A stretch of DNA of 64,000 bases from Ancylobacter koreensis (lineage in GTDB: Bacteria; Pseudomonadota; Alphaproteobacteria; Rhizobiales; Xanthobacteraceae): positions 124,001-188,000 of the forward strand of contig NZ_JALKCG010000004.1 of NCBI RefSeq assembly GCF_023016525.1. Reading direction: 5' to 3'. The translations under genes and the position numbers were made by a program. The notes under the pieces are model-generated. The model was not told the DNA's origin. It saw nothing but the letters and a program-made list of their open reading frames with translations, and ran no database searches. Every line of letters starts with the position of its first letter. Positions within the stretch are counted from its first letter, which is position 1. Below, in pieces: positions 1-64,000 of the stretch.

Positions 1-645
1 TGGATCAACGTCCTGCTCTCCGGCGACAACGCCGTCGTCATCGCCATGGCGTGCCGGTCGCTGCCGGACCGTATGCGCCGCACGGGCATGATCCTGGGCG
101 CGGGCGTCGCGGTCGGCATGCGTATCGTGTTCACCGCCATCATCGCCGTGCTGCTCGGCCTGCCGTGGCTGCGCATCGTCGGCTCGCTGGCGCTGATGTA
201 CATTGCCGTGGATCTGGTCCTGCCGGACGAGGGCGAGGAAGGCGGCGTCGCCGCGCATGACAATCTGTGGCGCGCGGTCGGCACCATCGCCGTGGCCGAC
301 CTCGTCATGAGCCTCGACAACGTGGTCGCCATCGCCGCCGTTGCCGATGGCAACTGGACCCTCATCATCATCGGCCTGGTCATTTCTATCCCCATGATCA
401 TTGCCGGCGCGGCGCTGATCATGGGCCTGCTGGCGCGCTTCCCCTTCCTGGTCTGGGCCGGCGCGGCTCTGCTCGGCTGGGTGGCCGGCGAGATGTTCGT
501 GTCCGACGTGAAGGTGCTGGAGTATTTCGGCGAGGCCGTCGTGCATCACTACGAGTATGTGGCGGCCGCGGCCGGCGCGGCTCTGGTGCTGGCGATTGGC
601 TGGGTGCTGGCGCGCCGGCGCACCGCGCACTCCGCCCACGGCTGA
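1..645 (+). CDS. TerC/YjbE family integral membrane protein, 5' end outside the window
   Basis: The reading frame is open from base 1 (W-I-N-V-L-L-S-G-D-N-A-V), so the start codon lies upstream and 214 residues of the C-terminal part are visible. TerC-family proteins are multi-spanning membrane proteins with conserved acidic residues; members are linked to metal-ion (often manganese) export and tellurite resistance. Two internal acidic motifs mark the family: SGDNAV at the left edge and MSLDNVVAIAA near base 310, with hydrophobic helices between. The next gene downstream is a clear paralogue (same SGDNAVVIA and SLDNVVAIAA motifs), so this is a tandem duplication. Family assignment is firm; the transported ion is not established here. 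Confidence 0.9.
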   Translation, partial: WINVLLSGDNAVVIAMACRSLPDRMRRTGMILGAGVAVGMRIVFTAIIAVLLGLPWLRIVGSLALMYIAVDLVLPDEGEEGGVAAHDNLWRAVGTIAVADLVMSLDNVVAIAAVADGNWTLIIIGLVISIPMIIAGAALIMGLLARFPFLVWAGAALLGWVAGEMFVSDVKVLEYFGEAVVHHYEYVAAAAGAALVLAIGWVLARRRTAHSAHG

Positions 646-672
646 CGGACAGACCGGGTTCCCTCCCTGCCG

Positions 673-701
673 GCGCCCGCGACCTCATCCGTCGCGGGCG
701 C
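673..701 (+). terminator. Hairpin after the first TerC gene
   Basis: A perfect 11-bp inverted repeat, GCGCCCGCGAC and GTCGCGGGCGC, is separated by a 7-base loop (ctcatcc). It starts 28 bases after the stop codon of the upstream gene and lies before the second terC-like gene. The T-rich tail is weak (tgtcggttc), so it may be an attenuating hairpin rather than a full intrinsic terminator. Confidence 0.6.
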
Positions 702-809
702 TGTCGGTTCCAGCGGGGCGTTCTGGTCTAATTAATAACGTATGCCAGTGACGGCCGGGCGGGGCGGGTTCTCCGACTCAACGACATATCGACGATCAGA
801 GAGGATACG

Positions 810-1553
810 ATGGACTTTTCGAGCCCTGTCTTCTGGGTGGCGTTGCTCCAGATCATCTGGATCGACCTGCTGCTCTCCGGTGACAACGCGGTGGTCATTG
901 CGCTGGCGTGCCGTTCGCTGCCGGAGAAGCAGCGCAAATGGGGCATCCTGCTCGGCGCCGGCGCGGCCGTCGGCCTGCGCATCCTGTTCGCCCTCGCGGT
1001 GTCTTACCTGCTCGGCGTCCCGCTGCTGAAGGTGGTTGGCGCGCTGCTGCTGTTCTGGATCGCCATCAAGCTGGTTCTGGACGAGGGCGGCGAGGCCCAT
1101 CACGTCGAGGGCGCGGACAGCCTGTGGAAGGCCGTGCGCACCATCGCCATCGCCGACGCGGTGATGAGCCTCGACAACGTGGTCGCCATCGCGGCGGCGG
1201 CGCGCGGCCATGCCGAGCTGTTCATCTTCGGCCTGCTGCTCACCATCCCGCTGATCATCTTCGGCTCGCAGCTCATCCTGAAGCTGATCTCGCGCTTCCC
1301 GATCCTCATCTGGTTCGGCGCGGCGCTGCTCGGCTGGATCGCCGGCGAGATGCTGGTCGGCGACAAGATCGTGCTGGAGACCATGCAGGGCATGGCGCCG
1401 GAGCTGGTCGAGAAGATCGAGGATCCCGAGGATCCGGTCGGCCTGAAGCCGGCGGCGCTGCCCCACTACCTCGCGGCGGCGGTCGGGGCCGCCTTCGTGG
1501 TGGCTTTCGGCTGGATCGCCAAGAGCCGCCGCGCGGAGGCCGCCGCGCACTGA
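810..1553 (+). CDS. TerC/YjbE family integral membrane protein
   Basis: A complete 247-residue membrane protein. The start ATG at 810 is preceded by a GAGAGGA ribosome-binding sequence, and the N-terminus (MDFSSPVFWVALLQIIW) runs straight into the first membrane helix. Family motifs are SGDNAVVIALA around residue 25 and MSLDNVVAIAAA around residue 125; the paired aspartates are thought to contribute to ion binding in TerC proteins. A polar loop with EDPEDP lies near residue 210 before the last helix. It is a paralogue of the gene just upstream, separated by 164 bases containing a hairpin. The role is probably metal-ion export or membrane homeostasis, inferred from the family. Confidence 0.92.
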   Translation: MDFSSPVFWVALLQIIWIDLLLSGDNAVVIALACRSLPEKQRKWGILLGAGAAVGLRILFALAVSYLLGVPLLKVVGALLLFWIAIKLVLDEGGEAHHVEGADSLWKAVRTIAIADAVMSLDNVVAIAAAARGHAELFIFGLLLTIPLIIFGSQLILKLISRFPILIWFGAALLGWIAGEMLVGDKIVLETMQGMAPELVEKIEDPEDPVGLKPAALPHYLAAAVGAAFVVAFGWIAKSRRAEAAAH

Positions 1554-1587
1554 GCGCGACGACCTCAGCCTGAGGTGTGAAAAGACG

Positions 1588-1619
1588 AGGCGCTCCGCTA
1601 CCATGGTGGCGGAGCGCCT
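1588..1619 (+). terminator. 32-bp near-perfect palindrome after the second TerC gene
   Basis: The segment reads AGGCGCTCCGC-taccatggtg-GCGGAGCGCCT followed by TTTGT. Its 16 base pairs are all Watson-Crick except one T-G pair. A second small palindrome (CCTCA-gcc-TGAGG) lies at 1563-1575. Position, 34 bases behind the terC stop and just before the next gene's ATG, fits an intrinsic terminator. It argues against using the upstream GTG at 1577 as start of the next gene, because the hairpin would then be coding. Confidence 0.7.
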
Positions 1620-1624
1620 TTGTC

Positions 1625-3811
1625 ATGAATCAGCACATTCCCGATCCCCGCGCCGCCGATCCCCGCGCCGCCGATCCCCGCGCCGCCGATCCCCGCGTCG
1701 CCGATCCCCGCGTCGCCGATCCCCGCGCGGCCACCCGCACCGGCTATTCCGCCTGCCCGCACGACTGCCCCTCCACTTGCGCGCTGGAGATCGAGGTGGC
1801 CGACGGGCGCATCGGCCGCGTGCGCGGATCGCGCGCCAACAGTTTCACCGCCGGCGTCATCTGCGCCAAGGTGGCGCGCTATGCCGAGCGGGCCAACCAT
1901 CCCGACCGGTTGACCCGGCCGCTGAGGCGCGTCGGCCCGAAGGGGGAGGGCGCCTTCGCGCCGATCTCCTGGGACGAGGCGCTGGACGAGATCGCCCACC
2001 GCTTCCGCGAGGCCGAGCGTGCGCATGGGCCGGAGACGGTCTGGCCGTATTACTACGCCGGCACCATGGGGCTGGTGATGCGCGACGGCATCAACCGGCT
2101 GACCCACGCCAAGGGCTATTCGCGCTTCTTTTCCTCGATCTGCGTGAACCCGGCCTGGAGCGGCTTCCTCGCCGGCACGGGCCGCCTCGCCGGGCCGGAC
2201 CCGCGCGAGATGGCGAAGTCCGACTTCGTGGTCATCTGGGGCACCAACCCGGTGTCGACGCAGATCAACGTGATGACGCACGCCATCCGCGCCCGCAAGG
2301 AGCGGGGTGCGAAGATCGCGGTGGTCGACGTCTACCGCTCGCCCACCATGGAGCAGGCGGACATCCCGGTGCTGATCCGTCCGGGTACGGATGGCGCTCT
2401 GGCCTGCGCCATCATGCATGTCCTGTTCAGGGACGGTCTCGCCGACCGGTCCTATCTCGCTGAATTCGCTGACGATCCGGCCGGTCTTGAATCACATCTT
2501 CAGGACCGCACGCCCGGCTGGGCCGCCGCCATCACCGGGCTGCCGGAGCCGGAGATCGAGGCTTTCGCGCAGTTGATCGGCCGCACGCCACGCACCTTCA
2601 TCCGCGCCGGCTACGGCTTCACCCGCTCGCGCAACGGTGCGGTGGCGATGCACGCGGTGAGCTGCATCCCGACCGTCACCGGCGCGTGGAAGCACGAGGG
2701 CGGCGGCGTGTTCCATTCGAACTCGGCGATCTACCGCTGGAACAAGCGCATGGTGGAGGGTCGCGACATCAAGGTCACCTCGCGCGAGCTCGATCAGTCG
2801 CGCATCGGCGACATCCTGACCGGCGATCCCGAGGCCCTGCTCGGCGGCCCGCCCGTGACCGCCATGCTGATCCAGAACACCAACCCCGTCACCATCGCCC
2901 CCGACCAGTCGAAGGTGATGGCCGGCTTCGCGCGCGAGGACCTGTTCGTCGCCGTGCATGAGCAGTTCATGACCGAGACGGCCCGCATGGCGGACATCGT
3001 GCTGCCGGCGACCATGTTCACCGAGCATGACGACCTCTATCAGGGCGGCGGCAACCAGTATGTCATCCTCGGCCCCAAGCTGGTCGAGCCGCCGGGCGAG
3101 TGCCGCAGCAATCACGAGGTGATCGGCGCGCTGGCGCAGCGTCTCGGCGCCGCGCATGAGGGCTTCGACATGAGCCCGCGCGAGCATATCGACTGGATGC
3201 TGCAGGCGACCGGGCGCGGCACGGTGGACGAGCTGGAGGAGAAGCGCTTCCTCGACGTGCAGCCGGATTTCGAGACCTCGCACTATCTCAAGGGCTTCGC
3301 CTGGCCGGACGGTCGCTTCCGTCTCAAGCCGGACTGGGCGAAGGTGCCGTTTGCCGCGCCGGGCCGCTTCGGCCCGCATGAGCAGATGCCGGAATGGCCG
3401 GACCATTGGGCGGTGATCGAGGAACCGACGGCGGACTATCCGTTCCGCCTCGTCACCTCGCCGGCGCGCTCCTTCCTCAATTCAAGCTTCACGGAGACGC
3501 CGGGCTCGGTGGCGCGCGAGAGGCGCCCCGAGCTGCTGATCCACCCCGCCGACGCCGCCGAACTCGGCATTGCAGATGGCGACCTTCTTCGCGTCACCAG
3601 CCCGCGTGGCGAGGTGCGCCTGCATGCGCGCCTGTTCGACGGGCTGCGGCGCGGCGTGGTGGTGGCGGAATCGATCTGGCCGAACCGTTCCCATAAGGGC
3701 GGGCGCGGCATAAACAGCCTGACCGGCGCCGACCCCGTCGCCCCGGTCGGCGGCGCGGCGCTGCACGACAACCATGTGAGCATCGCGCGGGTGGCGGAGC
3801 CGGCGGAGTGA
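1625..3811 (+). CDS. Molybdopterin-dependent oxidoreductase, DMSO reductase superfamily
   Basis: A 728-residue protein of the bis-MGD molybdoenzyme superfamily. An N-terminal 4Fe-4S motif is visible as C44-x3-C48-x3-C52-x27-C80 (CPHDCPSTC ... GVICAKV). It is followed by the molybdopterin oxidoreductase core (VVIWGTNPVSTQINVM, QNTNPVTIAPDQ) and a C-terminal molydopterin-binding domain (about residues 600-728, with TSPARSFLNSSF and WPNRSHKGGRGINSLT). There is no twin-arginine signal, so it is probably cytoplasmic. The electron donor and substrate cannot be read from sequence. Start ATG 1625 is preferred over GTG 1577, since the latter spans a terminator-like palindrome. Residues 7-36 are six tandem DPRAA/DPRVA pentapeptides. 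No subunit or chaperone gene is adjacent. Confidence 0.88.
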   Translation: MNQHIPDPRAADPRAADPRAADPRVADPRVADPRAATRTGYSACPHDCPSTCALEIEVADGRIGRVRGSRANSFTAGVICAKVARYAERANHPDRLTRPLRRVGPKGEGAFAPISWDEALDEIAHRFREAERAHGPETVWPYYYAGTMGLVMRDGINRLTHAKGYSRFFSSICVNPAWSGFLAGTGRLAGPDPREMAKSDFVVIWGTNPVSTQINVMTHAIRARKERGAKIAVVDVYRSPTMEQADIPVLIRPGTDGALACAIMHVLFRDGLADRSYLAEFADDPAGLESHLQDRTPGWAAAITGLPEPEIEAFAQLIGRTPRTFIRAGYGFTRSRNGAVAMHAVSCIPTVTGAWKHEGGGVFHSNSAIYRWNKRMVEGRDIKVTSRELDQSRIGDILTGDPEALLGGPPVTAMLIQNTNPVTIAPDQSKVMAGFAREDLFVAVHEQFMTETARMADIVLPATMFTEHDDLYQGGGNQYVILGPKLVEPPGECRSNHEVIGALAQRLGAAHEGFDMSPREHIDWMLQATGRGTVDELEEKRFLDVQPDFETSHYLKGFAWPDGRFRLKPDWAKVPFAAPGRFGPHEQMPEWPDHWAVIEEPTADYPFRLVTSPARSFLNSSFTETPGSVARERRPELLIHPADAAELGIADGDLLRVTSPRGEVRLHARLFDGLRRGVVVAESIWPNRSHKGGRGINSLTGADPVAPVGGAALHDNHVSIARVAEPAE
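1643..1732 (+). repeat. Six tandem 15-bp repeats in the 5' end of the molybdoenzyme gene
   Basis: Six in-frame copies of gatccccgcgccgcc (copies 4 and 5 carry gtc for gcc, copy 6 gcggcc) lie end to end, encoding DPRAA three times, DPRVA twice and DPRAA once. The near identity at DNA level points to recent slippage expansion. The repeat precedes the Fe-S motif and is not part of the conserved fold. Confidence 0.95.
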
Positions 3812-3815
3812 TCGG

Positions 3816-4217
3816 TTAATCCGGGAAGCGCTCGACATGGGTCTCGCCCGTGCGTCCGACATAGAGGGCGCGGCGGCCGGGGAAGGAGACGATGTAGAAG
3901 GCGCAGCCGGCCGCCGCTGCCTTGGCGCAGAAGCCCCTGTAGGTGTATCCCGGCACCTGTTGCTGCGCCTCGCGGATCGCCGCCTGAAGCGCTCCGGCGT
4001 GGAAGGCGGGGGCGATCGGCCCTTCGACTTGATGCGTGGCAAGTTCGAAGCTCTCGCCGTCCGGGAGATAATAGCTCGCCCGCGCCCGGCGGAAATCGAC
4101 GAGGTAGCTCTCGAAGCCCTCGGCCATCAGCGTGCCGACGATTTCAGGGAAGCTGAGCGTGTTCTCTTCGGCGCCTTTCAGGCATGCGGCGGCGACGGCC
4201 TGCTTGCGCGGGTCCAT
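3816..4217 (-). CDS. DUF1398 domain-containing protein
   Basis: A 133-residue soluble protein resembling the DUF1398 family (the E. coli YbcV type), of unknown function. Recognisable features are the N-terminal helix (AAACLKGAEENTLSFPEIVG), the central FESYLVDFRRARASYYLPDGE stretch (family-typical) and a C-terminal half with YTYRGFC and FYIVSFPGRRALYVGR. The start at 4217 is chosen because AAGGAGA lies 6-12 bases upstream; longer frames start inside marR. It follows the MarR gene by 22 bases on the same strand, so the two are probably one operon. It converges on the molybdoenzyme gene with a 4-base gap. Confidence 0.8.
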   Translation of the reverse strand: MDPRKQAVAAACLKGAEENTLSFPEIVGTLMAEGFESYLVDFRRARASYYLPDGESFELATHQVEGPIAPAFHAGALQAAIREAQQQVPGYTYRGFCAKAAAAGCAFYIVSFPGRRALYVGRTGETHVERFPD

Positions 4218-4239
4218 GGGCAGTCTCCTTCGGTTGAGG

Positions 4240-4701
4240 CTAGTCGACGGGCAGGGCGGCGAGGCCGTGCGCGTCGACGAGGCGGCGTAACAGCTTCTCC
4301 ATCGTCGCGCGCTCGCGGGCGTCGAGCGGCGCGAAGAAGGCAGTGTCGTTGGCATCGGCCAGCGCGGCGAGGGCGGGCACCAGCGCCGCCCCGGCCGGGG
4401 TGAGGGCGAGCGTCTGGGCGCGCCCGTCCTCGGGATCGGCCTCCCGCCGCACCAGTCCCTTGGCGATCAGCCGGTCGGCCAGTTTGGTGATGGCGCCGCG
4501 CGTCATGCTGATCTCCGCGGCGAGCCGGCTCGGGGAGAGCGGCGGGCGGGCATGCAGGGTGCGCAGCGTTACCCATTCGGCGACCGTCACCTCGCGCTCG
4601 GCCAGCCGGGCGGCGAAGGCGTGCGAGACATGGTTCGACACGAGCCGCAGCCAGAAGCCGAGATGGTCCTGAAGCGCCGGGACGGGGGGAGGACGGGTCA
4701 T
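4240..4701 (-). CDS. MarR family transcriptional regulator
   Basis: A 153-residue winged-helix regulator. The MarR layout is clear: an N-terminal dimerisation helix (LGFWLRLVSNHVSHAFAARL), the helix-turn-helix (SPSRLAAEISMTRGAITKLADRLIAKGLV), the wing with READPEDGRAQTLALTPAG, and a C-terminal helix. Such proteins usually repress their own gene and a neighbour until a ligand binds. A perfect palindrome with 16-bp arms lies 29 bases upstream of this start and 98 bases before the divergent transglutaminase gene. Autoregulation, possibly with control of both directions, is therefore likely. The ligand is unknown. It probably forms an operon with the DUF1398 gene. Confidence 0.92.
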   Translation of the reverse strand: MTRPPPVPALQDHLGFWLRLVSNHVSHAFAARLAEREVTVAEWVTLRTLHARPPLSPSRLAAEISMTRGAITKLADRLIAKGLVRREADPEDGRAQTLALTPAGAALVPALAALADANDTAFFAPLDARERATMEKLLRRLVDAHGLAALPVD

Positions 4702-4730
4702 GGAACGGCGAACCGCTGAAAGGGAGAAAG

Positions 4731-4776
4731 ATGATTGACTAGGAAACTACATCTGTATGATTTCCTAGTCAATCAT
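4731..4776. promoter_or_regulatory. Palindromic operator with overlapping divergent promoters, probable MarR site
   Basis: The left arm ATGATTGACTAGGAAA (4731-4746) and right arm TTTCCTAGTCAATCAT (4761-4776) are exact reverse complements, with a 14-base spacer. Each arm carries TTGACT, a good -35 box. Reading leftwards, TTGACT is followed after 17 bases by TAGTTT, which serves marR. Reading rightwards, TTGACT is followed after 15 bases by TATGAT. A regulator bound here would cover both promoters. The palindrome is seen directly; its assignment to the adjacent MarR protein is inference from position and symmetry. Confidence 0.8.
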
Positions 4777-4874
4777 CAAGCGATCTTCGTGTGGCGCAAG
4801 CTGCGGTATCGGAGGGAACCGAACCTCGCGGCGCGCGTCATAGGGGCAACGTCTCCCCATCGGAACCCGCACCC

Positions 4875-5702
4875 ATGAAATTCACCGTTGCCTCCCGGCT
4901 CGCCTATGAGGTGCGCGAAACCACCGTCTTCATCCTCAACATCGAGGCGGCGGCGCTGCGCAACCAGAAGATCCTTGCCGAGCGGCTCGACCTCACGCCC
5001 GCCGTGGCGCTGGACCGCCACGAGCTCGACGGCGGCACGCGGCTGGTCCGGGTTGTCGTCGAGCCCGGCACTTTCGAGGTGGACTACGAGGCCACCGTCG
5101 AACTTTCCATGTATGACGCCGACCCCGCCACCTTGCGCGAAACGCCGGTGGCGGAACTGCCGCTGGAGGCCATTCCCTTCCTCAACCCCAGCCGTTACTG
5201 CGAGTCCGACGGGCTGGCGCGCTTCGCCCATCGCGAATTCGGCGCCCTGCCGCCGGGCCACCAGCGTGTGACGGCGATCTGCAACTGGATCTACGAGAAT
5301 GTCGACTATCTGAGCGGCAGCTCCGATTCACAGACCTCGGCCTATGACACGATGGTGCAGCGCGCCGGCGTGTGCCGCGACTTCGCCCATCTCGGCATCG
5401 CCTTCTGCCGCGCGCTGGCGATTCCCGCCCGCTTTGCCAGTTCCTATGCCTGGCAGCTCGACCCGCCGGACTTCCACGCGGTGTTCGAATGCTATCTGGA
5501 TGGAGCCTGGTATCTCTTCGACCCGACCCGCAAGGCGGCGCTGCAGGGGCTGGTGCGCATCGGCGTGGGGCGCGACGCGGCGGATGCCGCCTTCGCGACC
5601 ATCTACGGCGATGCTGTCATGACCGGCATGGAAGTTTCCATCGCTCCGCTGGAGGAGGTGGAGGACGAGGAGCCGACCGTCCGGGCGGTCGGCATCGCCT
5701 GA
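4875..5702 (+). CDS. Transglutaminase-like family protein
   Basis: A 275-residue cytosolic protein of the transglutaminase-like superfamily (papain-like thiol fold). An N-terminal beta-rich region of about 120 residues is followed by the core with all three catalytic elements: Cys in RAGVCRDFAHLG, His in PPDFHAVFECYLDG and Asp in YLFDPTRKAA. Bacterial relatives are peptidases or amidases rather than cross-linkers; the substrate is unknown. The start ATG 4875 gives the family-like N-terminus MKFTVASRLAYEV; an upstream in-frame start at 4791 would add residues of poor quality. It is divergent from marR across the palindromic operator and converges on purN with a 2-base gap. A second transglutaminase-like gene is at 44634. 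Confidence 0.88.
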   Translation: MKFTVASRLAYEVRETTVFILNIEAAALRNQKILAERLDLTPAVALDRHELDGGTRLVRVVVEPGTFEVDYEATVELSMYDADPATLRETPVAELPLEAIPFLNPSRYCESDGLARFAHREFGALPPGHQRVTAICNWIYENVDYLSGSSDSQTSAYDTMVQRAGVCRDFAHLGIAFCRALAIPARFASSYAWQLDPPDFHAVFECYLDGAWYLFDPTRKAALQGLVRIGVGRDAADAAFATIYGDAVMTGMEVSIAPLEEVEDEEPTVRAVGIA

Positions 5703-5704
5703 AC

Positions 5705-6358
5705 TCAGGGCGCCGGCGGTACCACCAGCGCGGGCGGGGTGATCTCGAATTCGTCGATGGCGACCCGGGCGCCGTCGAGGCGGGCACGGCCCTCGGCGAC
5801 GAGGCGCAGCGCCGCCGGATAGATCACGTGCTCCTGCGCCAGAACGCGCGCGGCCAGCGTGTCCGGCGTGTCGGCTTCCAGCACCGGCACGGCGGCCTGC
5901 ATGATGATGGGGCCGACATCCATCTCGGCGGTGACGAAATGCACCGTGGCGCCATGGATCTTCACGCCCTCGGCCAGCGCGCGCTCATGGGTGTGCAGGC
6001 CCTTGAAGCTCGGCAGCAGGGCGGGGTGGATGTTGATCATCCGCCCGGCCCATTTCTGCGTGAAGCCGGATGTGAGCAGGCGCATGAAGCCGGCGAGGCA
6101 GACCAGCGTCACCTGCTCCTCCTCCAGCACCGCGTCGAGCGCGGCATCGAAGGCGGCGCGGTCGGGGAACGCCTTGTGGTCGAGGCTGCGGGTGGGGATG
6201 TTGCAGGCCTGCGCGCGGGCGAGGCCGTGCGCGTCCGGCCGGTTCGAGATCACCACGGCGATCTCGACGGGAAAGCCGGGGGCGGCGGCCGCCTCGATCA
6301 GCGACATCATGTTGGAGCCGCGCCCGGAGATCAGCACGGCGACGCGGGGCTTGGTCAT
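5705..6358 (-). CDS. purN: Phosphoribosylglycinamide formyltransferase (GAR transformylase)
   Basis: A 217-residue enzyme that transfers formyl from 10-formyl-THF to GAR, the third step of de novo purine synthesis. Family motifs are VAVLISGRGSNM at the N-terminus (phosphate-binding loop), the catalytic region GFMRLL ... NIHPALLPSFKG (Asn/His) and HFVTAEMDVGPII with the conserved Asp. The start at 6358 gives MTKPRVAVLISG, the expected family beginning. It lies 7 bases behind purM on the same strand, the common purMN operon. The longer frame into purM is an overlap artefact. Confidence 0.97.
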   Translation of the reverse strand: MTKPRVAVLISGRGSNMMSLIEAAAAPGFPVEIAVVISNRPDAHGLARAQACNIPTRSLDHKAFPDRAAFDAALDAVLEEEQVTLVCLAGFMRLLTSGFTQKWAGRMINIHPALLPSFKGLHTHERALAEGVKIHGATVHFVTAEMDVGPIIMQAAVPVLEADTPDTLAARVLAQEHVIYPAALRLVAEGRARLDGARVAIDEFEITPPALVVPPAP

Positions 6359-6365
6359 GGCGCCC

Positions 6366-7448
<1,083 letters not shown>

Positions 7449-7596
7449 GCGTCCCCGAGGAATGCTCGCGGATTAACGGCTAATCGGTCCGCAGGCAAGG
7501 CGGGGCGGCTTTCCGCGCCTGGCGGGCAAGGTTCGCAGGCCTGCACGGGTGAGGCGGCGATTCTCCGCAGACCGTGATTTGCAGGGCGATCCGGGC

Positions 7597-7621
7597 GTTG
7601 TATACAGTAACGAGATACAAC
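7597..7621. promoter_or_regulatory. Inverted repeat just upstream of the GGDEF gene
   Basis: GTTGTAT (7597-7603) and ATACAAC (7615-7621) are exact reverse complements across an 11-base spacer, ending 13 bases before the ATG at 7635. It stands out as AT-rich in this GC-rich region. It could be a regulator site or a leader hairpin near the ribosome-binding site. Confidence 0.5.
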
Positions 7622-7634
7622 TCGGCCCTACATC

Positions 7635-8723
7635 ATGACGTCATTGAACGTGGCTGTGTCGGCACTCGATCAGGGCGACGACACGCGCGACGGCGCCGAT
7701 CTACGGCGCTTCGCCCAAAGAGCCGATCTTCTGGTAGCCGCCGTGCAGGAATTGTCGCTGGCCCGCGACCTCGCGGAGATCCAGCGCATCGTGCGCACCA
7801 CCGCGCGGGCGCTGACCGGCAGCGACGGCACGACCTTCGTGCTGAACGATGGCGGCCTCTATTGCTATTACGCCGACGAGGATGCCATCGCGCCGCTGTG
7901 GAAAGGGCTGAAATTTCCGCAGGAGACCTGCATCAGCGGCTGGGTGATGCGCAACCGGCAGGCGGTCATCGTGCCGGATATCTACGCAGATCCGCGCATT
8001 CCGCACGACGCCTATCGCCCTACCTTCGTGAAGAGCCTCACCATGGTGCCGATCCGCACCCTCGATCCGATCGGCGCCATCGGCGCCTATTGGGCGGACA
8101 CACATGTGCCGACGTCGGCCGACCTCCAGCTTCTGCAGGCGCTGGCCGATTCGACTTCGGTCGCGATGGAGAATCTGCGCGTCCAGGGCGAGCTGGAGCG
8201 CCGCGTCATCGAGCGCACCGAGGAGCTCACCCGCGCCAACAGTGCCATCCGCGCATTGTCGGTGACGGACGAGCTGACCGGCCTCACCAACCGCCGGGGT
8301 TTCTACACCGTCTGCGAGCGGGCGATGGCACATATCCGGCGCGTCATGCTGGTCTATCTCGACGTGGACGGTCTGAAGCGGGTCAACGACCTGCACGGGC
8401 ATGCCGCCGGCGACGACATGCTGACCGGCTTCGCCGCCGTGCTGCGCGTCGCGCTCCCCGAGGCGAACGTCCTCGCCCGGCTCGGCGGCGACGAATTCTG
8501 CGCCGCCCTGTTCGATCCCGTCGCGTCGGCGGAAGACATGCGGCGCAGGCTGGCGGCGGCGCTCGATGTCTTCAATGCCGCCGCCACGCGTCCCTACCGG
8601 CTGTCGTTCAGCCTCGGCATCGTGGAGGCCGAGGGCGGCGACGCCGGGATGCTCGACAGCCTGCTCCAGCAGGCCGACGAGCTTATGTATCGCGAGAAGA
8701 ACGCGCGGCGCGTGGCGAACTGA
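7635..8723 (+). CDS. GAF-GGDEF protein, probable diguanylate cyclase
   Basis: A 362-residue cytoplasmic signalling protein. Residues of about 30-185 form a GAF-like sensor (CISGWVMRNRQAVIVPDIYADPRI; SLTMVPIR). A coiled helix (ELERRVIERTEELTRANSAI) leads into a GGDEF domain (about 200-362) with the intact active-site loop RLGGDEF, the DVDGLKRVND metal/substrate stretch and a C-terminal QQADELMYREK. It should make cyclic di-GMP. The inhibitory I-site (RxxD five residues before GGDEF) is replaced by PEAN, so product feedback is probably absent. There is no membrane segment. It converges on the BenE-like gene with a 3-base gap. The signal sensed by GAF is unknown. Confidence 0.9.
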   Translation: MTSLNVAVSALDQGDDTRDGADLRRFAQRADLLVAAVQELSLARDLAEIQRIVRTTARALTGSDGTTFVLNDGGLYCYYADEDAIAPLWKGLKFPQETCISGWVMRNRQAVIVPDIYADPRIPHDAYRPTFVKSLTMVPIRTLDPIGAIGAYWADTHVPTSADLQLLQALADSTSVAMENLRVQGELERRVIERTEELTRANSAIRALSVTDELTGLTNRRGFYTVCERAMAHIRRVMLVYLDVDGLKRVNDLHGHAAGDDMLTGFAAVLRVALPEANVLARLGGDEFCAALFDPVASAEDMRRRLAAALDVFNAAATRPYRLSFSLGIVEAEGGDAGMLDSLLQQADELMYREKNARRVAN

Positions 8724-8726
8724 AGA

Positions 8727-9872
8727 TCAGCGCCGGGCACCCGCGCGTTCGATTCCGAGCGCGATCAGCCCCGCCGTCAGCCCCCAGAAGGCCGAACCGA
8801 TATCGAGAAGGCTGACGCCCGAGGCGGTGACGGCCAGCGTCAGCACGGCAGGGAAGCGCTTGGCAGTGTCGCCCATGGCGGTGCTGAGCGCATTGACCAG
8901 CGGCGCCAGCAGGGCAAGCCCGGCGAAGGTGGCGACAAGTCCCGGCGGCAGCGCGGCGATGAGCGCCACTACAAATGCTCCCCCGGCCGCCAGCACCAGA
9001 TAGCTCGCTGCATAGAAGGGCGTCGCCAGCCAGCGCTTGGCCGGATCGGGATGGGTGTCCGGCCCGGTGCAGATCGAGGCGGTGATCGCCGCGAGATTGC
9101 TGGTGAGCGAGCCGAGCGGGGCGGTGATCAGCGAGGCCACGGCGGTGGCGGCGAGGATCGACTGGGCCGGCGGCTTGTACCCGGCCGCCTGCAGCACGGC
9201 GAGGCCGGGCAGGTTCTGCGAGGCCATGGTGACGACATAGAGCGGCAGGCCGATGCCGATCAGCGCGTGCAGGTCGAAGCGCGGGGCGATCAGCTCCAGC
9301 GTCGGCCATGTGCCGGCCGGCAGCGGCCCGACCCGCCCGAGGAAGAAGGCGAGCGCGATGCCGATGACCAGCACCGCCAGAACCGAGCCGAACGGGCTGA
9401 TGCGCCGCGCCACCAGGAAGATCAGCACCAGCGGCAGCACCAGCAGCGGGTCGGCCTGGCCGGCGGTGAACACGGCGGTGCAGAAGCGGAACAGCACGCC
9501 CGCCAGCATGGCGGCGGCGATCGAGACCGGCAGGCGCTGCACCAGCGCGCCGAGCGGCTTCACCGCTGCGGTCACGAGGATCAGCACGCCCGCCAGCAGG
9601 AAGGCGCCGACGGTGGTCTCCGCCGTGAGCCCGTGCGCGCCGGCGATCAGCGCGGCGCCCGGCGTTGTCCACGCGGTGATGATCGGCATGCGGTGGCGCC
9701 AGCCCAAATAGGCCGAGGTCAGCGCCATGGACAGGCACAGCCCGATGACGCCGGAGACGGTCTGCCCCGGCGTGGCGCCCACCGCCTGCGAGGCGGCGAC
9801 GATCAGGGGGAGCGTGCCGCCGAAACCGACGAGGGAGGCGACGACGGCGGAGGTGACGAGGGAGGAACGCAT
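8727..9872 (-). CDS. BenE-type benzoate/H+ symporter family membrane protein
   Basis: A 381-residue integral membrane protein resembling the BenE family of benzoate transporters, with about twelve hydrophobic segments. Typical stretches are FGGTLPLIVAASQAVGATPGQT, the helix-breaking GWRHRMPIITAWTTPGAALI and the conserved ATAVASLITAPLGSLTSNLAAITASICTG. The start ATG 9872 places the first helix directly after MRSSLVTSA; GTG 9884 is an alternative. No benzoate degradation genes are nearby, so the real substrate is uncertain. It is transcribed away from the perM-like gene, with 251 bases between them in which I see no clear motif. Confidence 0.85.
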   Translation of the reverse strand: MRSSLVTSAVVASLVGFGGTLPLIVAASQAVGATPGQTVSGVIGLCLSMALTSAYLGWRHRMPIITAWTTPGAALIAGAHGLTAETTVGAFLLAGVLILVTAAVKPLGALVQRLPVSIAAAMLAGVLFRFCTAVFTAGQADPLLVLPLVLIFLVARRISPFGSVLAVLVIGIALAFFLGRVGPLPAGTWPTLELIAPRFDLHALIGIGLPLYVVTMASQNLPGLAVLQAAGYKPPAQSILAATAVASLITAPLGSLTSNLAAITASICTGPDTHPDPAKRWLATPFYAASYLVLAAGGAFVVALIAALPPGLVATFAGLALLAPLVNALSTAMGDTAKRFPAVLTLAVTASGVSLLDIGSAFWGLTAGLIALGIERAGARR

Positions 9873-10123
9873 CGGGCGCTTCACGCGGGCGGTTCGAAGC
9901 GTTTTGCGCGAAGCAAGTCTTCGAAGCAGGTGACGGTCGGGTCGCAGGCAGAGAGCGCCTTTTGCCACGGCGCGGGCCAAATCGCCATCGCTGCCTTCGG
10001 CCGACGCCTCTGTGAATGGCGGGGGCAGGACGCCGCCTGCCGCGTCTTGTGCATCGCACCGCCGCGTTTTCCTGTATCTATGGCTGGACGGCGGCATGCC
10101 GGACGGAAGAGGGTGTGCAGCGG

Positions 10124-11248
10124 ATGGCCTGGCACAAGCAGGTGACGTTCTGGGTGTCGGTGCTGGCGGCCTTCGTGCTGATGGCCTGGCTCCTGTCGAG
10201 CGTGCTGCTGCCCTTCGTCGCCGGCCTTGCGCTCGCCTATTTCCTCAACCCGGTGACGACCCGGCTGGAGGGCTGGGGCGTCAACCGGCTGCTCGCCTCG
10301 CTCGTCACCATCGCACTGACGCTGCTGGTGGGCATCATGCTGCTGCTGCTGGTGCTGCCGATCTTCGGCGCTCAGCTCGCCGCCTTCGTGCAGCGCCTGC
10401 CGGAATACATCGTCAAGCTGCAGAACATGCTGGCCAGCGAGGGCTCGCGCGCCTCCTGGCTGCGCGACTTCATCGGCGACCGCATGCCGAACATCCAGCA
10501 GGGGCTCAACGATCTCGTCTCGCAGGGCGCCTCCTACATCCTCACCCTGCTGCAGGGCCTGTGGACCGGCGGCCAGGCGCTGATCTCGCTGTTCTCGCTG
10601 CTGGTCATCACCCCGGTGGTGGCGTTCTACATCCTCAACGACTGGAACCACATGGTGGTGAAGGTCGACGGCTGGCTGCCGGTGAAGCATCGCGGCGTGG
10701 TGCGCGGCCTTGCCGAGCAGATGGACCGCGCCATTGCCGGCTTCGTGCGCGGGCAGTCGCTGGTGTGCCTCATCCTCGGCAGCTTCTACGCCATCAGCCT
10801 CACCATGGCGGGGCTGAATTTCGGCTTCGTCATCGGCTTCGTGTCAGGGATCATCACCTTCATCCCCTATGTCGGCTCGCTGACCGGGCTGGTGCTGGCG
10901 GCGGGCGTCGCCATCGTGCAGTTCTTCCCGGACTATTCGATGATCGCGATCATCATCGGCATCTTCGTGTTCGGTCAGTTCATCGAGGGCTACATCCTCT
11001 CGCCCAAGCTGGTGGGCGACAGCGTGGGGCTGCACCCGGTGTGGCTGATGTTCGCCCTGCTGGCCTTCGGCTATCTGCTCGGCTTCCTCGGCCTGCTGCT
11101 GGCGGTGCCGCTGGCGGCGGCGGTGGGCGTGCTCGTGCGCTTCGCCATCACCCGCTATCTGGAGAGCCCGCTCTATACCGGTGAGGAGGAGCCCAGCGCG
11201 CTACCTCCACCGCCCATCGCCGCGATCCCGGATTCGCGGAACCGCTGA
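10124..11248 (+). CDS. AI-2E family transporter (PerM-like membrane protein)
   Basis: A 374-residue membrane protein of the AI-2E/PerM family: two N-terminal helices, a periplasmic region (FVQRLPEYIVKLQNMLASEGS), then further helices. Conserved motifs include AYFLNPVTTRLE, the ILNDWNHMVVKVDGWLP segment and the GFVSGIITFIPYVGS / QFIEGYILSPKLVGDSVGLHPV signature. Members have been linked to export of small molecules or ions; the substrate is not defined. ATG 10124 is chosen because it opens MAWHKQVTFWVS at the first helix. It leads the run perM-like, hdaA, ppk, ppx, with hdaA 14 bases downstream. Confidence 0.9.
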   Translation: MAWHKQVTFWVSVLAAFVLMAWLLSSVLLPFVAGLALAYFLNPVTTRLEGWGVNRLLASLVTIALTLLVGIMLLLLVLPIFGAQLAAFVQRLPEYIVKLQNMLASEGSRASWLRDFIGDRMPNIQQGLNDLVSQGASYILTLLQGLWTGGQALISLFSLLVITPVVAFYILNDWNHMVVKVDGWLPVKHRGVVRGLAEQMDRAIAGFVRGQSLVCLILGSFYAISLTMAGLNFGFVIGFVSGIITFIPYVGSLTGLVLAAGVAIVQFFPDYSMIAIIIGIFVFGQFIEGYILSPKLVGDSVGLHPVWLMFALLAFGYLLGFLGLLLAVPLAAAVGVLVRFAITRYLESPLYTGEEEPSALPPPPIAAIPDSRNR

Positions 11249-11262
11249 GGACGGCCTGAGCC

Positions 11263-11994
11263 ATGGCCGCGCGCCAGCTTCCCCTCGACCTGCCGCATGC
11301 GGACAGCCGCACGCGCGACGATTTCCTGCCCGGCCCGGCCAACGAGGCGGCGCTGGCGCTCATCGAGGCGTGGCCGGACTGGCCGGCGCGCGCGCTGGCG
11401 CTGGTGGGACCGGAGGGCGCGGGCAAGTCGCATCTGGCCGCCATCTTCGCGCAGGCGAGCGGCGCCCCGATCGTGGCGGCCGCCGAACTGGACGCCGATG
11501 CATTGCCCGGCCTGCTGGCCGGCAGGGCGCTGGTGGTCGAAGATCTCGGCGAGGGAGAGGTGCCGGAGGCGGCGCTGTTCCACCTGCTGAACCTCGTCGG
11601 CGAGCAGGGCGCGCATCTTCTCCTCACCACCCGGCGCCCGCCCGCCGCGCTCGCCGCCACGCTCGCCACCGCCGATCTTGCCTCGCGGCTGCGTGCCCTG
11701 CCGACGGTGACGCTCGGCCCGCCGGACGGCGAATTGCTGGCGGCGGTGGCGGTCAAGCTGTTCGCCGACCGGCAGATCACGCCCGATCAGGCATTGCTGA
11801 GCTATATGCTCCCGCGTGTGGAGCGCTCCATCGCGGCGCTCCGCGACATTGTGGGCGAACTCGACCGCGAGGCGCTGGCGCGCAAGAAGCCCTTGACCCG
11901 GGCTCTCGCTTCGGAGCTTCTGCGCGCCCGCGCCGCCGATGCGCCGGAGGCAGGGCTCGCCCCACCGTCGCTCGCTCCACCGTCAATTGTCTAA
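11263..11994 (+). CDS. hdaA: DnaA regulatory inactivator homologue (Hda/HdaA-type AAA+ protein)
   Basis: A 243-residue DnaA-like AAA+ protein without the DNA-binding domain IV. The N-terminus carries QLPLDLP, a beta-clamp-binding motif as in Hda. A Walker A motif follows ([11 protein letters not shown]), then a Walker B-like LVVEDLGE in which the usual two acidic residues are E-D. In alphaproteobacteria HdaA works with the sliding clamp to stimulate ATP hydrolysis by DnaA and prevent re-initiation. The gene sits 14 bases behind the perM-like gene and 19 bases before ppk; this order recurs in related genomes to my knowledge. The symbol follows the Caulobacter name. Confidence 0.85.
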
Positions 11995-12013
11995 CCATCA
12001 GGTTGCGTGCACC

Positions 12014-14344
12014 ATGTCATCCAGTCGTAACGCTGCGCGGCGACCTTCGCGCCGGTCGAAAAGGATCGTTGCCAAGCCGGGCGTCCCGCCCGAGGCGGTG
12101 GCAGAAGGGGTGGCAGGGTTGAACGAGAGCGAGACCGGGGTCGCGATGACCTCCGAGCTGGGCGAACTGCCCGTGCATGCGCCGGTGGTGACCGCCTCGC
12201 TGGAGGCGGATATCGCCACCTCGCCGGCCCGCTTCATCAATCGCGAGCTGTCCTGGCTGGAGTTCAACCGCCGCGTGCTGGAGGAAGCCTCCAACCGCGA
12301 GCACCCGCTGCTGGAGCAGCTCCGCTTCCTCTCCATCTCCGCCAACAATCTCGACGAGTTTTTCATGGTCCGCGTGGCGGGCCTCAAGGAGCAGCTGCGC
12401 GAGGGCTATGGCGGGCGCAGCCCCGACGGGCTGACCCCGGCCGAGCAGCTTCCGCTCATCGCGGCCGCCTCGGCGGCGCTGGCGGAGGACCAGCAGGCGC
12501 GCTGGCGCGAACTGCGCCACGAGCTGGTCGCCGGCAATGTCGTGCTGGTGGACGGCGCCGATGTCGACAAGGCCGACCGCGCGCTGCTGGACGACTTCTT
12601 CCTCATCCACGTCTTCCCGGTGCTCACCCCGCTCGCCATCGACCCGGCGCACCCCTTCCCCTTCATCCCGAATCTCGGCTTCTCGCTGGCCCTCCAGCTC
12701 GCCCGCATCCATGACGGGCGGCCGATGAACGCGCTCATCCGCGTGCCGGCCAAGATCGACCGCTTCATCCGCCTGCCGGACGGCGAGGGCGGGGTGCAGC
12801 GCTTCATCACGCTGGAACAGATGATCGGCTTGTTCATCGGCCGCCTGTTCCCCGGCTACCGCGTGCGCGGGCAGGGCGGCTTCCGCGTCATCCGCGACAG
12901 CGACCTCGAAGTGGAGGAAGAGGCCGAGGACCTGATGCGCCAGTTCGAGACCGCGCTGAAGCGCCGGCGTCTCGGGCAGGTGATCCGCCTGGAAATCGAC
13001 GCCTCCATGCCGGAGGAACTGCGCAGCTTCGTTGCCCGCGAGCTGGCGGTGGCCGGGGACGAGGTGTTCCTCGTCGACGGCGTGCTGGCGCTCAACGAGT
13101 TCAGCCAACTCGTCGGCATCGACCGGCCGGACCTCAAGTTCAAGCCCTATAATGCGCGCTTCCCCGAGCGCATCCGCGACCATGCCGGCGATTGTTTCGC
13201 GGCGATCCGCGAGAAGGACCTTGTGGTCCACCACCCCTACGAATCCTTCGACGTGGTGGTGCAGTTCCTCAAGCAGGCCGCGCGCGACCCGAACGTCGTC
13301 GCCATCAAGCAGACGCTCTACCGCACCTCCTCCGACAGCCCGATCATCAAGGCGCTGGCGGAGGCCGCCGAGGCCGGCAAGTCGGTCACCGCGCTGGTCG
13401 AGCTGAAGGCGCGCTTCGACGAGGAAGCCAACATCCGCTGGGCGCGCGACCTGGAACGCGCCGGCGTGCAGGTGGTGTTCGGCTTCCTGGAGCTGAAGAC
13501 GCACGCCAAGCTGTCGCTGGTGGTGCGCCGCGAGGGCGGTTCGCTGGCCAGCTACTGCCATGTCGGCACCGGCAACTACCACCCGATCACCGCGCGCATC
13601 TACACCGACCTGTCCTATTTCACGGCGGACCCGGTGATCGCCCGCGACGTGGCGCGCATCTTCAACTTCATCACCGGCTATGCCGAGCCGGCGGAGCTGG
13701 AGGCGATGGCCGTCTCGCCGCTGACGCTGAAGGCGCGCATCCTCGACCATATCGACGCCGAGATCGGCTTCGCCAAGGCGGGCAAGCCGGCGGCGATCTG
13801 GCTCAAGATGAATTCGCTGGTCGACCCGACCATCATCGACGCGCTCTACCGCGCCAGCCAGAGCGGCGTGCCGGTGGATGTCGTGGTGCGCGGCATATGC
13901 TGCCTGCGGCCGGGCGTACCGGGCCTGTCGGAGAACATCCGCGTCAAGTCCATCGTCGGCCGCTTCCTCGAACACGGGCGCATCTACGCCTTCGGCAACG
14001 GCCACGGCCTGCCGCATCAGGAGGCGGCGCTCTACATCTCCTCCGCCGACCTGATGCCGCGCAATCTCGACCGCCGTGTCGAGGCGCTGTGCCCGATCGT
14101 GAACCCGACCGTGCACATGCAGATCCTCGACCAGATCATGGTCGCCAACCTGCAGGACAACCAGCAGAGCTGGCGCGTGCTGGAGGATGGCTCCTCGGAG
14201 CGCATCGTGGTCGGGGAGGGCGAGGAGAAGTTCAACGCCCAGCAGTATTTCATGACCAATCCGAGCCTGTCGGGACGCGGCAAGTCACTGAAGGACTCCT
14301 CGCCGCGCAGCCTCATCCGCCGCCGCGACCGCGTGACGCCATGA
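12014..14344 (+). CDS. ppk: Polyphosphate kinase 1
   Basis: A 776-residue PPK1 that reversibly polymerises the gamma-phosphate of ATP into polyphosphate. A basic N-terminal extension of about 70 residues precedes the conserved start [20 protein letters not shown]. Catalytic-region motifs include [32 protein letters not shown], the histidine region [19 protein letters not shown] and [15 protein letters not shown]. The start ATG 12014 is uncertain; ATG 12146 would remove most of the extension. The stop codon overlaps the ATG of ppx by four bases (ATGA), so synthesis and breakdown enzymes of polyphosphate are translationally coupled. Confidence 0.96.
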
Positions 14345-15900
14345 AGTCCGACAGCCGGAAATCCGACGCCTTGACGACAGACGCCTTCCACAGCACCTCG
14401 CGCGAGGCCGGCCACGGCCTCGTCGCGCCCATCGCCGTCATCGACATCGGCTCGAACTCGGTCCGCCTCGTCGTCTACGAGCAGCTCTCCCGCAGCCCGA
14501 CGCCGATCTTCAACGAGAAGGCCTCCTGCGGCCTCGGCCGCGAGGTGCTGACCACCGGCAAGCTCAACCCCGACGCGGTGGCGAAGGCGTTGCTCACGCT
14601 CCGGCGCTTCCGCGTGCTGTGCGACCGCATGGGCGTCGGCCGGCTTTATGTGCTGGCCACCGCCGCCGCGCGCGACGCTTCCAACGGGCCAGAATTCGTC
14701 GCCGCCTGCACCGAGATCTGCCGCACCGAGGTCGAGGTGCTCTCCGGCAAGCGCGAGGCGCAGCTCTCCGCCCTCGGCATCCTCTCGGGCGTGCATCACG
14801 CCAATGGCGTGGTCGGCGATCTCGGCGGCGGCTCGCTGGAGCTGGCGGACCTGCATGGCCAGCGCATCGGCTCCGGCGTCACCTTCCCGCTCGGCGGCCT
14901 CGCGCTGCAGGATACCTCCGGCCGTTCGCTCAAGAAGGCCGACAAGATCGCCAAGGACCTTCTGACCAAGGAGCCGCATCTCGAACATCTGAAGGGCCGC
15001 ACCTTCTACGCGGTGGGCGGCACCTGGCGCGCGCTGGCGCGGCTGCACATGTTCCAGCGCGGCTATCCCCTGCATGTGATGCACGGCTATGTCATCCCCG
15101 GTCGCGAGGCGCTGGAATTCTGCCGTCTCGTGCGCCGCGTGCCGGTCGATACGCTCTCGCGCATCGATACCGTTTCCGACGTGCGCCGCCCGCTGCTCGC
15201 CTATGGCGCGCTGGTGCTGGAGCACATCATCCGCATCGGCAAGCCGGCCAGCGTCTTCCTCTCCGCGCAGGGCGTGCGCGAGGGCCGGCTCTACGAACTC
15301 CTCTCCGACGAGGAGCGCCGGGCCGATCCGCTGATCAGCGCCGCCGCCGAGCTCAACGAGGTGCGCTCGCGCTCGCCCGAGCACGGGCTGGAACTGATCG
15401 CCTGGACCGACCGCTTCATGGCGTCGAGCGGCATCGACGAAAGCGCCGAGGAGAAGCGCCTGCGCCACGCCGCCTGCCTGCTGTCGGACATAAGCTGGCG
15501 CGCGCATCCCGACTATCGCGGCGAGCAGAGCCTCAACCTCATCGCCCACGCCGCCTTCATCGGCGTCGACCATCCCGGCCGCGCCTTCCTGGCACTGGCG
15601 ATCTATTACCGCCATGTCGGGCTGATCGACGAGGACCTGTCCCCGCGCATCCGCGAGCTGGTGTCGGCCCGGCTGCTGGATCGCGCGCGCATTCTCGGCG
15701 CGGCGATGCGGGTAGGATATATCCTCTCGGCCGCCATGCCCGGCACGCTACCGCTGACCCCGCTCACCGTCGAGCGCGGCAAGCTGGCGCTGATGCTGAT
15801 GGGCGAACTGGCGCCGCTCGGCGGCGAGCGCGTCGTCAACCGCCTGCGCACGCTGGCGCGGCTGATCGGCCGGGAGCCGATGGTGGTGACGAGCGCCTGA
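14341..15900 (+). CDS. ppx: Ppx/GppA family exopolyphosphatase
   Basis: A 519-residue ASKHA-fold phosphatase that removes terminal phosphates from polyphosphate (and in some members pppGpp). Visible motifs are the phosphate 1 loop [15 protein letters not shown] (about residue 33), [12 protein letters not shown], the phosphate 2 loop [12 protein letters not shown], and an HD-like helical C-terminal region ([18 protein letters not shown]). The ATG overlaps the ppk stop as ATGA. A polar N-terminal tail of about 30 residues precedes the domain. It converges with rnd 44 bases downstream. Confidence 0.94.
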
Positions 15901-15944
15901 CGCTCCTCACCGGCCGCCGGTCCGCCCGAGGTGCTTTCTGCGGT

Positions 15945-17132
15945 TCAGGCGTCGGTTGCCGGAGCGGCGATGCGCTCCACCGCGATGACCCGGCCGCGCT
16001 GCATGGCGAGCGCGAGCCGGCCGCCCTTCAGCGCCAGCGCCCGCTCGCCGAACAGCTCGCGCCGCCAGCCATGCATGGCCGGCACGTCCGGCTCCTCCTC
16101 CGAGGCGATCTGTTCGAGGTCGTCCACCGTGGCGATCACCTTGGCGGCGACGCCGTGCTGTTCGCTGGTCATGCGCAGCAGCACCTTCAGCAACTCGACC
16201 GTTGCCGAGGCGCCGTTGGAGAGCGGCTTGTCGCGCTCGATGCGCGGCAGCGTCTTGGGGTCGCGCGCCAGCCCGGCCTTCACCGCCTCGACGATGGCCT
16301 CGCCGGAACGGGAGCGCTCGAAGCCCTTGGGGATCGAGCGCAACTGGCCGAGCTTCTCGACGGAGGAGGGATGCTGGGAGGCGATCTCGCCGATCACGTC
16401 GTCCTTCAGGATGCGCGAGCGCGGCATGTCGCGCGCCTGCGCCTCGCGCTCGCGCCAGGCGGTGACTTCCATCAGCACGGCGAGGTCTCTGGGCTTGCGA
16501 GCGCGCGAGCGCAGCCGTTCCCAGGCCCGCTCGGGCTCCTGCCGGTAGGTCTCCGGCGAGGTCAGAACCGCCATCTCCTCGCCCACCCAGTCGGCGCGGC
16601 CACGCTTCTTGAGGTCGGCGTCGAGCCTGAGGAACACGTCGCGCAGATGCGTCACGTCCGCCTCGGCATAGGCGACCTGCGCGGGCGTCAGCGGGCGGCG
16701 CGACCAGTCGGTGAAGCGCAGCGATTTGTCGAGCACATGGCCGGTGAGGCGCTGCACGAGCTGGTCGTAGGAGATGGAATCGCCGTGGCCGAGCACCATG
16801 GCGGCCACCTGCGTGTCGAACACCGGATGCGGGATGATGCCGGCGAGGTGCCAGACGATCTCGATATCCTGCCGGCCGGCGTGGAAGACCTTCAGCACCT
16901 TCTCGTCCGACATCAGGTCGAAGAAGGGCGCAAGGTCGATCCCCTCCGCCAGCGCGTCGATGACGACCGCCTCGTCCGTGCTCGCGAGCTGCACGACGCA
17001 CAGCTTCGGCCAGAAGGTGGTCTCGCGCAGGAACTCGGTGTCGATGGTGATGAAGGGGTGCCGCGACAGTCGTCCGCAGGCGTCCTTCAGCTCTTCGGTT
17101 GTCGTGATCATGTTCATGTCGAACATGTTCAT
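15945..17132 (-). CDS. rnd: Ribonuclease D
   Basis: A 395-residue 3'-5' exoribonuclease of the DEDD family that trims tRNA and other stable RNA 3' ends. The DEDD motifs are visible: [11 protein letters not shown] (exo I), [14 protein letters not shown] (exo II) and [17 protein letters not shown] (exo III). An HRDC-like C-terminal domain begins near residue 210 ([19 protein letters not shown]). Several in-frame ATGs are possible (17132, 17126, 17117, 17111); MITTTEEL corresponds to the usual family start. It lies antisense between ppx and the DUF992 gene. Confidence 0.94.
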
Positions 17133-17259
17133 ATCGGAGTCGTGCCGCGGTTACACCCCGAAATAGCGCCGCAATTGTCGAGAAGCCTTAACCATTCGCC
17201 TTTACGAATCGTACGCGAATTCAACCGCCGGCGCGGGCCGGCTGCTCCCGGGGAACCCC

Positions 17260-17730
17260 ATGAAGAACGTCGCCTTCGCCCTTGCCGCCGCCGTGCTGGC
17301 CGGCTCCTTCGTTCCCGCTGCCGCCGCCGAGCGCGTCGATGCCGGCGTGCTGGTGTGCAATGCCGGCGCCAGCATCGGCATGCTGGTCGAATCCAAGCAG
17401 GAGCTGACCTGCACCTTCACCCCCGCCGACAACAGCCCGGTGCAGAAATATGCCGGCACCATCAAGAACATCGGCCTTGAGCTCGGCGTGACCGGCGGCG
17501 GCGTGATGACCTGGGGCGTGCTGGCGCTCACCAAGTCGGTGGCGCCCGGCGCGCTGGCCGGCCCCTATGGCGGCGTGACCGGCGACGTGGCGCTCGGCGT
17601 CGGCGTCGGCGCCAACGTGCTGGTCGGCTCGGACCAGTCCATCGCGCTCAACCCGATCTCGGTCGAGGGCAATGTCGGCGCCTCGCTGGCGCTCGGCGTC
17701 GGCGGCCTGCACCTGCGCTACGTGCAGTGA
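17260..17730 (+). CDS. DUF992 domain-containing exported protein
   Basis: A 156-residue protein with a signal peptide ([23 protein letters not shown], cleavage after A-A-A) followed by a DUF992 domain: [18 protein letters not shown], then the cysteine pair region LTCTF, and a glycine-rich C-terminal half ([26 protein letters not shown]). DUF992 proteins are small secreted proteins common in Rhizobiales; their function is unknown. The glycine/valine beta-rich pattern suggests a periplasmic or surface beta-structure. It is a stand-alone gene between rnd and aspS. Confidence 0.85.
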
Positions 17731-17872
17731 GCCTGCCGCCGGGCGGGCGATGCCCCGCCCGGCCCGCTCCTTGACAAAGCCCGGCCCTGCATGCACCCCT
17801 CCGCGCGCCCCGCGAGAGGGGTGTAGTTCTTTGACGGCCCGTGACGGCCGCACGCAGCCTCGGGAAGACGCC

Positions 17873-19645
17873 ATGCACCGCTATCGCACGCACACCTGCG
17901 GAGCCCTTCGCGCGAGCGACGTGGGCGACACCGCCCGCATCTCGGGCTGGTGCCACCGCATCCGCGACCATGGCGGCGTGCTGTTCGTCGATCTGCGCGA
18001 CCATTACGGGCTGACGCAGGTCGTGGTCGATCCCGACAGCCCGGCCTTCAAGCTGGCCGAGACGGTGCGCGCCGAATGGGTGATCCGCATCGACGGGCGC
18101 GTGCGCCTGCGCCCCGCCGGCACCGAAAATCCCGAGCTGCCGACCGGCCAGGTCGAGGTCTACGCCACCGAGATCGAGGTGCTGGGCGCCTCCGCCGAGC
18201 TGCCGCTCCCGGTCTTCGGCGACGTCGAGTATCCGGAAGAGACGCGCCTGCGCTACCGCTTCCTCGACCTGCGCCGCGAGAAGCTGCACAGGAACATCAT
18301 GACGCGCGGCGCCATCGTCGACGCCATGCGCGCGAAGATGAAGGCGCAGGGCTTCTTCGAGTTCCAGACGCCGATCCTCACCGCCTCCTCGCCGGAAGGC
18401 GCGCGCGACTTCCTCGTGCCGAGTCGCCTGCACCCCGGCAAGTTCTACGCACTGCCGCAGGCGCCGCAGCAGTACAAGCAGCTCATCATGATGAGCGGCT
18501 TCGACCGCTACTTCCAGATCGCTCCCTGCTTCCGCGACGAGGACCCGCGCGCCGATCGCCTGCCGGGCGAGTTCTACCAGCTCGATCTGGAGATGAGCTT
18601 CGTCGAGCAGGAAGACGTGTTCGCCGCCGTCGAGCCTGTCATCACCGGCGTGTTCGAGGCTTTCGCCGACGGCAAGCCGGTGACGAAGAACTGGCCGCGC
18701 ATTCCCTATGCGGTGTCGATGGAGAAATACGGCACCGACAAGCCGGACCTTCGCAACCCCATCGAGATGCAGGACGTCTCCGAGCATTTTCGCGGGAGCG
18801 GCTTCAAGGTGTTCGCGCGGCTGCTGGAAGCCGAGCAGAACCGCGTCTGGGCGATTCCCGGCAAGGGCGGCGGCAGCAGGGCCTTCTGCGACCGTATGAA
18901 CTCGTGGGCGCAGGGCGAGGGCCAGCCGGGCCTCGGCTACATCATGTGGCGCGAAGGTAGTGAGGGCGCCGGCCCGCTCGCCAACAACATCGGTCCCGAG
19001 CGCACCGAGGCCATTCGCCAGCAGCTCGGCCTCGGCGCCGGCGATGCCGCCTTCTTCGTCGCGGGCGACCCCGCGAAGTTCGTGAAGTTCGCCGGCCTTG
19101 CCCGCACCCGCGTCGGCGAGGAGCTGAAGCTCATCGACCATGACCGCTTCGAGCTGGCCTGGATCGTCGACTTCCCCTTCTACGAGTGGAGCGAGGACGA
19201 GAAGAAGGTCGACTTCTCGCACAACCCCTTCTCCATGCCGCAGGGCGGGCTGGAGGCGCTGAAGACGCAGGACCCGCTGACGATCAAGGCGTTCCAGTAC
19301 GATATCGCCTGCAACGGCTACGAGATCGCCTCCGGCGGCATTCGCAACCACCGCCCCGAGGCGATGGTGAAGGCGTTCGAGATCGCCGGCTATGATGAGG
19401 CGACGGTGCAGGAGCGCTTCGGCGGCCTCTACCGCGCCTTCCAGTACGGCGCGCCCCCGCATGGCGGCATGGCGGCGGGCGTCGACCGCATCGTGATGCT
19501 GCTCTGCGGCACCACGAACCTGCGCGAAATCTCCATCTTCCCGATGAACCAGCAGGCGCAGGACATCCTCATGGGCGCGCCGAACGAGGCGAGCCCGAAG
19601 CAGCTTCGCGAGTTGCACATCCGCACCAACGTGCAGGACAAGTGA
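17873..19645 (+). CDS. aspS: Aspartate--tRNA(Asp/Asn) ligase
   Basis: A 590-residue class II tRNA synthetase of the long bacterial type. The N-terminal OB-fold anticodon-binding domain ([25 protein letters not shown]) is followed by motif 2 ([24 protein letters not shown]), the bacterial GAD insertion (about residues 300-420) and motif 3 ([13 protein letters not shown]). ATG 17873 gives [10 protein letters not shown], the typical start; the longer frame is non-coding leader. Many alphaproteobacteria use a non-discriminating enzyme together with GatCAB, but specificity cannot be settled from this window. Confidence 0.97.
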
Positions 19646-19678
19646 GGCCGGAGAAGTGAGGACGCGACCCCGGTAAGC

Positions 19679-19725
19679 GTCATCCCGGACGGCCGCAAGG
19701 CCGATCCGGGATCGGGTGCCGGATG
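19679..19725. repeat. Dispersed intergenic palindrome, family A (single left half)
   Basis: GTCATCCCGGAcggccgcaaggccGATCCGGGATC is a hairpin-forming element after aspS. The same core, with few changes, begins the copy at 55005-55094 after prfB. Only the left half is present here. Such intergenic palindromes are widespread in Rhizobiales and may act as transcript 3' ends. Confidence 0.75.
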
Positions 19726-19738
19726 GAGAGCGACCCCC

Positions 19739-21733
19739 TCAGTTCTTCCCGATCACCTCGACATTGAGCTCATCGACGATGCCGAGCGCGTCCGCGCCGG
19801 TCAGCGCCTCCACGATGGCGAGCATCGGCAGCGGGCCGGCGCGCGGGGTGATGCGCAGCGCCAGCGTGCTGCCGGGGTGCTGCACGAAGTCCACGAAGGC
19901 CTGCACCGCCGGGCCGAGCTCCGGCCGGTCGGTCACGGCCTGCGCCAGCAGCAGGTCGGCGAAGCCGGCGATGAGCTGGCGGATGTCGTCGGCGGACATG
20001 CCCTGCTCCTTCGCCGCATCGTCCAGCTTCTCCTGATAGAGCCCGGAATCGGTGACGGTGATGTCGAGTCCGGCGAGGTTGACGTGCCCGATGCCGGCCA
20101 TCGCCTCGTCCGGCTCGGTCGAGAACACGGAATCGTCCACCTCGCTCAGCGACAGCTTCGCCGTCACCGAGAAGGCGTCGGAGACCTCGACATAGAAGGG
20201 GTCGAGCGTCGCCGTGCCGGCCGCCTCGTTCCACGCCGCGCCGATATCGGCGGCGATGCTGGCGCGCCCGACCTGCCCGGGCACCAGCGCGAAGGCGCTC
20301 TGGTTCGGATCGACCGCGCCGGTCGGGCCGGTCATGCGCAGGCTGGCGGAGAGGCGGGTGGGCAGGGCGTCCGGCTCGCCGGTCCAGGAGAGTGCCAGCC
20401 GGTCGATGCTCACCGGCTCGCCCGACCCGGTCGGCCCCTCGGCGCCGTCGAGCTCGATCGTGCCGACGAGGCCGAACAGCGACGCCGGCCATTCCAGCAA
20501 TGCGTCCGGCTCATGGGTGATCTGCGCGGCAAGCGTCAGTGCCGCGCCGGGGCGCAGCCCGCCGACCGCAAGCCGGTCGAGGCGGAAGGGGGCGCCGCCG
20601 GGCTCGGTGCCCTTCAGCTTCTCCAGGGTGAGCGTGTCGAGCCGGCCCTCGTCGAAGGGGCCCGCCTTGAGCGTCGCCAGCGTCGCGGTGCCGCCGTCCG
20701 GCATCGCCCCGCGCAGCCCTTCGAAGGTTGCGGAGCCGACGCGCAGCCCGCCGTCATAGATACTCGCCAGCGCTTCCATCAGCCGGGCCGCGTCGGCGGG
20801 CGGCAGCTTCTCGCCGCGCGCCGCCAGCGCCTGCATCTGCCGGCCGAGGGCGAAGAGTTCCTCGGCGGGAATGGCCGAGGGGCGGATGGCGACGTCGCGC
20901 AGCTCCAGCCTCTCCCAGCTCTGCTTCAGCCCGTCGCCGGCGGCGATGTCGTAGCCCGCCACGGTGACGGCGCCATAGAGGGTGCGGAACTGCGTCGCCG
21001 CTTCGCGGCGCTCGGGATCGAGCAGGATCAAGAGGGCGGAGAGGTCGACCTCTTCGGCCAGAATATCGCCCACGGAGCCGCTGCCGGCATAGCGCGGCGC
21101 GCCGCCCACGGTGAAGCGCGAGGGCGCGACGGAGGCCCGCGCGAAGCGGCCATCCTTCAGCATTTCGAAGGTCGCGGCGCCGTGCATCACCTCGGTTTCG
21201 ATACGCTGGTCGCCCGTGCCGCTGGTGGTCCTCACCGTCGAGCCGGGGATGGATACGCGGTCGGTCGTGACCTTCTCGAAGACGTCCATCGCCACCTGCC
21301 ACGGCGTGCCCGGCGCGGGCTCGGTGGCGGGAATCTCGACGGCCGCAAGCTCGATGCGCGGGGCGCGGTAGCTCGCCTCGACCGCCGGGGCGAGCGGCAG
21401 CGGCCCATCGAAGGCGATGCCCTCGATGGCCACGTCATGGGCGAAGATGCGGGTAGGGGAGGGACGCTCGACCCCGTCGGCCACGAAGGAGGCGATCTTC
21501 AGGGTGCCCTGGCCGGGCGCGGAGAGCGAGAGATCGTGCAGCTCGAAGCGGCCGGCGATCACGTCATAGGAGACGGTGCCCGCCTGTGCATCGACGCCGC
21601 CTGCCTTGAGATTGGCCAAAACGGCGTCGACATGGCTTCGGGCGAGGTGGGCGACGAAGGCGGTGAACCCGAGATAACCGCCCACGCCGGCGACGAGGAG
21701 GGCGACGAAAGCGACAACGAATGTCTTGCGCAT
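19739..21733 (-). CDS. Membrane-anchored AsmA-like protein of unknown function
   Basis: A 664-residue protein that I cannot assign to a named family. After MRKT there is one hydrophobic helix (FVVAFVALLVAGVGGYLGFTAFV), then a long, almost purely periplasmic region of alternating beta-strand-like repeats (KAGGVDAQAGTVSYDVIAGRFELHDLSL; SFVADGVERPSPTRIFAHDVAIEG), the style of AsmA/YdgA-type lipid or envelope proteins. It has no cysteine-rich or catalytic motif. ATG 21733 is chosen because it opens directly on the anchor helix. It is transcribed divergently from maeB across about 165 bases. A much larger AsmA-type protein is at 55734. Confidence 0.7.
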   Translation of the reverse strand: MRKTFVVAFVALLVAGVGGYLGFTAFVAHLARSHVDAVLANLKAGGVDAQAGTVSYDVIAGRFELHDLSLSAPGQGTLKIASFVADGVERPSPTRIFAHDVAIEGIAFDGPLPLAPAVEASYRAPRIELAAVEIPATEPAPGTPWQVAMDVFEKVTTDRVSIPGSTVRTTSGTGDQRIETEVMHGAATFEMLKDGRFARASVAPSRFTVGGAPRYAGSGSVGDILAEEVDLSALLILLDPERREAATQFRTLYGAVTVAGYDIAAGDGLKQSWERLELRDVAIRPSAIPAEELFALGRQMQALAARGEKLPPADAARLMEALASIYDGGLRVGSATFEGLRGAMPDGGTATLATLKAGPFDEGRLDTLTLEKLKGTEPGGAPFRLDRLAVGGLRPGAALTLAAQITHEPDALLEWPASLFGLVGTIELDGAEGPTGSGEPVSIDRLALSWTGEPDALPTRLSASLRMTGPTGAVDPNQSAFALVPGQVGRASIAADIGAAWNEAAGTATLDPFYVEVSDAFSVTAKLSLSEVDDSVFSTEPDEAMAGIGHVNLAGLDITVTDSGLYQEKLDDAAKEQGMSADDIRQLIAGFADLLLAQAVTDRPELGPAVQAFVDFVQHPGSTLALRITPRAGPLPMLAIVEALTGADALGIVDELNVEVIGKN

Positions 21734-21899
21734 GCGGCAGGAACCTGAGAGGGACGCGCGGGGCGCGCTCGCGGCCGCCGCAACTTGCCGCGCACGATAA
21801 ACCAACCGTCGAAAGGCGGGCATTACATTTTGGGAGAGACGTTGTACGGCGCGGCAGAATCCCTATGCTCCGCCGCCACGTCCGGGGGAAGGAAACGTC

Positions 21900-24179
<2,280 letters not shown>

Positions 24180-24200
24180 GTCTCCCGCCGCAGGGCAGGT

Positions 24201-24256
24201 GCGCGCTGACGGCGCGCGCTTGACGTGGGAAGGCGCGCGCTGACGGGCGCGCGCTT
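24201..24256. repeat. Two adjacent GC hairpins after maeB
   Basis: The sequence GCGCGCTGACGGCGCGCGCTT at 24201 and the near copy GCGCGCTGACGGGCGCGCGC at 24235 form two similar hairpins about 34 bases apart, beginning 22 bases after the maeB stop. They probably mark the transcript end, although no T-run follows. Confidence 0.55.
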
Positions 24257-24340
24257 CCGGTCTATGATGGTCCTCATGTACCGGCAGGCGCAGCGGCGAA
24301 ACGCTCGCGCCGCCGGTACGGTTCGCCACAGGAGCCCTCC

Positions 24341-24661
24341 ATGCTTGCCCGCCTTTCCCTCGCGGTGCTGATCGCGGCCGGTGCCGCTCTCGGCACGCCG
24401 GTTGCCCCCGCGCGGGCCAACGATACGGCCGCCGGCGCCCTGATCGGCGGGGCGACCGGCGCGCTCATCGGCGGCGCGGTTTCGGGCACGGCCGGCGGCG
24501 CGGTGGCCGGCGCCGTGGTCGGCGGCACCGCCGGAGCGATCATCGGCAACCAGAGCGATAAGAAAAAGAAGAAGGGCTCGTACTATTTCTGGTCCGGCGG
24601 CAAATGCTTCTACCGCTACCCCAACGGGCAGGTGGTGAAGGTCAGCAAGAGCTATTGCTGA
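24341..24661 (+). CDS. Small exported glycine-zipper protein with conserved Cys tail
   Basis: A 106-residue protein. A signal peptide (LARLSLAVLIAAGAALGTPVAPARA) is followed by a glycine-zipper segment (AAGALIGGATGALIGGAVSG ... AGAIIG), a lysine patch (KKKKK) and a C-terminal motif YYF-x2-G-x2-C-x3-YPNGQVVKV-x4-YC. The glycine zipper suggests membrane insertion or oligomerisation in the envelope. The two cysteines 20 residues apart could form a disulphide. The next gene is a paralogue with the same layout. Function unknown. Confidence 0.75.
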   Translation: MLARLSLAVLIAAGAALGTPVAPARANDTAAGALIGGATGALIGGAVSGTAGGAVAGAVVGGTAGAIIGNQSDKKKKKGSYYFWSGGKCFYRYPNGQVVKVSKSYC

Positions 24662-24861
24662 CGAAGAGCAACTGAACGAAGAGCGCCGACGGGCGCTGCT
24701 GGCCCGGCGGGCGTCCGGCGGGCCTTGGCGGGGCGGGTTGTCCCCATAGCGGCGGCCGTGCGGGCCGCTCGCATGTCCCGCGCCCCTCAATCGCTGCCAT
24801 TCACATCCACCGGCCTCGCGCGACGCGGCCGGGCGCCATTCCGATCCCGGAGAACCGATCC

Positions 24862-25179
24862 ATGAAGACCCGCCTGACCCTCGCGGCCGCCCTGCTCGCC
24901 ACGCTCCTGCTGTGGCCCACCCCGCCGGCCGGGGCGCAGAGCAGCGCGGCGCGCGGCGCCGTCATCGGCGGTGTGGCGGGCGCGGCGGTGGGCGGCGCGG
25001 TGACGGGCACCGGGCGCGGCGCGGCGGTGGGAGCGGCGGTCGGCGCCGGCACCGGCGCGGCCATCGGCGCCAACCGCAGTCGGGCCCGCGCCTATTACTT
25101 CCGGCGCGGCAACCGCTGCTATCTGCGCCAGCGCAACGGTCGCGTGGTACGGGTCGACCGCCGCCATTGCTGGCGCTGA
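24862..25179 (+). CDS. Small exported glycine-zipper protein, paralogue of the preceding gene
   Basis: A 105-residue protein with a signal peptide (KTRLTLAAALLATLLLWPTPPAGAQ), a glycine zipper (GAVIGGVAGAAVGGAVTG ... GTGAAIG) and a C-terminal motif YYF-x2-G-x2-CYLRQRNGRVVRV-x4-HC. The tail aligns with the upstream paralogue, sharing YYFxxGxxC, NGxVVxV and a final Cys, but it is arginine-rich where the other is lysine-rich. The 200 bases between the genes hold nothing I can identify. The likely location is the periplasm or outer envelope; function is unknown. Confidence 0.75.
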   Translation: MKTRLTLAAALLATLLLWPTPPAGAQSSAARGAVIGGVAGAAVGGAVTGTGRGAAVGAAVGAGTGAAIGANRSRARAYYFRRGNRCYLRQRNGRVVRVDRRHCWR

Positions 25180-25426
25180 ACCCGGCATTTCGGTCACCTG
25201 CATATGACCTAGGGTAAGTTTTCGCCGGATTGTCGCTTTACGCCGGAATTGTGGCCGAATTTGCCGTGGAATTGACACATTCCTGACCAAGCTGTGGGCA
25301 GCACGCGTTTGCCGGATGACGGGGCTGCTTTTTCGCGTAGCAGCCTTTATTCCCAGAACTCGGCTGCAAATCGGCGGGTCCGCAGCGGCGCGCTGGCTGT
25401 CACACAGGTCTCGAAGGTTCTTTCTA

Positions 25427-25639
25427 ATGGCAGATACCGGCACGGTTAAGTGGTTCAACGAGCAGAAGGGCTACGGCTTCATCCAGCCCGACAATGGCGG
25501 CAAGGACGTCTTCGTCCACATCAGCGCGGTCCAGCGTTCCGGTCTCCAGGGCCTGCGCGACGGTGACAAGGTTTCCTTCGAACTCCAGACCGATCAGCGG
25601 TCCGGCAAGACCTCGGCAGTCGATCTGCGTCCTCTCTGA
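25427..25639 (+). CDS. Cold-shock domain protein (CspA family)
   Basis: A 70-residue single-domain OB-fold protein that binds single-stranded RNA and DNA. RNP1 (KGYGFIQ) and RNP2 (DVFVHIS) are intact, and the length is typical. The start ATG 25427 gives MADTGTVKWFNEQKG; longer frames run into the leader. The roughly 245-base region upstream contains a TTGACA at 25272-25277 but only a poor -10 (TGGGCA), so the promoter is unproven. A near-identical second copy lies 290 bases downstream, with a strong hairpin between them. Confidence 0.95.
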   Translation: MADTGTVKWFNEQKGYGFIQPDNGGKDVFVHISAVQRSGLQGLRDGDKVSFELQTDQRSGKTSAVDLRPL

Positions 25640-25690
25640 CGCCAACGGAGACTGCATTTGCGGACTGTTCTGTCCGTTTAGATTGAATAC

Positions 25691-25723
25691 AATGTCGTCG
25701 TTCCTTGACGGAACGGCGACATT
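25691..25723 (+). terminator. 14-bp-stem hairpin between the two cold-shock genes
   Basis: The arm AATGTCGTCGTTCC (25691-25704) pairs with GGAACGGCGACATT (25710-25723) over a five-base loop ttgac. All pairs are Watson-Crick except one T-G. It is followed by TCT. It lies 51 bases behind the first csp stop and probably ends that transcript. A second small inverted repeat (AGTCT-cgcgcgc-AGACT, 25784-25800) precedes the next csp gene. Confidence 0.7.
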
Positions 25724-25929
25724 TCTGCTGGGCGCGCCTCACATATGGCTGCGCCGCCCCTTGCAAAGACGGCCATTCGCGCTAGTCTCGCGCGCAGACT
25801 TTGGCTGGACTCTGGGCCGTTTCACCTTGCCACGCGGGGTGCACGTTCAGCACTTCTTCCAAATTCGACCCAGCGGCAGGGGCCTGGCTCCAGCTGACAT
25901 TCGCAACCTCGATACGTGAGACTACCCTT

Positions 25930-26145
25930 ATGTCTACCCAGACCGGCACCGTGAAGTGGTTCAACGATCAGAAGGGCTACGGCTTCATTCAGCCTGATGG
26001 CGCGGGCAAGGACGTGTTCGTCCATATCAGCGCGGTTCAGCGTTCGGGCCTTCAGGGCCTGCGCGACGGCGAGAAGGTGTCCTTCGAGCTGCAGACCGAT
26101 CAGCGCTCGGGCAAGACCTCCGCGGTCAACCTGCGCGTCGGCTGA
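25930..26145 (+). CDS. Cold-shock domain protein (CspA family), second copy
   Basis: A 71-residue cold-shock protein, nearly identical to the copy at 25427. It has KGYGFIQ (RNP1) and DVFVHIS (RNP2), and the stretch from HISAVQRSGLQGLRDG onwards is shared almost exactly. The two genes are tandem duplicates, each with its own leader, so they are probably separately regulated. The start ATG 25930 gives MSTQTGTVKWFNDQ. An intrinsic terminator lies about 60 bases after the stop. Confidence 0.95.
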   Translation: MSTQTGTVKWFNDQKGYGFIQPDGAGKDVFVHISAVQRSGLQGLRDGEKVSFELQTDQRSGKTSAVNLRVG

Positions 26146-26203
26146 GGCCGACAGACGGGACGCCGCCGGCCCGCAGCCGCCGGCGTTTCGCCACAAATGA
26201 GGA

Positions 26204-26235
26204 AAGCCGCTGGTCCCGCCGGGCCGGCGGCTTTT
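26204..26235 (+). terminator. Intrinsic terminator after the second cold-shock gene
   Basis: AAGCCGC-tgg ... ccg-GCGGCTTTTT forms a GC stem followed by five T residues, located 59 bases after the csp stop. It also separates the csp genes from the convergent acetyltransferase gene. Confidence 0.75.
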
Positions 26236-26298
26236 TCATGTGTGCTCACGGGCGCCTCGGGGTGCCATGCCGGGCGGGACTGGTATGAGGCGCGTGCC

Positions 26299-26880
26299 TC
26301 AGCCGGCCTGTACGGCGGGCCCGCGCGGGCGCTCCAGCAGCACCACCGGCCGGCCGCCATAGAGCCCTTCGGTGAGCCGGACGAAGCCCAGCTTGCCGGC
26401 GACGTGCAGCGAGGCGGCATGGTCCGGCTCGATCATGCAGGTGAAGCTCGTGCCGCGCCCGTGCGCGTCGCCCCAGCCGAGCGCGGCCCGCATCGCCTCT
26501 TCGGCCAGCCCCTTGCCCTGCGCGGCGGCCACCAGCGCCCAGCCGGCTTCCATCGTGCCCTCGATGGAGGGAATGAGCGTGCGCTTCATGTCGTGGAAGC
26601 CGGCCTCGCCGATGAGATGCCCGCTCTCGCGTTCCTCGATGACGAAGAAGCCGAAGCCGAGATGGTGCCAGAGGCCGATCTGCCGCAGGAAGCGCACCCA
26701 TGCCGCCTCGCGCGACAGCGGCTGCCCGCCGATGAAGCGCGTCACCTCAGGCTCCGCCCACATCCGCGCATAGGCGTCGAAATCCTCCAGCCGGTAGGGG
26801 CGCAGGAGGAGGCGAGGGGTCTCAAGGGTGGGGATGAGCGCGGCGGGATCGAGGGGGGCGGGATCGAGGGGGGCGTTCAT
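26299..26880 (-). CDS. GNAT family N-acetyltransferase (RimJ/RimL type)
   Basis: A 193-residue acetyltransferase of the RimJ/RimL subgroup. The pattern LETPRLLLRPYRLEDFDAYARMWAEPEVTRFIGG is the typical start, and the acetyl-CoA site is seen as AAAQGKGLAEEAMRAALGW (Q/R-x-x-G-x-A). A later IEPDHAASLHVAGKLGF is the usual last helix-strand pair. The start at 26880 (MNAPLDPAPLDPAA) adds a short proline-rich tail; the domain itself begins about 15 residues later. The substrate, whether protein N-terminus or small amine, is unknown. It is transcribed toward the csp genes. Confidence 0.88.
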   Translation of the reverse strand: MNAPLDPAPLDPAALIPTLETPRLLLRPYRLEDFDAYARMWAEPEVTRFIGGQPLSREAAWVRFLRQIGLWHHLGFGFFVIEERESGHLIGEAGFHDMKRTLIPSIEGTMEAGWALVAAAQGKGLAEEAMRAALGWGDAHGRGTSFTCMIEPDHAASLHVAGKLGFVRLTEGLYGGRPVVLLERPRGPAVQAG

Positions 26881-27034
26881 GGGAAGGACGCGACGTTCGA
26901 GGGCGGGCTCGGCTACCTTCTCGATATCGCGCCCAGGGCCTCGTGCGCAACGTACCGTTGCGGCAGGTTGCCCCGCCGGGGGGAAGCGCGGAGGCACAGG
27001 GATGGCCGACCTGCGGCCGGCCCGGCGTCGCGCC

Positions 27035-27439
27035 TCAGGCGGCGCGACCGTCATAGGCGACAGGGGAAAGCGTGGCCGGGTCGATGCCCGACAGCGTGCG
27101 CACATTGATCGCGACGGTCGGCGTGCCGTCCGGGGCCGGTGCCCGGGCGAAGCTCTCCACGCCGCAATCGGCGCAGAACATGTGGCTGATGACGTGACGG
27201 TTGAAGCGGTATTCGCGCAGTTTCGCCTCGCCCGCTTCCAGTTCGAAGGCGCTTTCCGGCGCGAAGGCGAGGATCAGCCCCTTGCTGGCGCAGAGCGAGC
27301 AGTTGCAGGCGATGGTATGCGACAGGTCGAGGCTGACCGTGTAGCGCACGGCGCCGCAATGGCAGCCGCCGGAAAGCCGGCGGGCGGCGCCGCCGGAAAT
27401 GTCGTCCGCATGGCTGTCGCCCGTGTGGGTGTCGGACAT
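27035..27439 (-). CDS. GFA family protein (glutathione-dependent formaldehyde-activating-like, CENP-V fold)
   Basis: A 134-residue zinc protein of the GFA/CENP-V family. The metal cysteines appear in the expected order: GGCHCGAVRY, ACNCSLCASKG and FCADCGVESFARAP. Relatives include Gfa, which was proposed to speed S-hydroxymethylglutathione formation, but most members have no proven substrate. The gene lies just beyond the terminator that ends the nrdJ-linked transcript and is followed by 154 bases before the acetyltransferase start. Confidence 0.9.
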   Translation of the reverse strand: MSDTHTGDSHADDISGGAARRLSGGCHCGAVRYTVSLDLSHTIACNCSLCASKGLILAFAPESAFELEAGEAKLREYRFNRHVISHMFCADCGVESFARAPAPDGTPTVAINVRTLSGIDPATLSPVAYDGRAA

Positions 27440-27490
27440 GGTTCCCTCCCGTTTCTGATTGCCCGAGCGTCATGTCGCGCGCCCGAAATG

Positions 27491-27516
27491 AAAACGGCCG
27501 GGCAAGCCCGGCCGTT
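27491..27516 (-). terminator. Strong hairpin, probable original nrdJ terminator
   Basis: On the minus strand AACGGCCGGG-cttg-CCCGGCCGTT is a perfect 10-bp stem with a four-base loop followed by TTC. It lies 24 bases beyond the stop codon of the displaced nrdJ 3'-end copy (27541), the position expected for the native nrdJ terminator. It now closes the transcript that includes the two inserted genes. Confidence 0.8.
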
Positions 27517-27540
27517 CTGCTGTTCTATCCTATCAGGCGC

Positions 27541-27648
27541 TCACGAGCACCCCGTCGTCGATCCGCAGGTCTCGCACTTCAGGCAGGTGCCGTTGCGCAC
27601 CATGGTGAAGTTCTGGCACTCGGGGCAGGCCTCGCCTTCATAGCCCTT
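27541..27648 (-). pseudogene. Displaced 3'-end copy of nrdJ (last 35 codons and stop)
   Basis: Read on the minus strand this segment encodes [11 protein letters not shown] ... GSTTGCS and a TGA, exactly the final 35 residues of NrdJ. It has no start and is cut off from the rest of the gene by two unrelated genes. It differs from the working nrdJ end by two silent base changes and in the last serine codon (TCG here, AGC in the intact gene). The repeat 27547-27650 matches 28722-28825 over 104 bp. It is best read as the ancestral gene end left behind after an insertion. Confidence 0.93.
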
Positions 27649-27650
27649 GG
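27547..27650. repeat. 104-bp direct repeat, distal copy
   Basis: It matches 28722-28825 with two mismatches (C/T at 27556 and G/A at 27591, both silent in the NrdJ frame). Identity ends abruptly at both sides: after CCTTGG here comes ggcagtg, while in the other copy it is cgcgagc. Confidence 0.95.
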
Positions 27651-27660
27651 GGCAGTGCTC

Positions 27661-28059
27661 TCAGGCCACCTCAGGGAACTCTTGAAGAGTAACTCGATCC
27701 TCTCGCGCTATAGCTCCAGCTTGTTCATATGCGCGACCGCGCTCATTGTTCTTAAATAAATCGTCACCTAATTCACGTGCAGCCTTTTGAATTACGTTCA
27801 TCAACGAAAGAAATTCTTTGGAATTATTGTGGTTGATCGAGCGGTGCCGAATATAGAAATTTCGGAAGCCCTTTATCTTGAAGCCGATTAGCTGGCGATC
27901 ATCCATGTCGAGGATGAGTGTGAGTAGATCGTCGACACGCCTGTATACGCATGGAACGTCCTTCCGGACGTACTCCACGCTATCTGCTTCTTCGAAATAG
28001 ATTGCGGTAGGCACGTACGCGTTCATTTGCCAATGATCACCCAATTTGTCGTATACCAT
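27661..28059 (-). CDS. Unknown protein B of the nrdJ-linked insertion
   Basis: A protein of 132 residues that I do not recognise. ATG 28059 is preferred because GTGAGG lies six bases upstream; a GTG at 28071, overlapping the stop of gene A, would add four residues. The N-terminal half (YVPTAIYFEEADSVEYVRKD) leads to a compact strand-like stretch VDDLLTLILDMDDRQLIGFKIKG-FRNFY, which faintly resembles small DUF2283-type folds, but I would not assign it. The C-terminal half is charged and helical (NVIQKAARELGDDLFKNNERGRAYEQ). There is no signal peptide or membrane segment. It lies 8 bases behind gene A and 10 bases before the displaced nrdJ end. Codon use is AT-rich. A partner (for example antitoxin) role would be speculation. 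Confidence 0.7.
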   Translation of the reverse strand: MVYDKLGDHWQMNAYVPTAIYFEEADSVEYVRKDVPCVYRRVDDLLTLILDMDDRQLIGFKIKGFRNFYIRHRSINHNNSKEFLSLMNVIQKAARELGDDLFKNNERGRAYEQAGAIAREDRVTLQEFPEVA

Positions 28060-28067
28060 GGCAAACC

Positions 28068-28700
28068 TCACCAGAGGCGTTTGCGATATCGGTCTCTATG
28101 TTGAACCGGCAGATGAGGGTCTGTCGGATCCGCCTCCACAACTTCCCAGTGTGTCACCACACCTTTCGTTGCGCCTTCTCCGAACCCACATAGGCCGATA
28201 TCGGATTTTACCGGATGATCAAGGCGGACATAAGTTACGAAAACTAGATCAGCGGGAAACGGCTGAGGCTTTGCGACGCACACCATATCGTGTGTCGCCC
28301 GAAAATAAAGCGCAGGTTTGGAAACATACGCCACGACGTTGAAGCCGGTGTCATCGTCCGCCATCGGACGCTTTAGACCCCGGAAGCAAGCCGTGGCATC
28401 ACGAAGCGTAACCAACCTTTTCCCGCTGAATTCCCCCGTCCATCGGGAGATATTGGGAACTGGCGGTGTTTCGCCAAAAATCATGCTCCACGCGTCAAGA
28501 ATTGGCTGACGACGCCGCGCCGCGAGCGATTTCTCGATGTCCCGCTTGGAAAAGCGATAGAAAACCGATTGATCGGGGGCTAAGGCCCATCTCGCGAGAA
28601 CGAGCGACCGGAAATCAAGCCACTCCGACGGCGGACTGGCTCCGCCGTCGATGACTGAGAAGCGCTTCGTTGGCATGGATTCCATCGGGCGCTCTACCAT
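28068..28700 (-). CDS. Unknown protein A of the nrdJ-linked insertion
   Basis: A protein of 210 residues without a family I recognise. ATG 28700 has GGGGA four bases upstream and starts only 15 bases behind the nrdJ stop, so it should be transcribed with nrdJ. Segments of note are FRSLVLARWALAPDQSVFYRFSKRDIEKSLAARRRQ (helical, basic), SRWTGEFSGKRLVTLRDATACF, a beta-rich middle (GFNVVAYVSKPALYFRATHDMVCV) and a sharply defined C-terminus VTHWEVVEADPTDPHLPV-x4-RYRKRLW rich in His, Asp and Arg. The tail could hold an active site, but this is a guess. There is no transmembrane helix or signal. It is followed by gene B in the same unit. Confidence 0.72.
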   Translation of the reverse strand: MVERPMESMPTKRFSVIDGGASPPSEWLDFRSLVLARWALAPDQSVFYRFSKRDIEKSLAARRRQPILDAWSMIFGETPPVPNISRWTGEFSGKRLVTLRDATACFRGLKRPMADDDTGFNVVAYVSKPALYFRATHDMVCVAKPQPFPADLVFVTYVRLDHPVKSDIGLCGFGEGATKGVVTHWEVVEADPTDPHLPVQHRDRYRKRLW

Positions 28701-28715
28701 TATTCCCCACTATCC

Positions 28716-31700
28716 TCAGCTGCACCCCGTTGTCGATCCGCAGGTCTCGCACTTCAGGCAGGTGCCATTGCGCACCATGGTGAAGTTCTGGCACTCGGGG
28801 CAGGCCTCGCCTTCATAGCCCTTGGCGCGAGCGATGGCGCGGGCTTCGGCCTTGCTCGGGCCGGCCGCCGCCGCCACGGGGGTTGGGGCGGCCCAGGGCA
28901 GGGCATCCGTGGAGCCGAGCGTCTCCTCGTCCTCTTCCGCCTCCGGATCGGCCTTCAGGGCGGTGGCGCCCTGTATGCCGCCGCGCAGCGCGGTGACGTT
29001 GGAGGCGGCGGTCGTCACCGTCGCGCCGGCCGGCACCACCATCAGCCCGACCGAACGGCCGCGCGTCAGGCCCTTGGAGACCATGCGCGAGGCCGGGGTG
29101 GCGGGCGACGCCTTGCCCTCGTCGACGCCCTTGCCGAGCGCGTCGAAATTCGATTCCGACAGGTCGACATGGCCGAGGTCGTTGCGGCCGAGATAGGAGA
29201 CGGCGAGCTCGCGGAAGATGTAGTCGAGGATCGACGTCGCGTATTTGATGGTGTCGTTGCCCTGCACCGGGCCGGCCGGCTCGAAGCGGGTGAAGGTGAA
29301 GGCGTCGACATACTCCTCCAGCGGCACGCCGTACTGCAGGCCGAGCGACACCGAGATGGCGAAGTTGTTGATGAAGGAGCGCAGCGCCGCGCCTTCCTTG
29401 TGCATGTCGATGAAGATCTCGCCGAGGCGGCCGTCATCGTATTCGCCGGTGCGCAGATACACCTTGTGGCCGCCGACCACCGCCTTCTGGGTATAGCCCT
29501 TGCGGCGGTCCGGCATCTTCTCGCGGCTGTGCACCTCGACGACGCGCTCGATGATCTTCTCGACCACCTTCTCCACCACATGGGCGGTGCGGGCGGCGGC
29601 GGGCTTCTCCAGCAGCGCCTCGACGCCGTCCTCCTCGTCCTCCTCGTCGGAGACGAGCTGCGAGTTCAGCGGCTGCGAGAGCTTGGAGCCGTCGCGATAG
29701 AGCGCGTTGGCCTTGAGCGCGAGGCGCCAGGAGAGCAGGTAGGCCTCCTTGCAGTCCTCGACCGTCGCCTCGTTCGGCATGTTGATGGTCTTGGAGATCG
29801 CGCCCGAGAGGAAGGGCTGCGCCGCCGCCATCATCAATATGTGGCTGGTGACCGACAGGAACCGCTTGCCGATGCGCCCGCAGGGATTGGCGCAGTCGAA
29901 GACGGGATAGTGCTCGGTCTTCAGGAAGGGCGCGCCCTCCAGCGTCATCGCACCGCAGACATGGATGTTCGCGGCCTCGACGTCCTTGCGGGAGAAGCCG
30001 AGGAAGGCGAGCAGGTCGAAGGCGGGGTCGGCCAGCTTGTCGGCGGGCACGCCGAGCTTGGCCAGCGCCTCGTCGCCGAGCGTCCAGCGGTTGAACACGA
30101 ACTTGACGTCGAAGGCCGCCTTCACGCTGGCGTCGATCTTCGCCAGCATGGCGTCGTCGAAGCCCTTGGTGCGCAGCGTCGAATGGTTGATCGCCGGCGC
30201 CTGGGTGATCGAGCCGTGGCCGACCGCATAGGCCTCGATCTCGGCGATCTGGCTCTCGGAATAGCCGAGTGTGCGCAGCGCCTCCGGCACGGCGCGGTTG
30301 ATGATCTTGAAATAGCCGCCGCCGGCCAGCTTCTTGAACTTCACCAGCGCGAAGTCGGGCTCGATGCCGGTCGTGTCGCAGTCCATGACGAGGCCGATCG
30401 TGCCGGTGGGCGCGAGCAGCGTGGTCTGGGCGTTGCGGTAGCCGTGCGCCTCGCCGAGCGCGAGCGCCTGGTCCCAGGTCGCCTTGGCGCGCTCGACGAG
30501 GATCGGGTGGGGCACCTTGGCGTGGTCGAGCGGCACCGGGTTGGTGTTCAGCCCCTCATAGCCGCCCTTCTCGCCATAGGCGGCGCGGCGGTGGTTGCGC
30601 ATCACGCGCAGCATGTGGGTCGCGTTCGGCTTGTATTCGGGGAAGGGGCCGAGCTCCTTGGCCATCTCGGCCGAGGTGGCGTAGGCGACGCCGGTCATGA
30701 TGGCGGTGAGCGCGCCGCAATAGGCGCGGCCCGCGTCGGAGTCGTAGGGGATGCCCGAGGTCATCAGCAGGCCGCCGATATTGGCGTAGCCGAGGCCAAG
30801 CGTGCGGTACTCGTAGGAGAGCTTGGCGATTTCCTTGGAGGGGAACTGCGCCATCAGGATCGAGATTTCGAGCACCACGGTCCACAGGCGGCAGGCATGC
30901 TCGTAGCTCTCGACGTCGAACGAGCCGTCGGCGTTGCGGAACTGCAGCAGGTTCAGCGAGGCGAGATTGCACGCCGTGTCGTCGAGGAACATGTATTCCG
31001 AGCACGGGTTGGAGGCGCGGATCGGGCCGCCCGCCGGGCTCGTGTGCCAGTCGTTGATGGTGGTGTGGAACTGGATGCCGGGATCGGCGCAGGCCCAGGC
31101 GGCGTGGCCGATCTTCTCCCAAAGCTCGGCGGCCTTGAGGGTCTTGGTCACCTTGCCGGTGGTGCGCGAGGTCAGGTTCCAGTCAGCGTCGGCCTGCACC
31201 GCGTTGAGGAAGGCGTCGTCGACGCGCACCGAATTGTTCGAGTTCTGGCCGGAGACGGTCAGATACGCCTCCGAATCCCAGTCGGTATCGTAGATCGGGA
31301 ATTCGATGTCGGTGTAGCCCTGCTTGGCGAACTGCACGACGCGGCGGATGTAGTTCTCCGGCACCTGCGCCTTCTTGGCGGCGCGGATCTCGCGCTTCAG
31401 GGCGGGGTTCTTTTCCGGGTCGTAGCAGTCGTCGCCTTCGCCCTCGCAGTTCACGCAGGCCTTCATCACGGCCTTCATGTGCTTGGCGACGGTCTTGGAG
31501 CCGGTGACGAGCGCGGCGACCTTCTGCTCTTCCTTCACCTTCCAGTCGACATAGGTCTCGATGTCGGGATGGTCGACGTCGACCACCACCATCTTGGCGG
31601 CGCGGCGGGTGGTGCCGCCCGACTTGATGGCGCCGGCGGCGCGGTCGCCGATCTTGAGGAAGGACATGAGGCCGGAGGAGCGCCCGCCGCCGGAGAGCTT

Positions 31701-32429
31701 CTCGCCCTCGCCGCGCAGGGCGGAGAAGTTGGAGCCGGTGCCCGAGCCATACTTGAACAGGCGCGCCTCGCGCACCCACAGGTCCATGATGCCGCCCTCG
31801 TTCACCAGATCGTCGGAGACCGACTGGATGAAGCAGGCATGCGGCTGGGGATGCTCATAGGAGGTCTTGGAGCGCGTCAGCTTGCCGGTCGCGTAGTCGA
31901 CATAGAAATGGCCCTGGCTCGGGCCGTCGATGCCATAGGCCCAGTGCAGGCCGGTGTTGAACCACTGCGGCGAGTTGGGCGCGGCCATCTGCATGGCCAG
32001 CATGTAGCGGTGCTCGTCGAAGAAGGCCTGCGCGTCCTCCTCCGAATCGAAATAGCCGCCCTTCCAGCCCCAATAGGTCCAGGTGCCGGCGAGGCGGTCG
32101 AAGACCTGGCGGGAATCGGTCTCGCCGACGATCCGCTCCTTCTCGGGGAGGGCGGCGAGCGCCTTCTCGTCGGCGGCGCCGCGCCACAGGAAGGAGGGGA
32201 CGGTCTCTTCCTCGACCTTCTTCAGACGGGCGGGGACGCCGGCCTTGCGGAAATATTTCTGCGCGATGATGTCGGTCGCGACCTGGGAGAAGTGCTCCGG
32301 CACGTCGATGCCTTCCGCGCGGAACACGATGGATCCGTCGGGATTGCGAATCTCGCTCGTCGCCTTGCGGAACGCGATGTCCGCATAGGGAGAACGGCCG
32401 GCCTTCGTGTAACGGCGCTCGATGCGCAT
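28716..32429 (-). CDS. nrdJ: Adenosylcobalamin-dependent (class II) ribonucleotide reductase
   Basis: A 1237-residue class II RNR that makes deoxyribonucleotides using coenzyme B12 and needs no oxygen. Core motifs include [44 protein letters not shown], the substrate-site [22 protein letters not shown] and the thiyl-loop region with [30 protein letters not shown] domain follows (about 1000-1110), and a C-terminal redox tail with [22 protein letters not shown] completes the protein. ATG 32429 ([11 protein letters not shown]) is the usual start. The last 35 codons are one of two copies flanking the insertion. I saw no cobalamin riboswitch motif in the leader. Confidence 0.97.
28722..28825. repeat. 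104-bp direct repeat, copy forming the end of intact nrdJ
   Basis: It is the in-gene copy of the repeat whose displaced partner is 27547-27650. It encodes the C-terminal cysteine-rich redox tail of NrdJ. Homologous recombination between the two copies would delete the cargo and leave an intact nrdJ next to its original terminator. Confidence 0.95.
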
Positions 32430-33068
32430 TTTCGTCGTCCCCGGTTCGTGGTGGACCTGTCCCCAGTCCACTCAGCGACATTCAAAGCTCCGGACCCTGC
32501 GTCCGCATACCTGTCGGTCCCGGTTGGCGAACGGCTTCACAGCCTGCCCGCTCCGGTGTGTTTTTGGCACGCACAAACGCTTCGCCGGAACCAATCTCCG
32601 GCGAGGGAGCCCGCTTCAATCTGGATGAGTCGGCCGCAAAACCTACGCTGCCGCCGACGGGGCCAAACTGGCCGACTCCCTTATTCGCGTCAACCTTCCG
32701 TCACAAACTCTAGTGTGGAGGAGGTGAAAAATATCTAAATGTAGATGGTGTCGGGATCGCGCTCTTTCCAGAGCCGAAGCCCGAATTCCGCGGGGATTCG
32801 CGTCCCGAGTCCAGCCCGAATAAATGGCGGGGCAGAAGGCGGAGAAAAGCGGGGATTGTTGAGGTCCCGCAATTTCGGTTTGCACATGTGGGTCGAGCAA
32901 CTTCCCCGGAGTGCAGGGCGCCCGCTCCGAACCTGCCCCATCGGCATCGTCCGGCCGGCAATCCCATCCTTGCGCAAAGGCACGCGAAAGGCCGGGCGGC
33001 GGCCTTGGCGGGCGGGCGCGCGGGCGTATATCTGGCGCAACGCACCCCTTCGCATGCAAGGCAGTCCC
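32430..33068. other. Divergent intergenic region between nrdJ and the MFS gene
   Basis: The 639 bases hold no convincing gene. Near 32732-32745 there is a small AT-rich inverted repeat, ATCTA-aatg-TAGAT, in the middle of the region, where promoters for both directions could lie. On the minus strand TTGACG near 32695 is a possible -35 for nrdJ without a good -10. I searched by eye for a B12-box and an NrdR-type box in the nrdJ leader and saw neither. Confidence 0.4.
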
Positions 33069-34286
33069 ATGAGCCGCTCCCAATCCGACGCCTCCACCGG
33101 GGGCGGCGCGGCGCTCGCCCCGCCGTCGCATTCGCCCGTCACCTTCTTCCTGCTGGCGCTCGCCGCCGGGCTCGGCGCGGCGAATCTCTATTACGCCCAG
33201 CCCCTCGTCGCGCTGATCGCCGACGACATCGGCCTCGACGAGACGATGGCCAGCCTCGTGGTGACGATCGGGCAGGTCGGCTACATATTGGGCCTGCTGC
33301 TGCTCGTGCCGCTCGGCGACATCGTCGAGAACCGGCGGCTGATCGGCGCGATCATCCTGTGCGCGGCGGCGGGGCTGGGCCTCGCCTTCGCCTCCGGCAC
33401 GCCGGCGCTGTTCCTGCTGGCGGCGCTCATCTTCGGCGTCGGCTCGGTGGTGGCGCAGGTCGCGGTTCCCTTCGCCGCCCATCTCGCCAGCCCCGAGGAG
33501 CGTGGCCGCAAGGTCGGCAGCGTGGTCAGCGGGCTGATGACCGGCATTCTGCTGGCGCGGCCGGTCTCGTCCATGGTGGCGCACTGGCTCGGCTGGCGCG
33601 CCGTGTTCCTCATCGCGGCGCTCGCCATGCTGGCGCTCGCGGCTGGCCTTCGCCTGGCGCTGCCGCAGCGCCATCCCGGCGGACGGGCGACCTACCGCCA
33701 GCTCGTCGGCTCGCTGTGGCCGCTGATGCGCTCGCAGCCGGTGCTGCGCCGGCGCGCGGCCTATCAGGCGGCGATGTTCGGCGCCTTCACCCTGTTCTGG
33801 ACCGCCGTGCCGCTGCTGCTCGCCGCCCCGCAATTCGGCCTCGGCCAGCAGGGCATCGCCATCTTCGCACTGGCGGGCGCGGCGAGCGTGGTCGTCTCCC
33901 CCTTCGCCGGCTGGCTGGCCGACCGTGGTTTTTCCCGCGTCGCGACCGGCGCGGCGCTGGTGCTGGCGATTCTCGGCTTCCTGATCACCGAGGCCGGGGT
34001 GGGACTCTCCTCCGTTGTGGTGCTCGCCATCGGCGCCATCGTGCTCGACTGCGCGGCGACGGCGAATCTGGTGTTCGGCCAGCGCGCCATCTTCATGCTG
34101 GCGCCCGAAGTGCGCTCGCGGCTTAACGCGCTCTACATCGCCACCTTCTTCTTCGGCGGCGCGCTCGGCTCGGCGCTGGCGAGCCCGCTCTACGAGCTGG
34201 CCGGCTGGGGCGCCGTCACGGTGGCCGGCATCGGCATCGTGGTGCTGGCTCTCGCCTATTTCGCCACCGAGTTCCGTCGTGCGTAA
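33069..34286 (+). CDS. Major facilitator superfamily transporter
   Basis: A 405-residue transporter with about twelve helices. After a polar start (MSRSQSDASTGGGAALAPP) the first helix runs FFLLALAAGLGAANLYYAQPLVALIADDIG. The MFS loop 2-3 signature is seen as LLVPLGDIVENRRLIGA, and the second half repeats it as GWLADRGFSRVATG. It resembles YnfM/AraJ-like drug or metabolite exporters; the substrate is unknown. ATG 33069 has AAGG upstream; ATG 33054 is an in-frame alternative. It is divergent from nrdJ across 639 bases and followed by the complex I accessory gene. Confidence 0.88.
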   Translation: MSRSQSDASTGGGAALAPPSHSPVTFFLLALAAGLGAANLYYAQPLVALIADDIGLDETMASLVVTIGQVGYILGLLLLVPLGDIVENRRLIGAIILCAAAGLGLAFASGTPALFLLAALIFGVGSVVAQVAVPFAAHLASPEERGRKVGSVVSGLMTGILLARPVSSMVAHWLGWRAVFLIAALAMLALAAGLRLALPQRHPGGRATYRQLVGSLWPLMRSQPVLRRRAAYQAAMFGAFTLFWTAVPLLLAAPQFGLGQQGIAIFALAGAASVVVSPFAGWLADRGFSRVATGAALVLAILGFLITEAGVGLSSVVVLAIGAIVLDCAATANLVFGQRAIFMLAPEVRSRLNALYIATFFFGGALGSALASPLYELAGWGAVTVAGIGIVVLALAYFATEFRRA

Positions 34287-34375
34287 GCGCCGCAGGGGCG
34301 TTCGCGCGGCTGGACACCGGCGGGCTCGGGTGGCATGTTCCGCCCGAGCTCCAAGCCGGCGCAGGGACCAATTCC

Positions 34376-34789
34376 GTGAAGCTTTCCGACGTCCTCATCG
34401 AGACCTTCACCTGGTGGAATGGCCAGACCATGGGCACCCGCTTCCACACCTGGCGGTACGGTGAACTGGTCGGCACGGACGAGGCCGGCAACCGCTATTA
34501 CCGCACCAAGGGCGGCAAGATCGACCCGGCGCTCGGCTTCGAGCGTCGCTGGGTGATCTATAATGGCTACGCCGAGGCGACCGCCATTCCGCCGGGCTGG
34601 CACGCCTGGATGCACCAGCGCTCCGACGTGCCGCCCTCGCAGGAAGATTACGTTCCGCGCGAGTGGCAGAAGCCGCACCGGCCGAACCCCACCGGCACCG
34701 CCAACGCCTACCGCCCGCCCGGCTCGACGCTGGGCGCCGGCCACCGTCCGGCGGTGACGGGCGACTACAAGGCCTGGACGCCCGAGTGA
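34376..34789 (+). CDS. NADH:ubiquinone oxidoreductase subunit NDUFA12 (B17.2) homologue
   Basis: A 137-residue accessory subunit of respiratory complex I. It starts with GTG at 34376 (VKLSDVLIETFTWWNGQTMGT). Family-specific motifs are GTRFHTWRYGELVGTDEAGNRYY, ERRWVIYNGYAEATAIPP and WHAWMHQRSDVPP, nearly the full mitochondrial NDUFA12 core. It is an alphaproteobacterial feature, since the subunit occurs in mitochondria and their bacterial relatives. The proline-rich tail (HRPNPTGTANAYRPPGS) is variable. It starts the run NDUFA12 / DUF2155 / aat, well away from the nuo operon, as is common. Confidence 0.94.
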   Translation: MKLSDVLIETFTWWNGQTMGTRFHTWRYGELVGTDEAGNRYYRTKGGKIDPALGFERRWVIYNGYAEATAIPPGWHAWMHQRSDVPPSQEDYVPREWQKPHRPNPTGTANAYRPPGSTLGAGHRPAVTGDYKAWTPE

Positions 34790-34917
34790 CCCTTCCGCCT
34801 CCGGCCGGCGGCGCGGATCGCCGCGCCGTGCCGCGCCCGCCCCGACATCGCCGCATTGCCCGTCATCTTGGCCTCACGCGCGCGCCGACGGGGATGCGTG
34901 CCAGCCGAGGCCGTTCC

Positions 34918-35556
34918 ATGCTCGCCGCTTCCTTCCGATCCGCGCTTCTCGCCGCCGTGGCGCTCGCTGCGCTCGGCGCGCCGCTGGCCGCCCAGCAGGG
35001 CTGGCAGGGCGGTGTGGATGCGCAGCCGCTGGCCCCGCCGCCCGGCGGTCCGGTCGACAACCCCGATTCGCCGCCCGGCGGCCCCGGCGTTCCCTCCATC
35101 ATGGACGATCCCGACGCCGGCGCCCCGCGCGCGCCCGCGCCGGAGCAGCCCGAAGTGCCCGGCCAGGCCAGCGTCGGACCGAGCGGCGACATCGAGGTGG
35201 TGCAGCCGCCCGAGCAGAAGATCGAGAACAAGACCGCCGTCTTCTCCGGCCTCGACAAGATCACCGGCCGCATCATCAGCTTCGACGTCGCGATCAACGA
35301 GACGGTGCAGTTCGGTGCGCTGCGCATCACCCCGCGCGCCTGCTACACGCGGCCGGAGACCGAGCAGCAGAACACCACGGGCTTCGTCGAGGTTCAGGAG
35401 ATCGCTCTGGACGGCAAGGTGCAGCCGCTGTTCGGCGGCTGGATGTTCGCCTCCAGCCCCGGCCTGCACGGCGTCGAGCACCCGATCTATGACGTGTGGC
35501 TCAGCGACTGCAAGCAGAGCGACCCGGTGATCGCCTCGCCCGGCGGCCAGCAGTAG
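34918..35556 (+). CDS. DUF2155 domain-containing exported protein
   Basis: A 212-residue secreted protein. A signal peptide ([24 protein letters not shown]) is followed by a proline- and glycine-rich low-complexity linker ([16 protein letters not shown] ... [11 protein letters not shown]) and a C-terminal DUF2155 domain (about 100-205) with [33 protein letters not shown] and a cysteine pair ([17 protein letters not shown]). Function is unknown; the family is characteristic of alphaproteobacteria. ATG 34918 is chosen for the clean signal peptide (ATG 34894 is possible). Its 3' end overlaps the 3' end of aat by 70 bases on the opposite strand. Confidence 0.86.
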
Positions 35557-36167
35557 AAATCCGCCTCGCCATCCGCCAGCGAGTCGGCGAGCAGGCGGTG
35601 ATACTGCCGGCGCGGCACCTCGATGGCGCCGAAGCTCCTCAGGTGATCGGTGACGAACTGGGTGTCGAGCAGGCGGAAGCCGCCGTGCTTCAGACGCGCC
35701 ACCAGATGCACCAGCGCCACCTTCGAGGCATCGCGGGCCGTGTGGAACATGCTTTCGCCGAAGAAGGCGCGCCCCAGCCGCACGCCATAGAGCCCGCCGA
35801 CCAACTCGCCCTCCTGCCACGCCTCGACCGAATGGCAGTAGCCGCGCGCATGCAGGTCGCAATAGAGCTTGCGGATGCGCCGGTTGATCCAGGTCGAGCC
35901 GCGCCCGTCGGCCGGCGCCGCGCAGCCGTCGATCACCGCCTCGAAATCATGGTCGACGCGCACCTCGAAGCGGTCCGAGCGCACGGTGCGGGCGAGGCGG
36001 CCGGTGATGGCGAAGCTGTCGAGCGGGATGACGCCGCGCCGCTCCGGCTCGATCCAGTAGAGGCCGGGATCGTCCGCGCTCTCGGCCATCGGGAAGATGC
36101 CGCAGGCATAGGCCTTCAGCAGCACTTCGGGCGTGATCTCGACCTGATGTTCGCGCGGGTGTGACAT
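35487..36167 (-). CDS. aat: Leucyl/phenylalanyl-tRNA--protein transferase
   Basis: A 226-residue enzyme that attaches Leu or Phe from aminoacyl-tRNA to N-terminal Arg/Lys of proteins, marking them for ClpS/ClpAP (N-end rule). Motifs: [35 protein letters not shown] at the start, [31 protein letters not shown] (acyltransferase core) and [21 protein letters not shown]. The start at 36167 ([16 protein letters not shown]) fits family length. The gene overlaps the DUF2155 gene tail-to-tail by 70 bases, so neither has a private terminator here. Confidence 0.96.
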
Positions 36168-36258
36168 GACGCCAGAATGACGGAGATGGGGCGGGCGGAA
36201 AAGAGCCTGCGGGACGTTCCCTCATTTCCCGTTGTCGGTGGGCGCGCTCGGCCTATAT

Positions 36259-36286
36259 GGTAGACAGAAGACGCGCTGGGGTAGAC
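36259..36286. promoter_or_regulatory. Direct repeat upstream of vapBC, candidate antitoxin operator
   Basis: GGTAGAC occurs at 36259-36265 and again at 36280-36286, 21 bases apart start to start, i.e. two helical turns, right before the vapB ATG (36288). Antitoxin operators commonly lie here. No experiment supports this particular site. Confidence 0.45.
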
Positions 36287-36287
36287 G

Positions 36288-36542
36288 ATGGGCCTCAACA
36301 TCAAGAACGAAGCCACCCATGCGATGATCCGCGAACTCGCGGCGCGCACCGGCGAGAGCCAGACGGCTGCCGTAACCGAGGCGGTGAAGGAGAAGCTGGA
36401 GCGGCTGAAGGCCAATCCGCGCGCGGGACTGGCCAAGCGTCTCATGGCGATCGTCGATGACACCGCGCCGCGCTTCCGCGCGCCATGGGACACCATGGAC
36501 CACGCCGACCTTCTCTATGACGAAGACGGTCTGCCGAAATGA
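36288..36542 (+). CDS. vapB: VapB-type antitoxin
   Basis: An 84-residue antitoxin. The N-terminal ribbon-helix-helix-like segment ([39 protein letters not shown]) matches the PSK/VapB transcription factor-like family and should bind the operator. The C-terminal part ([24 protein letters not shown]), rich in W/D/L, would wrap the toxin. The stop codon overlaps the toxin start as ATGA, the standard translational coupling of vapBC. The pair is probably autoregulated; two GGTAGAC repeats lie upstream. Confidence 0.9.
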
Positions 36543-36934
36543 TCGTCGATACCTCGGCCCTCGTCGCGATCCTGCGTGGCGAACCGGAGGCCGTTCGGTT
36601 TCTCGAAGCGATCGAGAACGAACCGACAGGGCGCATGTCGGCGGCAAGCTTCTTCGAGACCGCCATCGTCGTCGATGGATCGCGCGATCCGGTTCTCAGC
36701 CGTCGCCTGGATGAGTTCATCGAGGCCGCCGGCTTCGTCATCGAGCCGGTGACCGCGCGGCAGGCGCAGATCGCCCGTGCCGCCTATCGCGATTTCGGCA
36801 AGGGCGGCGGCCATCCGGCCGGGCTCAATTTCGGCGACTGCTTCGCCTACGCGCTGGCGAAGGAAAAAAGCGAAGCGCTTTTGTTCAAGGGAGACGACTT
36901 CACGCATACGGACGTGGAGCCCGCACTGAAGTGA
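36539..36934 (+). CDS. vapC: VapC-type PIN-domain toxin
   Basis: A 131-residue PIN-domain ribonuclease. The acidic metal-binding residues are in place: [12 protein letters not shown] (Asp), [13 protein letters not shown] and [13 protein letters not shown] (Glu), [15 protein letters not shown] (Asp) and [13 protein letters not shown] (Asp). VapC toxins cut tRNA or rRNA and are neutralised by VapB. The gene overlaps vapB by four bases. It converges on accC; an 8-bp stem with a CGAA loop (36938-36957) lies between. Confidence 0.92.
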
Positions 36935-36937
36935 GGA

Positions 36938-36957
36938 GGCGGGCCCGAAGGCCCGCC
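36938..36957. terminator. Hairpin between convergent vapC and accC
   Basis: GGCGGGCC-cgaa-GGCCCGCC is a perfect 8-bp stem placed 4 bases after the vapC stop and 11 bases before the end of accC. There is no T-run, so Rho-independent action is uncertain; it could serve both directions. Confidence 0.55.
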
Positions 36958-36967
36958 GCACCTAGGC

Positions 36968-38320
36968 TCAGGCGCCCGGCTCGCCCTCGGCCAGGAAGTG
37001 TTCCAGCCAGTGGATGTCGTAGGCGCCGCGCTTGATGTCGTCATTGTCGACCAGCTCGCGGAACAGCGGCAGCGTCGTCTCGATGCCTTCCACCACGAAC
37101 TCGTCCAGCGCGCGCTTGAGGCGGGCGAGGCATTCCTCACGGGTGGCCGCGTGAACGATGAGCTTGCCGGCGAGGCTGTCGTAATAGGGCGGGATCGAAT
37201 AGCCCTGATAGACGGCTGAATCGATGCGCACGCCCGGCCCGCCCGGCACGTGCCAGTTGTCGATCCGGCCCGGCGAGGGGCGGAAGGTGCGCGGGTGCTC
37301 GGCGTTCACGCGGCACTCGATGGCGTGGCCGTTCAGCTTGATGTCGTCCTGCGTCACGCTCATCGGCAGGCCGGCGGCGACGCGGATCTGCTCGTTGATG
37401 AGGTCGACGCCGGTGATCGCTTCGGTCACCGGATGCTCCACCTGGATGCGGGTGTTCATCTCGATGAAGTAGAACTCGCCGTTCTCGTACAGGAACTCGA
37501 TGGTACCGGCGCCGAGATATTTCAGGTCGCGCATGGCCTGCGCCACCGTCCCGCCGATGCGCGCGCGCTGCTCGGGCGTGATGATGGGCGAGGGGGCCTC
37601 TTCCAGCACCTTCTGGTGCCGGCGCTGCAGCGAGCAGTCACGCTCGCCGAGGTGAATGGCGTTGCCCTTGCCGTCGCCCAGCACCTGGATCTCGATGTGG
37701 CGCGGCGTGCCGAGATATTTCTCGATATAGACGGCATCGTCGCCGAAGGCCGCGCGGGCCTCCGAGCGGGCGGTGGAGAGGGCGGAGGACAGTTCCTGCT
37801 CGGAGCGCGCCACCTTCATGCCGCGCCCACCGCCGCCGGCGGCGGCCTTGATGAGCACGGGGAAGCCGATCTCGGCGGCGACCTTGGCGGCCTCCTCGTC
37901 GGAGGAGATGCCGCCGTCCGAGCCGGGCACGCAGGGGATGCCGAGCTTCTTGGCGGTCTTCTTCGCCTCGATCTTGTCGCCCATGATGCGGATATGCTCG
38001 GGCTTGGGCCCGATGAACTGCACACCGTGGTCGATCAGGATTTCCGCGAAGCGGGCATTCTCGGCGAGGAAGCCGTAGCCCGGATGCACCGCCTCGGCGC
38101 CGGTGATCTCGCAGGCGGCGAGCAGGGCGGGGATGTTGAGGTAGCTGTCCTTGGCCTGCGGCGGGCCGATGCACACGCTCTCGTCGGCGAGCTTCACATG
38201 CATCGCATTGGCGTCGGCGGTGGAATGCACCGCGACGGTGGCGATGCCCATTTCCTTGCAGGCGCGCAGCACCCGCAGGGCGATCTCGCCGCGATTGGCG
38301 ATCAGGATCTTGCCGAACAT
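36968..38320 (-). CDS. accC: Acetyl-CoA carboxylase, biotin carboxylase subunit
   Basis: A 450-residue ATP-grasp enzyme that carboxylates biotin on AccB, the first half-reaction of malonyl-CoA formation. Motifs: [24 protein letters not shown] at the start, [16 protein letters not shown], the glycine-rich ATP loop [22 protein letters not shown] and the catalytic [14 protein letters not shown]. Length is typical. It forms an operon with accB (10-base gap) and aroQ upstream on the same strand, the common bacterial order aroQ-accB-accC. Confidence 0.98.
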
Positions 38321-38330
38321 CAGGCGCGCC

Positions 38331-38813
38331 TCACTCGATGATCAGGAGCGGCTCGCCATACTCGACCGGCTGCGCGTTCTCGACGAGGATGCGGGTGACG
38401 GTGCCCGCGCGCGGCGCGGGGATCGCGTTCATGGTCTTCATCGCCTCGACGATGAGCAGGGTCTGGCCCTCCTTCACCACGGTGCCGACTTCCACGAAAT
38501 TCTTCGCGCCGGGCTCCGGGCCGAGATAGGCGGTGCCGACCATGGGCGAAGTGACGAGGCCGGGATGCTTCGACACGTCCTCGCCGCCGGAAGCCGGGGC
38601 GGCCGCTGCAGCGGCCGGGGCCGGGGCGTGGGCGACCGCAGCCGGGGCGACGGCCACCGGGGCGGCGGCATAGACGGTCGGCGCGGCGCGCACGACGCGG
38701 ATGCGCAGATCCTCGTGCTGCACCTCGATCTCGGTGAGGTCGCTCTCGGAGAGCAGGTTAGCGATCTCGCGCACCAGCGCAGGGTCGATGTTCGGCTTGT
38801 TGGTTTTCATCAT
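38331..38813 (-). CDS. accB: Acetyl-CoA carboxylase, biotin carboxyl carrier protein
   Basis: A 160-residue carrier. The N-terminal part (residues 10-50) is helical ([31 protein letters not shown]), followed by an Ala/Pro-rich flexible linker ([23 protein letters not shown]) and the C-terminal biotinyl domain with the acceptor lysine in [10 protein letters not shown]. It hands carboxybiotin from AccC to the AccAD transferase. Start ATG 38813. It lies 30 bases behind aroQ and 10 bases ahead of accC. Confidence 0.97.
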
Positions 38814-38843
38814 GATCCCGTGACGGAGGCTACCCGTCTCCCT

Positions 38844-39290
38844 TCAGCTGGCGCGGCCGCCGGCGGCGCCGGCAAGCGCGTCGATCGCGAGGCGGTAGCC
38901 GTCGATCCCGAGCCCGCAGATCACCCCGCGGGCGACGGGCGAAATGTAGGAGTGATGGCGGAAGGCTTCGCGCGCGAAGACGTTGGACAGGTGGACTTCG
39001 ACGACATTGAGGCCGACCGCCTTTATGGCGTCGGCAACGGCGACCGAGGTGTGCGTGTAGGCGGCCGCGTTCAGCACGACGCCCACCGAGCCGCGCGCCT
39101 CCTGCAGGAAGGTGACGAGCTCGCCCTCATGGTTGGTCTGGCGGAACACGAGGTCGACGCCGTGGCGCGCGCAGGCCGCCCGGCAGGCGGCCTCGACGTC
39201 GGCCAGCGTGGCGCGTCCGTACACCTCCGGCTCGCGCGTGCCGAGCAGGTTGAGGTTCGGACCGTTGAGAACATGCACCGTGTCGGGCAT
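38844..39290 (-). CDS. aroQ: 3-dehydroquinate dehydratase, type II
   Basis: A 148-residue type II dehydroquinase of the shikimate pathway, dehydrating 3-dehydroquinate. The signature [20 protein letters not shown] opens the protein. The active-site arginine/tyrosine loop, the central [18 protein letters not shown] and the histidine region [20 protein letters not shown] are intact. Such enzymes form dodecamers. It heads the aroQ-accB-accC unit; the coupling to fatty-acid genes is by position only. Confidence 0.97.
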
Positions 39291-39446
39291 CGCGCCTCAG
39301 GAAGCCAGCCGCGCCCGGCCTGTGCCGGGGCGGCTGGGGTTTATAGGCAATGCCTCGCCCCGCGCCAAGCCCTGCCGCGCCGGGCGCGGCAGTAACCCCC
39401 AGCAGGTTGCGGGCGTGCGGGCGGCAGGCGGAGCCGGCTCAGCGGC

Positions 39447-40232
39447 TCAGCACTGCACCTTGCCGCATTTGCGCACCGAGGCGATGGCGTCGCGCAGCTG
39501 GTCGTGGCCGACCGCGCCGACCACCACCTCGTCGCCGAGCACGTAGCTCGGCGTGCCGTCGATGCCGAGCGCGTCGGCGATCTGCAGGCTCTCCTGCAGC
39601 GTGGCGGCGACCTCGGGGTTGGTCAGCGCCTTCTCCAGCGCCGCCGTGTCGATGCCGACCGCCGCCGCCGCTTCCAGCGCCTTGGCCTTGTTGGCCTGGC
39701 CGCGCTCGCCCAGCAGCTTCTGGTGGAAGGCGAAATACTTGTCCGGGGCGGTCAGGCGCACGGCCACCGCGACCTGCGCGGCTTCCACCGAGCCCGGTCC
39801 GAGCACCGGGAATTCCTTCAGCACGACCTTGAGCTTCTTGTCGCTGCCGACGAGCTCGACGAGGTCGCCCAGCGCGCGCTTGCAGTAGCCGCAATTGTAA
39901 TCGAAGAACTCGACCAGCGTGACGTCGCCCTTCGGGTTGCCGACCACCGTGCCGCGCGGCGAATCGAAAACCAGCGGCTTCATCTCGGCGAGCGCCTTCT
40001 GGCGCTGCCCGGCCTCGGCGGCCTGCTGGCGCTTCTGCAGCTCCATGATGGCTTCCTGGATGACTTCCGGGTTCTTCAGCAGATACTCGCGGATGACGCC
40101 CTCGAACTCCTTACGCTGCGCGTCGTCGAGCGCCGACGCCGGCGCGACCGCCGCAGCGAGGAGGAAGCCGGCGGCGAGGCCCGCGGCAAGGGCGCCGCGG
40201 CCGGCACGGCGGAGGAAGGTGAGCGGCGGCAT
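39447..40232 (-). CDS. DsbA family periplasmic thiol-disulphide protein
   Basis: A 261-residue exported thioredoxin-fold protein. A signal peptide (LRRAGRGALAAGLAAGFLLAAAVAPASA) is followed by a helical oligomerisation-type region (RKEFEGVIREYLLKNPEVIQEAIMELQKRQQ) like that of ScsC/DsbG-related proteins, then the DsbA domain with the active site CGYC (VEFFDYNCGYCKRAL) and the cis-proline region GIDGTPSYVLG. It may act as an oxidase or isomerase of periplasmic disulphides. ATG 40232 avoids a spurious N-terminal extension. It lies 35 bases behind the M48 protease gene on the same strand. Confidence 0.9.
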   Translation of the reverse strand: MPPLTFLRRAGRGALAAGLAAGFLLAAAVAPASALDDAQRKEFEGVIREYLLKNPEVIQEAIMELQKRQQAAEAGQRQKALAEMKPLVFDSPRGTVVGNPKGDVTLVEFFDYNCGYCKRALGDLVELVGSDKKLKVVLKEFPVLGPGSVEAAQVAVAVRLTAPDKYFAFHQKLLGERGQANKAKALEAAAAVGIDTAALEKALTNPEVAATLQESLQIADALGIDGTPSYVLGDEVVVGAVGHDQLRDAIASVRKCGKVQC

Positions 40233-40267
40233 AGGATTCTCCAGCGAATGGGGGACGAAGCGCGGCC

Positions 40268-41737
40268 TCACGGGCCGGCCTTCTTCTTGGTGCGGGGATC
40301 GACGGGCGGCTTGAAGTTGATGATGTCGTCGGCCTTCAGCCAGCCGGGGGAACCGAGGGGAAAGGCGTTCTTGGCCCGCGTCGCCAGCTCGCGCGCCGAG
40401 CGGAACTCGCCGCTCATGAAGGCGGCCTGCGCGGAAGCGAGGTCGGCGTTCGGTATGTCGCCCTTGCGGCCATAGGCCATGGCGAGGTAGCGCCAGCCGG
40501 CGGGCGAGGAGGGCTCGCGCTGGAGGCTGAAGGTCAATTCGCGCACCGCCTCCTCGCTGGTCGCCTTGTCCTCGGTGGCCACCAGCGCCTGGCCCAGCAG
40601 CATGCGGATCAGCGGGTGGCCCTCGGAGAGCTGCACGGCCCGGCGCAGCGGCGGGATCGCCTCGCGGGCGCGGCCCGCCTCCAGCAGCGCCTGCCCCTTC
40701 AGCTCGTAGAAATAGGGGTTGCCCGGCTGCTCGGCGATCAGCGCGTCGATCTGGCGGATCGCGTCCGGGATGCTGCCGTAGCGATAGGCGGAGATGGCGC
40801 GGGCGTAGCGGGCGGGCAGCGAGGTGTTGGACGGGGGATAGAGGCGGATCATCGAATCCGGCGTCTGGGTGAAGCCGACCAGCTTGGCGCGCATCATGTC
40901 GTGCCGGGCCTGCAGCGCCGGCGGGTCCAGCGCGTCGTAATAGGGGCTCTTCTTCGCCATCTCCGACAGCAGCGCGATGCGCTCGGTCGCCATCGGGTGG
41001 CTCAGCACATAGGGGTCGACCCGCTGGCTCAGGAAGATCTGGTCGTTCTGGAAGCGCTCGAAGGTCGTCAGCATGCCCTTGGCGGACTGCTTGGTGGCGG
41101 TGAGATAACGCACCGCCGCCTGGTCGGCCGAGGCCTCCTGCCCGCGCTGGTACGACAGCAGCGAGCGGCGGGCGATCTCCTGCGGCGCCACCAGTGCGCC
41201 GGCCGCGCCGCCCATATTGGCGCCTCCGGCCGCGCCCACCGCGATGCCGCCGGCGGCCAGCAGCATGCCGACGATGGCGGCGGTCTGCACCGATTCGAGC
41301 TGCTGGCGCATGTTCGACAGGTGGCCGCCGGCGATGTGCCCGGTCTCGTGCGCCAGCACGCCGATGATCTCGTTCGGCGTCTTCGACTGCTTCAGCGCGC
41401 CGGTGTTGATGAAGATGCGCCGCCCGTCCGCCACGAAGGCGTTGAAGCTGTCGCTGCCGACGAGCACGATCTGGATATTCTGCTGCGTCAGGCCGGCGAC
41501 CTTGAAGATGGGCCGCGTGTAATCGCGCAGCAGCTGCTCGATCTCGGCGTCGCGGATGATGTTGGGCTGGCGGCTCTGCGCCAGGGCGGGCTGGGCCGCC
41601 GGCAGACCGGCGAGCGTCGCCGCCGCCAGCAGGCCGAGCCCGTGCGCCGCGCGCGCGGCAATGCGACCCAGGCGCGAGGGCAGGGCGGGCCGGCTCCGCC
41701 GAAGCGGGGGGTTGTCAACGCGCTTTCGAAGCATCAT
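40268..41737 (-). CDS. M48 family metalloprotease with TPR repeats (BepA-like)
   Basis: A 489-residue exported protease. After a basic N-terminus comes a signal-type helix (GLGLLAAATLAGLPAAQPALA), then an M48 domain with the zinc motif HETGH (GVLAHETGHIAGGHLS) and the third ligand in RGQEASADQAAVRYL. From about residue 310 on, TPR-like helices follow (YARAISAYRYGSIPDAIRQIDALIAEQPGNPYFYELKGQALLEAG). The layout equals E. coli BepA/YfgC, which helps outer-membrane protein assembly and removes stalled LptD. Probable periplasmic quality-control role, together with the DsbA-like protein downstream. Confidence 0.92.
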   Translation of the reverse strand: MMLRKRVDNPPLRRSRPALPSRLGRIAARAAHGLGLLAAATLAGLPAAQPALAQSRQPNIIRDAEIEQLLRDYTRPIFKVAGLTQQNIQIVLVGSDSFNAFVADGRRIFINTGALKQSKTPNEIIGVLAHETGHIAGGHLSNMRQQLESVQTAAIVGMLLAAGGIAVGAAGGANMGGAAGALVAPQEIARRSLLSYQRGQEASADQAAVRYLTATKQSAKGMLTTFERFQNDQIFLSQRVDPYVLSHPMATERIALLSEMAKKSPYYDALDPPALQARHDMMRAKLVGFTQTPDSMIRLYPPSNTSLPARYARAISAYRYGSIPDAIRQIDALIAEQPGNPYFYELKGQALLEAGRAREAIPPLRRAVQLSEGHPLIRMLLGQALVATEDKATSEEAVRELTFSLQREPSSPAGWRYLAMAYGRKGDIPNADLASAQAAFMSGEFRSARELATRAKNAFPLGSPGWLKADDIINFKPPVDPRTKKKAGP

Positions 41738-41879
41738 CCATCGACACGAAATTGTGCGGGCGACCTGACGCTGCCGCGACGGCAGGGTCAAGTCTCGCCT
41801 TCATCATCTTCTATTGAACGGCGGCCGAGACGAGCCCGAGAATGCGGCGCGGATGCGGCGGCGGGCAAGGTTGGGTCAC

Positions 41880-43082
41880 ATGAGTTCATCTTCGGCAATC
41901 GGCCGCCCGGATGGCGCCGCGCTCCTCGCTGGCGCCTCGCGCCGCAGCGAGATCGCCCCCTTCATCGTCATGGACGTGATGGAGCGCGCCGCGCGCATCG
42001 AGGCCGCCGGCGGCCATGTCATCCACATGGAGGTCGGCCAGCCCGCCGCGCCCGCGCCCTCCACCGCCCGCGAAGCGGCGCGCCGGGCGCTGGAGCACGG
42101 GCGCATCGGCTACACCACGGCGCTCGGCATCCCCTCGCTGCGCGCCCGCATCGCCCGCCACTATGGCGAGACCTACGGGCTCGACCTCGACCCCGGCCGC
42201 GTCGTCGTCACCACCGGCTCGTCCTCCGGCTTCCTGCTCGCCTTCCTCTCCATGTTCGAGGCGGGCGACCGGGTGGCGATCGCCAATCCCGGCTATCCGC
42301 CCTACCGCCACATCCTCACCGCGCTCGGCTGCGAGCCGGTGCTGATCGAGACCGACGCCGCCTCGCGCTGGGTGATCACGCCGGAAGCGCTCATCGAGGC
42401 GCACCGGCGCACGCCGCTCAAGGGCATTCTCGTTGCCAGCCCCGCCAACCCGACCGGCACGATGATGCGCCCGGAGGCGCTGGCCGAGCTGGTCCGCACC
42501 GCCGAGGGGCTCGGCATCCGCTTCATCTCCGACGAGATCTATCACGGGCTCGACTACGCCTTCCCCGCCTCGACGGCGGCGGCGGTGAGCGACGATGCGA
42601 CGATCATCCATTCCTTCTCGAAATATTTCTGCATGACCGGCTGGCGCGTCGGCTGGATGGTGATGCCGGCCTCATTGGTGCGCGCGGTCGAGCGGCTGCA
42701 GCAGAACCTGATGATCTCGGTGCCGACGCTCTCGCAGATCGCCGCCGAGGCCGCCTTCGACGGCGCGGCGGAGATGGAGGCGGTCAAGCACGGCTATGAG
42801 GAAAACCGGCTGATCCTCACGCAGGGGCTGCCGGCGGCGGGGCTTCCGGAATTCCTGCCCGTCGACGGGGCCTTCTATCTCTATGCCGACGTCTCGCGCT
42901 TCACCGAGGATTCCGCCGGCTTCGCGCGGCGCCTGCTCGACGAGGCGCTGGTGGCGGCGACGCCGGGCGTCGATTTCGATCCCCATCGCGGCCACCATTA
43001 TCTGCGCCTCTCCTATGCCGGCTCGGCCGACGAGATGCGGCAGGCAGTGCACCGCATCGGCGATTTCCTGCGCAAGGGGTGA
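41880..43082 (+). CDS. PLP-dependent aminotransferase, class I/II
   Basis: A 400-residue fold-type I aminotransferase. Key motifs are HMEVGQPAAPAPSTAREAA (substrate loop), the SPANPTGTMM and SDEIYHGLDY elements and the PLP lysine in HSFSKYFCMTGWRVGWMV. The C-terminal domain carries the conserved arginine in HHYLRLSYAGS. It resembles aspartate/alanine-type aminotransferases; the donor-acceptor pair is not identifiable. ATG 41880 is chosen because AAGG lies nine bases upstream. It is divergent from the M48 gene and followed by a family B repeat. Confidence 0.92.
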   Translation: MSSSSAIGRPDGAALLAGASRRSEIAPFIVMDVMERAARIEAAGGHVIHMEVGQPAAPAPSTAREAARRALEHGRIGYTTALGIPSLRARIARHYGETYGLDLDPGRVVVTTGSSSGFLLAFLSMFEAGDRVAIANPGYPPYRHILTALGCEPVLIETDAASRWVITPEALIEAHRRTPLKGILVASPANPTGTMMRPEALAELVRTAEGLGIRFISDEIYHGLDYAFPASTAAAVSDDATIIHSFSKYFCMTGWRVGWMVMPASLVRAVERLQQNLMISVPTLSQIAAEAAFDGAAEMEAVKHGYEENRLILTQGLPAAGLPEFLPVDGAFYLYADVSRFTEDSAGFARRLLDEALVAATPGVDFDPHRGHHYLRLSYAGSADEMRQAVHRIGDFLRKG

Positions 43083-43098
43083 GGGGGAGTCCCCTGCC

Positions 43099-43183
43099 GT
43101 CATCCCCGGGCTCGACCCGGGGATCCACATCTTCCGGGTGGGTTGCCGAGGCGTGGATGGCCGGGTCAAGCCCGGCCATGACG
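43099..43183. repeat. Dispersed intergenic palindrome, family B
   Basis: GTCATCCCCGGGctcgaCCCGGGGATCC at the left and GGCCGGGtcaagCCCGGCCATGAC at the right make two hairpins inside an outer GTCAT/ATGAC pair. The same two-hairpin unit recurs at 59385-59470. It lies between the aminotransferase and hxlR-type genes and may end both transcripts. Confidence 0.8.
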
Positions 43184-43219
43184 GCGTGAGCGGGACGGCG
43201 CCGCCCCCGATGTTCGCCC

Positions 43220-43591
43220 TCACCTCTCCGCACCGGCGGCGTCATAGGCGGCCTGCGCGGCGAGGATGGCGTCCATGTTGCTCTCGGCCCAGTGGGTCAG
43301 CGCCGCCGCCGTCTGCGCCAGCGTGCGGCCGAGCGGGGTGAGCGCGTATTCCACCGTCACCGGCACGGTAGGATAGACCGTGCGGGTGATCAGCCCGTCG
43401 CGCTCCAGCCTCTTGAGCGTCTGCGACAGCACCTTCTGCGAGATGCCCTTGATGTCGCGGCGCAGATGGTTGAACCGCATCGTGCCCTCGGCGAGATGGT
43501 CGAGGATCAGCAGCGCCCATTTATCGGCCAGCCGGTCCAGCACGAGCCGGGTGGGGCAGCGGTCCTCATAGACGTCATAGGCCGGGCACAT
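43220..43591 (-). CDS. HxlR family transcriptional regulator
   Basis: A 123-residue winged-helix regulator. HxlR signatures: CPTRLVLDRLADKWALLILDHLAEGTMRFNHLRRDIKGISQKVLSQTLKRLERDGL and the wing VTVEYALTPLGRTL. HxlR proteins often sense aldehydes, quinones or redox state through an N-terminal cysteine; here the cysteines MCPAYD and EDRCPT are candidates. ATG 43591 has GAGGA eight bases upstream; an earlier start at 43636 would add a further cysteine pair. It is divergent from an NmrA-like gene it probably controls. Confidence 0.9.
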   Translation of the reverse strand: MCPAYDVYEDRCPTRLVLDRLADKWALLILDHLAEGTMRFNHLRRDIKGISQKVLSQTLKRLERDGLITRTVYPTVPVTVEYALTPLGRTLAQTAAALTHWAESNMDAILAAQAAYDAAGAER

Positions 43592-43691
43592 CTTTTCGTC
43601 CTCGTTCTGGCAGGCCGGTTTCCCGCACGCCACCATGTGAGCCGGAGGTGCTCTCTTTCGCACTTTTCCGACAGCGCGTATGTAGTCATTC

Positions 43692-43721
43692 GAAACATGG
43701 TTTCCGTTAGATACTAAGGAG
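43692..43721. promoter_or_regulatory. Candidate HxlR operator and ribosome-binding site of the divergent gene
   Basis: GAAAC-atg-GTTTC is a perfect 13-bp palindrome at 43692-43704, in the gap between the hxlR-type gene and the NmrA-like gene. AAGGAG at 43716-43721 is a strong ribosome-binding site; three ATGs follow in a row, and the third (43729) has the normal seven-base spacing. Confidence 0.55.
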
Positions 43722-43728
43722 AATGATG

Positions 43729-44586
43729 ATGTCGGACAAGAATCCCACCGGAAAGATTCTCGTGCTCGGCGCCAGCGGCCATGTCGGCCGCCCGCTGGTG
43801 AAGGCACTGCGGACGAAGGGCGAGGCGGTGAAGGCGGCCTCACGCGGCGGCCAGCCCATCGAGGGCGCGGAGGGCGTCGCCTTCGAATTCGGCAGGCCGG
43901 AGACCTTCGCGGCGGCGTTCGAGGGCGTCGACCGCGCCTATGTGATGCTGCCGGGCGGCTATGTGAATTCGCGGGAATTGCTCACCCCGGTCATCGAAGC
44001 CGCCGCCGCCCGCAAGGTGAAGGTGGTGCTGCAAACCGCCATCGGCGTCGATGCGGATGATTCCATTCCCTATCGCCAGGTCGAACTGGCGCTGATCGGC
44101 GCGGGCGTGCCCTATGTGATCCTGCGGCCGAACTGGTTCACCGACAATTTCCTGAACTTCTGGAAGCCCGGCATCGACCATGCCGGCGCCCTCGCCGTCC
44201 CGGCGGGCGAGGGCAAGTCGAGCTTCGTCGACGCCCGCGACATTGCCGCCAGCGCGGCGGCGGCGCTCACCAGCGACCGCTTCGACGGCCGGGCCTTCAA
44301 CCTCACCGGCCCGCAGGCGCTGGGCTATGGCGAGGCGGCGGAAATCCTGTCCGGCATCATCGGCCGCAAGGTCGGCTACACCCCGATCGACGACGAGACC
44401 TTTGTCGGCATCCTCACCGGCGCGGGCGTCAGCGAGGACTATGCGCGCTTCCTCGCCATGATCTTCCATCCCGTGCGCGAGGGGTGGACGGCCGGCGTCA
44501 CCGACGCCGTCGAGACGCTGACCGGCCATGCGCCGATCTCGGTAGCGCAGTGGGCGCAGGACAATGCGGCGGCGCTGCGGGCGTGA
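43729..44586 (+). CDS. NAD(P)-binding NmrA/QOR2-like oxidoreductase
   Basis: A 285-residue Rossmann-fold protein of the atypical SDR group (NmrA/quinone-oxidoreductase-like). The nucleotide loop is LVLGASGHVGRPLVKAL; later GVPYVILRPNWFTDNF is the typical substrate-side region; there is no classic YxxxK catalytic pair. Such proteins act as redox sensors or reduce quinones. Of three consecutive ATG codons the one at 43729 fits the AAGGAG spacing. Divergent pairing with an HxlR regulator is common for this family and suggests induction by electrophiles or quinones. Confidence 0.88.
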   Translation: MSDKNPTGKILVLGASGHVGRPLVKALRTKGEAVKAASRGGQPIEGAEGVAFEFGRPETFAAAFEGVDRAYVMLPGGYVNSRELLTPVIEAAAARKVKVVLQTAIGVDADDSIPYRQVELALIGAGVPYVILRPNWFTDNFLNFWKPGIDHAGALAVPAGEGKSSFVDARDIAASAAAALTSDRFDGRAFNLTGPQALGYGEAAEILSGIIGRKVGYTPIDDETFVGILTGAGVSEDYARFLAMIFHPVREGWTAGVTDAVETLTGHAPISVAQWAQDNAAALRA

Positions 44587-44633
44587 GGGCGTGCGCCCCT
44601 GTCTCTCGGAGCTTTCCGGGGACGGGGCGCCGC

Positions 44634-45461
44634 TTAGGCCGCCACCTGCTCGGTGATGACCTCGAAGCGCTGCAGCACATGCGGGCCAAACGTGTGGATC
44701 ATCGGGATGTCGGCGGCATCGCGCCCCCGCGCCACCAGAACCCGGCCGATGCGCGGCACGTTGTGGCGTGCATCGAAGGTGTGCCAGTGCCCGCCAATAT
44801 AGGCTTCGAACCAGGCATTGTAGTCCATCGGCGCCGGGTCCGGTGGCACGCCGACATCGCCGAGAAAGCCGTTGCAGTAGCGCGCCGGGATGTTCATGGC
44901 GCGGGTGAGCGCCACCGCGAGATGCGTGAAGTCGCGGCAGACGCCGACCCTCTCGTTGAACGCCTGCGCGGCCGTACGGGTGCTGCGCGCGCACTGATAG
45001 TCGAAGCGGATCTGCGCGTGGACGAAATTGCAGATCTGTTGCACCCGGTTCCAGCCGGGGGCGTAGCTGCCGAACAGGCCCCACGCCGTATTGGACAGTT
45101 CGTCCACCTCGCAATAGCGGCTCGGCAGCAGGAATTGCAGCACTTCGGGCGGCAGATCGATCGGCGCGTGCTCAATGGCGTTGAGATCGAACACATCAAG
45201 CGTGCCGGGATCGGCGACGTTGATGCGGCTTTCGAAGCGCGCGCCGCCGGGCGGGATGACCAGTCGCCGGCAGATATTGCCGAAGCCATCCTCATAGGTG
45301 TCGCAGGGTACCGGGTTGCCATCAGCGAGCGCCGAGACGCTTGTGGTGACGACATCAAGGATGTCGACCTGCCGCTCAGGATGCGGGTCGAGCAGGGTGA
45401 TGGCGGTGATCGGGCGGTCGCACACGACCTCGATCCGGTAGCCGCACTGGAGGGTAATCAT
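44634..45461 (-). CDS. Transglutaminase-like family protein, second copy
   Basis: A 275-residue transglutaminase-like protein. An N-terminal beta domain (MITLQCGYRIEVVCDRPITAITLLDPHPERQVDI) precedes the catalytic core: Cys in VGVCRDFTHLAVALTRAMNIPARYC, His in YIGGHWHTFDARHN and the following Asp. It is the same length as the gene at 4875 but only distantly similar outside the core. Many bacteria carry several such genes; substrates are unknown. It is transcribed in the same direction as rne and separated from it by a strong terminator. Confidence 0.88.
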   Translation of the reverse strand: MITLQCGYRIEVVCDRPITAITLLDPHPERQVDILDVVTTSVSALADGNPVPCDTYEDGFGNICRRLVIPPGGARFESRINVADPGTLDVFDLNAIEHAPIDLPPEVLQFLLPSRYCEVDELSNTAWGLFGSYAPGWNRVQQICNFVHAQIRFDYQCARSTRTAAQAFNERVGVCRDFTHLAVALTRAMNIPARYCNGFLGDVGVPPDPAPMDYNAWFEAYIGGHWHTFDARHNVPRIGRVLVARGRDAADIPMIHTFGPHVLQRFEVITEQVAA

Positions 45462-45551
45462 TCAAGGCCCCGCATCGCTGTGATCCCAGAGCAGAACACG
45501 GCCCAAGGAGGGAGGTTCCGGCCGGCACGCGTACAGACGGATAGGAAATAA

Positions 45552-45577
45552 AAAACGGCGCCGCGAGGCGCCGTTTT
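45552..45577. terminator. Strong bidirectional-looking terminator after rne
   Basis: AAAACGGCGCC-gcga-GGCGCCGTTTT is a perfect 11-bp stem with a GNRA loop. On the minus strand it lies 22 bases beyond the rne stop codon and ends in a T-run; on the plus strand it also ends in TTTT. Confidence 0.85.
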
Positions 45578-45599
45578 CCGTTTCAGATGAGAGAAGACC

Positions 45600-48422
45600 T
45601 CACTCGCCGAAGATCTTGCGCTGCCACCAGCCGGTGCGGCGCGGGCGGTTCGGATCGTCATTGGCGGGCTCGGGCGCCGGGGCCGCCTCAGGCGCCGCGT
45701 CGGCGGCAGCCTCGGTAGCGGGGGCTTCGTCGGCTGGCGCGGCTTCGACCGGCTCGCTGGCCTCGACCGACACAGCCTCGGCCGCCACTGTCTCGACAGG
45801 TGCCGCCTCTACAGGCGCGGCCTCGACCTGTACCGCCTCGGCCTCCGGCGCGCTGACCGGCGCGGCCTCGCGCACGGTGGAGCGGCGGCGGCGCGGCTTG
45901 GGAGCCGGAGCCTCGGCCGGAACCTCCGCCACAGTCTGGGCAGCAGCCGCCTCGGCCGAAGCCTCGACAGCGACCGCCTCGACAGCGACGGCCTCGGCAG
46001 CAGCCTCGGTCGTCTCGGAGGTCGCTTCCTCGCTCGCGGCTTCCTCGCCCGCCTTGGCGCCGCGCGTGCGGCGTCCGCCGCGACGGCCGCGACGCGGACG
46101 CGCCTCCTCGGCGGCTTCCTCGGTAGCGGCTTCGGCAGCAGGCGCTTCCGCAGCCGTCTCACCGGCCGTCTCGACGGCAGCCTCCGGCGCGGGGGCGTCA
46201 GCGGCCGCCTCGTTGGAGACGTCCGCCGTTGCGGTCTCGCTCACCTCGGCCGTCACGGTCTCGCTGGCGTCGCTCTCATTGGCGTCGCCCTCGGTGCCGT
46301 CCGCCTCGTCCTCGCCGTCATCCTCGAACTCGATGCCGGAGGTCTCCGAGCCGGCCTCGCCGCCGGGACGCTGGCCGTTCTCGCCGCCACCGCCACGCCG
46401 GCGCCGACGCCGCCGACGGCGACGGCGGTTGCCGCCATCTCCTTCGCCTTCGCCCGTGCTCTCGGGGCTCTCGCTCCGGCTCTCGCGCGGGGGCAGGGCG
46501 CGGCTCGGGGCCGGCGCCTCTTCCTCCTCGATCTCCTCCGCCTCGTCGGCGACGACGATGTCGTCCTCGGGCTCGATCACCAGCTCCGGCGCGCGCGGCA
46601 GCGGGATCGGGTTCAGCACCGCCTCGCCCTTGTCGATGGCGAAGGGGGTTAGCCCGGTCAGCGTCGCGTCGGCGGCGATGGTGATCTGCACGCCGAAGCG
46701 CTCTTCCAGCTCGTGCAGATGCGCGCGCTTGTGGTTGAGCACGTAGAGCGCGTTCTCCGCGCGGGTGCGGATGACGAGGTTATGCGTGTTGGAGCGCTGG
46801 AGCATGTCCTCGGCGGCGCGCAGGAGCTGGAGCGCGACGGAGGGCGAGGAGCGCACATGGCCGGTGCCGCCGCAATGCGGGCAGACCTCGGTGGAGCTTT
46901 CCAGCACGCCGGTGCGGATGCGCTGGCGGCTCATCTCCATCAGGCCGAAATGCGAGATGCGGCCGAGCTGGATGCGCGCGCGGTCGTTCTTCAGGCAGTC
47001 CTTGAGCTTGCGCTCCACCGCCCGGTTGTTGCGCTTCTCGTCCATGTCGATGAAGTCGATCACGACAAGGCCGGCAAGGTCGCGCAGGCGCAGCTGGCGG
47101 GCGACTTCCTCCGCCGCTTCGAGGTTCGTCTTGAGGGCGGTGTCCTCGATATTGTGCTCGCGGGTCGAGCGCCCGGAGTTCACGTCGATGGAGACCAGCG
47201 CCTCGGTCGGGTTGATGACGAGATAGCCGCCCGAGCGCAACTGCACCTGCGGCAGGAACATCGCGTCGAGCTGGCTCTCCACCCCGAAGCGGGTGAACAC
47301 CGGCTGCAGGTCCTTGTAGGGCTTCACGTTCTTCGCATGGCTCGGCATGAGCATGCGCATGAAGTCCTTGGCCTCGCGATAGCCCTCGTCGCCGGCGACC
47401 AGAACCTCGTCGATGTCCTTGTTGTAGAGGTCGCGGATCGAGCGCTTGATCAGCGAGCCTTCCTCATAGACCAGCGAGGGCGCGGTGGAGCCGAGGGTGA
47501 GCTCGCGCACATTCTCCCACAGGCGCAGAAGGTACTCGAAGTCGCGCTTGATCTCGGCCTTGGTGCGGTTGGCGCCGGCGGTGCGCAGGATAACGCCCAT
47601 GCCCTCCGGCACTTCGAGGTCGGAGGCGACCTCCTTCAGCCGGCGGCGGTCTTCGGCCGAGGTGATCTTGCGGGAGATGCCGCCGCCGCGCGCGGTGTTG
47701 GGCATCAGCACCGAATAGCGGCCGGCGAGCGACAGATAGGTGGTGAGCGCCGCCCCCTTGTTGCCGCGCTCCTCCTTCACGACCTGCACCAGCATCACCT
47801 GCCGGCGCTTGATCACTTCCTGGATCTTGTAGGTGCGGGCGCGGCCGCGCGGGGCGGCGCGCTCGGGCACTTCCTCCAGCGCGTCGTCGGAGCCGACCTC
47901 GTCGACCACCTCTTCCTCGCCGGCGATCTCCTCGACCTCGCCGCCGCCGCCCTCGTCATCGGAGGAGGACGGGCGACGGCGCGAGCGGCGCGCGGGCGCG
48001 GCCTCGCTCTCGCCGTCCTCGGTCGCGGCTTCGGAGACGGTCTCCTCGGTGTCGGCGCTCTTGGCGGCGCCGCGCGGGCGGCGCGAGCGGCCCTTCGGCT
48101 TGTCCTCGTCCTCTGCCTCGGCGTCGCGGCGCTGCTGGCGCTCTTCCTCGGCGAGCAGGGCCTGACGGTCGGCGACCGGGATCTGGTAATAGTCGGGATG
48201 GATCTCGCTGAAGGCGAGGAAGCCATGCCGGTTGCCGCCATATTCGATGAAGGCGGCCTGCAGGGAAGGCTCTACCCGCGTGACCTTGGCGAGGTAGATG
48301 TTGCCGCGCAGCGGCTTGCGGTTGGCAGCCTCGAAGTCGAATTCCTCGACTCGGCTGCCGCGCACCACCACGACCCGGGTCTCCTCGGGATGGGTGGCGT
48401 CGATGAGCATCTTGTTGGCCAT
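45600..48422 (-). CDS. rne: Ribonuclease E
   Basis: A 940-residue endoribonuclease that initiates mRNA decay and matures rRNA and tRNA. It starts MANKMLIDATHPEETRVVVV; the S1 domain (about 35-215) is split by an insertion of some 110 acidic and basic residues (85-195). The catalytic core follows with the DNase I-like region carrying VSIDVNSG and VIDFIDMDEKRNNRAVE (metal aspartates). The zinc-link is CPHCGGTG. From about residue 600 on, the tail is low-complexity: an arginine-rich block (RRRRRRRRRRR near 650) and long Ala/Glu/Val repeats, the expected degradosome scaffold. The leader exceeds 500 bases, consistent with autoregulation through its 5' UTR. Confidence 0.96.
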   Translation of the reverse strand: MANKMLIDATHPEETRVVVVRGSRVEEFDFEAANRKPLRGNIYLAKVTRVEPSLQAAFIEYGGNRHGFLAFSEIHPDYYQIPVADRQALLAEEERQQRRDAEAEDEDKPKGRSRRPRGAAKSADTEETVSEAATEDGESEAAPARRSRRRPSSSDDEGGGGEVEEIAGEEEVVDEVGSDDALEEVPERAAPRGRARTYKIQEVIKRRQVMLVQVVKEERGNKGAALTTYLSLAGRYSVLMPNTARGGGISRKITSAEDRRRLKEVASDLEVPEGMGVILRTAGANRTKAEIKRDFEYLLRLWENVRELTLGSTAPSLVYEEGSLIKRSIRDLYNKDIDEVLVAGDEGYREAKDFMRMLMPSHAKNVKPYKDLQPVFTRFGVESQLDAMFLPQVQLRSGGYLVINPTEALVSIDVNSGRSTREHNIEDTALKTNLEAAEEVARQLRLRDLAGLVVIDFIDMDEKRNNRAVERKLKDCLKNDRARIQLGRISHFGLMEMSRQRIRTGVLESSTEVCPHCGGTGHVRSSPSVALQLLRAAEDMLQRSNTHNLVIRTRAENALYVLNHKRAHLHELEERFGVQITIAADATLTGLTPFAIDKGEAVLNPIPLPRAPELVIEPEDDIVVADEAEEIEEEEAPAPSRALPPRESRSESPESTGEGEGDGGNRRRRRRRRRRRGGGGENGQRPGGEAGSETSGIEFEDDGEDEADGTEGDANESDASETVTAEVSETATADVSNEAAADAPAPEAAVETAGETAAEAPAAEAATEEAAEEARPRRGRRGGRRTRGAKAGEEAASEEATSETTEAAAEAVAVEAVAVEASAEAAAAQTVAEVPAEAPAPKPRRRRSTVREAAPVSAPEAEAVQVEAAPVEAAPVETVAAEAVSVEASEPVEAAPADEAPATEAAADAAPEAAPAPEPANDDPNRPRRTGWWQRKIFGE

Positions 48423-49176
48423 AGAACTCTCATGTGCGGCGACGGCCGCGTCGGCGTCGCAGCGGACGTCCGACGGCAGGGGCCGTGCCAGTAAGCGGTG
48501 ATCGGATGCGGGCAGGGGATGCGGCGAGTGGGACGGTGGCTCTCGCAAGAGGAGCGCCGACGCGGTGCACAGGCCACGGGCCGGAGGGCGCGCACGCGGC
48601 GGGAATACCCTCCACGTACCTGACCCCCACTTGCCGGCTGACGCATCATCGTAGGCTGCCGTCCATCCTCGACCGAACAGGACAAGCCGCGACCGCGCGC
48701 GATCCGGCTCAAGGCATATGGTGGCAGGACCCCATGGGCGCGACGTCACGAAGAGCCGCGCATGCAAGCGGTGTCGGGTGGCCCGGAAATGACGGCGCGG
48801 ACCGCGACCCTCCGGCGCGCGGTCCTTGTCGACCGCGTGCGGCACCACAACGCGCCCCGGTGGGAGCTTCATCGTCGCCGGTGCCGGGCACGCCCGTCTC
48901 GGCCGCGCCTTCGCCTGAAAACCGCAAAGCCGTACGTCGTCGAGCGACCCGGAATGCGAACCATATACGTGCCCTTAATAGCGGCATGCGTGCCGATTTG
49001 GCAAGGATCGCGTCCGACATGACGGAGCGGGCCCGTTGCGCGCGGGCAACGCCGGGCGGCAACCGCGAATCGCGGTGAAGGCGGCGGTTAACGCTTCATT
49101 GGTATTTGGCTAGAAAGGTCATGCGGCCGGCCCCTGCGGGCGCGGCGCGACGAGACGCGGGAGAGAGCGGGCGGAG
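48423..49176. other. Long divergent intergenic region, rne leader and amiC promoter region
   Basis: These 754 bases separate rne (leftward) and amiC (rightward). The rne side is probably a long untranslated leader. Open frames here (for example 48709-49062 on the minus strand) lack recognisable features. On the plus side TTAACG at 49088 followed by TAGAAA near 49111 is a weak promoter candidate for amiC. I see no other motif. Confidence 0.45.
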
Positions 49177-50472
49177 ATGGCGAGGCGAGGCGGCATGATC
49201 GGGCTCTGGCTGGCGGCGGCTCTTTGGCTGCCGGGCGGCCTGTCCGTCGTCGCGCCGGCGCGGGCTGCCGATCCCGTCGTGGCGAGCGATGCGCGCCTCG
49301 CCGGCGACGGCGAGCGCACCCGGCTGGTGATCGACCTGTCGCGCTCCGTGCCGCTCGGCGCGTTCATCCTGGCCGATCCCTACCGGGTCGTGGTCGACAT
49401 TCCCGACGTCGTGTTCGCCCTGCCGCCGACGGCGGGCGAGGAGGGGCGCGGCCTCGTCTCGGCCTATCGCTTCGGCCTGTTCGCCCCCGGCAAGGCGCGC
49501 ATCGTCATGGACGTCAACGCGCCGGTGAAGATCGACAAGGCCTTCGTGCTGGACCCGATGGACGACCAGCCGGCGCGCCTCGTGGTCGACCTCGTGAAGA
49601 CCGACCGCGCCACCTTCCTCGCGGCGCTCGCCTCGGGCCCGGCGCAGCCCCACCGCGCCGAGCAGCCGGAGATGCCGAAGGCCGAGGTGGCGCAGGCCGG
49701 CGATCTGCGCCCGGTCATCGTCCTCGATCCCGGCCATGGCGGCGTCGATTCGGGCGCGGTGAACTCCTCCTTCGGCGTCACCGAGAAGCAACTCGTGCTC
49801 AACATCGCCCGCCAGCTCCAGAAGCGGCTCGATGCCACCGGCCGCTATCGCGTGCTGCTGACCCGCAGCAAGGACACCTATGTCTCGCTCGGCCAGCGCG
49901 TGCGCTTCGCGCGGGACAACAATGCGCGCCTGTTCATCTCGCTGCACGCCGATTCGCTCGGCTCGCGCGACGGCGACGTGCGCGGCGCCACCATCTACAC
50001 GCTGTCCGACCGCGCCTCGGACGTCGAGGCGCAGCGTCTCGCCGATTCGGAGAACAAGGCCGACATGATCGCCGGCCTCGACCTCTCCGAGGAGCCGGCA
50101 GACGTGGCGGGCATCCTTTTCGACCTCGCCCAGCGCGAGACGCGCAATTTCTCCGCCCATTTCGCCCGCACCCTGGCGGGCGAGGTGCAGGGCGCGGCGC
50201 GGCTGCACAAATCCCCGCTGAAATCGGCGGGTTTCAAGGTGCTGAAGGCGCCGGACGTGCCCTCCGTGCTGTTCGAGCTGGGCTATCTTTCCAGCTCCCG
50301 CGATCTCGAACTCATGACATCGGCCGACTGGCAGGCTAATGTCACCGAGGCTATGACGGCGGCGGTCGACGCGTATTTCGCGGCGCAGAAGCCTCTCGAC
50401 GGCACTCCGCTCGCGCTGCCGGCCAGCGTGGACGGCACCAGCGCCCGGCCCGTGGCCGCCACGCAGCCTTGA
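49177..50472 (+). CDS. amiC: N-acetylmuramoyl-L-alanine amidase with AMIN domain
   Basis: A 431-residue periplasmic amidase that cuts the bond between MurNAc and the stem peptide, needed for daughter-cell separation. A signal-type helix (GLWLAAALWLPGGLSVVAPARA) leads into an AMIN domain (about 30-140: RLVIDLSRSVPLGAFILADPYRVVVDIP), then an Amidase_3 domain with the zinc residues His in VLDPGHGGVDSG, Glu in TEKQLVLNIA and His in RLFISLHADS, plus the catalytic Glu in VLFELGYLSS. It lies 117 bases ahead of the PBP1A gene on the same strand, a recurrent pairing of cell-wall genes. Confidence 0.95.
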   Translation: MARRGGMIGLWLAAALWLPGGLSVVAPARAADPVVASDARLAGDGERTRLVIDLSRSVPLGAFILADPYRVVVDIPDVVFALPPTAGEEGRGLVSAYRFGLFAPGKARIVMDVNAPVKIDKAFVLDPMDDQPARLVVDLVKTDRATFLAALASGPAQPHRAEQPEMPKAEVAQAGDLRPVIVLDPGHGGVDSGAVNSSFGVTEKQLVLNIARQLQKRLDATGRYRVLLTRSKDTYVSLGQRVRFARDNNARLFISLHADSLGSRDGDVRGATIYTLSDRASDVEAQRLADSENKADMIAGLDLSEEPADVAGILFDLAQRETRNFSAHFARTLAGEVQGAARLHKSPLKSAGFKVLKAPDVPSVLFELGYLSSSRDLELMTSADWQANVTEAMTAAVDAYFAAQKPLDGTPLALPASVDGTSARPVAATQP

Positions 50473-50589
50473 CCGGTCGCGATTAGGCCATAGTTGCCGC
50501 GCACACGCTGCCCTAAGGGCGACGACGGACATCGGACCCGCACCGCGTTTGCGCGCGGTGGGGTCCTTAGCATACGGGGACGAGGCCGC

Positions 50590-53028
50590 ATGCGGCTGCT
50601 TCTGCGGTTTCTGGGCTTCCTGTTCGCCCTTGGCACGATCGTGTTCATCGTCGGCGGGGCGGCGGCGGGCTATTTCGTCTGGAAGTTCTCCCAGGACCTG
50701 CCGGACTACTCGCAGCTCCAGAATTACGAGCCGCCGGTGATGACGCGCATCCACGCGGCCGACGGCTCGCTGCTGGCCGAGTACGCCAAGGAGCGCCGGC
50801 TCTATCTGCCGATCCAGAACATTCCCGATCTCGTGAAGGAAGCCTTCCTGTCCGCCGAGGACAAGAACTTCTATTCGCATGGCGGCATCGACCTGACCGG
50901 CATCGGCCGCGCCGGCTACGCCTTCCTGCAGAATTACGGCTCGGGCCGACGTCCGCAGGGCGCCTCGACCATCACCCAGCAGGTGGCGAAGAACTTCCTG
51001 CTGACCAACGAGGTTTCCTTCGACCGCAAGATCAAGGAGGCGCTGCTCGCCCTGCGCATGGAGCGCGCCTATTCCAAGGACAAGATCCTCGAGCTCTACC
51101 TCAACGAGATCTATCTCGGCATCGGTTCCTACGGCGTCGCCGCCGCCTCGCTGCTCTATTTCGACAAGTCGGTGTCGGAGCTGACCATCGCCGAGGCCGC
51201 CTATCTCGCCGCCCTGCCCAAGGGGCCGAACAACTACCACCCGTTCCGCCGCCACGACGCCGCCGTCGACCGCCGCAACTGGGTGATCGATCGCATGGCC
51301 GAGAACGGCTACATCACCGAGGCGCAGGCCGAGGAAGCCAAGAAGACCGACCTTGCCGTCACCGTGCGTCCGACCGGCGCGCATATCTTCGCGGCCGAAT
51401 ATTTCGCCGAGGAAGTGCGCCGCGAGATCTTCGAGCGCTATGGCGAGGACAAGCTCTATGGCGGCGGCCTGTCGGTGCGCACCACGCTGAACCCCAAGCT
51501 CCAGGCCTATGCCAAGCAGGCGCTGCTCGACGGGCTGACCCGCTATGACGAACAGCGCGGGTTCCGCGGGCCGGTGACGCGCATCGAGACCTCCGGCGAC
51601 TGGGGCGCGCGGCTCGCCGATGTTCGCACCTTCACCGACATTCCCTGGCGTCTGGCCGTGGTGCTCGATTCCGACGCCAAGGGCGCGCGCATCGGCCTCC
51701 AGCCGCAGCGCGACCGCTCCGGCGTGATGTCGAACCAGCGCGATGTCGGCATGATCACCGCCGACGGCGCCAAATGGGCGCTGCGCAATTCCAAGAACGG
51801 CGTGGCCGGCGTGCTCAAGACCGGCGACGTCGTCTATGTCGAGCCTGTGGAAGGCAAGCCCGACCAGTGGCGCCTGCGCCAGCAGCCCAATATCGAAGGC
51901 GCGCTGGTGGCGATGGACCCCTCCACCGGGCGCGTGCTGGCCATGGCCGGCGGGTTCTCCTTCGACGAGAGCCAGTTCAACCGCGCCACCCAGGCGCAGC
52001 GCCAGCCGGGCTCGTCCTTCAAGCCCTATGTCTACGCGGCGGCCATCGACAACGGATACACCCCGTCCAGCGTCGTGCTGGATGCGCCCTTCGAACTGAC
52101 TCAGCAGGGGCAGGCGACGTGGCGACCGGAGAACTATTCCGGCAAGTTTTACGGCCCGCAGACCCTGCGCTTCGGCATCGAGCAGTCGCGCAACGTCATG
52201 ACGGTGCGCCTTGCCAACGACCTCGGCATGCCGCTGGTCGCCGAATATGCCAAGCGCTTCGGCATTTCGGATAACTTGCTGCCGGTGCTGTCGATGGCCC
52301 TGGGAGCGGGCGAGACCACCGTGCTGCGGCAGGCCGGGGGCTACTCCATGTTCGCCAATGGCGGCAAGCGCATCAAGCCGACGCTGATCGATCGTGTGCA
52401 GGATCGCTACGGCAAGACCATCTACCGGCACGACGAGCGCGAGTGCCGGGGCTGCGACGCCGCCCGCTGGGCCGACCAGCCGGAGCCCACGCTTATCGAC
52501 CGCCGCGAACAGGTCATCGATCCGATGACCGCCTACCAGATCACCTCGATGCTGGAGGGAGTGGTCCAGCGCGGCACCGGCACGGCGCTGAAGGTGCTGG
52601 GCAAGCCGATCGCCGGCAAGACCGGCACGACCAACGAGGAAAAAGACGCCTGGTTCGTAGGCTACACCCCGGACATGGTGGTCGCCGTCTATCTCGGCTT
52701 CGATACGCCCAAGCCGATGGGCAAGGGATCGACCGGCGGCCTGCTCGCCGCCCCCGTGGTGCGCGACTTCATGAAGGTGGCGCTGGCCGACCGGCCGGCG
52801 GTGCCGTTCCGCGTGCCGCCCGGCATCAAGCTGATCCGCATCAACCCGAAGACCGGCCTGCGTGCCGGGCCGGGCGAGCCCTCGATCCTCGAGGCGTTCA
52901 AGCCGGGCACCTCGCCGCCGGACAGCTACTCGATCATCGGCTCCACCGACGCCTCGGGCAATCCGGTCGGCATCAATCCCGAGGCCGACCGCGCGGTCGG
53001 CTCGACGGGCACCGGCGGCCTGTACTGA
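50590..53028 (+). CDS. mrcA: Penicillin-binding protein 1A (bifunctional glycosyltransferase/transpeptidase)
   Basis: An 812-residue inner-membrane enzyme for peptidoglycan synthesis. One N-terminal anchor (LLRFLGFLFALGTIVFIVGGAAAGYFVW) precedes the GT51 domain (about 60-230) with EDKNFYSHGGID and ASTITQQVAKNF. An OB-like insert lies near 310-420. The transpeptidase domain (about 430-720) has the three motifs SSFK (in PGSSFKPYVYAAA), SRN (in EQSRNVMT) and KTGTTNEEKDAWFVGYTPD. ATG 50590 has GAGG seven bases upstream and starts directly before the anchor; the longer frame is discarded. Confidence 0.96.
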   Translation: MRLLLRFLGFLFALGTIVFIVGGAAAGYFVWKFSQDLPDYSQLQNYEPPVMTRIHAADGSLLAEYAKERRLYLPIQNIPDLVKEAFLSAEDKNFYSHGGIDLTGIGRAGYAFLQNYGSGRRPQGASTITQQVAKNFLLTNEVSFDRKIKEALLALRMERAYSKDKILELYLNEIYLGIGSYGVAAASLLYFDKSVSELTIAEAAYLAALPKGPNNYHPFRRHDAAVDRRNWVIDRMAENGYITEAQAEEAKKTDLAVTVRPTGAHIFAAEYFAEEVRREIFERYGEDKLYGGGLSVRTTLNPKLQAYAKQALLDGLTRYDEQRGFRGPVTRIETSGDWGARLADVRTFTDIPWRLAVVLDSDAKGARIGLQPQRDRSGVMSNQRDVGMITADGAKWALRNSKNGVAGVLKTGDVVYVEPVEGKPDQWRLRQQPNIEGALVAMDPSTGRVLAMAGGFSFDESQFNRATQAQRQPGSSFKPYVYAAAIDNGYTPSSVVLDAPFELTQQGQATWRPENYSGKFYGPQTLRFGIEQSRNVMTVRLANDLGMPLVAEYAKRFGISDNLLPVLSMALGAGETTVLRQAGGYSMFANGGKRIKPTLIDRVQDRYGKTIYRHDERECRGCDAARWADQPEPTLIDRREQVIDPMTAYQITSMLEGVVQRGTGTALKVLGKPIAGKTGTTNEEKDAWFVGYTPDMVVAVYLGFDTPKPMGKGSTGGLLAAPVVRDFMKVALADRPAVPFRVPPGIKLIRINPKTGLRAGPGEPSILEAFKPGTSPPDSYSIIGSTDASGNPVGINPEADRAVGSTGTGGLY

Positions 53029-53049
53029 GCCGCCGGCCGGCCGCGCACA

Positions 53050-53664
53050 TCAGGCATGCGGCCAGGCGAGGAATTCGGGCAGCGCCTCGGCCCGCGCAGC
53101 ATGGCCCGCCGCCGCCGGAAAGGCGTTGGCGGCCACGACGTCGGGGATGAGGTCGCGGGTGAAGGTCCAGGCGATGGCGGCGGTGATGTCCGCCTGCATC
53201 GGCCGCGGGCCGGCGAGCCAGCCCTCGTTCCAGCCGATCTCCTCCTCCAGCAGCCCATAGGCGGCCATGAGCTGGCCGCTCACGCGGTCGATCCACGGCT
53301 GGTGCTGCTTCTCCTGCGGGCGCAGCTCGCGCTCATAGACGATCTGCACGCTCTTCTCGCAGGCGGCGAGCGCCAGCCCGACGATGCGCTGCGCGCGGGC
53401 ATGCGCGCCGATATCGGCCGGCACCAGCGAGCGGGCGGGATCGGCGAGGCGCTCGGTATGTTCGAGGATGAGCGTCGATTCCATCAGCACCACGCCGTCG
53501 TCCGTCACCAGCGTCGGCGCCTTCACCACCGGATTGACGGCGGCGAAGCGGTCGTAATGACGGAACACCGAGACGCCCTCATGGACGAAGGGAAGGTCGA
53601 GGAAGGCCAGCGAGACCGCCACGCGGCGGACATAGGGCGAATCCAGCATGCCGATGAGGCGCAT
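53050..53664 (-). CDS. Glutathione S-transferase family protein
   Basis: A 204-residue cytosolic GST. The N-terminal thioredoxin-like domain (RLIGMLDSPYVRRVAVSLAFLDLPFVHE) has Ser in the catalytic position, the cis-Pro in VKAPTLV and the glutathione-binding ESTLILEHTE. The C-terminal helical domain follows. Substrates of such bacterial GSTs are mostly unknown. The start at 53664 gives the expected first strand; the longer antisense frame through prfB is spurious. It converges with PBP1A (21-base gap). Confidence 0.9.
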   Translation of the reverse strand: MRLIGMLDSPYVRRVAVSLAFLDLPFVHEGVSVFRHYDRFAAVNPVVKAPTLVTDDGVVLMESTLILEHTERLADPARSLVPADIGAHARAQRIVGLALAACEKSVQIVYERELRPQEKQHQPWIDRVSGQLMAAYGLLEEEIGWNEGWLAGPRPMQADITAAIAWTFTRDLIPDVVAANAFPAAAGHAARAEALPEFLAWPHA

Positions 53665-53841
53665 GGGGGCTCCGTGGAGGTGGCGTCGGTCGGGACGACA
53701 GCTTATTGCCGGAGCGCGCTGCCGCAATGGGGCATGCCCTGCGAAGGGCGTTTTCCGCCGCGCGCAGGGCAGGGCGTTTACAGCCCTGCCCAAGCTCTCT
53801 ATTTTCCGCCGCCTTCCGCCTCCTTCTGAGAGTGACCGATC

Positions 53842-54972
53842 ATGCGCGCCGAGCTCGCCGCGAGCGTCGACGAAATCCGCGAAGCCGCCGGACTGCTGCG
53901 GCAGCACATCGATTTCGACCGTTCCAAGGCCCGCCTTGCCGAGCTGAACGCGCTCGCCGAGGACCCGAATCTGTGGAACGACCCCGAGCGCGCGCAGAAG
54001 CTGATGCAGGAGCGCGGCACGCTGGAGGACGGGCTTGGCGCGCTGGAGCGCATCGAGCGCGAGCTCGCCGACAATGTCGAGCTGATCGAGCTCGGCGAGG
54101 CGGAGGGCGACGATTCCATCGTCAAGGAGGCCGAGGCCTCGCTCGGCAAGCTCAAGGCCGAGGTTGCCCGCCGCCAGCTCGAAGCCCTGCTCTCGGGCGA
54201 GGCGGATGCCAATGACAGCTATCTGGAAGTCCATGCCGGCGCCGGCGGCACTGACAGCCAGGACTGGGCTTTGATGCTGCTGCGCATGTACACGCGCTGG
54301 GCCGAGCGGCGTGGCTTCAAGGTCGAGCTGATCGAGGAATCGGCGGGCGAGACCGCAGGCCTCAAATCGGCGACGATTCTCGTGAAGGGCCACAATGCCT
54401 ATGGCTGGCTGAAGACCGAGGGCGGCGTGCACCGCCTCGTGCGCATCTCGCCCTTCGATTCGAACGCCCGCCGCCAGACCTCCTTCGCCTCCATCGACGT
54501 CTATCCCGTGATCGACGACCGCATCGTCGTCGACATCAAGGAAGCGGATGTGCGCGTCGATACGATGCGCTCGGGCGGCGCCGGCGGCCAGCACGTCAAC
54601 AAGACCGAATCGGCGGTGCGCCTCACCCACATCCCGACCGGCATCGCCGTGGTGAGCCAGGGCGACCGCTCGCAGCACAAGAACCGCGCCACCGCGTGGG
54701 ACATGCTGCGCGCCAAGCTCTATGAGATGGAGCTGAAGAAGCGCGAGGCGCAGGCCGCCGCCGATCAGGCCGCCAAGACCGATATCGGCTGGGGCCACCA
54801 GATCCGCTCCTATGTGCTCCAGCCCTATCAGCTCGTGAAGGACCTGCGCACCGGAGTCACCTCCGGCACGCCGCAGGAAGTGCTGGACGGCGACCTCGAC
54901 CCCTTCATGGAAGCCGCGCTCGCCCAGCGCGCCTATGGCGGCGGCCCGGCCAACATCGACGACGTGGACTGA
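53842..54972 (+). CDS. prfB: Peptide chain release factor 2
   Basis: A 376-residue RF2 that terminates translation at UGA and UAA. The GGQ motif is in RSGGAGGQHVNKTESAVRL, followed by HIPTGIAVVSQGDRSQHKN. The anticodon-recognition region of RF2 lies in domain 2 (RISPFDSNARRQTSFASI). The reading frame is continuous from ATG 53842: the region around codon 26 (LRQHIDFDR) has no in-frame UGA, so the programmed +1 frameshift found in many RF2 genes is absent here. It stands alone, ending in a hairpin. Confidence 0.97.
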   Translation: MRAELAASVDEIREAAGLLRQHIDFDRSKARLAELNALAEDPNLWNDPERAQKLMQERGTLEDGLGALERIERELADNVELIELGEAEGDDSIVKEAEASLGKLKAEVARRQLEALLSGEADANDSYLEVHAGAGGTDSQDWALMLLRMYTRWAERRGFKVELIEESAGETAGLKSATILVKGHNAYGWLKTEGGVHRLVRISPFDSNARRQTSFASIDVYPVIDDRIVVDIKEADVRVDTMRSGGAGGQHVNKTESAVRLTHIPTGIAVVSQGDRSQHKNRATAWDMLRAKLYEMELKKREAQAAADQAAKTDIGWGHQIRSYVLQPYQLVKDLRTGVTSGTPQEVLDGDLDPFMEAALAQRAYGGGPANIDDVD

Positions 54973-54999
54973 GGCGGGGCAACAAAGCGCACCCCGCCT
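54972..54999 (+). terminator. Hairpin at the end of prfB
   Basis: AGGCGGGG (54972-54979) pairs with CCCCGCCT (54992-54999) over a 12-base loop, followed by TCT. The first base is the last base of the prfB stop codon. Confidence 0.6.
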
Positions 55000-55004
55000 T
55001 CTCC

Positions 55005-55094
55005 GTCATCCCGGAGGGCCCGCAGGGCCGATCCGGGATCGCGCGCCGACATTGCAGAGCGATCCCGGCTCTCGCTCCGCTCGGCCGGGATGAC
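55005..55094. repeat. Dispersed intergenic palindrome, family A (complete)
   Basis: The unit begins GTCATCCCGGagggcc and ends ggCCGGGATGAC, with an internal gatcccggctctcg stretch, so the outer ten bases are inverted repeats. Its left half repeats the element at 19679. It lies between the convergent prfB and bcp genes. Confidence 0.8.
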
Positions 55095-55108
55095 GTCCTT
55101 AAGCGGCC

Positions 55109-55576
55109 TCACAGCGCCCTGGCGGCTTCCAGCACTTCCTCGGCGTGGCCGGCGACCTTCACCTTCGGCCACACACGCGCGATCCGCCCCTCGCGGTCGA
55201 TCAGCACGGTGGTGCGCTCGACACCCATATATTTGCGCCCGTACATCGATTTCTCGCCCCAGACGCCATAGGCCTCCAGCACCGCATGGGTCTCGTCGCC
55301 GGCGAGATCGAAGGTGAGTCCCTCCTTGGAGCGGAACTTCGCCAGCGCCTTGTCCGGGTCGGGCGAGACACCGAGGACGCGGGTATCGGCGGCTTCGAAA
55401 TCGGGTTTCAGCCGGTTGAAGTCGTGCGCCTCCAGCGTGCAGCCCTGCGTGCCGGCCTTCGGGTAGAAGTAGAGCACAAGCTTGCGGCCACGGCAGGCGG
55501 CGAGCGTCACGCTCTCGCCGGTATCTGTCGCAAGAGTGAAGTCGGGGGCGGGCTGCCCGGAAGCTATCTCGGCCAT
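55109..55576 (-). CDS. bcp: Peroxiredoxin, BCP/PrxQ type
   Basis: A 155-residue thiol peroxidase that reduces hydrogen peroxide and organic peroxides. The active site is YFYPKAGTQGCTLEAHDF: the peroxidatic cysteine is present, but the second cysteine found five residues later in E. coli BCP is replaced by histidine, so it would work as a 1-Cys type or with another partner. ATG 55576 has AAAGGAAGG upstream. It is a single gene, divergent from the AsmA-type gene. Confidence 0.93.
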   Translation of the reverse strand: MAEIASGQPAPDFTLATDTGESVTLAACRGRKLVLYFYPKAGTQGCTLEAHDFNRLKPDFEAADTRVLGVSPDPDKALAKFRSKEGLTFDLAGDETHAVLEAYGVWGEKSMYGRKYMGVERTTVLIDREGRIARVWPKVKVAGHAEEVLEAARAL

Positions 55577-55733
55577 TTGCCTTCCTTTCGGCGTGATTAT
55601 GGGTTGTTCGGCTGCCGGGACGCGCCGGATCACCTTTCGTGTGACCGTATCTCGGTTGGGGCGTGCGGAAAGCTGTCGCTCCCCGTCGATGGCAGGGGCA
55701 TTATGCCCAAGCTTGCGAGGATTCGTGCCCTAG

Positions 55734-58700
55734 ATGAAAGAGCCGGTGACGCACAGGCCGGATTCCGGCGGAAAGCGCCATGTCAGGAAGCTGCGCGTGC
55801 GCCGCGCGGCGAAGGCATGCGCGGAGCCCGTCGGCCGCTGGCGCTGGTTTCGCATCTGCTGCTGGTCGGGCGGGTCGCTCCTCGGCGCGGGCGCGGCGCT
55901 GGTGGCGCTCGGCTACCTGCTCGTCGCCACCGGCATCGTCACCGTCGACATGGCCCGACCCTATGTGGAGCGCACTCTCGAATCGCGGCTCGGCGGGGGC
56001 CGCACGGTGCAGATCGCCGGCATACTTGCCGACCGCGCGCCGGAAGGCGGCATCGTGCTGCACGCCACCGACATCGTGGTGCGCGATTCCAGCGGCGACG
56101 TCATCGCGGTGGCGCCGCAGGCCGAGGTGGCGTTGCAGGACAGCTGGCTGCCCTGGCTGATGCAGCCCCAGCGGGTCGATCTCGTCGGCGTGCGGCTGAA
56201 CGTCTTCATCGACGCGCGCGGCCAGCTCTCGGTATCCACCGACGGCAGCGCCGCCGTCGCGTCGCCCAACCATCCAATCGCCACCGTGCCGCCGCCCTCG
56301 GTGCCGGCCGAGGGGGTCGATCCCGCCTCCGCCGCGCATGAGGCGGCGTCCGCTCCGGCCGTCTCGACTCCCGTGGGCCCGGCGGCGGCCGGTGGCGCCG
56401 CGACGGCCCCCGTGACGCCCTTCGGCCCGCTGCGGCTGCGCGCGCTGGCGGTGCTGGCCCAGCAGATCGACCGTGGCGGCCTCGACGGCGGCGCGCTCAG
56501 CTCCATCGGCCTCAAGGACGGCGTGGTGGTCATCCGCAGCGAGGCGAGCGGCCGGAGCTGGACCTTCGACGACATCGATCTCTCGCTCTCCCGCCCGACG
56601 GAAGGTGGCGTCGCCTTCGACCTCAGGGCCGGCGGCACGGATGGGCCCTGGTCGGCGCGCGCCACCATCGGCGCGCTGGCCGAAGGGCGCCGCGCCCTGG
56701 CGCTGGAAATCCGCGATCTAGCCCCGCGCGACCTGCTGCTCGCCGCCGGCAAGGCGGATGGCGATATCCTTGCTACCTCGCCGCTCTCGGTCGACCTCAA
56801 GGCCGCCATCGACGGCTCGGGCCTGCTGCTGTCCGCCGAGGGGCGGCTCGGGGCCGGCGCCGGTGAGTTCCAGCTCGGCCCCGACGTGGCGGGCCGCATG
56901 CTGATCGACGAGGCCTCCCTCGCCTTCACGCTCGATCCCGCCCGCCGCCTCATTGACCTCTCCTCGCTGGCGGTACAGGCCGGCCCCTTCGGCATGGACG
57001 TGGCGGCCACCGTGAGCATGCCGGCGGACACGGCCGGCAAATGGGTGCTGACCACCCGTACCGCCCGGGCCAGCTTCGCCGGCGGCGGGCCCTTCGCCGA
57101 GAAAGTGCCGCCCTTCATCCTCGACGACAACGCCATCGCGCTGTCCTTCGACCCTGTAGCCCAGCGCTTCGCCATCGACCGCGGCGAACTGAAGGGACCG
57201 CAGGGCGGCATCACCATCGGCGGCGCGCTCGATCTCGGGGCGGCCGAGCCCTCGCTCTCGATGACGGTCACGGCGACGCCGATGACGGCCACCTCGCTGA
57301 TCCGGCTGTGGCCGGTGCTGGCGGCGCCCGAGCCGCGCGGCTGGGTGTATGACAACCTGATCTCCGGCGACGTCACCCATGCCGAGATCGCCTTCAACGC
57401 GCCGCTCGGCTCCATCGGCCGCAAGGACCGGCCGCTGGCCGACGAGGCGCTGAAGATCGACATCGCGGGCACCAATGGCCGCTTCCACCCGGTGAGGGGC
57501 CTGCCGGCGATCGGCGGCGCGAATGTCGCGGTGCACGTGACCGGCCGCACCGCGAACGTCTCGGTCTCTGGCGGCGTGATGGAGACGCCCGAGCGGCGCC
57601 AGCTCAACATCAGCGAGGCGGTGTTCGACGTTCCGGATACCGCGCCGGCCAAGCCCGACGCCAAGGTGCGCGTTGCGGTCAACGGCCCGGCCGCCGCCGC
57701 CATCGAGCTCGCCGCCATGCCGGCCCTGCGCACGCCGGGCCTCATTCCCGTCGACGTGCAGACGGTGAACGGCACCATACTGGGCACCGCGCAGATCAAT
57801 ATCCGCCTGTCCGACAACATCCTGCCCTCCGACGTCGACTTCGCCTTCGACGCCGGCCTGTCCAATTTCGACGCCGGAAAGGTGGCGTTCGGGCAGAATC
57901 TCGACGATGCCAAGGTGCGCGTCTTCGTCACCCCCGCCGCCACCGTGCTGCGCGGCGAGGGCAAGGTAGGCGGCGCGCCGGCGAGCTTCGAATACAGCCG
58001 CCCCGCGAATGGTGACATCACCTTCGTGATGGCGGCGACCATCGACGACGCGGCGCGCCAGAAGCTCGGCCTCGATCTCGGCGGCATGTCGGGCTCGGTC
58101 GGCGTGAAGGTCTCCGGCGTCATCGGCCCGAAATCCAAGACCGCCGACGTCGATGTGGACCTCACGAATGCCCGGCTCGCCGAGCTGGTGCCCGGCTGGT
58201 CGAAGCCGGCCGGCAAGCCGGCGCGGCTGACCGCCAAGGCCACGCTGACCGCCGCCGGCACGCGGCTGGACGACCTCGTGGTGACGGGGCAGGGCGTGAA
58301 CATACGCGGCAGCGTCGAACTCGACTCGAAGTCCGCCCTCGTCAGCGCCAACCTGCCGACCTTCCAGCTCTCCGACGGCGACAAGGCCAGCGTGAAGGTG
58401 GAGAACGCAGACGGCGCGCTGAAGATCACGGTGCGCGGCGAGGTGATCGAGGCGCGCGCCTTCCTCAAGAACCTGATGGAAGCGCCCATCGCCGGCCAGC
58501 AGAACGCAAGGCCCGCCGATATCGACCTCGACGTGAAGCTCGGCGTGGTGGTCGGCAACAATGGCGAGACCATGCGGCAGGCCGCGCTCACCATGTCGCG
58601 GCGCAATGGCGACCTGCGCGCCTTCTCGCTCGGCGCGCTGGTCGGGCGCGACGGCGGGGTGAACGGCGATCTCGCGACGCAGGGCAATGGCCGCCCGCGC

Positions 58701-59321
58701 CTGCGCGTCGCCACCACCGACGCCGGGGCGCTGCTGCGCTTCATCAACCTCTATGCCCGCATCTATGGCGGCGACATGTGGGTGGACATCGACGCGCCGC
58801 GCGGCGACGGCAAGGTTCAGCTCGGCACGGTGAACATGCGCGACTTCGTGATCCGCGGCGAGCCGGGGCTCGACCGGCTGATCGCCGCCGCGCCGAAGAC
58901 CACCACTCCCGGTCGGCCGCAGCCGGGCTCGGCCATCGTGTTCCAGAAGCTCCAGGTCGACTTCCAGCGCTCCGCCGAGCAACTGACCATCCGCGAGGGC
59001 GCAATCTGGGGGCCGACCATCGGCTCGACCTTCGACGGCACGCTGGACTTCGCCAACGATCGTATCGCCGTGCGCGGCACCTATGTGCCGGCCTATGGGC
59101 TCAACAATCTGTTCAGCCGGCTCCCGGTGGTCGGCTTCTTCCTCGGCGGCGGCCAGAACGAGGGTCTGGTGGGCGTCACCTACGAGATCGTCGGTCCGCT
59201 CTCGGGTCCGACGCTGCGGGTGAACCCGATCTCCGCCATCGCGCCGGGCTTCCTGCGCAAGATATTCGAGTTCCGCCAGGCGCCCGATCCGACGCCGCCG
59301 GCGGTGGTGCCGACGCGGTAG
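55734..59321 (+). CDS. Large AsmA-like protein (DUF3971 / YhdP-like)
   Basis: A 1195-residue envelope protein. A basic N-terminus and one membrane helix (GGSLLGAGAALVALGYLLVATGIVTV, about 45-70) are followed by a very long repetitive beta-rich region in the style of AsmA/TamB bridge proteins, with DUF3971-like content in the middle (LRLRALAVLAQQIDRGGLDGGAL) and a C-terminal AsmA-2-like part (NNLFSRLPVVGFFLGGGQNEGLVGVTYEIVGPLSGPTLRVNP). YhdP-type proteins carry phospholipids between inner and outer membranes in E. coli; a like role here is inference. It lies upstream of a family B repeat and tyrS (opposite strand). Confidence 0.88.
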   Translation: MKEPVTHRPDSGGKRHVRKLRVRRAAKACAEPVGRWRWFRICCWSGGSLLGAGAALVALGYLLVATGIVTVDMARPYVERTLESRLGGGRTVQIAGILADRAPEGGIVLHATDIVVRDSSGDVIAVAPQAEVALQDSWLPWLMQPQRVDLVGVRLNVFIDARGQLSVSTDGSAAVASPNHPIATVPPPSVPAEGVDPASAAHEAASAPAVSTPVGPAAAGGAATAPVTPFGPLRLRALAVLAQQIDRGGLDGGALSSIGLKDGVVVIRSEASGRSWTFDDIDLSLSRPTEGGVAFDLRAGGTDGPWSARATIGALAEGRRALALEIRDLAPRDLLLAAGKADGDILATSPLSVDLKAAIDGSGLLLSAEGRLGAGAGEFQLGPDVAGRMLIDEASLAFTLDPARRLIDLSSLAVQAGPFGMDVAATVSMPADTAGKWVLTTRTARASFAGGGPFAEKVPPFILDDNAIALSFDPVAQRFAIDRGELKGPQGGITIGGALDLGAAEPSLSMTVTATPMTATSLIRLWPVLAAPEPRGWVYDNLISGDVTHAEIAFNAPLGSIGRKDRPLADEALKIDIAGTNGRFHPVRGLPAIGGANVAVHVTGRTANVSVSGGVMETPERRQLNISEAVFDVPDTAPAKPDAKVRVAVNGPAAAAIELAAMPALRTPGLIPVDVQTVNGTILGTAQINIRLSDNILPSDVDFAFDAGLSNFDAGKVAFGQNLDDAKVRVFVTPAATVLRGEGKVGGAPASFEYSRPANGDITFVMAATIDDAARQKLGLDLGGMSGSVGVKVSGVIGPKSKTADVDVDLTNARLAELVPGWSKPAGKPARLTAKATLTAAGTRLDDLVVTGQGVNIRGSVELDSKSALVSANLPTFQLSDGDKASVKVENADGALKITVRGEVIEARAFLKNLMEAPIAGQQNARPADIDLDVKLGVVVGNNGETMRQAALTMSRRNGDLRAFSLGALVGRDGGVNGDLATQGNGRPRLRVATTDAGALLRFINLYARIYGGDMWVDIDAPRGDGKVQLGTVNMRDFVIRGEPGLDRLIAAAPKTTTPGRPQPGSAIVFQKLQVDFQRSAEQLTIREGAIWGPTIGSTFDGTLDFANDRIAVRGTYVPAYGLNNLFSRLPVVGFFLGGGQNEGLVGVTYEIVGPLSGPTLRVNPISAIAPGFLRKIFEFRQAPDPTPPAVVPTR

Positions 59322-59384
59322 GCGTGATGTTGGCCTGCGGCTCGCCACGGCGCGGCTCTTAAGGGCGCTGTCGACCCTTACACC

Positions 59385-59470
59385 GTCATCCCCGGGCTTG
59401 ACCCGGGGATCCATGACTTCGATAGGCGGGACCGAAGACGTGGACGGCCGGATCAAGCCCGGCCATGACG
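59385..59470. repeat. Dispersed intergenic palindrome, family B (second copy)
   Basis: GTCATCCCCGGGcttgaCCCGGGGATCC on the left and GGCCGGatcaagCCCGGCCATGAC on the right repeat the element at 43099-43183. It sits between the convergent AsmA-type gene and tyrS. Confidence 0.8.
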
Positions 59471-59502
59471 TGGTTCAGTTGGTAGCCGCGCCGCAGCGGC
59501 AC

Positions 59503-60759
59503 TCACACCGGCTTCAGCAGCACGTGCTTCTTCTTGCCGAGCGAGAGCTTGATGACGCCCTCGGGCGTCAGGTCGCGGGCGGTGAGCACGGCCTTCTCGT
59601 CGGTGACGGCGACGTCGTTGACCCTGAGTCCGCCGCCCTTGACCTGCCGGCGCGCCTCGCCGTTGGAGGCGACGAGCCCCGCCTTCTCGGCGAAGGCGGC
59701 AAGCACGCCGATGCCGGCCTCCAGCTCGCCCGCCGGCACCTCGACGGTGGGCAGGTCGCCGGAGATCGCGCCTTCCTCGAAGGTCTTGCGCGCCGTCTCC
59801 GCCGCGCCCTCCGCCGCCGCGCGGCCGTGCAGCAGCGCGGTGATCTCGGTGGCGAGGATCTTCTTCACCTCGTTGATCTCGGCGCCGCCGAGCTGCGAGA
59901 GGCGGGTGATCTCGTCCATCGGCAGCGTGGTGTAGAGCTTGAGGAAGCGGGTGACGTCGGCGTCCTCGGTGTTGCGCCAGTACTGCCAGAATTCGTAGGG
60001 GCCGAGCATGTCGGCGTTCAGCCACACCGCGCCGTTGACCGACTTGCCCATCTTGGCGCCGGAGGCGGTGGTGAGCAGCGGAGAGGTCAGGGCGTAGAGC
60101 TGCGGCGTGCCCATGCGGTGGCCGAGGTCGATGCCGTTGACGATGTTGCCCCACTGGTCCGAGCCGCCCATCTGCAGGCGCACGCCGTAGCGCTTGTTCA
60201 GCTCCACGAAGTCGTAGGCCTGCAGGATCATGTAGTTGAATTCGAGGAAGGACAGCGACTGCTCGCGTTCCAGCCGCGTCTTCACGCTGTCGAAGGACAG
60301 CATGCGGTTGACCGAGAAGTGCCGGCCGACATCGCGCAGGAACTCGAGATAGTTCAGCCCGCGCAGCCATTCGGCGTTGTTGATCATCAGCGCGTCGGCC
60401 GGGCCCTCGCCATAGGTGAGGTAGTTCGAGAAGACACGCTTGATCGAGGCGATGTTGGCCTCGATCGTGTCGACGGTCATGAGCTGGCGGGCGTCGTCCT
60501 TGAAGGAGGGATCGCCCACCATGCCGGTGCCGCCGCCCATCAGCGAGACGGCGCGGTGGCCGGTCTTCTGCAGCCAGTGCAGCATCATGATCTGGATCAG
60601 GCCGCCGGCGTGCAGGCTCGGCGCCGTCGGGTCGAAGCCGATATAGGCGGTGACGGTTTCCTTCGCGAACAGGTCGTCGAGGCCGGCTTCATCGGAGATC
60701 TGGTGGATGAAGCCGCGCTCCTGGAGGGTGCGGAGGAAATCGGACTTGAACGTGCTCAT
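59503..60759 (-). CDS. tyrS: Tyrosine--tRNA ligase
   Basis: A 418-residue class I tRNA synthetase. The ATP-binding HIGH equivalent is HAGG ([15 protein letters not shown]), tyrosine recognition is seen in [19 protein letters not shown] (as [11 protein letters not shown]), and the KMSKS loop is KMGKS ([13 protein letters not shown]). The C-terminal S4 domain (about 350-418) binds the tRNA variable arm ([22 protein letters not shown]). It is divergent from anmK with 113 bases between, containing a direct repeat TTAGGAACGGCGCG at 60787 and 60802. Confidence 0.97.
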
Positions 60760-60872
60760 ATCGGGCCTGCGGGCATCAACGCCATATTAGGAACGGCGCG
60801 GTTAGGAACGGCGCGTCATGTACCAGTTTCGCGCGGCGAAAGCACCCCGAGCCGGCGCAGGCGAGGAATGAG

Positions 60873-62024
60873 ATGCAAGGTCCCGTGAAGGCGATCGGCC
60901 TGATGAGCGGCACCTCGCTCGACGGCGTCGACGTGGCGCTGATCGAGACGGACGGCGAGAGCGTCGCCGCCTTCGGCCCGGACATGACGCTGGCCTATGA
61001 CGCCGCCGACCGTGCTCTCCTCATTCAGGCGCTGGAGGAAGCGCGCGGGCTCACCGATCGTGACGCCCGGCCGGGTATTCTCGCCGAGGCCGAGCGTCGG
61101 CTGACCGAGCGCCATGCGCAGGCGCTGGCCGCGTATTTCGAGGCTTACCCCGAACATCGCGACGTCGCCGCCATCGGCTTCCATGGCCAGACCGTGCTGC
61201 ACCGGCCGGACATCCGCCTGACGGTCCAGATCGGCGATGGTCCCGCGCTCGCGCGGGCGGCGCACGCGCTGACGGACGCTCCCGGGCCGGCGCTGGTCTA
61301 CGATCTGCGCGCGGCCGATGTGGCGGCGGGCGGGCAGGGGGCGCCGCTGGTGCCGGCCTATCACCGGGCGCTCGCGAGGGGCCTCGACCTGCCGGGGCCG
61401 CTGCTGGTGCTCAATCTCGGCGGCGTCGCCAACATCACCTATCTCGACGGCGAGGCTGAGCCGGTCGCCTGCGACACCGGCCCCGCCAATGCGCTGATCG
61501 ACGATTTCATGAAGGCGCGCACCGGCATGCCGCTCGATCGCGACGGGACGGCGGCAGCGGCGGGACGCGTCGACGAGGGCGCGCTGGCACGTCTTCTCGA
61601 CCATCCCTTCTTCGCGCGGCGCCCGCCCAAGTCGCTCGACCGCAATGATTTTCGCGAATGGGTGGCTGCTCATGGCGAGCTGGACGCGATGAGCGTGGAG
61701 GACGGCGCGGCGATCCTCACCGCGCTCACCGCCGCCTGCGTCGGGGCGGTTCTCGCTCATCTCCCGCGCCGCCCGGCCACGCTGATCGCCGCCGGCGGGG
61801 GCGCGCGCAATCCGACGCTGCTGCGCTTCCTGCGCGCGCGGCTCGGCATCGCGGTGCTCACGGCGGACGAGGTCGGCTGGTCGGGCGACGCGCTGGAAGC
61901 GCAGGCTTTCGCCTTCCTCGCGGTGCGCGCGCTCAAGGGACTGCCGCTGAGCTTCCCGACGACGACCGGAGTGCCGCTCCCGATGCCGGGCGGGGTCGTC
62001 CTGCCACCACATCCGGCGGCCTGA
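60873..62024 (+). CDS. anmK: Anhydro-N-acetylmuramic acid kinase
   Basis: A 383-residue kinase that opens and phosphorylates 1,6-anhydroMurNAc to MurNAc-6-phosphate during cell-wall recycling. Motifs: [22 protein letters not shown] at the start, [42 protein letters not shown] and the C-terminal [19 protein letters not shown]. Length is typical. It shares the divergent promoter region with tyrS, an arrangement common in related genomes. Confidence 0.96.
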
Positions 62025-62080
62025 GTCGCTGCAGCCGGCAGGACCGCCGATGCGGCCATGCAGCAAAGTTGAATGTTAAT

Positions 62081-62256
62081 TTCAGAAAATCTGAATACCT
62101 TGAAGGAATGTCGCAGTATTCCTGAAACGCATTAGTGCGATGCAAAATCTGATGATGCGGTGCACAATATCCCAGCTAGATTAGGGGCTCCCGGAAGTCC
62201 GGCTCGCCAGGCAGGCAGCTTCCCCATCAACACGCCTGGACAGAACTTGGAGCCCC
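62081..62256 (+). promoter_or_regulatory. Structured leader of the small exported protein gene
   Basis: The 236-base gap before 62261 is AT-richer than its surroundings. It contains a palindrome TTCAGA-aaa-TCTGAA (62081-62095), a possible TTGAAT-N17-TGAATA promoter (62069-62097) and, near its end, an inverted repeat: GGGGCTCC at 62184-62191 and GGAGCCCC at 62249-62256. The right arm contains GGAG, the ribosome-binding site eight bases before the ATG. Folding would hide it. Confidence 0.5.
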
Positions 62257-62260
62257 CTAG

Positions 62261-62629
62261 ATGCGCAGCTTCACCCGCGATCTTCTCCCGCTCGCCGTCG
62301 CCGGCGGCCTCATTGCCGTCGCCATCGTCGCCCCCGTCCGCGCCGCCGACAAGCAGGCGGGCCTGCGTCCCGCCACCGCCGAGAAGATCCAGCTCGGCTA
62401 TGTCAGCGGCGTCGCCTATTACACCGCCGAGAGCGACGGCTATCACGTCGTCGCCACGCTGAGCGTCGCCGACGGCGCGCCGGTCCGCGTCGCCGCCACG
62501 CTGCAGCCCGAGCAGGCCGTCAGCTTCTCCGTGCCGGGCGCCGCCGATGGCGCCACCCGCACCGTCGAGATCGCCCGCCGCGGCGATTTCGTGACGGTGA
62601 CCAACCCGGCCCGTCTCGTGCTCAACTGA
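62261..62629 (+). CDS. Small exported protein of unknown function
   Basis: A 122-residue protein with a signal peptide (RDLLPLAVAGGLIAVAIVAPVRAADK, cleavage near A-A). The mature part of about 95 residues looks like one beta domain: IQLGYVSGVAYYTAESDGYHVVATLSV, then TLQPEQAVSFSVPGA and TVEIARRGDFVTVTNPARLVLN. There are no cysteines and no catalytic motif. I do not recognise the family. It is a single gene with its own leader and a strong terminator 26 bases downstream, suggesting a well-expressed monocistronic transcript. Confidence 0.75.
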   Translation: MRSFTRDLLPLAVAGGLIAVAIVAPVRAADKQAGLRPATAEKIQLGYVSGVAYYTAESDGYHVVATLSVADGAPVRVAATLQPEQAVSFSVPGAADGATRTVEIARRGDFVTVTNPARLVLN

Positions 62630-62652
62630 GCCCCGCTTCCCCCCGAATGCAG

Positions 62653-62680
62653 AAAGCCCGGCACGAAGCCGGGCTTTTTT
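62653..62680 (+). terminator. Intrinsic terminator of the small exported protein gene
   Basis: AAAGCCCGGC-acgaa-GCCGGGCTTT followed by TTT is a textbook Rho-independent terminator: a ten-base stem with a T-run. Confidence 0.9.
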
Positions 62681-62710
62681 GTGTGTCGGGGACATCAGGA
62701 CTGCGCAGAT

Positions 62711-63376
62711 TTACGCCGCGCTGGTCTTCTTGGCGGTCTCGGGCAGGCGCTTGTCGAGATAGGCGCCGACGACTTCCATCAGTTCCTCGGTCTTGCCGTC
62801 GAAGAAGTGGTTGGCGCCCGGCACGGTCTGCTGGTCGATGACGATGCCCTTCTGCGTCTTCAGCTTCTCGACGAGGCTGGTGACGGAGGAGAACGGCGCC
62901 ACCGCGTCCTTGTCGCCATGCACGAACAGGCCGGAGGACGGGCAGGGGGCGAGGAAGGAGAAGTCGTAGAGATTGGCCGGCGCGGCGATGGAGATGAAGC
63001 CCTCCACCTCCGGGCGGCGCATCAGCAGCTGCATGCCGATCCAGGCGCCGAAAGAGAAGCCGGCGATCCAGCAGGCGCGCGCGTCCGGGTTTATCGACTG
63101 CGCCCAGTCGAGCGCTGCGGCGGCGTCCGCCAGCTCGCCCTGGCCGTGGTCGAACGTACCCTGGCTGCGGCCGACGCCCCGGAAGTTGAAGCGCAGCGTG
63201 GAGAAGCCGCGATTCACGAACTGGTAATAGAGGTTGTAGACCACCGGGTTGTTCATCGTGCCGCCGAACTGCGGGTGCGGGTGCAGGATGATGGCGATGG
63301 GCGCGTGGCGCTGCTTGGCCGGCTGGTAGCGGCCTTCGAGCCGCCCCTTCTCGCCGGTGAAGATGACCTCAGGCAT
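62711..63376 (-). CDS. Alpha/beta hydrolase family protein
   Basis: A 221-residue alpha/beta hydrolase of a small family widespread in alphaproteobacteria. The oxyanion HPHPQFGGTMNN region and FNFRGVGRSQG are typical. The nucleophile elbow is GFSFGAW (Ser), the acid lies in GLFVHGDKDAVAP and the histidine in GANHFFDGK. ATG 63376 (MPEVIFTGEKGRLEGRY) gives the family length; the longer frame to 63469 adds an unlikely N-terminus. Substrate unknown. It is divergent from the Fe-S operon. Confidence 0.88.
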   Translation of the reverse strand: MPEVIFTGEKGRLEGRYQPAKQRHAPIAIILHPHPQFGGTMNNPVVYNLYYQFVNRGFSTLRFNFRGVGRSQGTFDHGQGELADAAAALDWAQSINPDARACWIAGFSFGAWIGMQLLMRRPEVEGFISIAAPANLYDFSFLAPCPSSGLFVHGDKDAVAPFSSVTSLVEKLKTQKGIVIDQQTVPGANHFFDGKTEELMEVVGAYLDKRLPETAKKTSAA

Positions 63377-63712
63377 GAAGCTCGTGACCTTGAATGCGGC
63401 GGGGCAGGGATCGTCCGTCGGGCAGTGCCGGATCAAGCGCGACCGGCGCGTGTCCCAAGGGACGGCCATGCCGCAGACGCCTTGACGACATAGGGTCGGA
63501 ACCCTAACTTATTAGAATAATTCTAATATCCAACGTCGGGTTGCATCGGCGTCGCACTCAACCTGCCCGCCAGCTCGCCCCTTCGAAGGCAATGGACGCC
63601 AAGCTATGAAGGACACCGCCTGATTTTGCAAGCATATAGCGGAAAGGACGGGCAGACGGCGCGACGGCTTCCTATATAGGGAAGGCTTCCGCGAATTCGA
63701 GCCCCCGAGACG
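63377..63712. other. Divergent region between the hydrolase and the Fe-S operon
   Basis: The 336 bases hold no gene I can support. The left third contains the promoter with the Irr-type box (listed separately). The remainder forms a leader of about 185 bases for the cysteine desulfurase gene, with no recognised riboswitch. Confidence 0.5.
63482..63527 (+). promoter_or_regulatory. Promoter with Irr-type iron control element
   Basis: TTGACG (63482-63487), a 17-base spacer and TAACTT (63505-63510) form a good sigma70 promoter. Directly behind lies ATTAGAATAATTCTAAT (63511-63527), a perfect palindrome with eight-base arms that matches the published Irr/ICE pattern TTTAGAA-N3-TTCTAAA at all but the outermost bases. 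A regulator here would cover the transcription start. It would control the cysteine desulfurase gene and any downstream suf genes in response to iron. Confidence 0.7.
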
Positions 63713-64000
63713 ATGAACGAACGCACCTATCTCGACCATAACGCGACCTCGCCCATCCGCCCGGAAGCCCGGGCGGCGCTGCTGGCGGCGCTCGACGCCA
63801 CCGGCAACGGCTCGTCCGTGCATGGCGAGGGGCGGGCCTCGCGGGCGACGATGGAGGCCGCGCGTGCCCGCGTGGCGGCGCTGGTCGGGGCGGATCCGCG
63901 CGGCGTCATCTTTACCTCCTGCGGCACCGAGGCCGACACGCTCGCCCTGACGCCGCACTACAGGCGCGGCGAGGAGGCGCTGTCCCTCGACGTGCTGCTG
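63713..64000 (+). CDS. Cysteine desulfurase (NifS/IscS-like), 3' end outside the window
   Basis: The first 96 codons of a PLP-dependent cysteine desulfurase that mobilises sulphur from cysteine for Fe-S cluster assembly. The start MNERTYLDHNATSPIRPEARAA and the region NGSSVHGEGRASRATMEAARARVAALVGA ... IFTSCGTEADTLAL are diagnostic for the group. The PLP lysine and active-site cysteine lie beyond the window. In Rhizobiales such a gene usually opens the sufBCDS operon, which would fit the Irr-type box upstream; the downstream genes are not visible. Confidence 0.9.
   Translation, partial: MNERTYLDHNATSPIRPEARAALLAALDATGNGSSVHGEGRASRATMEAARARVAALVGADPRGVIFTSCGTEADTLALTPHYRRGEEALSLDVLL

Follow-up and report, generated by a model that had tools for sequence, protein, structure and literature searches.

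A headless second tail of nrdJ and a probable integrase-free landing site for small foreign operons

Structure of the nrdJ locus

What brings two orphan genes in between the end of an intact ribonucleotide reductase gene and a second, headless copy of that same end? In the window, by which we mean the whole 64-kb stretch of DNA analysed, the order on the minus strand is nrdJ, c1, c2, headless tail and hairpin (Table 1). A repeat search pairs 27540-27653 with 28715-28828 as direct repeats, and the tails match over 107 bp at 97% (BLAST E ~2e-48). Three families of direct repeats of at least 60 nt occur in the whole window, the nrdJ tail being one of them; the other two look like pairs of paralogous genes. 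A chance repeat, or a paralogous repeat elsewhere in the window, was rejected on this survey and E value. The first-pass annotation described 104-bp repeats (27547-27650 and 28722-28825) with two silent mismatches. Both base differences are indeed silent, but a third silent difference, in the last Ser codon (AGC in the intact tail versus TCG in the remnant), had been overlooked. That one copy ends the intact gene and the other is a headless remnant with 35 codons and a stop agrees with coordinates and translations; no nrdJ sequence lies upstream of the remnant, and the TGA stop of c2 is in frame with it. The role of the C-terminal cysteine-rich domain of class II reductases is described in PMC5704485. 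The hairpin, proposed earlier as a strong terminator-like element, does adjoin the remnant (about −22 kcal/mol), but it is followed by a short run of only four T and is absent from the list produced by a simple terminator scan.

Table 1. Features of the nrdJ locus in the window
Feature	Position	Strand	Remarks
Native downstream gene	27035..27439	-	GFA family; right edge of the site
Hairpin	27491..27516	-	GC-rich, followed by TTTT; native nrdJ 3' flank; terminator-like
Headless nrdJ tail remnant	27541..27648	-	35 codons + stop; last Ser = TCG
c2	27661..28071	-	136-aa ORF; GTG start; orphan; 4-nt overlap with c1
c1	28068..28700	-	210-aa ORF; orphan; starts 15 nt behind nrdJ stop
Intact nrdJ 3' tail	28716..28823	-	Last 35 codons + stop; six-cysteine zinc-finger domain; last Ser = AGC
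nrdJ, class II (B12-dependent) ribonucleotide reductase, intact	28716..32471	-	Pfam Ribonuc_red_2_N, Ribonuc_red_lgC, TSCPD

The insert of about 1.07 kb consists, as had been noted, of two overlapping ORFs on the nrdJ strand and contains no integrase, c1 and c2 being all that lies between the repeats. Neither has a family in Pfam, PADLOC or NCBIfam; c1 has none in PHROG, and c2 matches PHROG only twice, with E values of 0.16 and 0.2. The pair is foreign by composition: its G+C content of 52.4% lies under that of all 630 same-size segments sampled from the 64 kb (68.6% overall), and its GC3 is 0.52-0.58 versus 0.93 for nrdJ. A homologue search of 198 genomes of the family returned, apart from c1 itself, a single match to c1 that was partial and weak (E 5e-4), and one of 385 genomes of the class returned nothing for c2 but c2 itself; neither gene has a homologue in plasmids or, in searches reaching close relatives only, in species genomes and viral contigs. 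AlphaFold single-sequence models were too poor to use, with a mean pLDDT of 32 for c1 and of 38 for c2. Family profiles gave no similarity to a known anti-phage or toxin-antitoxin system, and we suggest that c1-c2 may be an undescribed defence or toxin-antitoxin pair.

The site behind nrdJ in related genomes

In 8 of 29 same-genus relatives, G013, G020 and G005 among them, the hairpin lies directly behind nrdJ with no insert. The empty sites postulated by the first-pass annotation thus exist, with the terminator-like element beside nrdJ, and so do its sites with other cargo, found at the same position and partly with the same kind of scar. The tail and flank of G013 match the window's remnant and flank at 91% over 164 nt. 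Among 30 same-genus genomes a second tail occurs only in that of the window (G000). Since this is the sole second tail among these genomes and c1 and c2 have no relatives, we infer the movement of these two genes rather than see it. The donor is likewise untraceable because nrdJ is a mosaic between relatives, the best-matching relative changing from segment to segment along the gene (20 of the 29 relatives compared).

Across the family, 13 of the 340 genomes with a tail match have another tail-like match on the same strand no more than 3 kb downstream of nrdJ, eight of the 13 as DNA repeats of at least 77% identity; the same holds for 6 of 347 genomes from other families of the order (one of the six, G821, by protein similarity only). 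For two control gene ends, malic enzyme and accC, no nearby second tail was found (0/125 and 0/172). Fisher's test for 13/340 versus 0/297 gives P 0.0003, uncorrected for relatedness and with both controls sharing genomes. These counts are of genomes and not of independent events, and genomes with at least two matches were chosen by eye from tables at E 1e-3, so that weaker copies were missed. Second matches in the family were excluded as scars where they were distant, on another contig or part of a second nrdJ (G133, G142, G240, G328, G358) or at a contig end (G125). Exclusions in the order were G460, G810, G989, G1013 and G1117 (tails split between contigs and mostly lying at contig ends), G916, G947, G1030, G1054 and G1094 (other contig), and G980, whose four tail matches on three contigs include a 401-bp exact repeat and reflect amplification or contig overlap. 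More than one match was seen for malic enzyme in 9 of 125 and for accC in 11 of 172 genomes, and every extra match was either on a different contig or at a distance of hundreds of kb; in G121, for example, the two extra accC matches are 1.9 Mb distant. In four genomes a second copy sits on a short frame of a different contig (malic enzyme in G004; accC in G126, G156 and G180) and could mask a neighbouring copy across a contig break.

At the nrdJ loci of other genomes, whether scarred or not, the downstream genes include a Pycsar cyclase (PycC), a DRT2 reverse transcriptase (Drt2), ThsB-type TIR proteins, SLATT, BrnT, DUF4160-DUF2442 pairs and IrrE-like peptidases (Peptidase_M78). Restriction-modification genes are absent from the scanned cargo elsewhere and, by family match, from c1-c2. 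G210 holds two cargoes with tails between them, G986 and G1078 have a scar with no clear cargo ORF on the nrdJ strand, and G012, G003, G015, G023 and G1030 are occupied sites with no visible scar. The address, a core gene, is thus fixed and its defence cargo varies between relatives, as in a core defence hotspot. We consider it probable that small foreign operons have landed repeatedly at this spot behind nrdJ, that many of these operons are of a phage-defence or toxin-antitoxin-like kind, and that they enter without an integrase, probably by homologous recombination.

An artefact of assembly would be another explanation. Short-read assemblies do break at repeats, and contigs of the draft relatives G460, G810, G989 and G1013 end at or near the tail. 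However, the two tails of the window are not identical and are embedded in a contig of 289 kb, which makes an artefact unlikely, and the same pattern is found on the long contigs of G673 (4.8 Mb) and G313 (536 kb); we regard an artefact, or a chance repeat, as extremely improbable.

Divergence of the paired tails and route of entry

Thirteen loci were measured. In 12 of them no more than 7 nt separate the end of the repeat from the stop codon, but the start of the repeat lies 72-222 nt upstream of the last stop-codon base (72-131 nt in 11 loci, 222 nt in two). Such variable lengths weigh against a single, fixed attachment site like that of tRNA islands, an origin that is accordingly disfavoured. 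Phages that integrate into protein-coding genes carry the gene's 3' end in their attP. An integrase supplied in trans, with its attB in the nrdJ 3' end and with the cassette as a satellite or an island remnant devoid of integrase, would create the geometry seen here, in which the gene is restored and the displaced end stranded; the common end at the stop fits such an origin, as do the 5' edges of G000, G060, G210 and G308, all 111-117 nt upstream of the last stop-codon base. Against it stand the spread of 5' edges over the 13 loci and the absence of PF00589 near nrdJ in the four scar genomes searched for this tyrosine-type integrase (G000, G911, G673 and G210). None of the five PF00589 matches in the window's genome is on the window's contig (they lie on C11, C12 and C19), and no integrase was recognised by eye among the downstream ORFs listed at scar loci. 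The locus shares with integrase-type islands the repeats, one of which completes the target, but has neither an integrase in the element nor a constant core. Of the tail's matches in mobile DNA, two of nine plasmid records have an annotated reductase at the match, seven being without annotation there, and all three phage records have one. On balance we hold an integrase in trans to be unlikely. Among 34 viral loci, the tail ends a frame of at least 700 aa in 21 and a frame of 91-201 aa in 11; the remaining two, L203 and L213, are cut by the locus end; L213 is a viral contig whose start lies within the tail.

The paired tails of nine loci were compared for silent change, G060 and G308 (shifted frames) and G986 and G1078 being left out. 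Changed residues among differing codons numbered 0/3 in G000, 0/6 in G049, 1/6 in G210, 2/6 in G072, 2/12 in G1128 and 9/30 in G673, with a simulated neutral P of at most 0.007 in each; G911 has zero differences over the 28 codons compared. G313 (7/18) and G221 (10/24) were set aside since their second tail lies inside a long ORF, where selection is expected. The remnants of G210 and G049 lie in potentially translated ORFs and other remnants in short open frames, so that selection on these remnants is possible. Since the paired tails differ mainly silently, they appear to have served as functional NrdJ ends while diverging in separate genomes; the sequences thus indicate that one tail of such a pair was probably imported, together with the cargo. 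The earlier proposal that integration restored nrdJ with an incoming end is upheld insofar as silent-only divergence points to one tail from another genome. However, either window tail may be the incoming one, because G020, the nearest of 20 relatives compared, has the AGC of the intact copy. In the genus the last Ser codon is AGC/AGT in 17 and TCG/TCT in 12 of 29 relatives.

This divergence also bears on a long target duplication of the kind described for restriction-modification units, by which the host's own tail would be duplicated on insertion and no donor tail would be involved. Variable repeats of about 100 bp flanking units without a known mobile element fit the description in PMC3874152, and the occupied site has a long flanking repeat where insert-free relatives have a single copy. 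G030, with an exact 86-bp tandem tail duplication and no cargo, which looks like local slippage, also establishes that naked tail duplication can occur. Yet the copies differ mainly silently though one is headless, the last codon is AGC in one copy and TCG in the other, each of them frequent in the genus, and silent-only differences between different genus alleles do not fit two copies of one host target. Local target duplication is thus disfavoured as the main origin, although G030 may be such a case, and we judge it quite unlikely. Ordinary horizontal acquisition by recombination in flanking core genes, with an accidental tail copy and nothing special about nrdJ, would be in keeping with those occupied sites that have no scar, and with the core-gene-flanked defence hotspots of P. 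aeruginosa, for which PMC10250203 gives no obvious single type of mobile element. But members of several genera and families carry the scar at this one gene end, and the two control genes have none nearby; this route, too, seems doubtful to us. These readings are not exclusive, and our odds for them and for the preferred reading overlap.

We favour entry by homologous recombination within the tail rather than by an integrase in trans. Cargo would arrive together with a donor nrdJ 3' end (72-131 bp in 11 of the 13 measured loci and 222 bp in two), which would encode the zinc finger on which NrdJ turnover depends. Once the donor tail had recombined with the host tail, nrdJ would have one complete tail and the cargo would lie behind its stop (15 nt in the window), where it could be read from the nrdJ transcript; the other tail would be stranded without a head next to the native hairpin. 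Cargo may thus be co-transcribed with nrdJ, and the units may still move or excise. More tentatively, the zinc-finger end of nrdJ could be a portable docking sequence: cassettes that combine a small defence or toxin-antitoxin operon with a tail could circulate among related alphaproteobacteria, which we take to be Hyphomicrobiales, insert behind a host's nrdJ by tail recombination with no integrase gene aboard, keep NrdJ functional, make use of nrdJ transcription and be capable of stacking. If so, c1 and c2 would together form a novel immune or toxin-antitoxin system of two genes, recognised solely from its address.

Comparison with known systems

Judged by title and the start of the abstract, no paper among the matches listed treats nrdJ as an insertion or defence site. 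Integron gene cassettes are small cassettes stacked behind one site by means of an integrase and attC. G210, with two cargoes separated by tails behind nrdJ, resembles them, but the nrdJ site has neither integrase nor attC and its shared sequence is the end of a coding gene. Islands that integrate into protein-coding genes keep the target gene whole and have the repeat on the far side; e14 in icd is one and an island in dusA another. The dusA example is described in PMC4482086. As in these islands, nrdJ is kept whole with a repeat at the far side, but unlike them there is no tyrosine integrase in or near the element in the genomes searched, and no fixed repeat length.

Restriction-modification insertion with long target duplication (Nobusato 2000, Furuta 2010), as described in PMC3874152, PMC1643837 and PMC4978471, likewise concerns small selfish or defence units without a known mobile element, flanked by variable direct repeats of about 100 bp. 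In contrast, the repeats found at the nrdJ site derive from a single gene end, nrdJ is kept intact, the cargo identified is never restriction-modification, and the copies are different alleles with mainly silent differences, one of which seems imported.

In the cDHS1/2 hotspots of Pseudomonas aeruginosa, defence systems lie at a fixed core-gene address and recombination in the flanks has been suggested for their transfer (PMC10250203). The nrdJ site is similar in having defence genes at such an address without obvious marks of a mobile element, the gathering of which is posed there as a future question. It differs in that many one- or two-gene units are found directly behind one gene, and in that several of them leave a readable scar, the stranded tail, which indicates that cargo came with a donor's gene end. 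Thus the 3' side of nrdJ offers an address at which to seek new one- or two-gene defence systems and, since some of the insertions leave scars with mainly silent differences, one at which the route of entry is testable.

The nrdJ end in the window and its genus

The cargo ORFs c1 and c2 lie between nrdJ and a headless second copy of its 3' end, the remnant. Their G+C content, 52.4%, is under that of all 630 same-size windows sampled every 100 bp across the 64 kb (68.6% overall); at third codon positions it is 0.52-0.58 in the cargo genes versus 0.93 in nrdJ. Neither ORF has a family match in Pfam, PADLOC or NCBIfam, a PHROGs search gave only two matches, both to c2 (E 0.16 and 0.2), and homology searches found no credible homolog of either. 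It is roughly an even call whether c1-c2 form a defence or toxin-antitoxin pair, a reading drawn only from address, foreign composition and the overlap of the two genes.

Features at the nrdJ locus, in window coordinates
Feature	Position	Strand	Remarks
nrdJ	28716-32471	minus	class II ribonucleotide reductase, recognised by family match
Sigma-70-like match	28736-28709	minus	weak (9 of 12); spans the nrdJ stop just ahead of c1
c1		as nrdJ	210 aa; starts 15 nt behind the nrdJ stop
c2		as nrdJ	136 aa; GTG start; 4-nt overlap with c1
c2 TGA stop and remnant frame	27641-27663
Remnant	27541-27648		last 35 nrdJ codons and stop; starts 12 nt behind the c2 stop
Hairpin			GC-rich; beyond the remnant, before the GFA-family gene
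GFA-family gene	27035-27439		native; next gene after the hairpin

The 3' part of nrdJ was matched in 30/30 same-genus genomes searched, and only the window's own genome (G000) has two tails, both by whole-genome search and in stretches of ~2 to 6 kb behind nrdJ. The first-pass annotation had proposed looking in close relatives for empty sites and for other cargo at the same place; both exist. Of the 29 other genomes, 8 (G002, G005, G006, G009, G013, G014, G020 and G026) have the GGCCGGG hairpin immediately after nrdJ, and two more (G021 and G025) have a near version of it. Since the relatives share this hairpin and the tail and flank of G013 align with the window's remnant and flank at 91% over 164 nt, remnant and hairpin have the form of an uninterrupted nrdJ end. 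At filled sites the genes immediately after nrdJ encode an IrrE-like peptidase in G012, a Pycsar cyclase in G003 (PADLOC PycC match, E 2e-229) and two proteins, from G015 and G023, that match no Pfam family; none of these four genomes shows a second tail.

Two kinds of similar sequence block resembling insertion-sequence ends occur a short distance past the nrdJ stop in six genomes of the genus (G010, L041; G016, L051; G018, L048; G024, L046; G027, L054; G029, L047), and the spot may thus draw other elements too.

Second tails across the family and order

Stranded second tails also came to light when, as had been suggested, the tail was searched for in related genomes, sampled at one per species. 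It was found in 340 of 391 family genomes, with more than one match in 19, and 13/340 have another same-strand match no more than 3 kb downstream. At the DNA level, eight of the 13 pairs are repeats of at least 77% identity (G000, G030, G049, G060, G072, G210, G308 and G313); among them, G313 has its second copy as the C-terminus of an IrrE-like protein. In the remaining five (G064, G110, G221, G272 and G349) the second copy forms the C-terminus of an ORF, IrrE-like by eye. G030 has a tandem duplication of the tail, 86 identical bases with no cargo (L126, C126), which may be either an initial step or slippage that arose independently. A ten-row tail profile matched 366 of 397 genomes of the order, 19 of them from the window's family; among the 347 outside it, 17 had more than one match and six carry another copy no more than about 4 kb away (G673, G986, G1078, G1128, G821, counted on protein similarity only, and G911, where it spans the ends of the single contig).

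As controls, the end of malic enzyme was matched in 125/198 family genomes and that of AccC in 172/179, with no nearby second copy in any (0/125 and 0/172); further matches in 9 and 11 genomes, respectively, were all on another contig or far away, four of them short-frame copies on other contigs that could be read either way. The Fisher P of 0.0003 for 13/340 versus 0/297, and of 0.008 for the eight DNA repeats, is only a guide because of relatedness among the genomes and because some genomes occur in both controls.

G980 (L144-L146) has four tail matches over three contigs and a 401-bp exact repeat behind the tail, which may reflect amplification or a larger island at nrdJ, or else contig overlap.

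Origin of the second tail

What is duplicated is NrdJ's six-cysteine C-terminal zinc finger. In a class II reductase such a zinc-binding domain was shown to pass electrons to the active site and to be important for turnover (PMC5704485), and 71% of dimeric class II enzymes are reported to have a zinc finger (PMC9669993). Any insertion at this site must presumably leave nrdJ a complete finger.

As the window's remnant is headless, a copy made locally and then drifting should have changed mostly in ways that alter amino acids. The window's two tails differ at three codons, all silent, including the last serine (AGC versus TCG). Elsewhere, changed residues per differing codons were 0/6 in G049, 1/6 in G210, 2/6 in G072, 2/12 in G1128 and 9/30 in G673, and each reported pair falls below the simulated neutral expectation (P 0.007 or less); G911 shows no difference and is uninformative, and G313 and G221, also run, have copies within long ORFs. 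Duplication on the spot followed by drift is therefore disfavoured. Judged from these sequences, the two copies most likely diverged in different genomes, where each served as a working nrdJ end, although the remnants of G210 and G049 sit in ORFs that have a start codon and others in short open frames, where selection is possible. Within the genus the last serine codon is AGC/AGT in 17 and TCG/TCT in 12 of 29. Cues to the host's own copy conflict: flank and hairpin point to the remnant, but G020, of 20 relatives compared the nearest in the flanks, shares AGC with the intact copy.

Repeat boundaries were measured at 13 loci, in the family (G000, G049, G060, G072, G210, G221, G308, G313) and the order (G673, G911, G986, G1078, G1128). 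The 3' edge of the repeat falls no more than 7 nt from the stop codon in 12/13, the exception being G060 (43 nt beyond). Counted back from the end of the stop, its 5' edge lies at 72 to 131 nt in 11 loci and at 222 nt in two. The first ORF on the nrdJ strand follows the stop by 15 nt in the window, 6-20 nt in G210, G313, G221 and G673, and 56-189 nt in G049, G060, G072, G1128 and G308; a transposase-like ORF on the opposite strand comes first in G911, and no clear cargo was seen in G986 and G1078. Homologous recombination between the zinc-finger code of donor and host nrdJ, with cargo hitched behind the donor's stop, fits best. An integrase acting in trans is possible; no tyrosine-integrase match was found on the window's contig, within 100 kb in G911 or G673, or on the nrdJ contig of G210. 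We infer movement, excision and co-transcription of the cargo units.

Cargo elsewhere and known systems

Cargo at other loci includes DUF4160-DUF2442 pairs (G060, and G210 and G142, assigned by identity to it), BrnT with an HTH protein (G049), a SLATT protein with a ThsB-type TIR protein (G072), a ThsB-type TIR protein (G308), IrrE-like peptidases (G012, G313, G673, G911), a NACHT protein (G313), a PycC cyclase (G003) and a Drt2-like reverse transcriptase (G1030); G142, G003, G012 and G1030 have no confirmed scar (stranded second tail). This is a list and not an enrichment, 20 proteins picked by eye having been scanned with Pfam (4/20 without a family) and 7 with PADLOC. The DUF4160 and DUF2442 proteins are 65-83% identical across their three genera. 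Units may stack behind nrdJ: in G210 there are three tails, and ORFs lie between each of them and the next.

In G313 (L131) and G673 (L141), both Pfam Peptidase_M78, the IrrE-like ORF immediately after nrdJ ends in an NrdJ-like zinc finger of its own, and the same fused type is seen by eye in G221 (L129), G349 (L132), G272 (L133), G110 (L130), G064 (L134) and G821 (L158). This finger, whose DNA in G313 matches the tail of the neighbouring nrdJ at 79% identity, may be a captured tail or an NrdJ mimic. Readthrough of the c2 TGA stop, which is in frame with the remnant (a one-in-three chance), would likewise append the finger to c2. On viral contigs, 11 of 34 loci with the tail (L184, L186, L191-L196, L210-L212) have a short frame (91-201 aa) that ends in the finger and stop without the reductase bulk; these frames might represent a C-terminal module that can be transplanted, or one part of a split reductase.

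Among the literature matches listed, none treats nrdJ as an insertion or defence site. According to PMC3874152 (also PMC1643837, PMC4978471), restriction-modification units insert with long and variable duplications of the target, of the order of 100 bp, and move without linkage to any mobile element. The repeat signature is similar; here, however, the end of a single gene is repeated, in two different alleles, and the cargo found is of other kinds. The core defence hotspots of P. aeruginosa, whose construction the authors leave open in the relevant passages of PMC10250203, resemble the nrdJ site in combining a fixed address with varied defence cargo.
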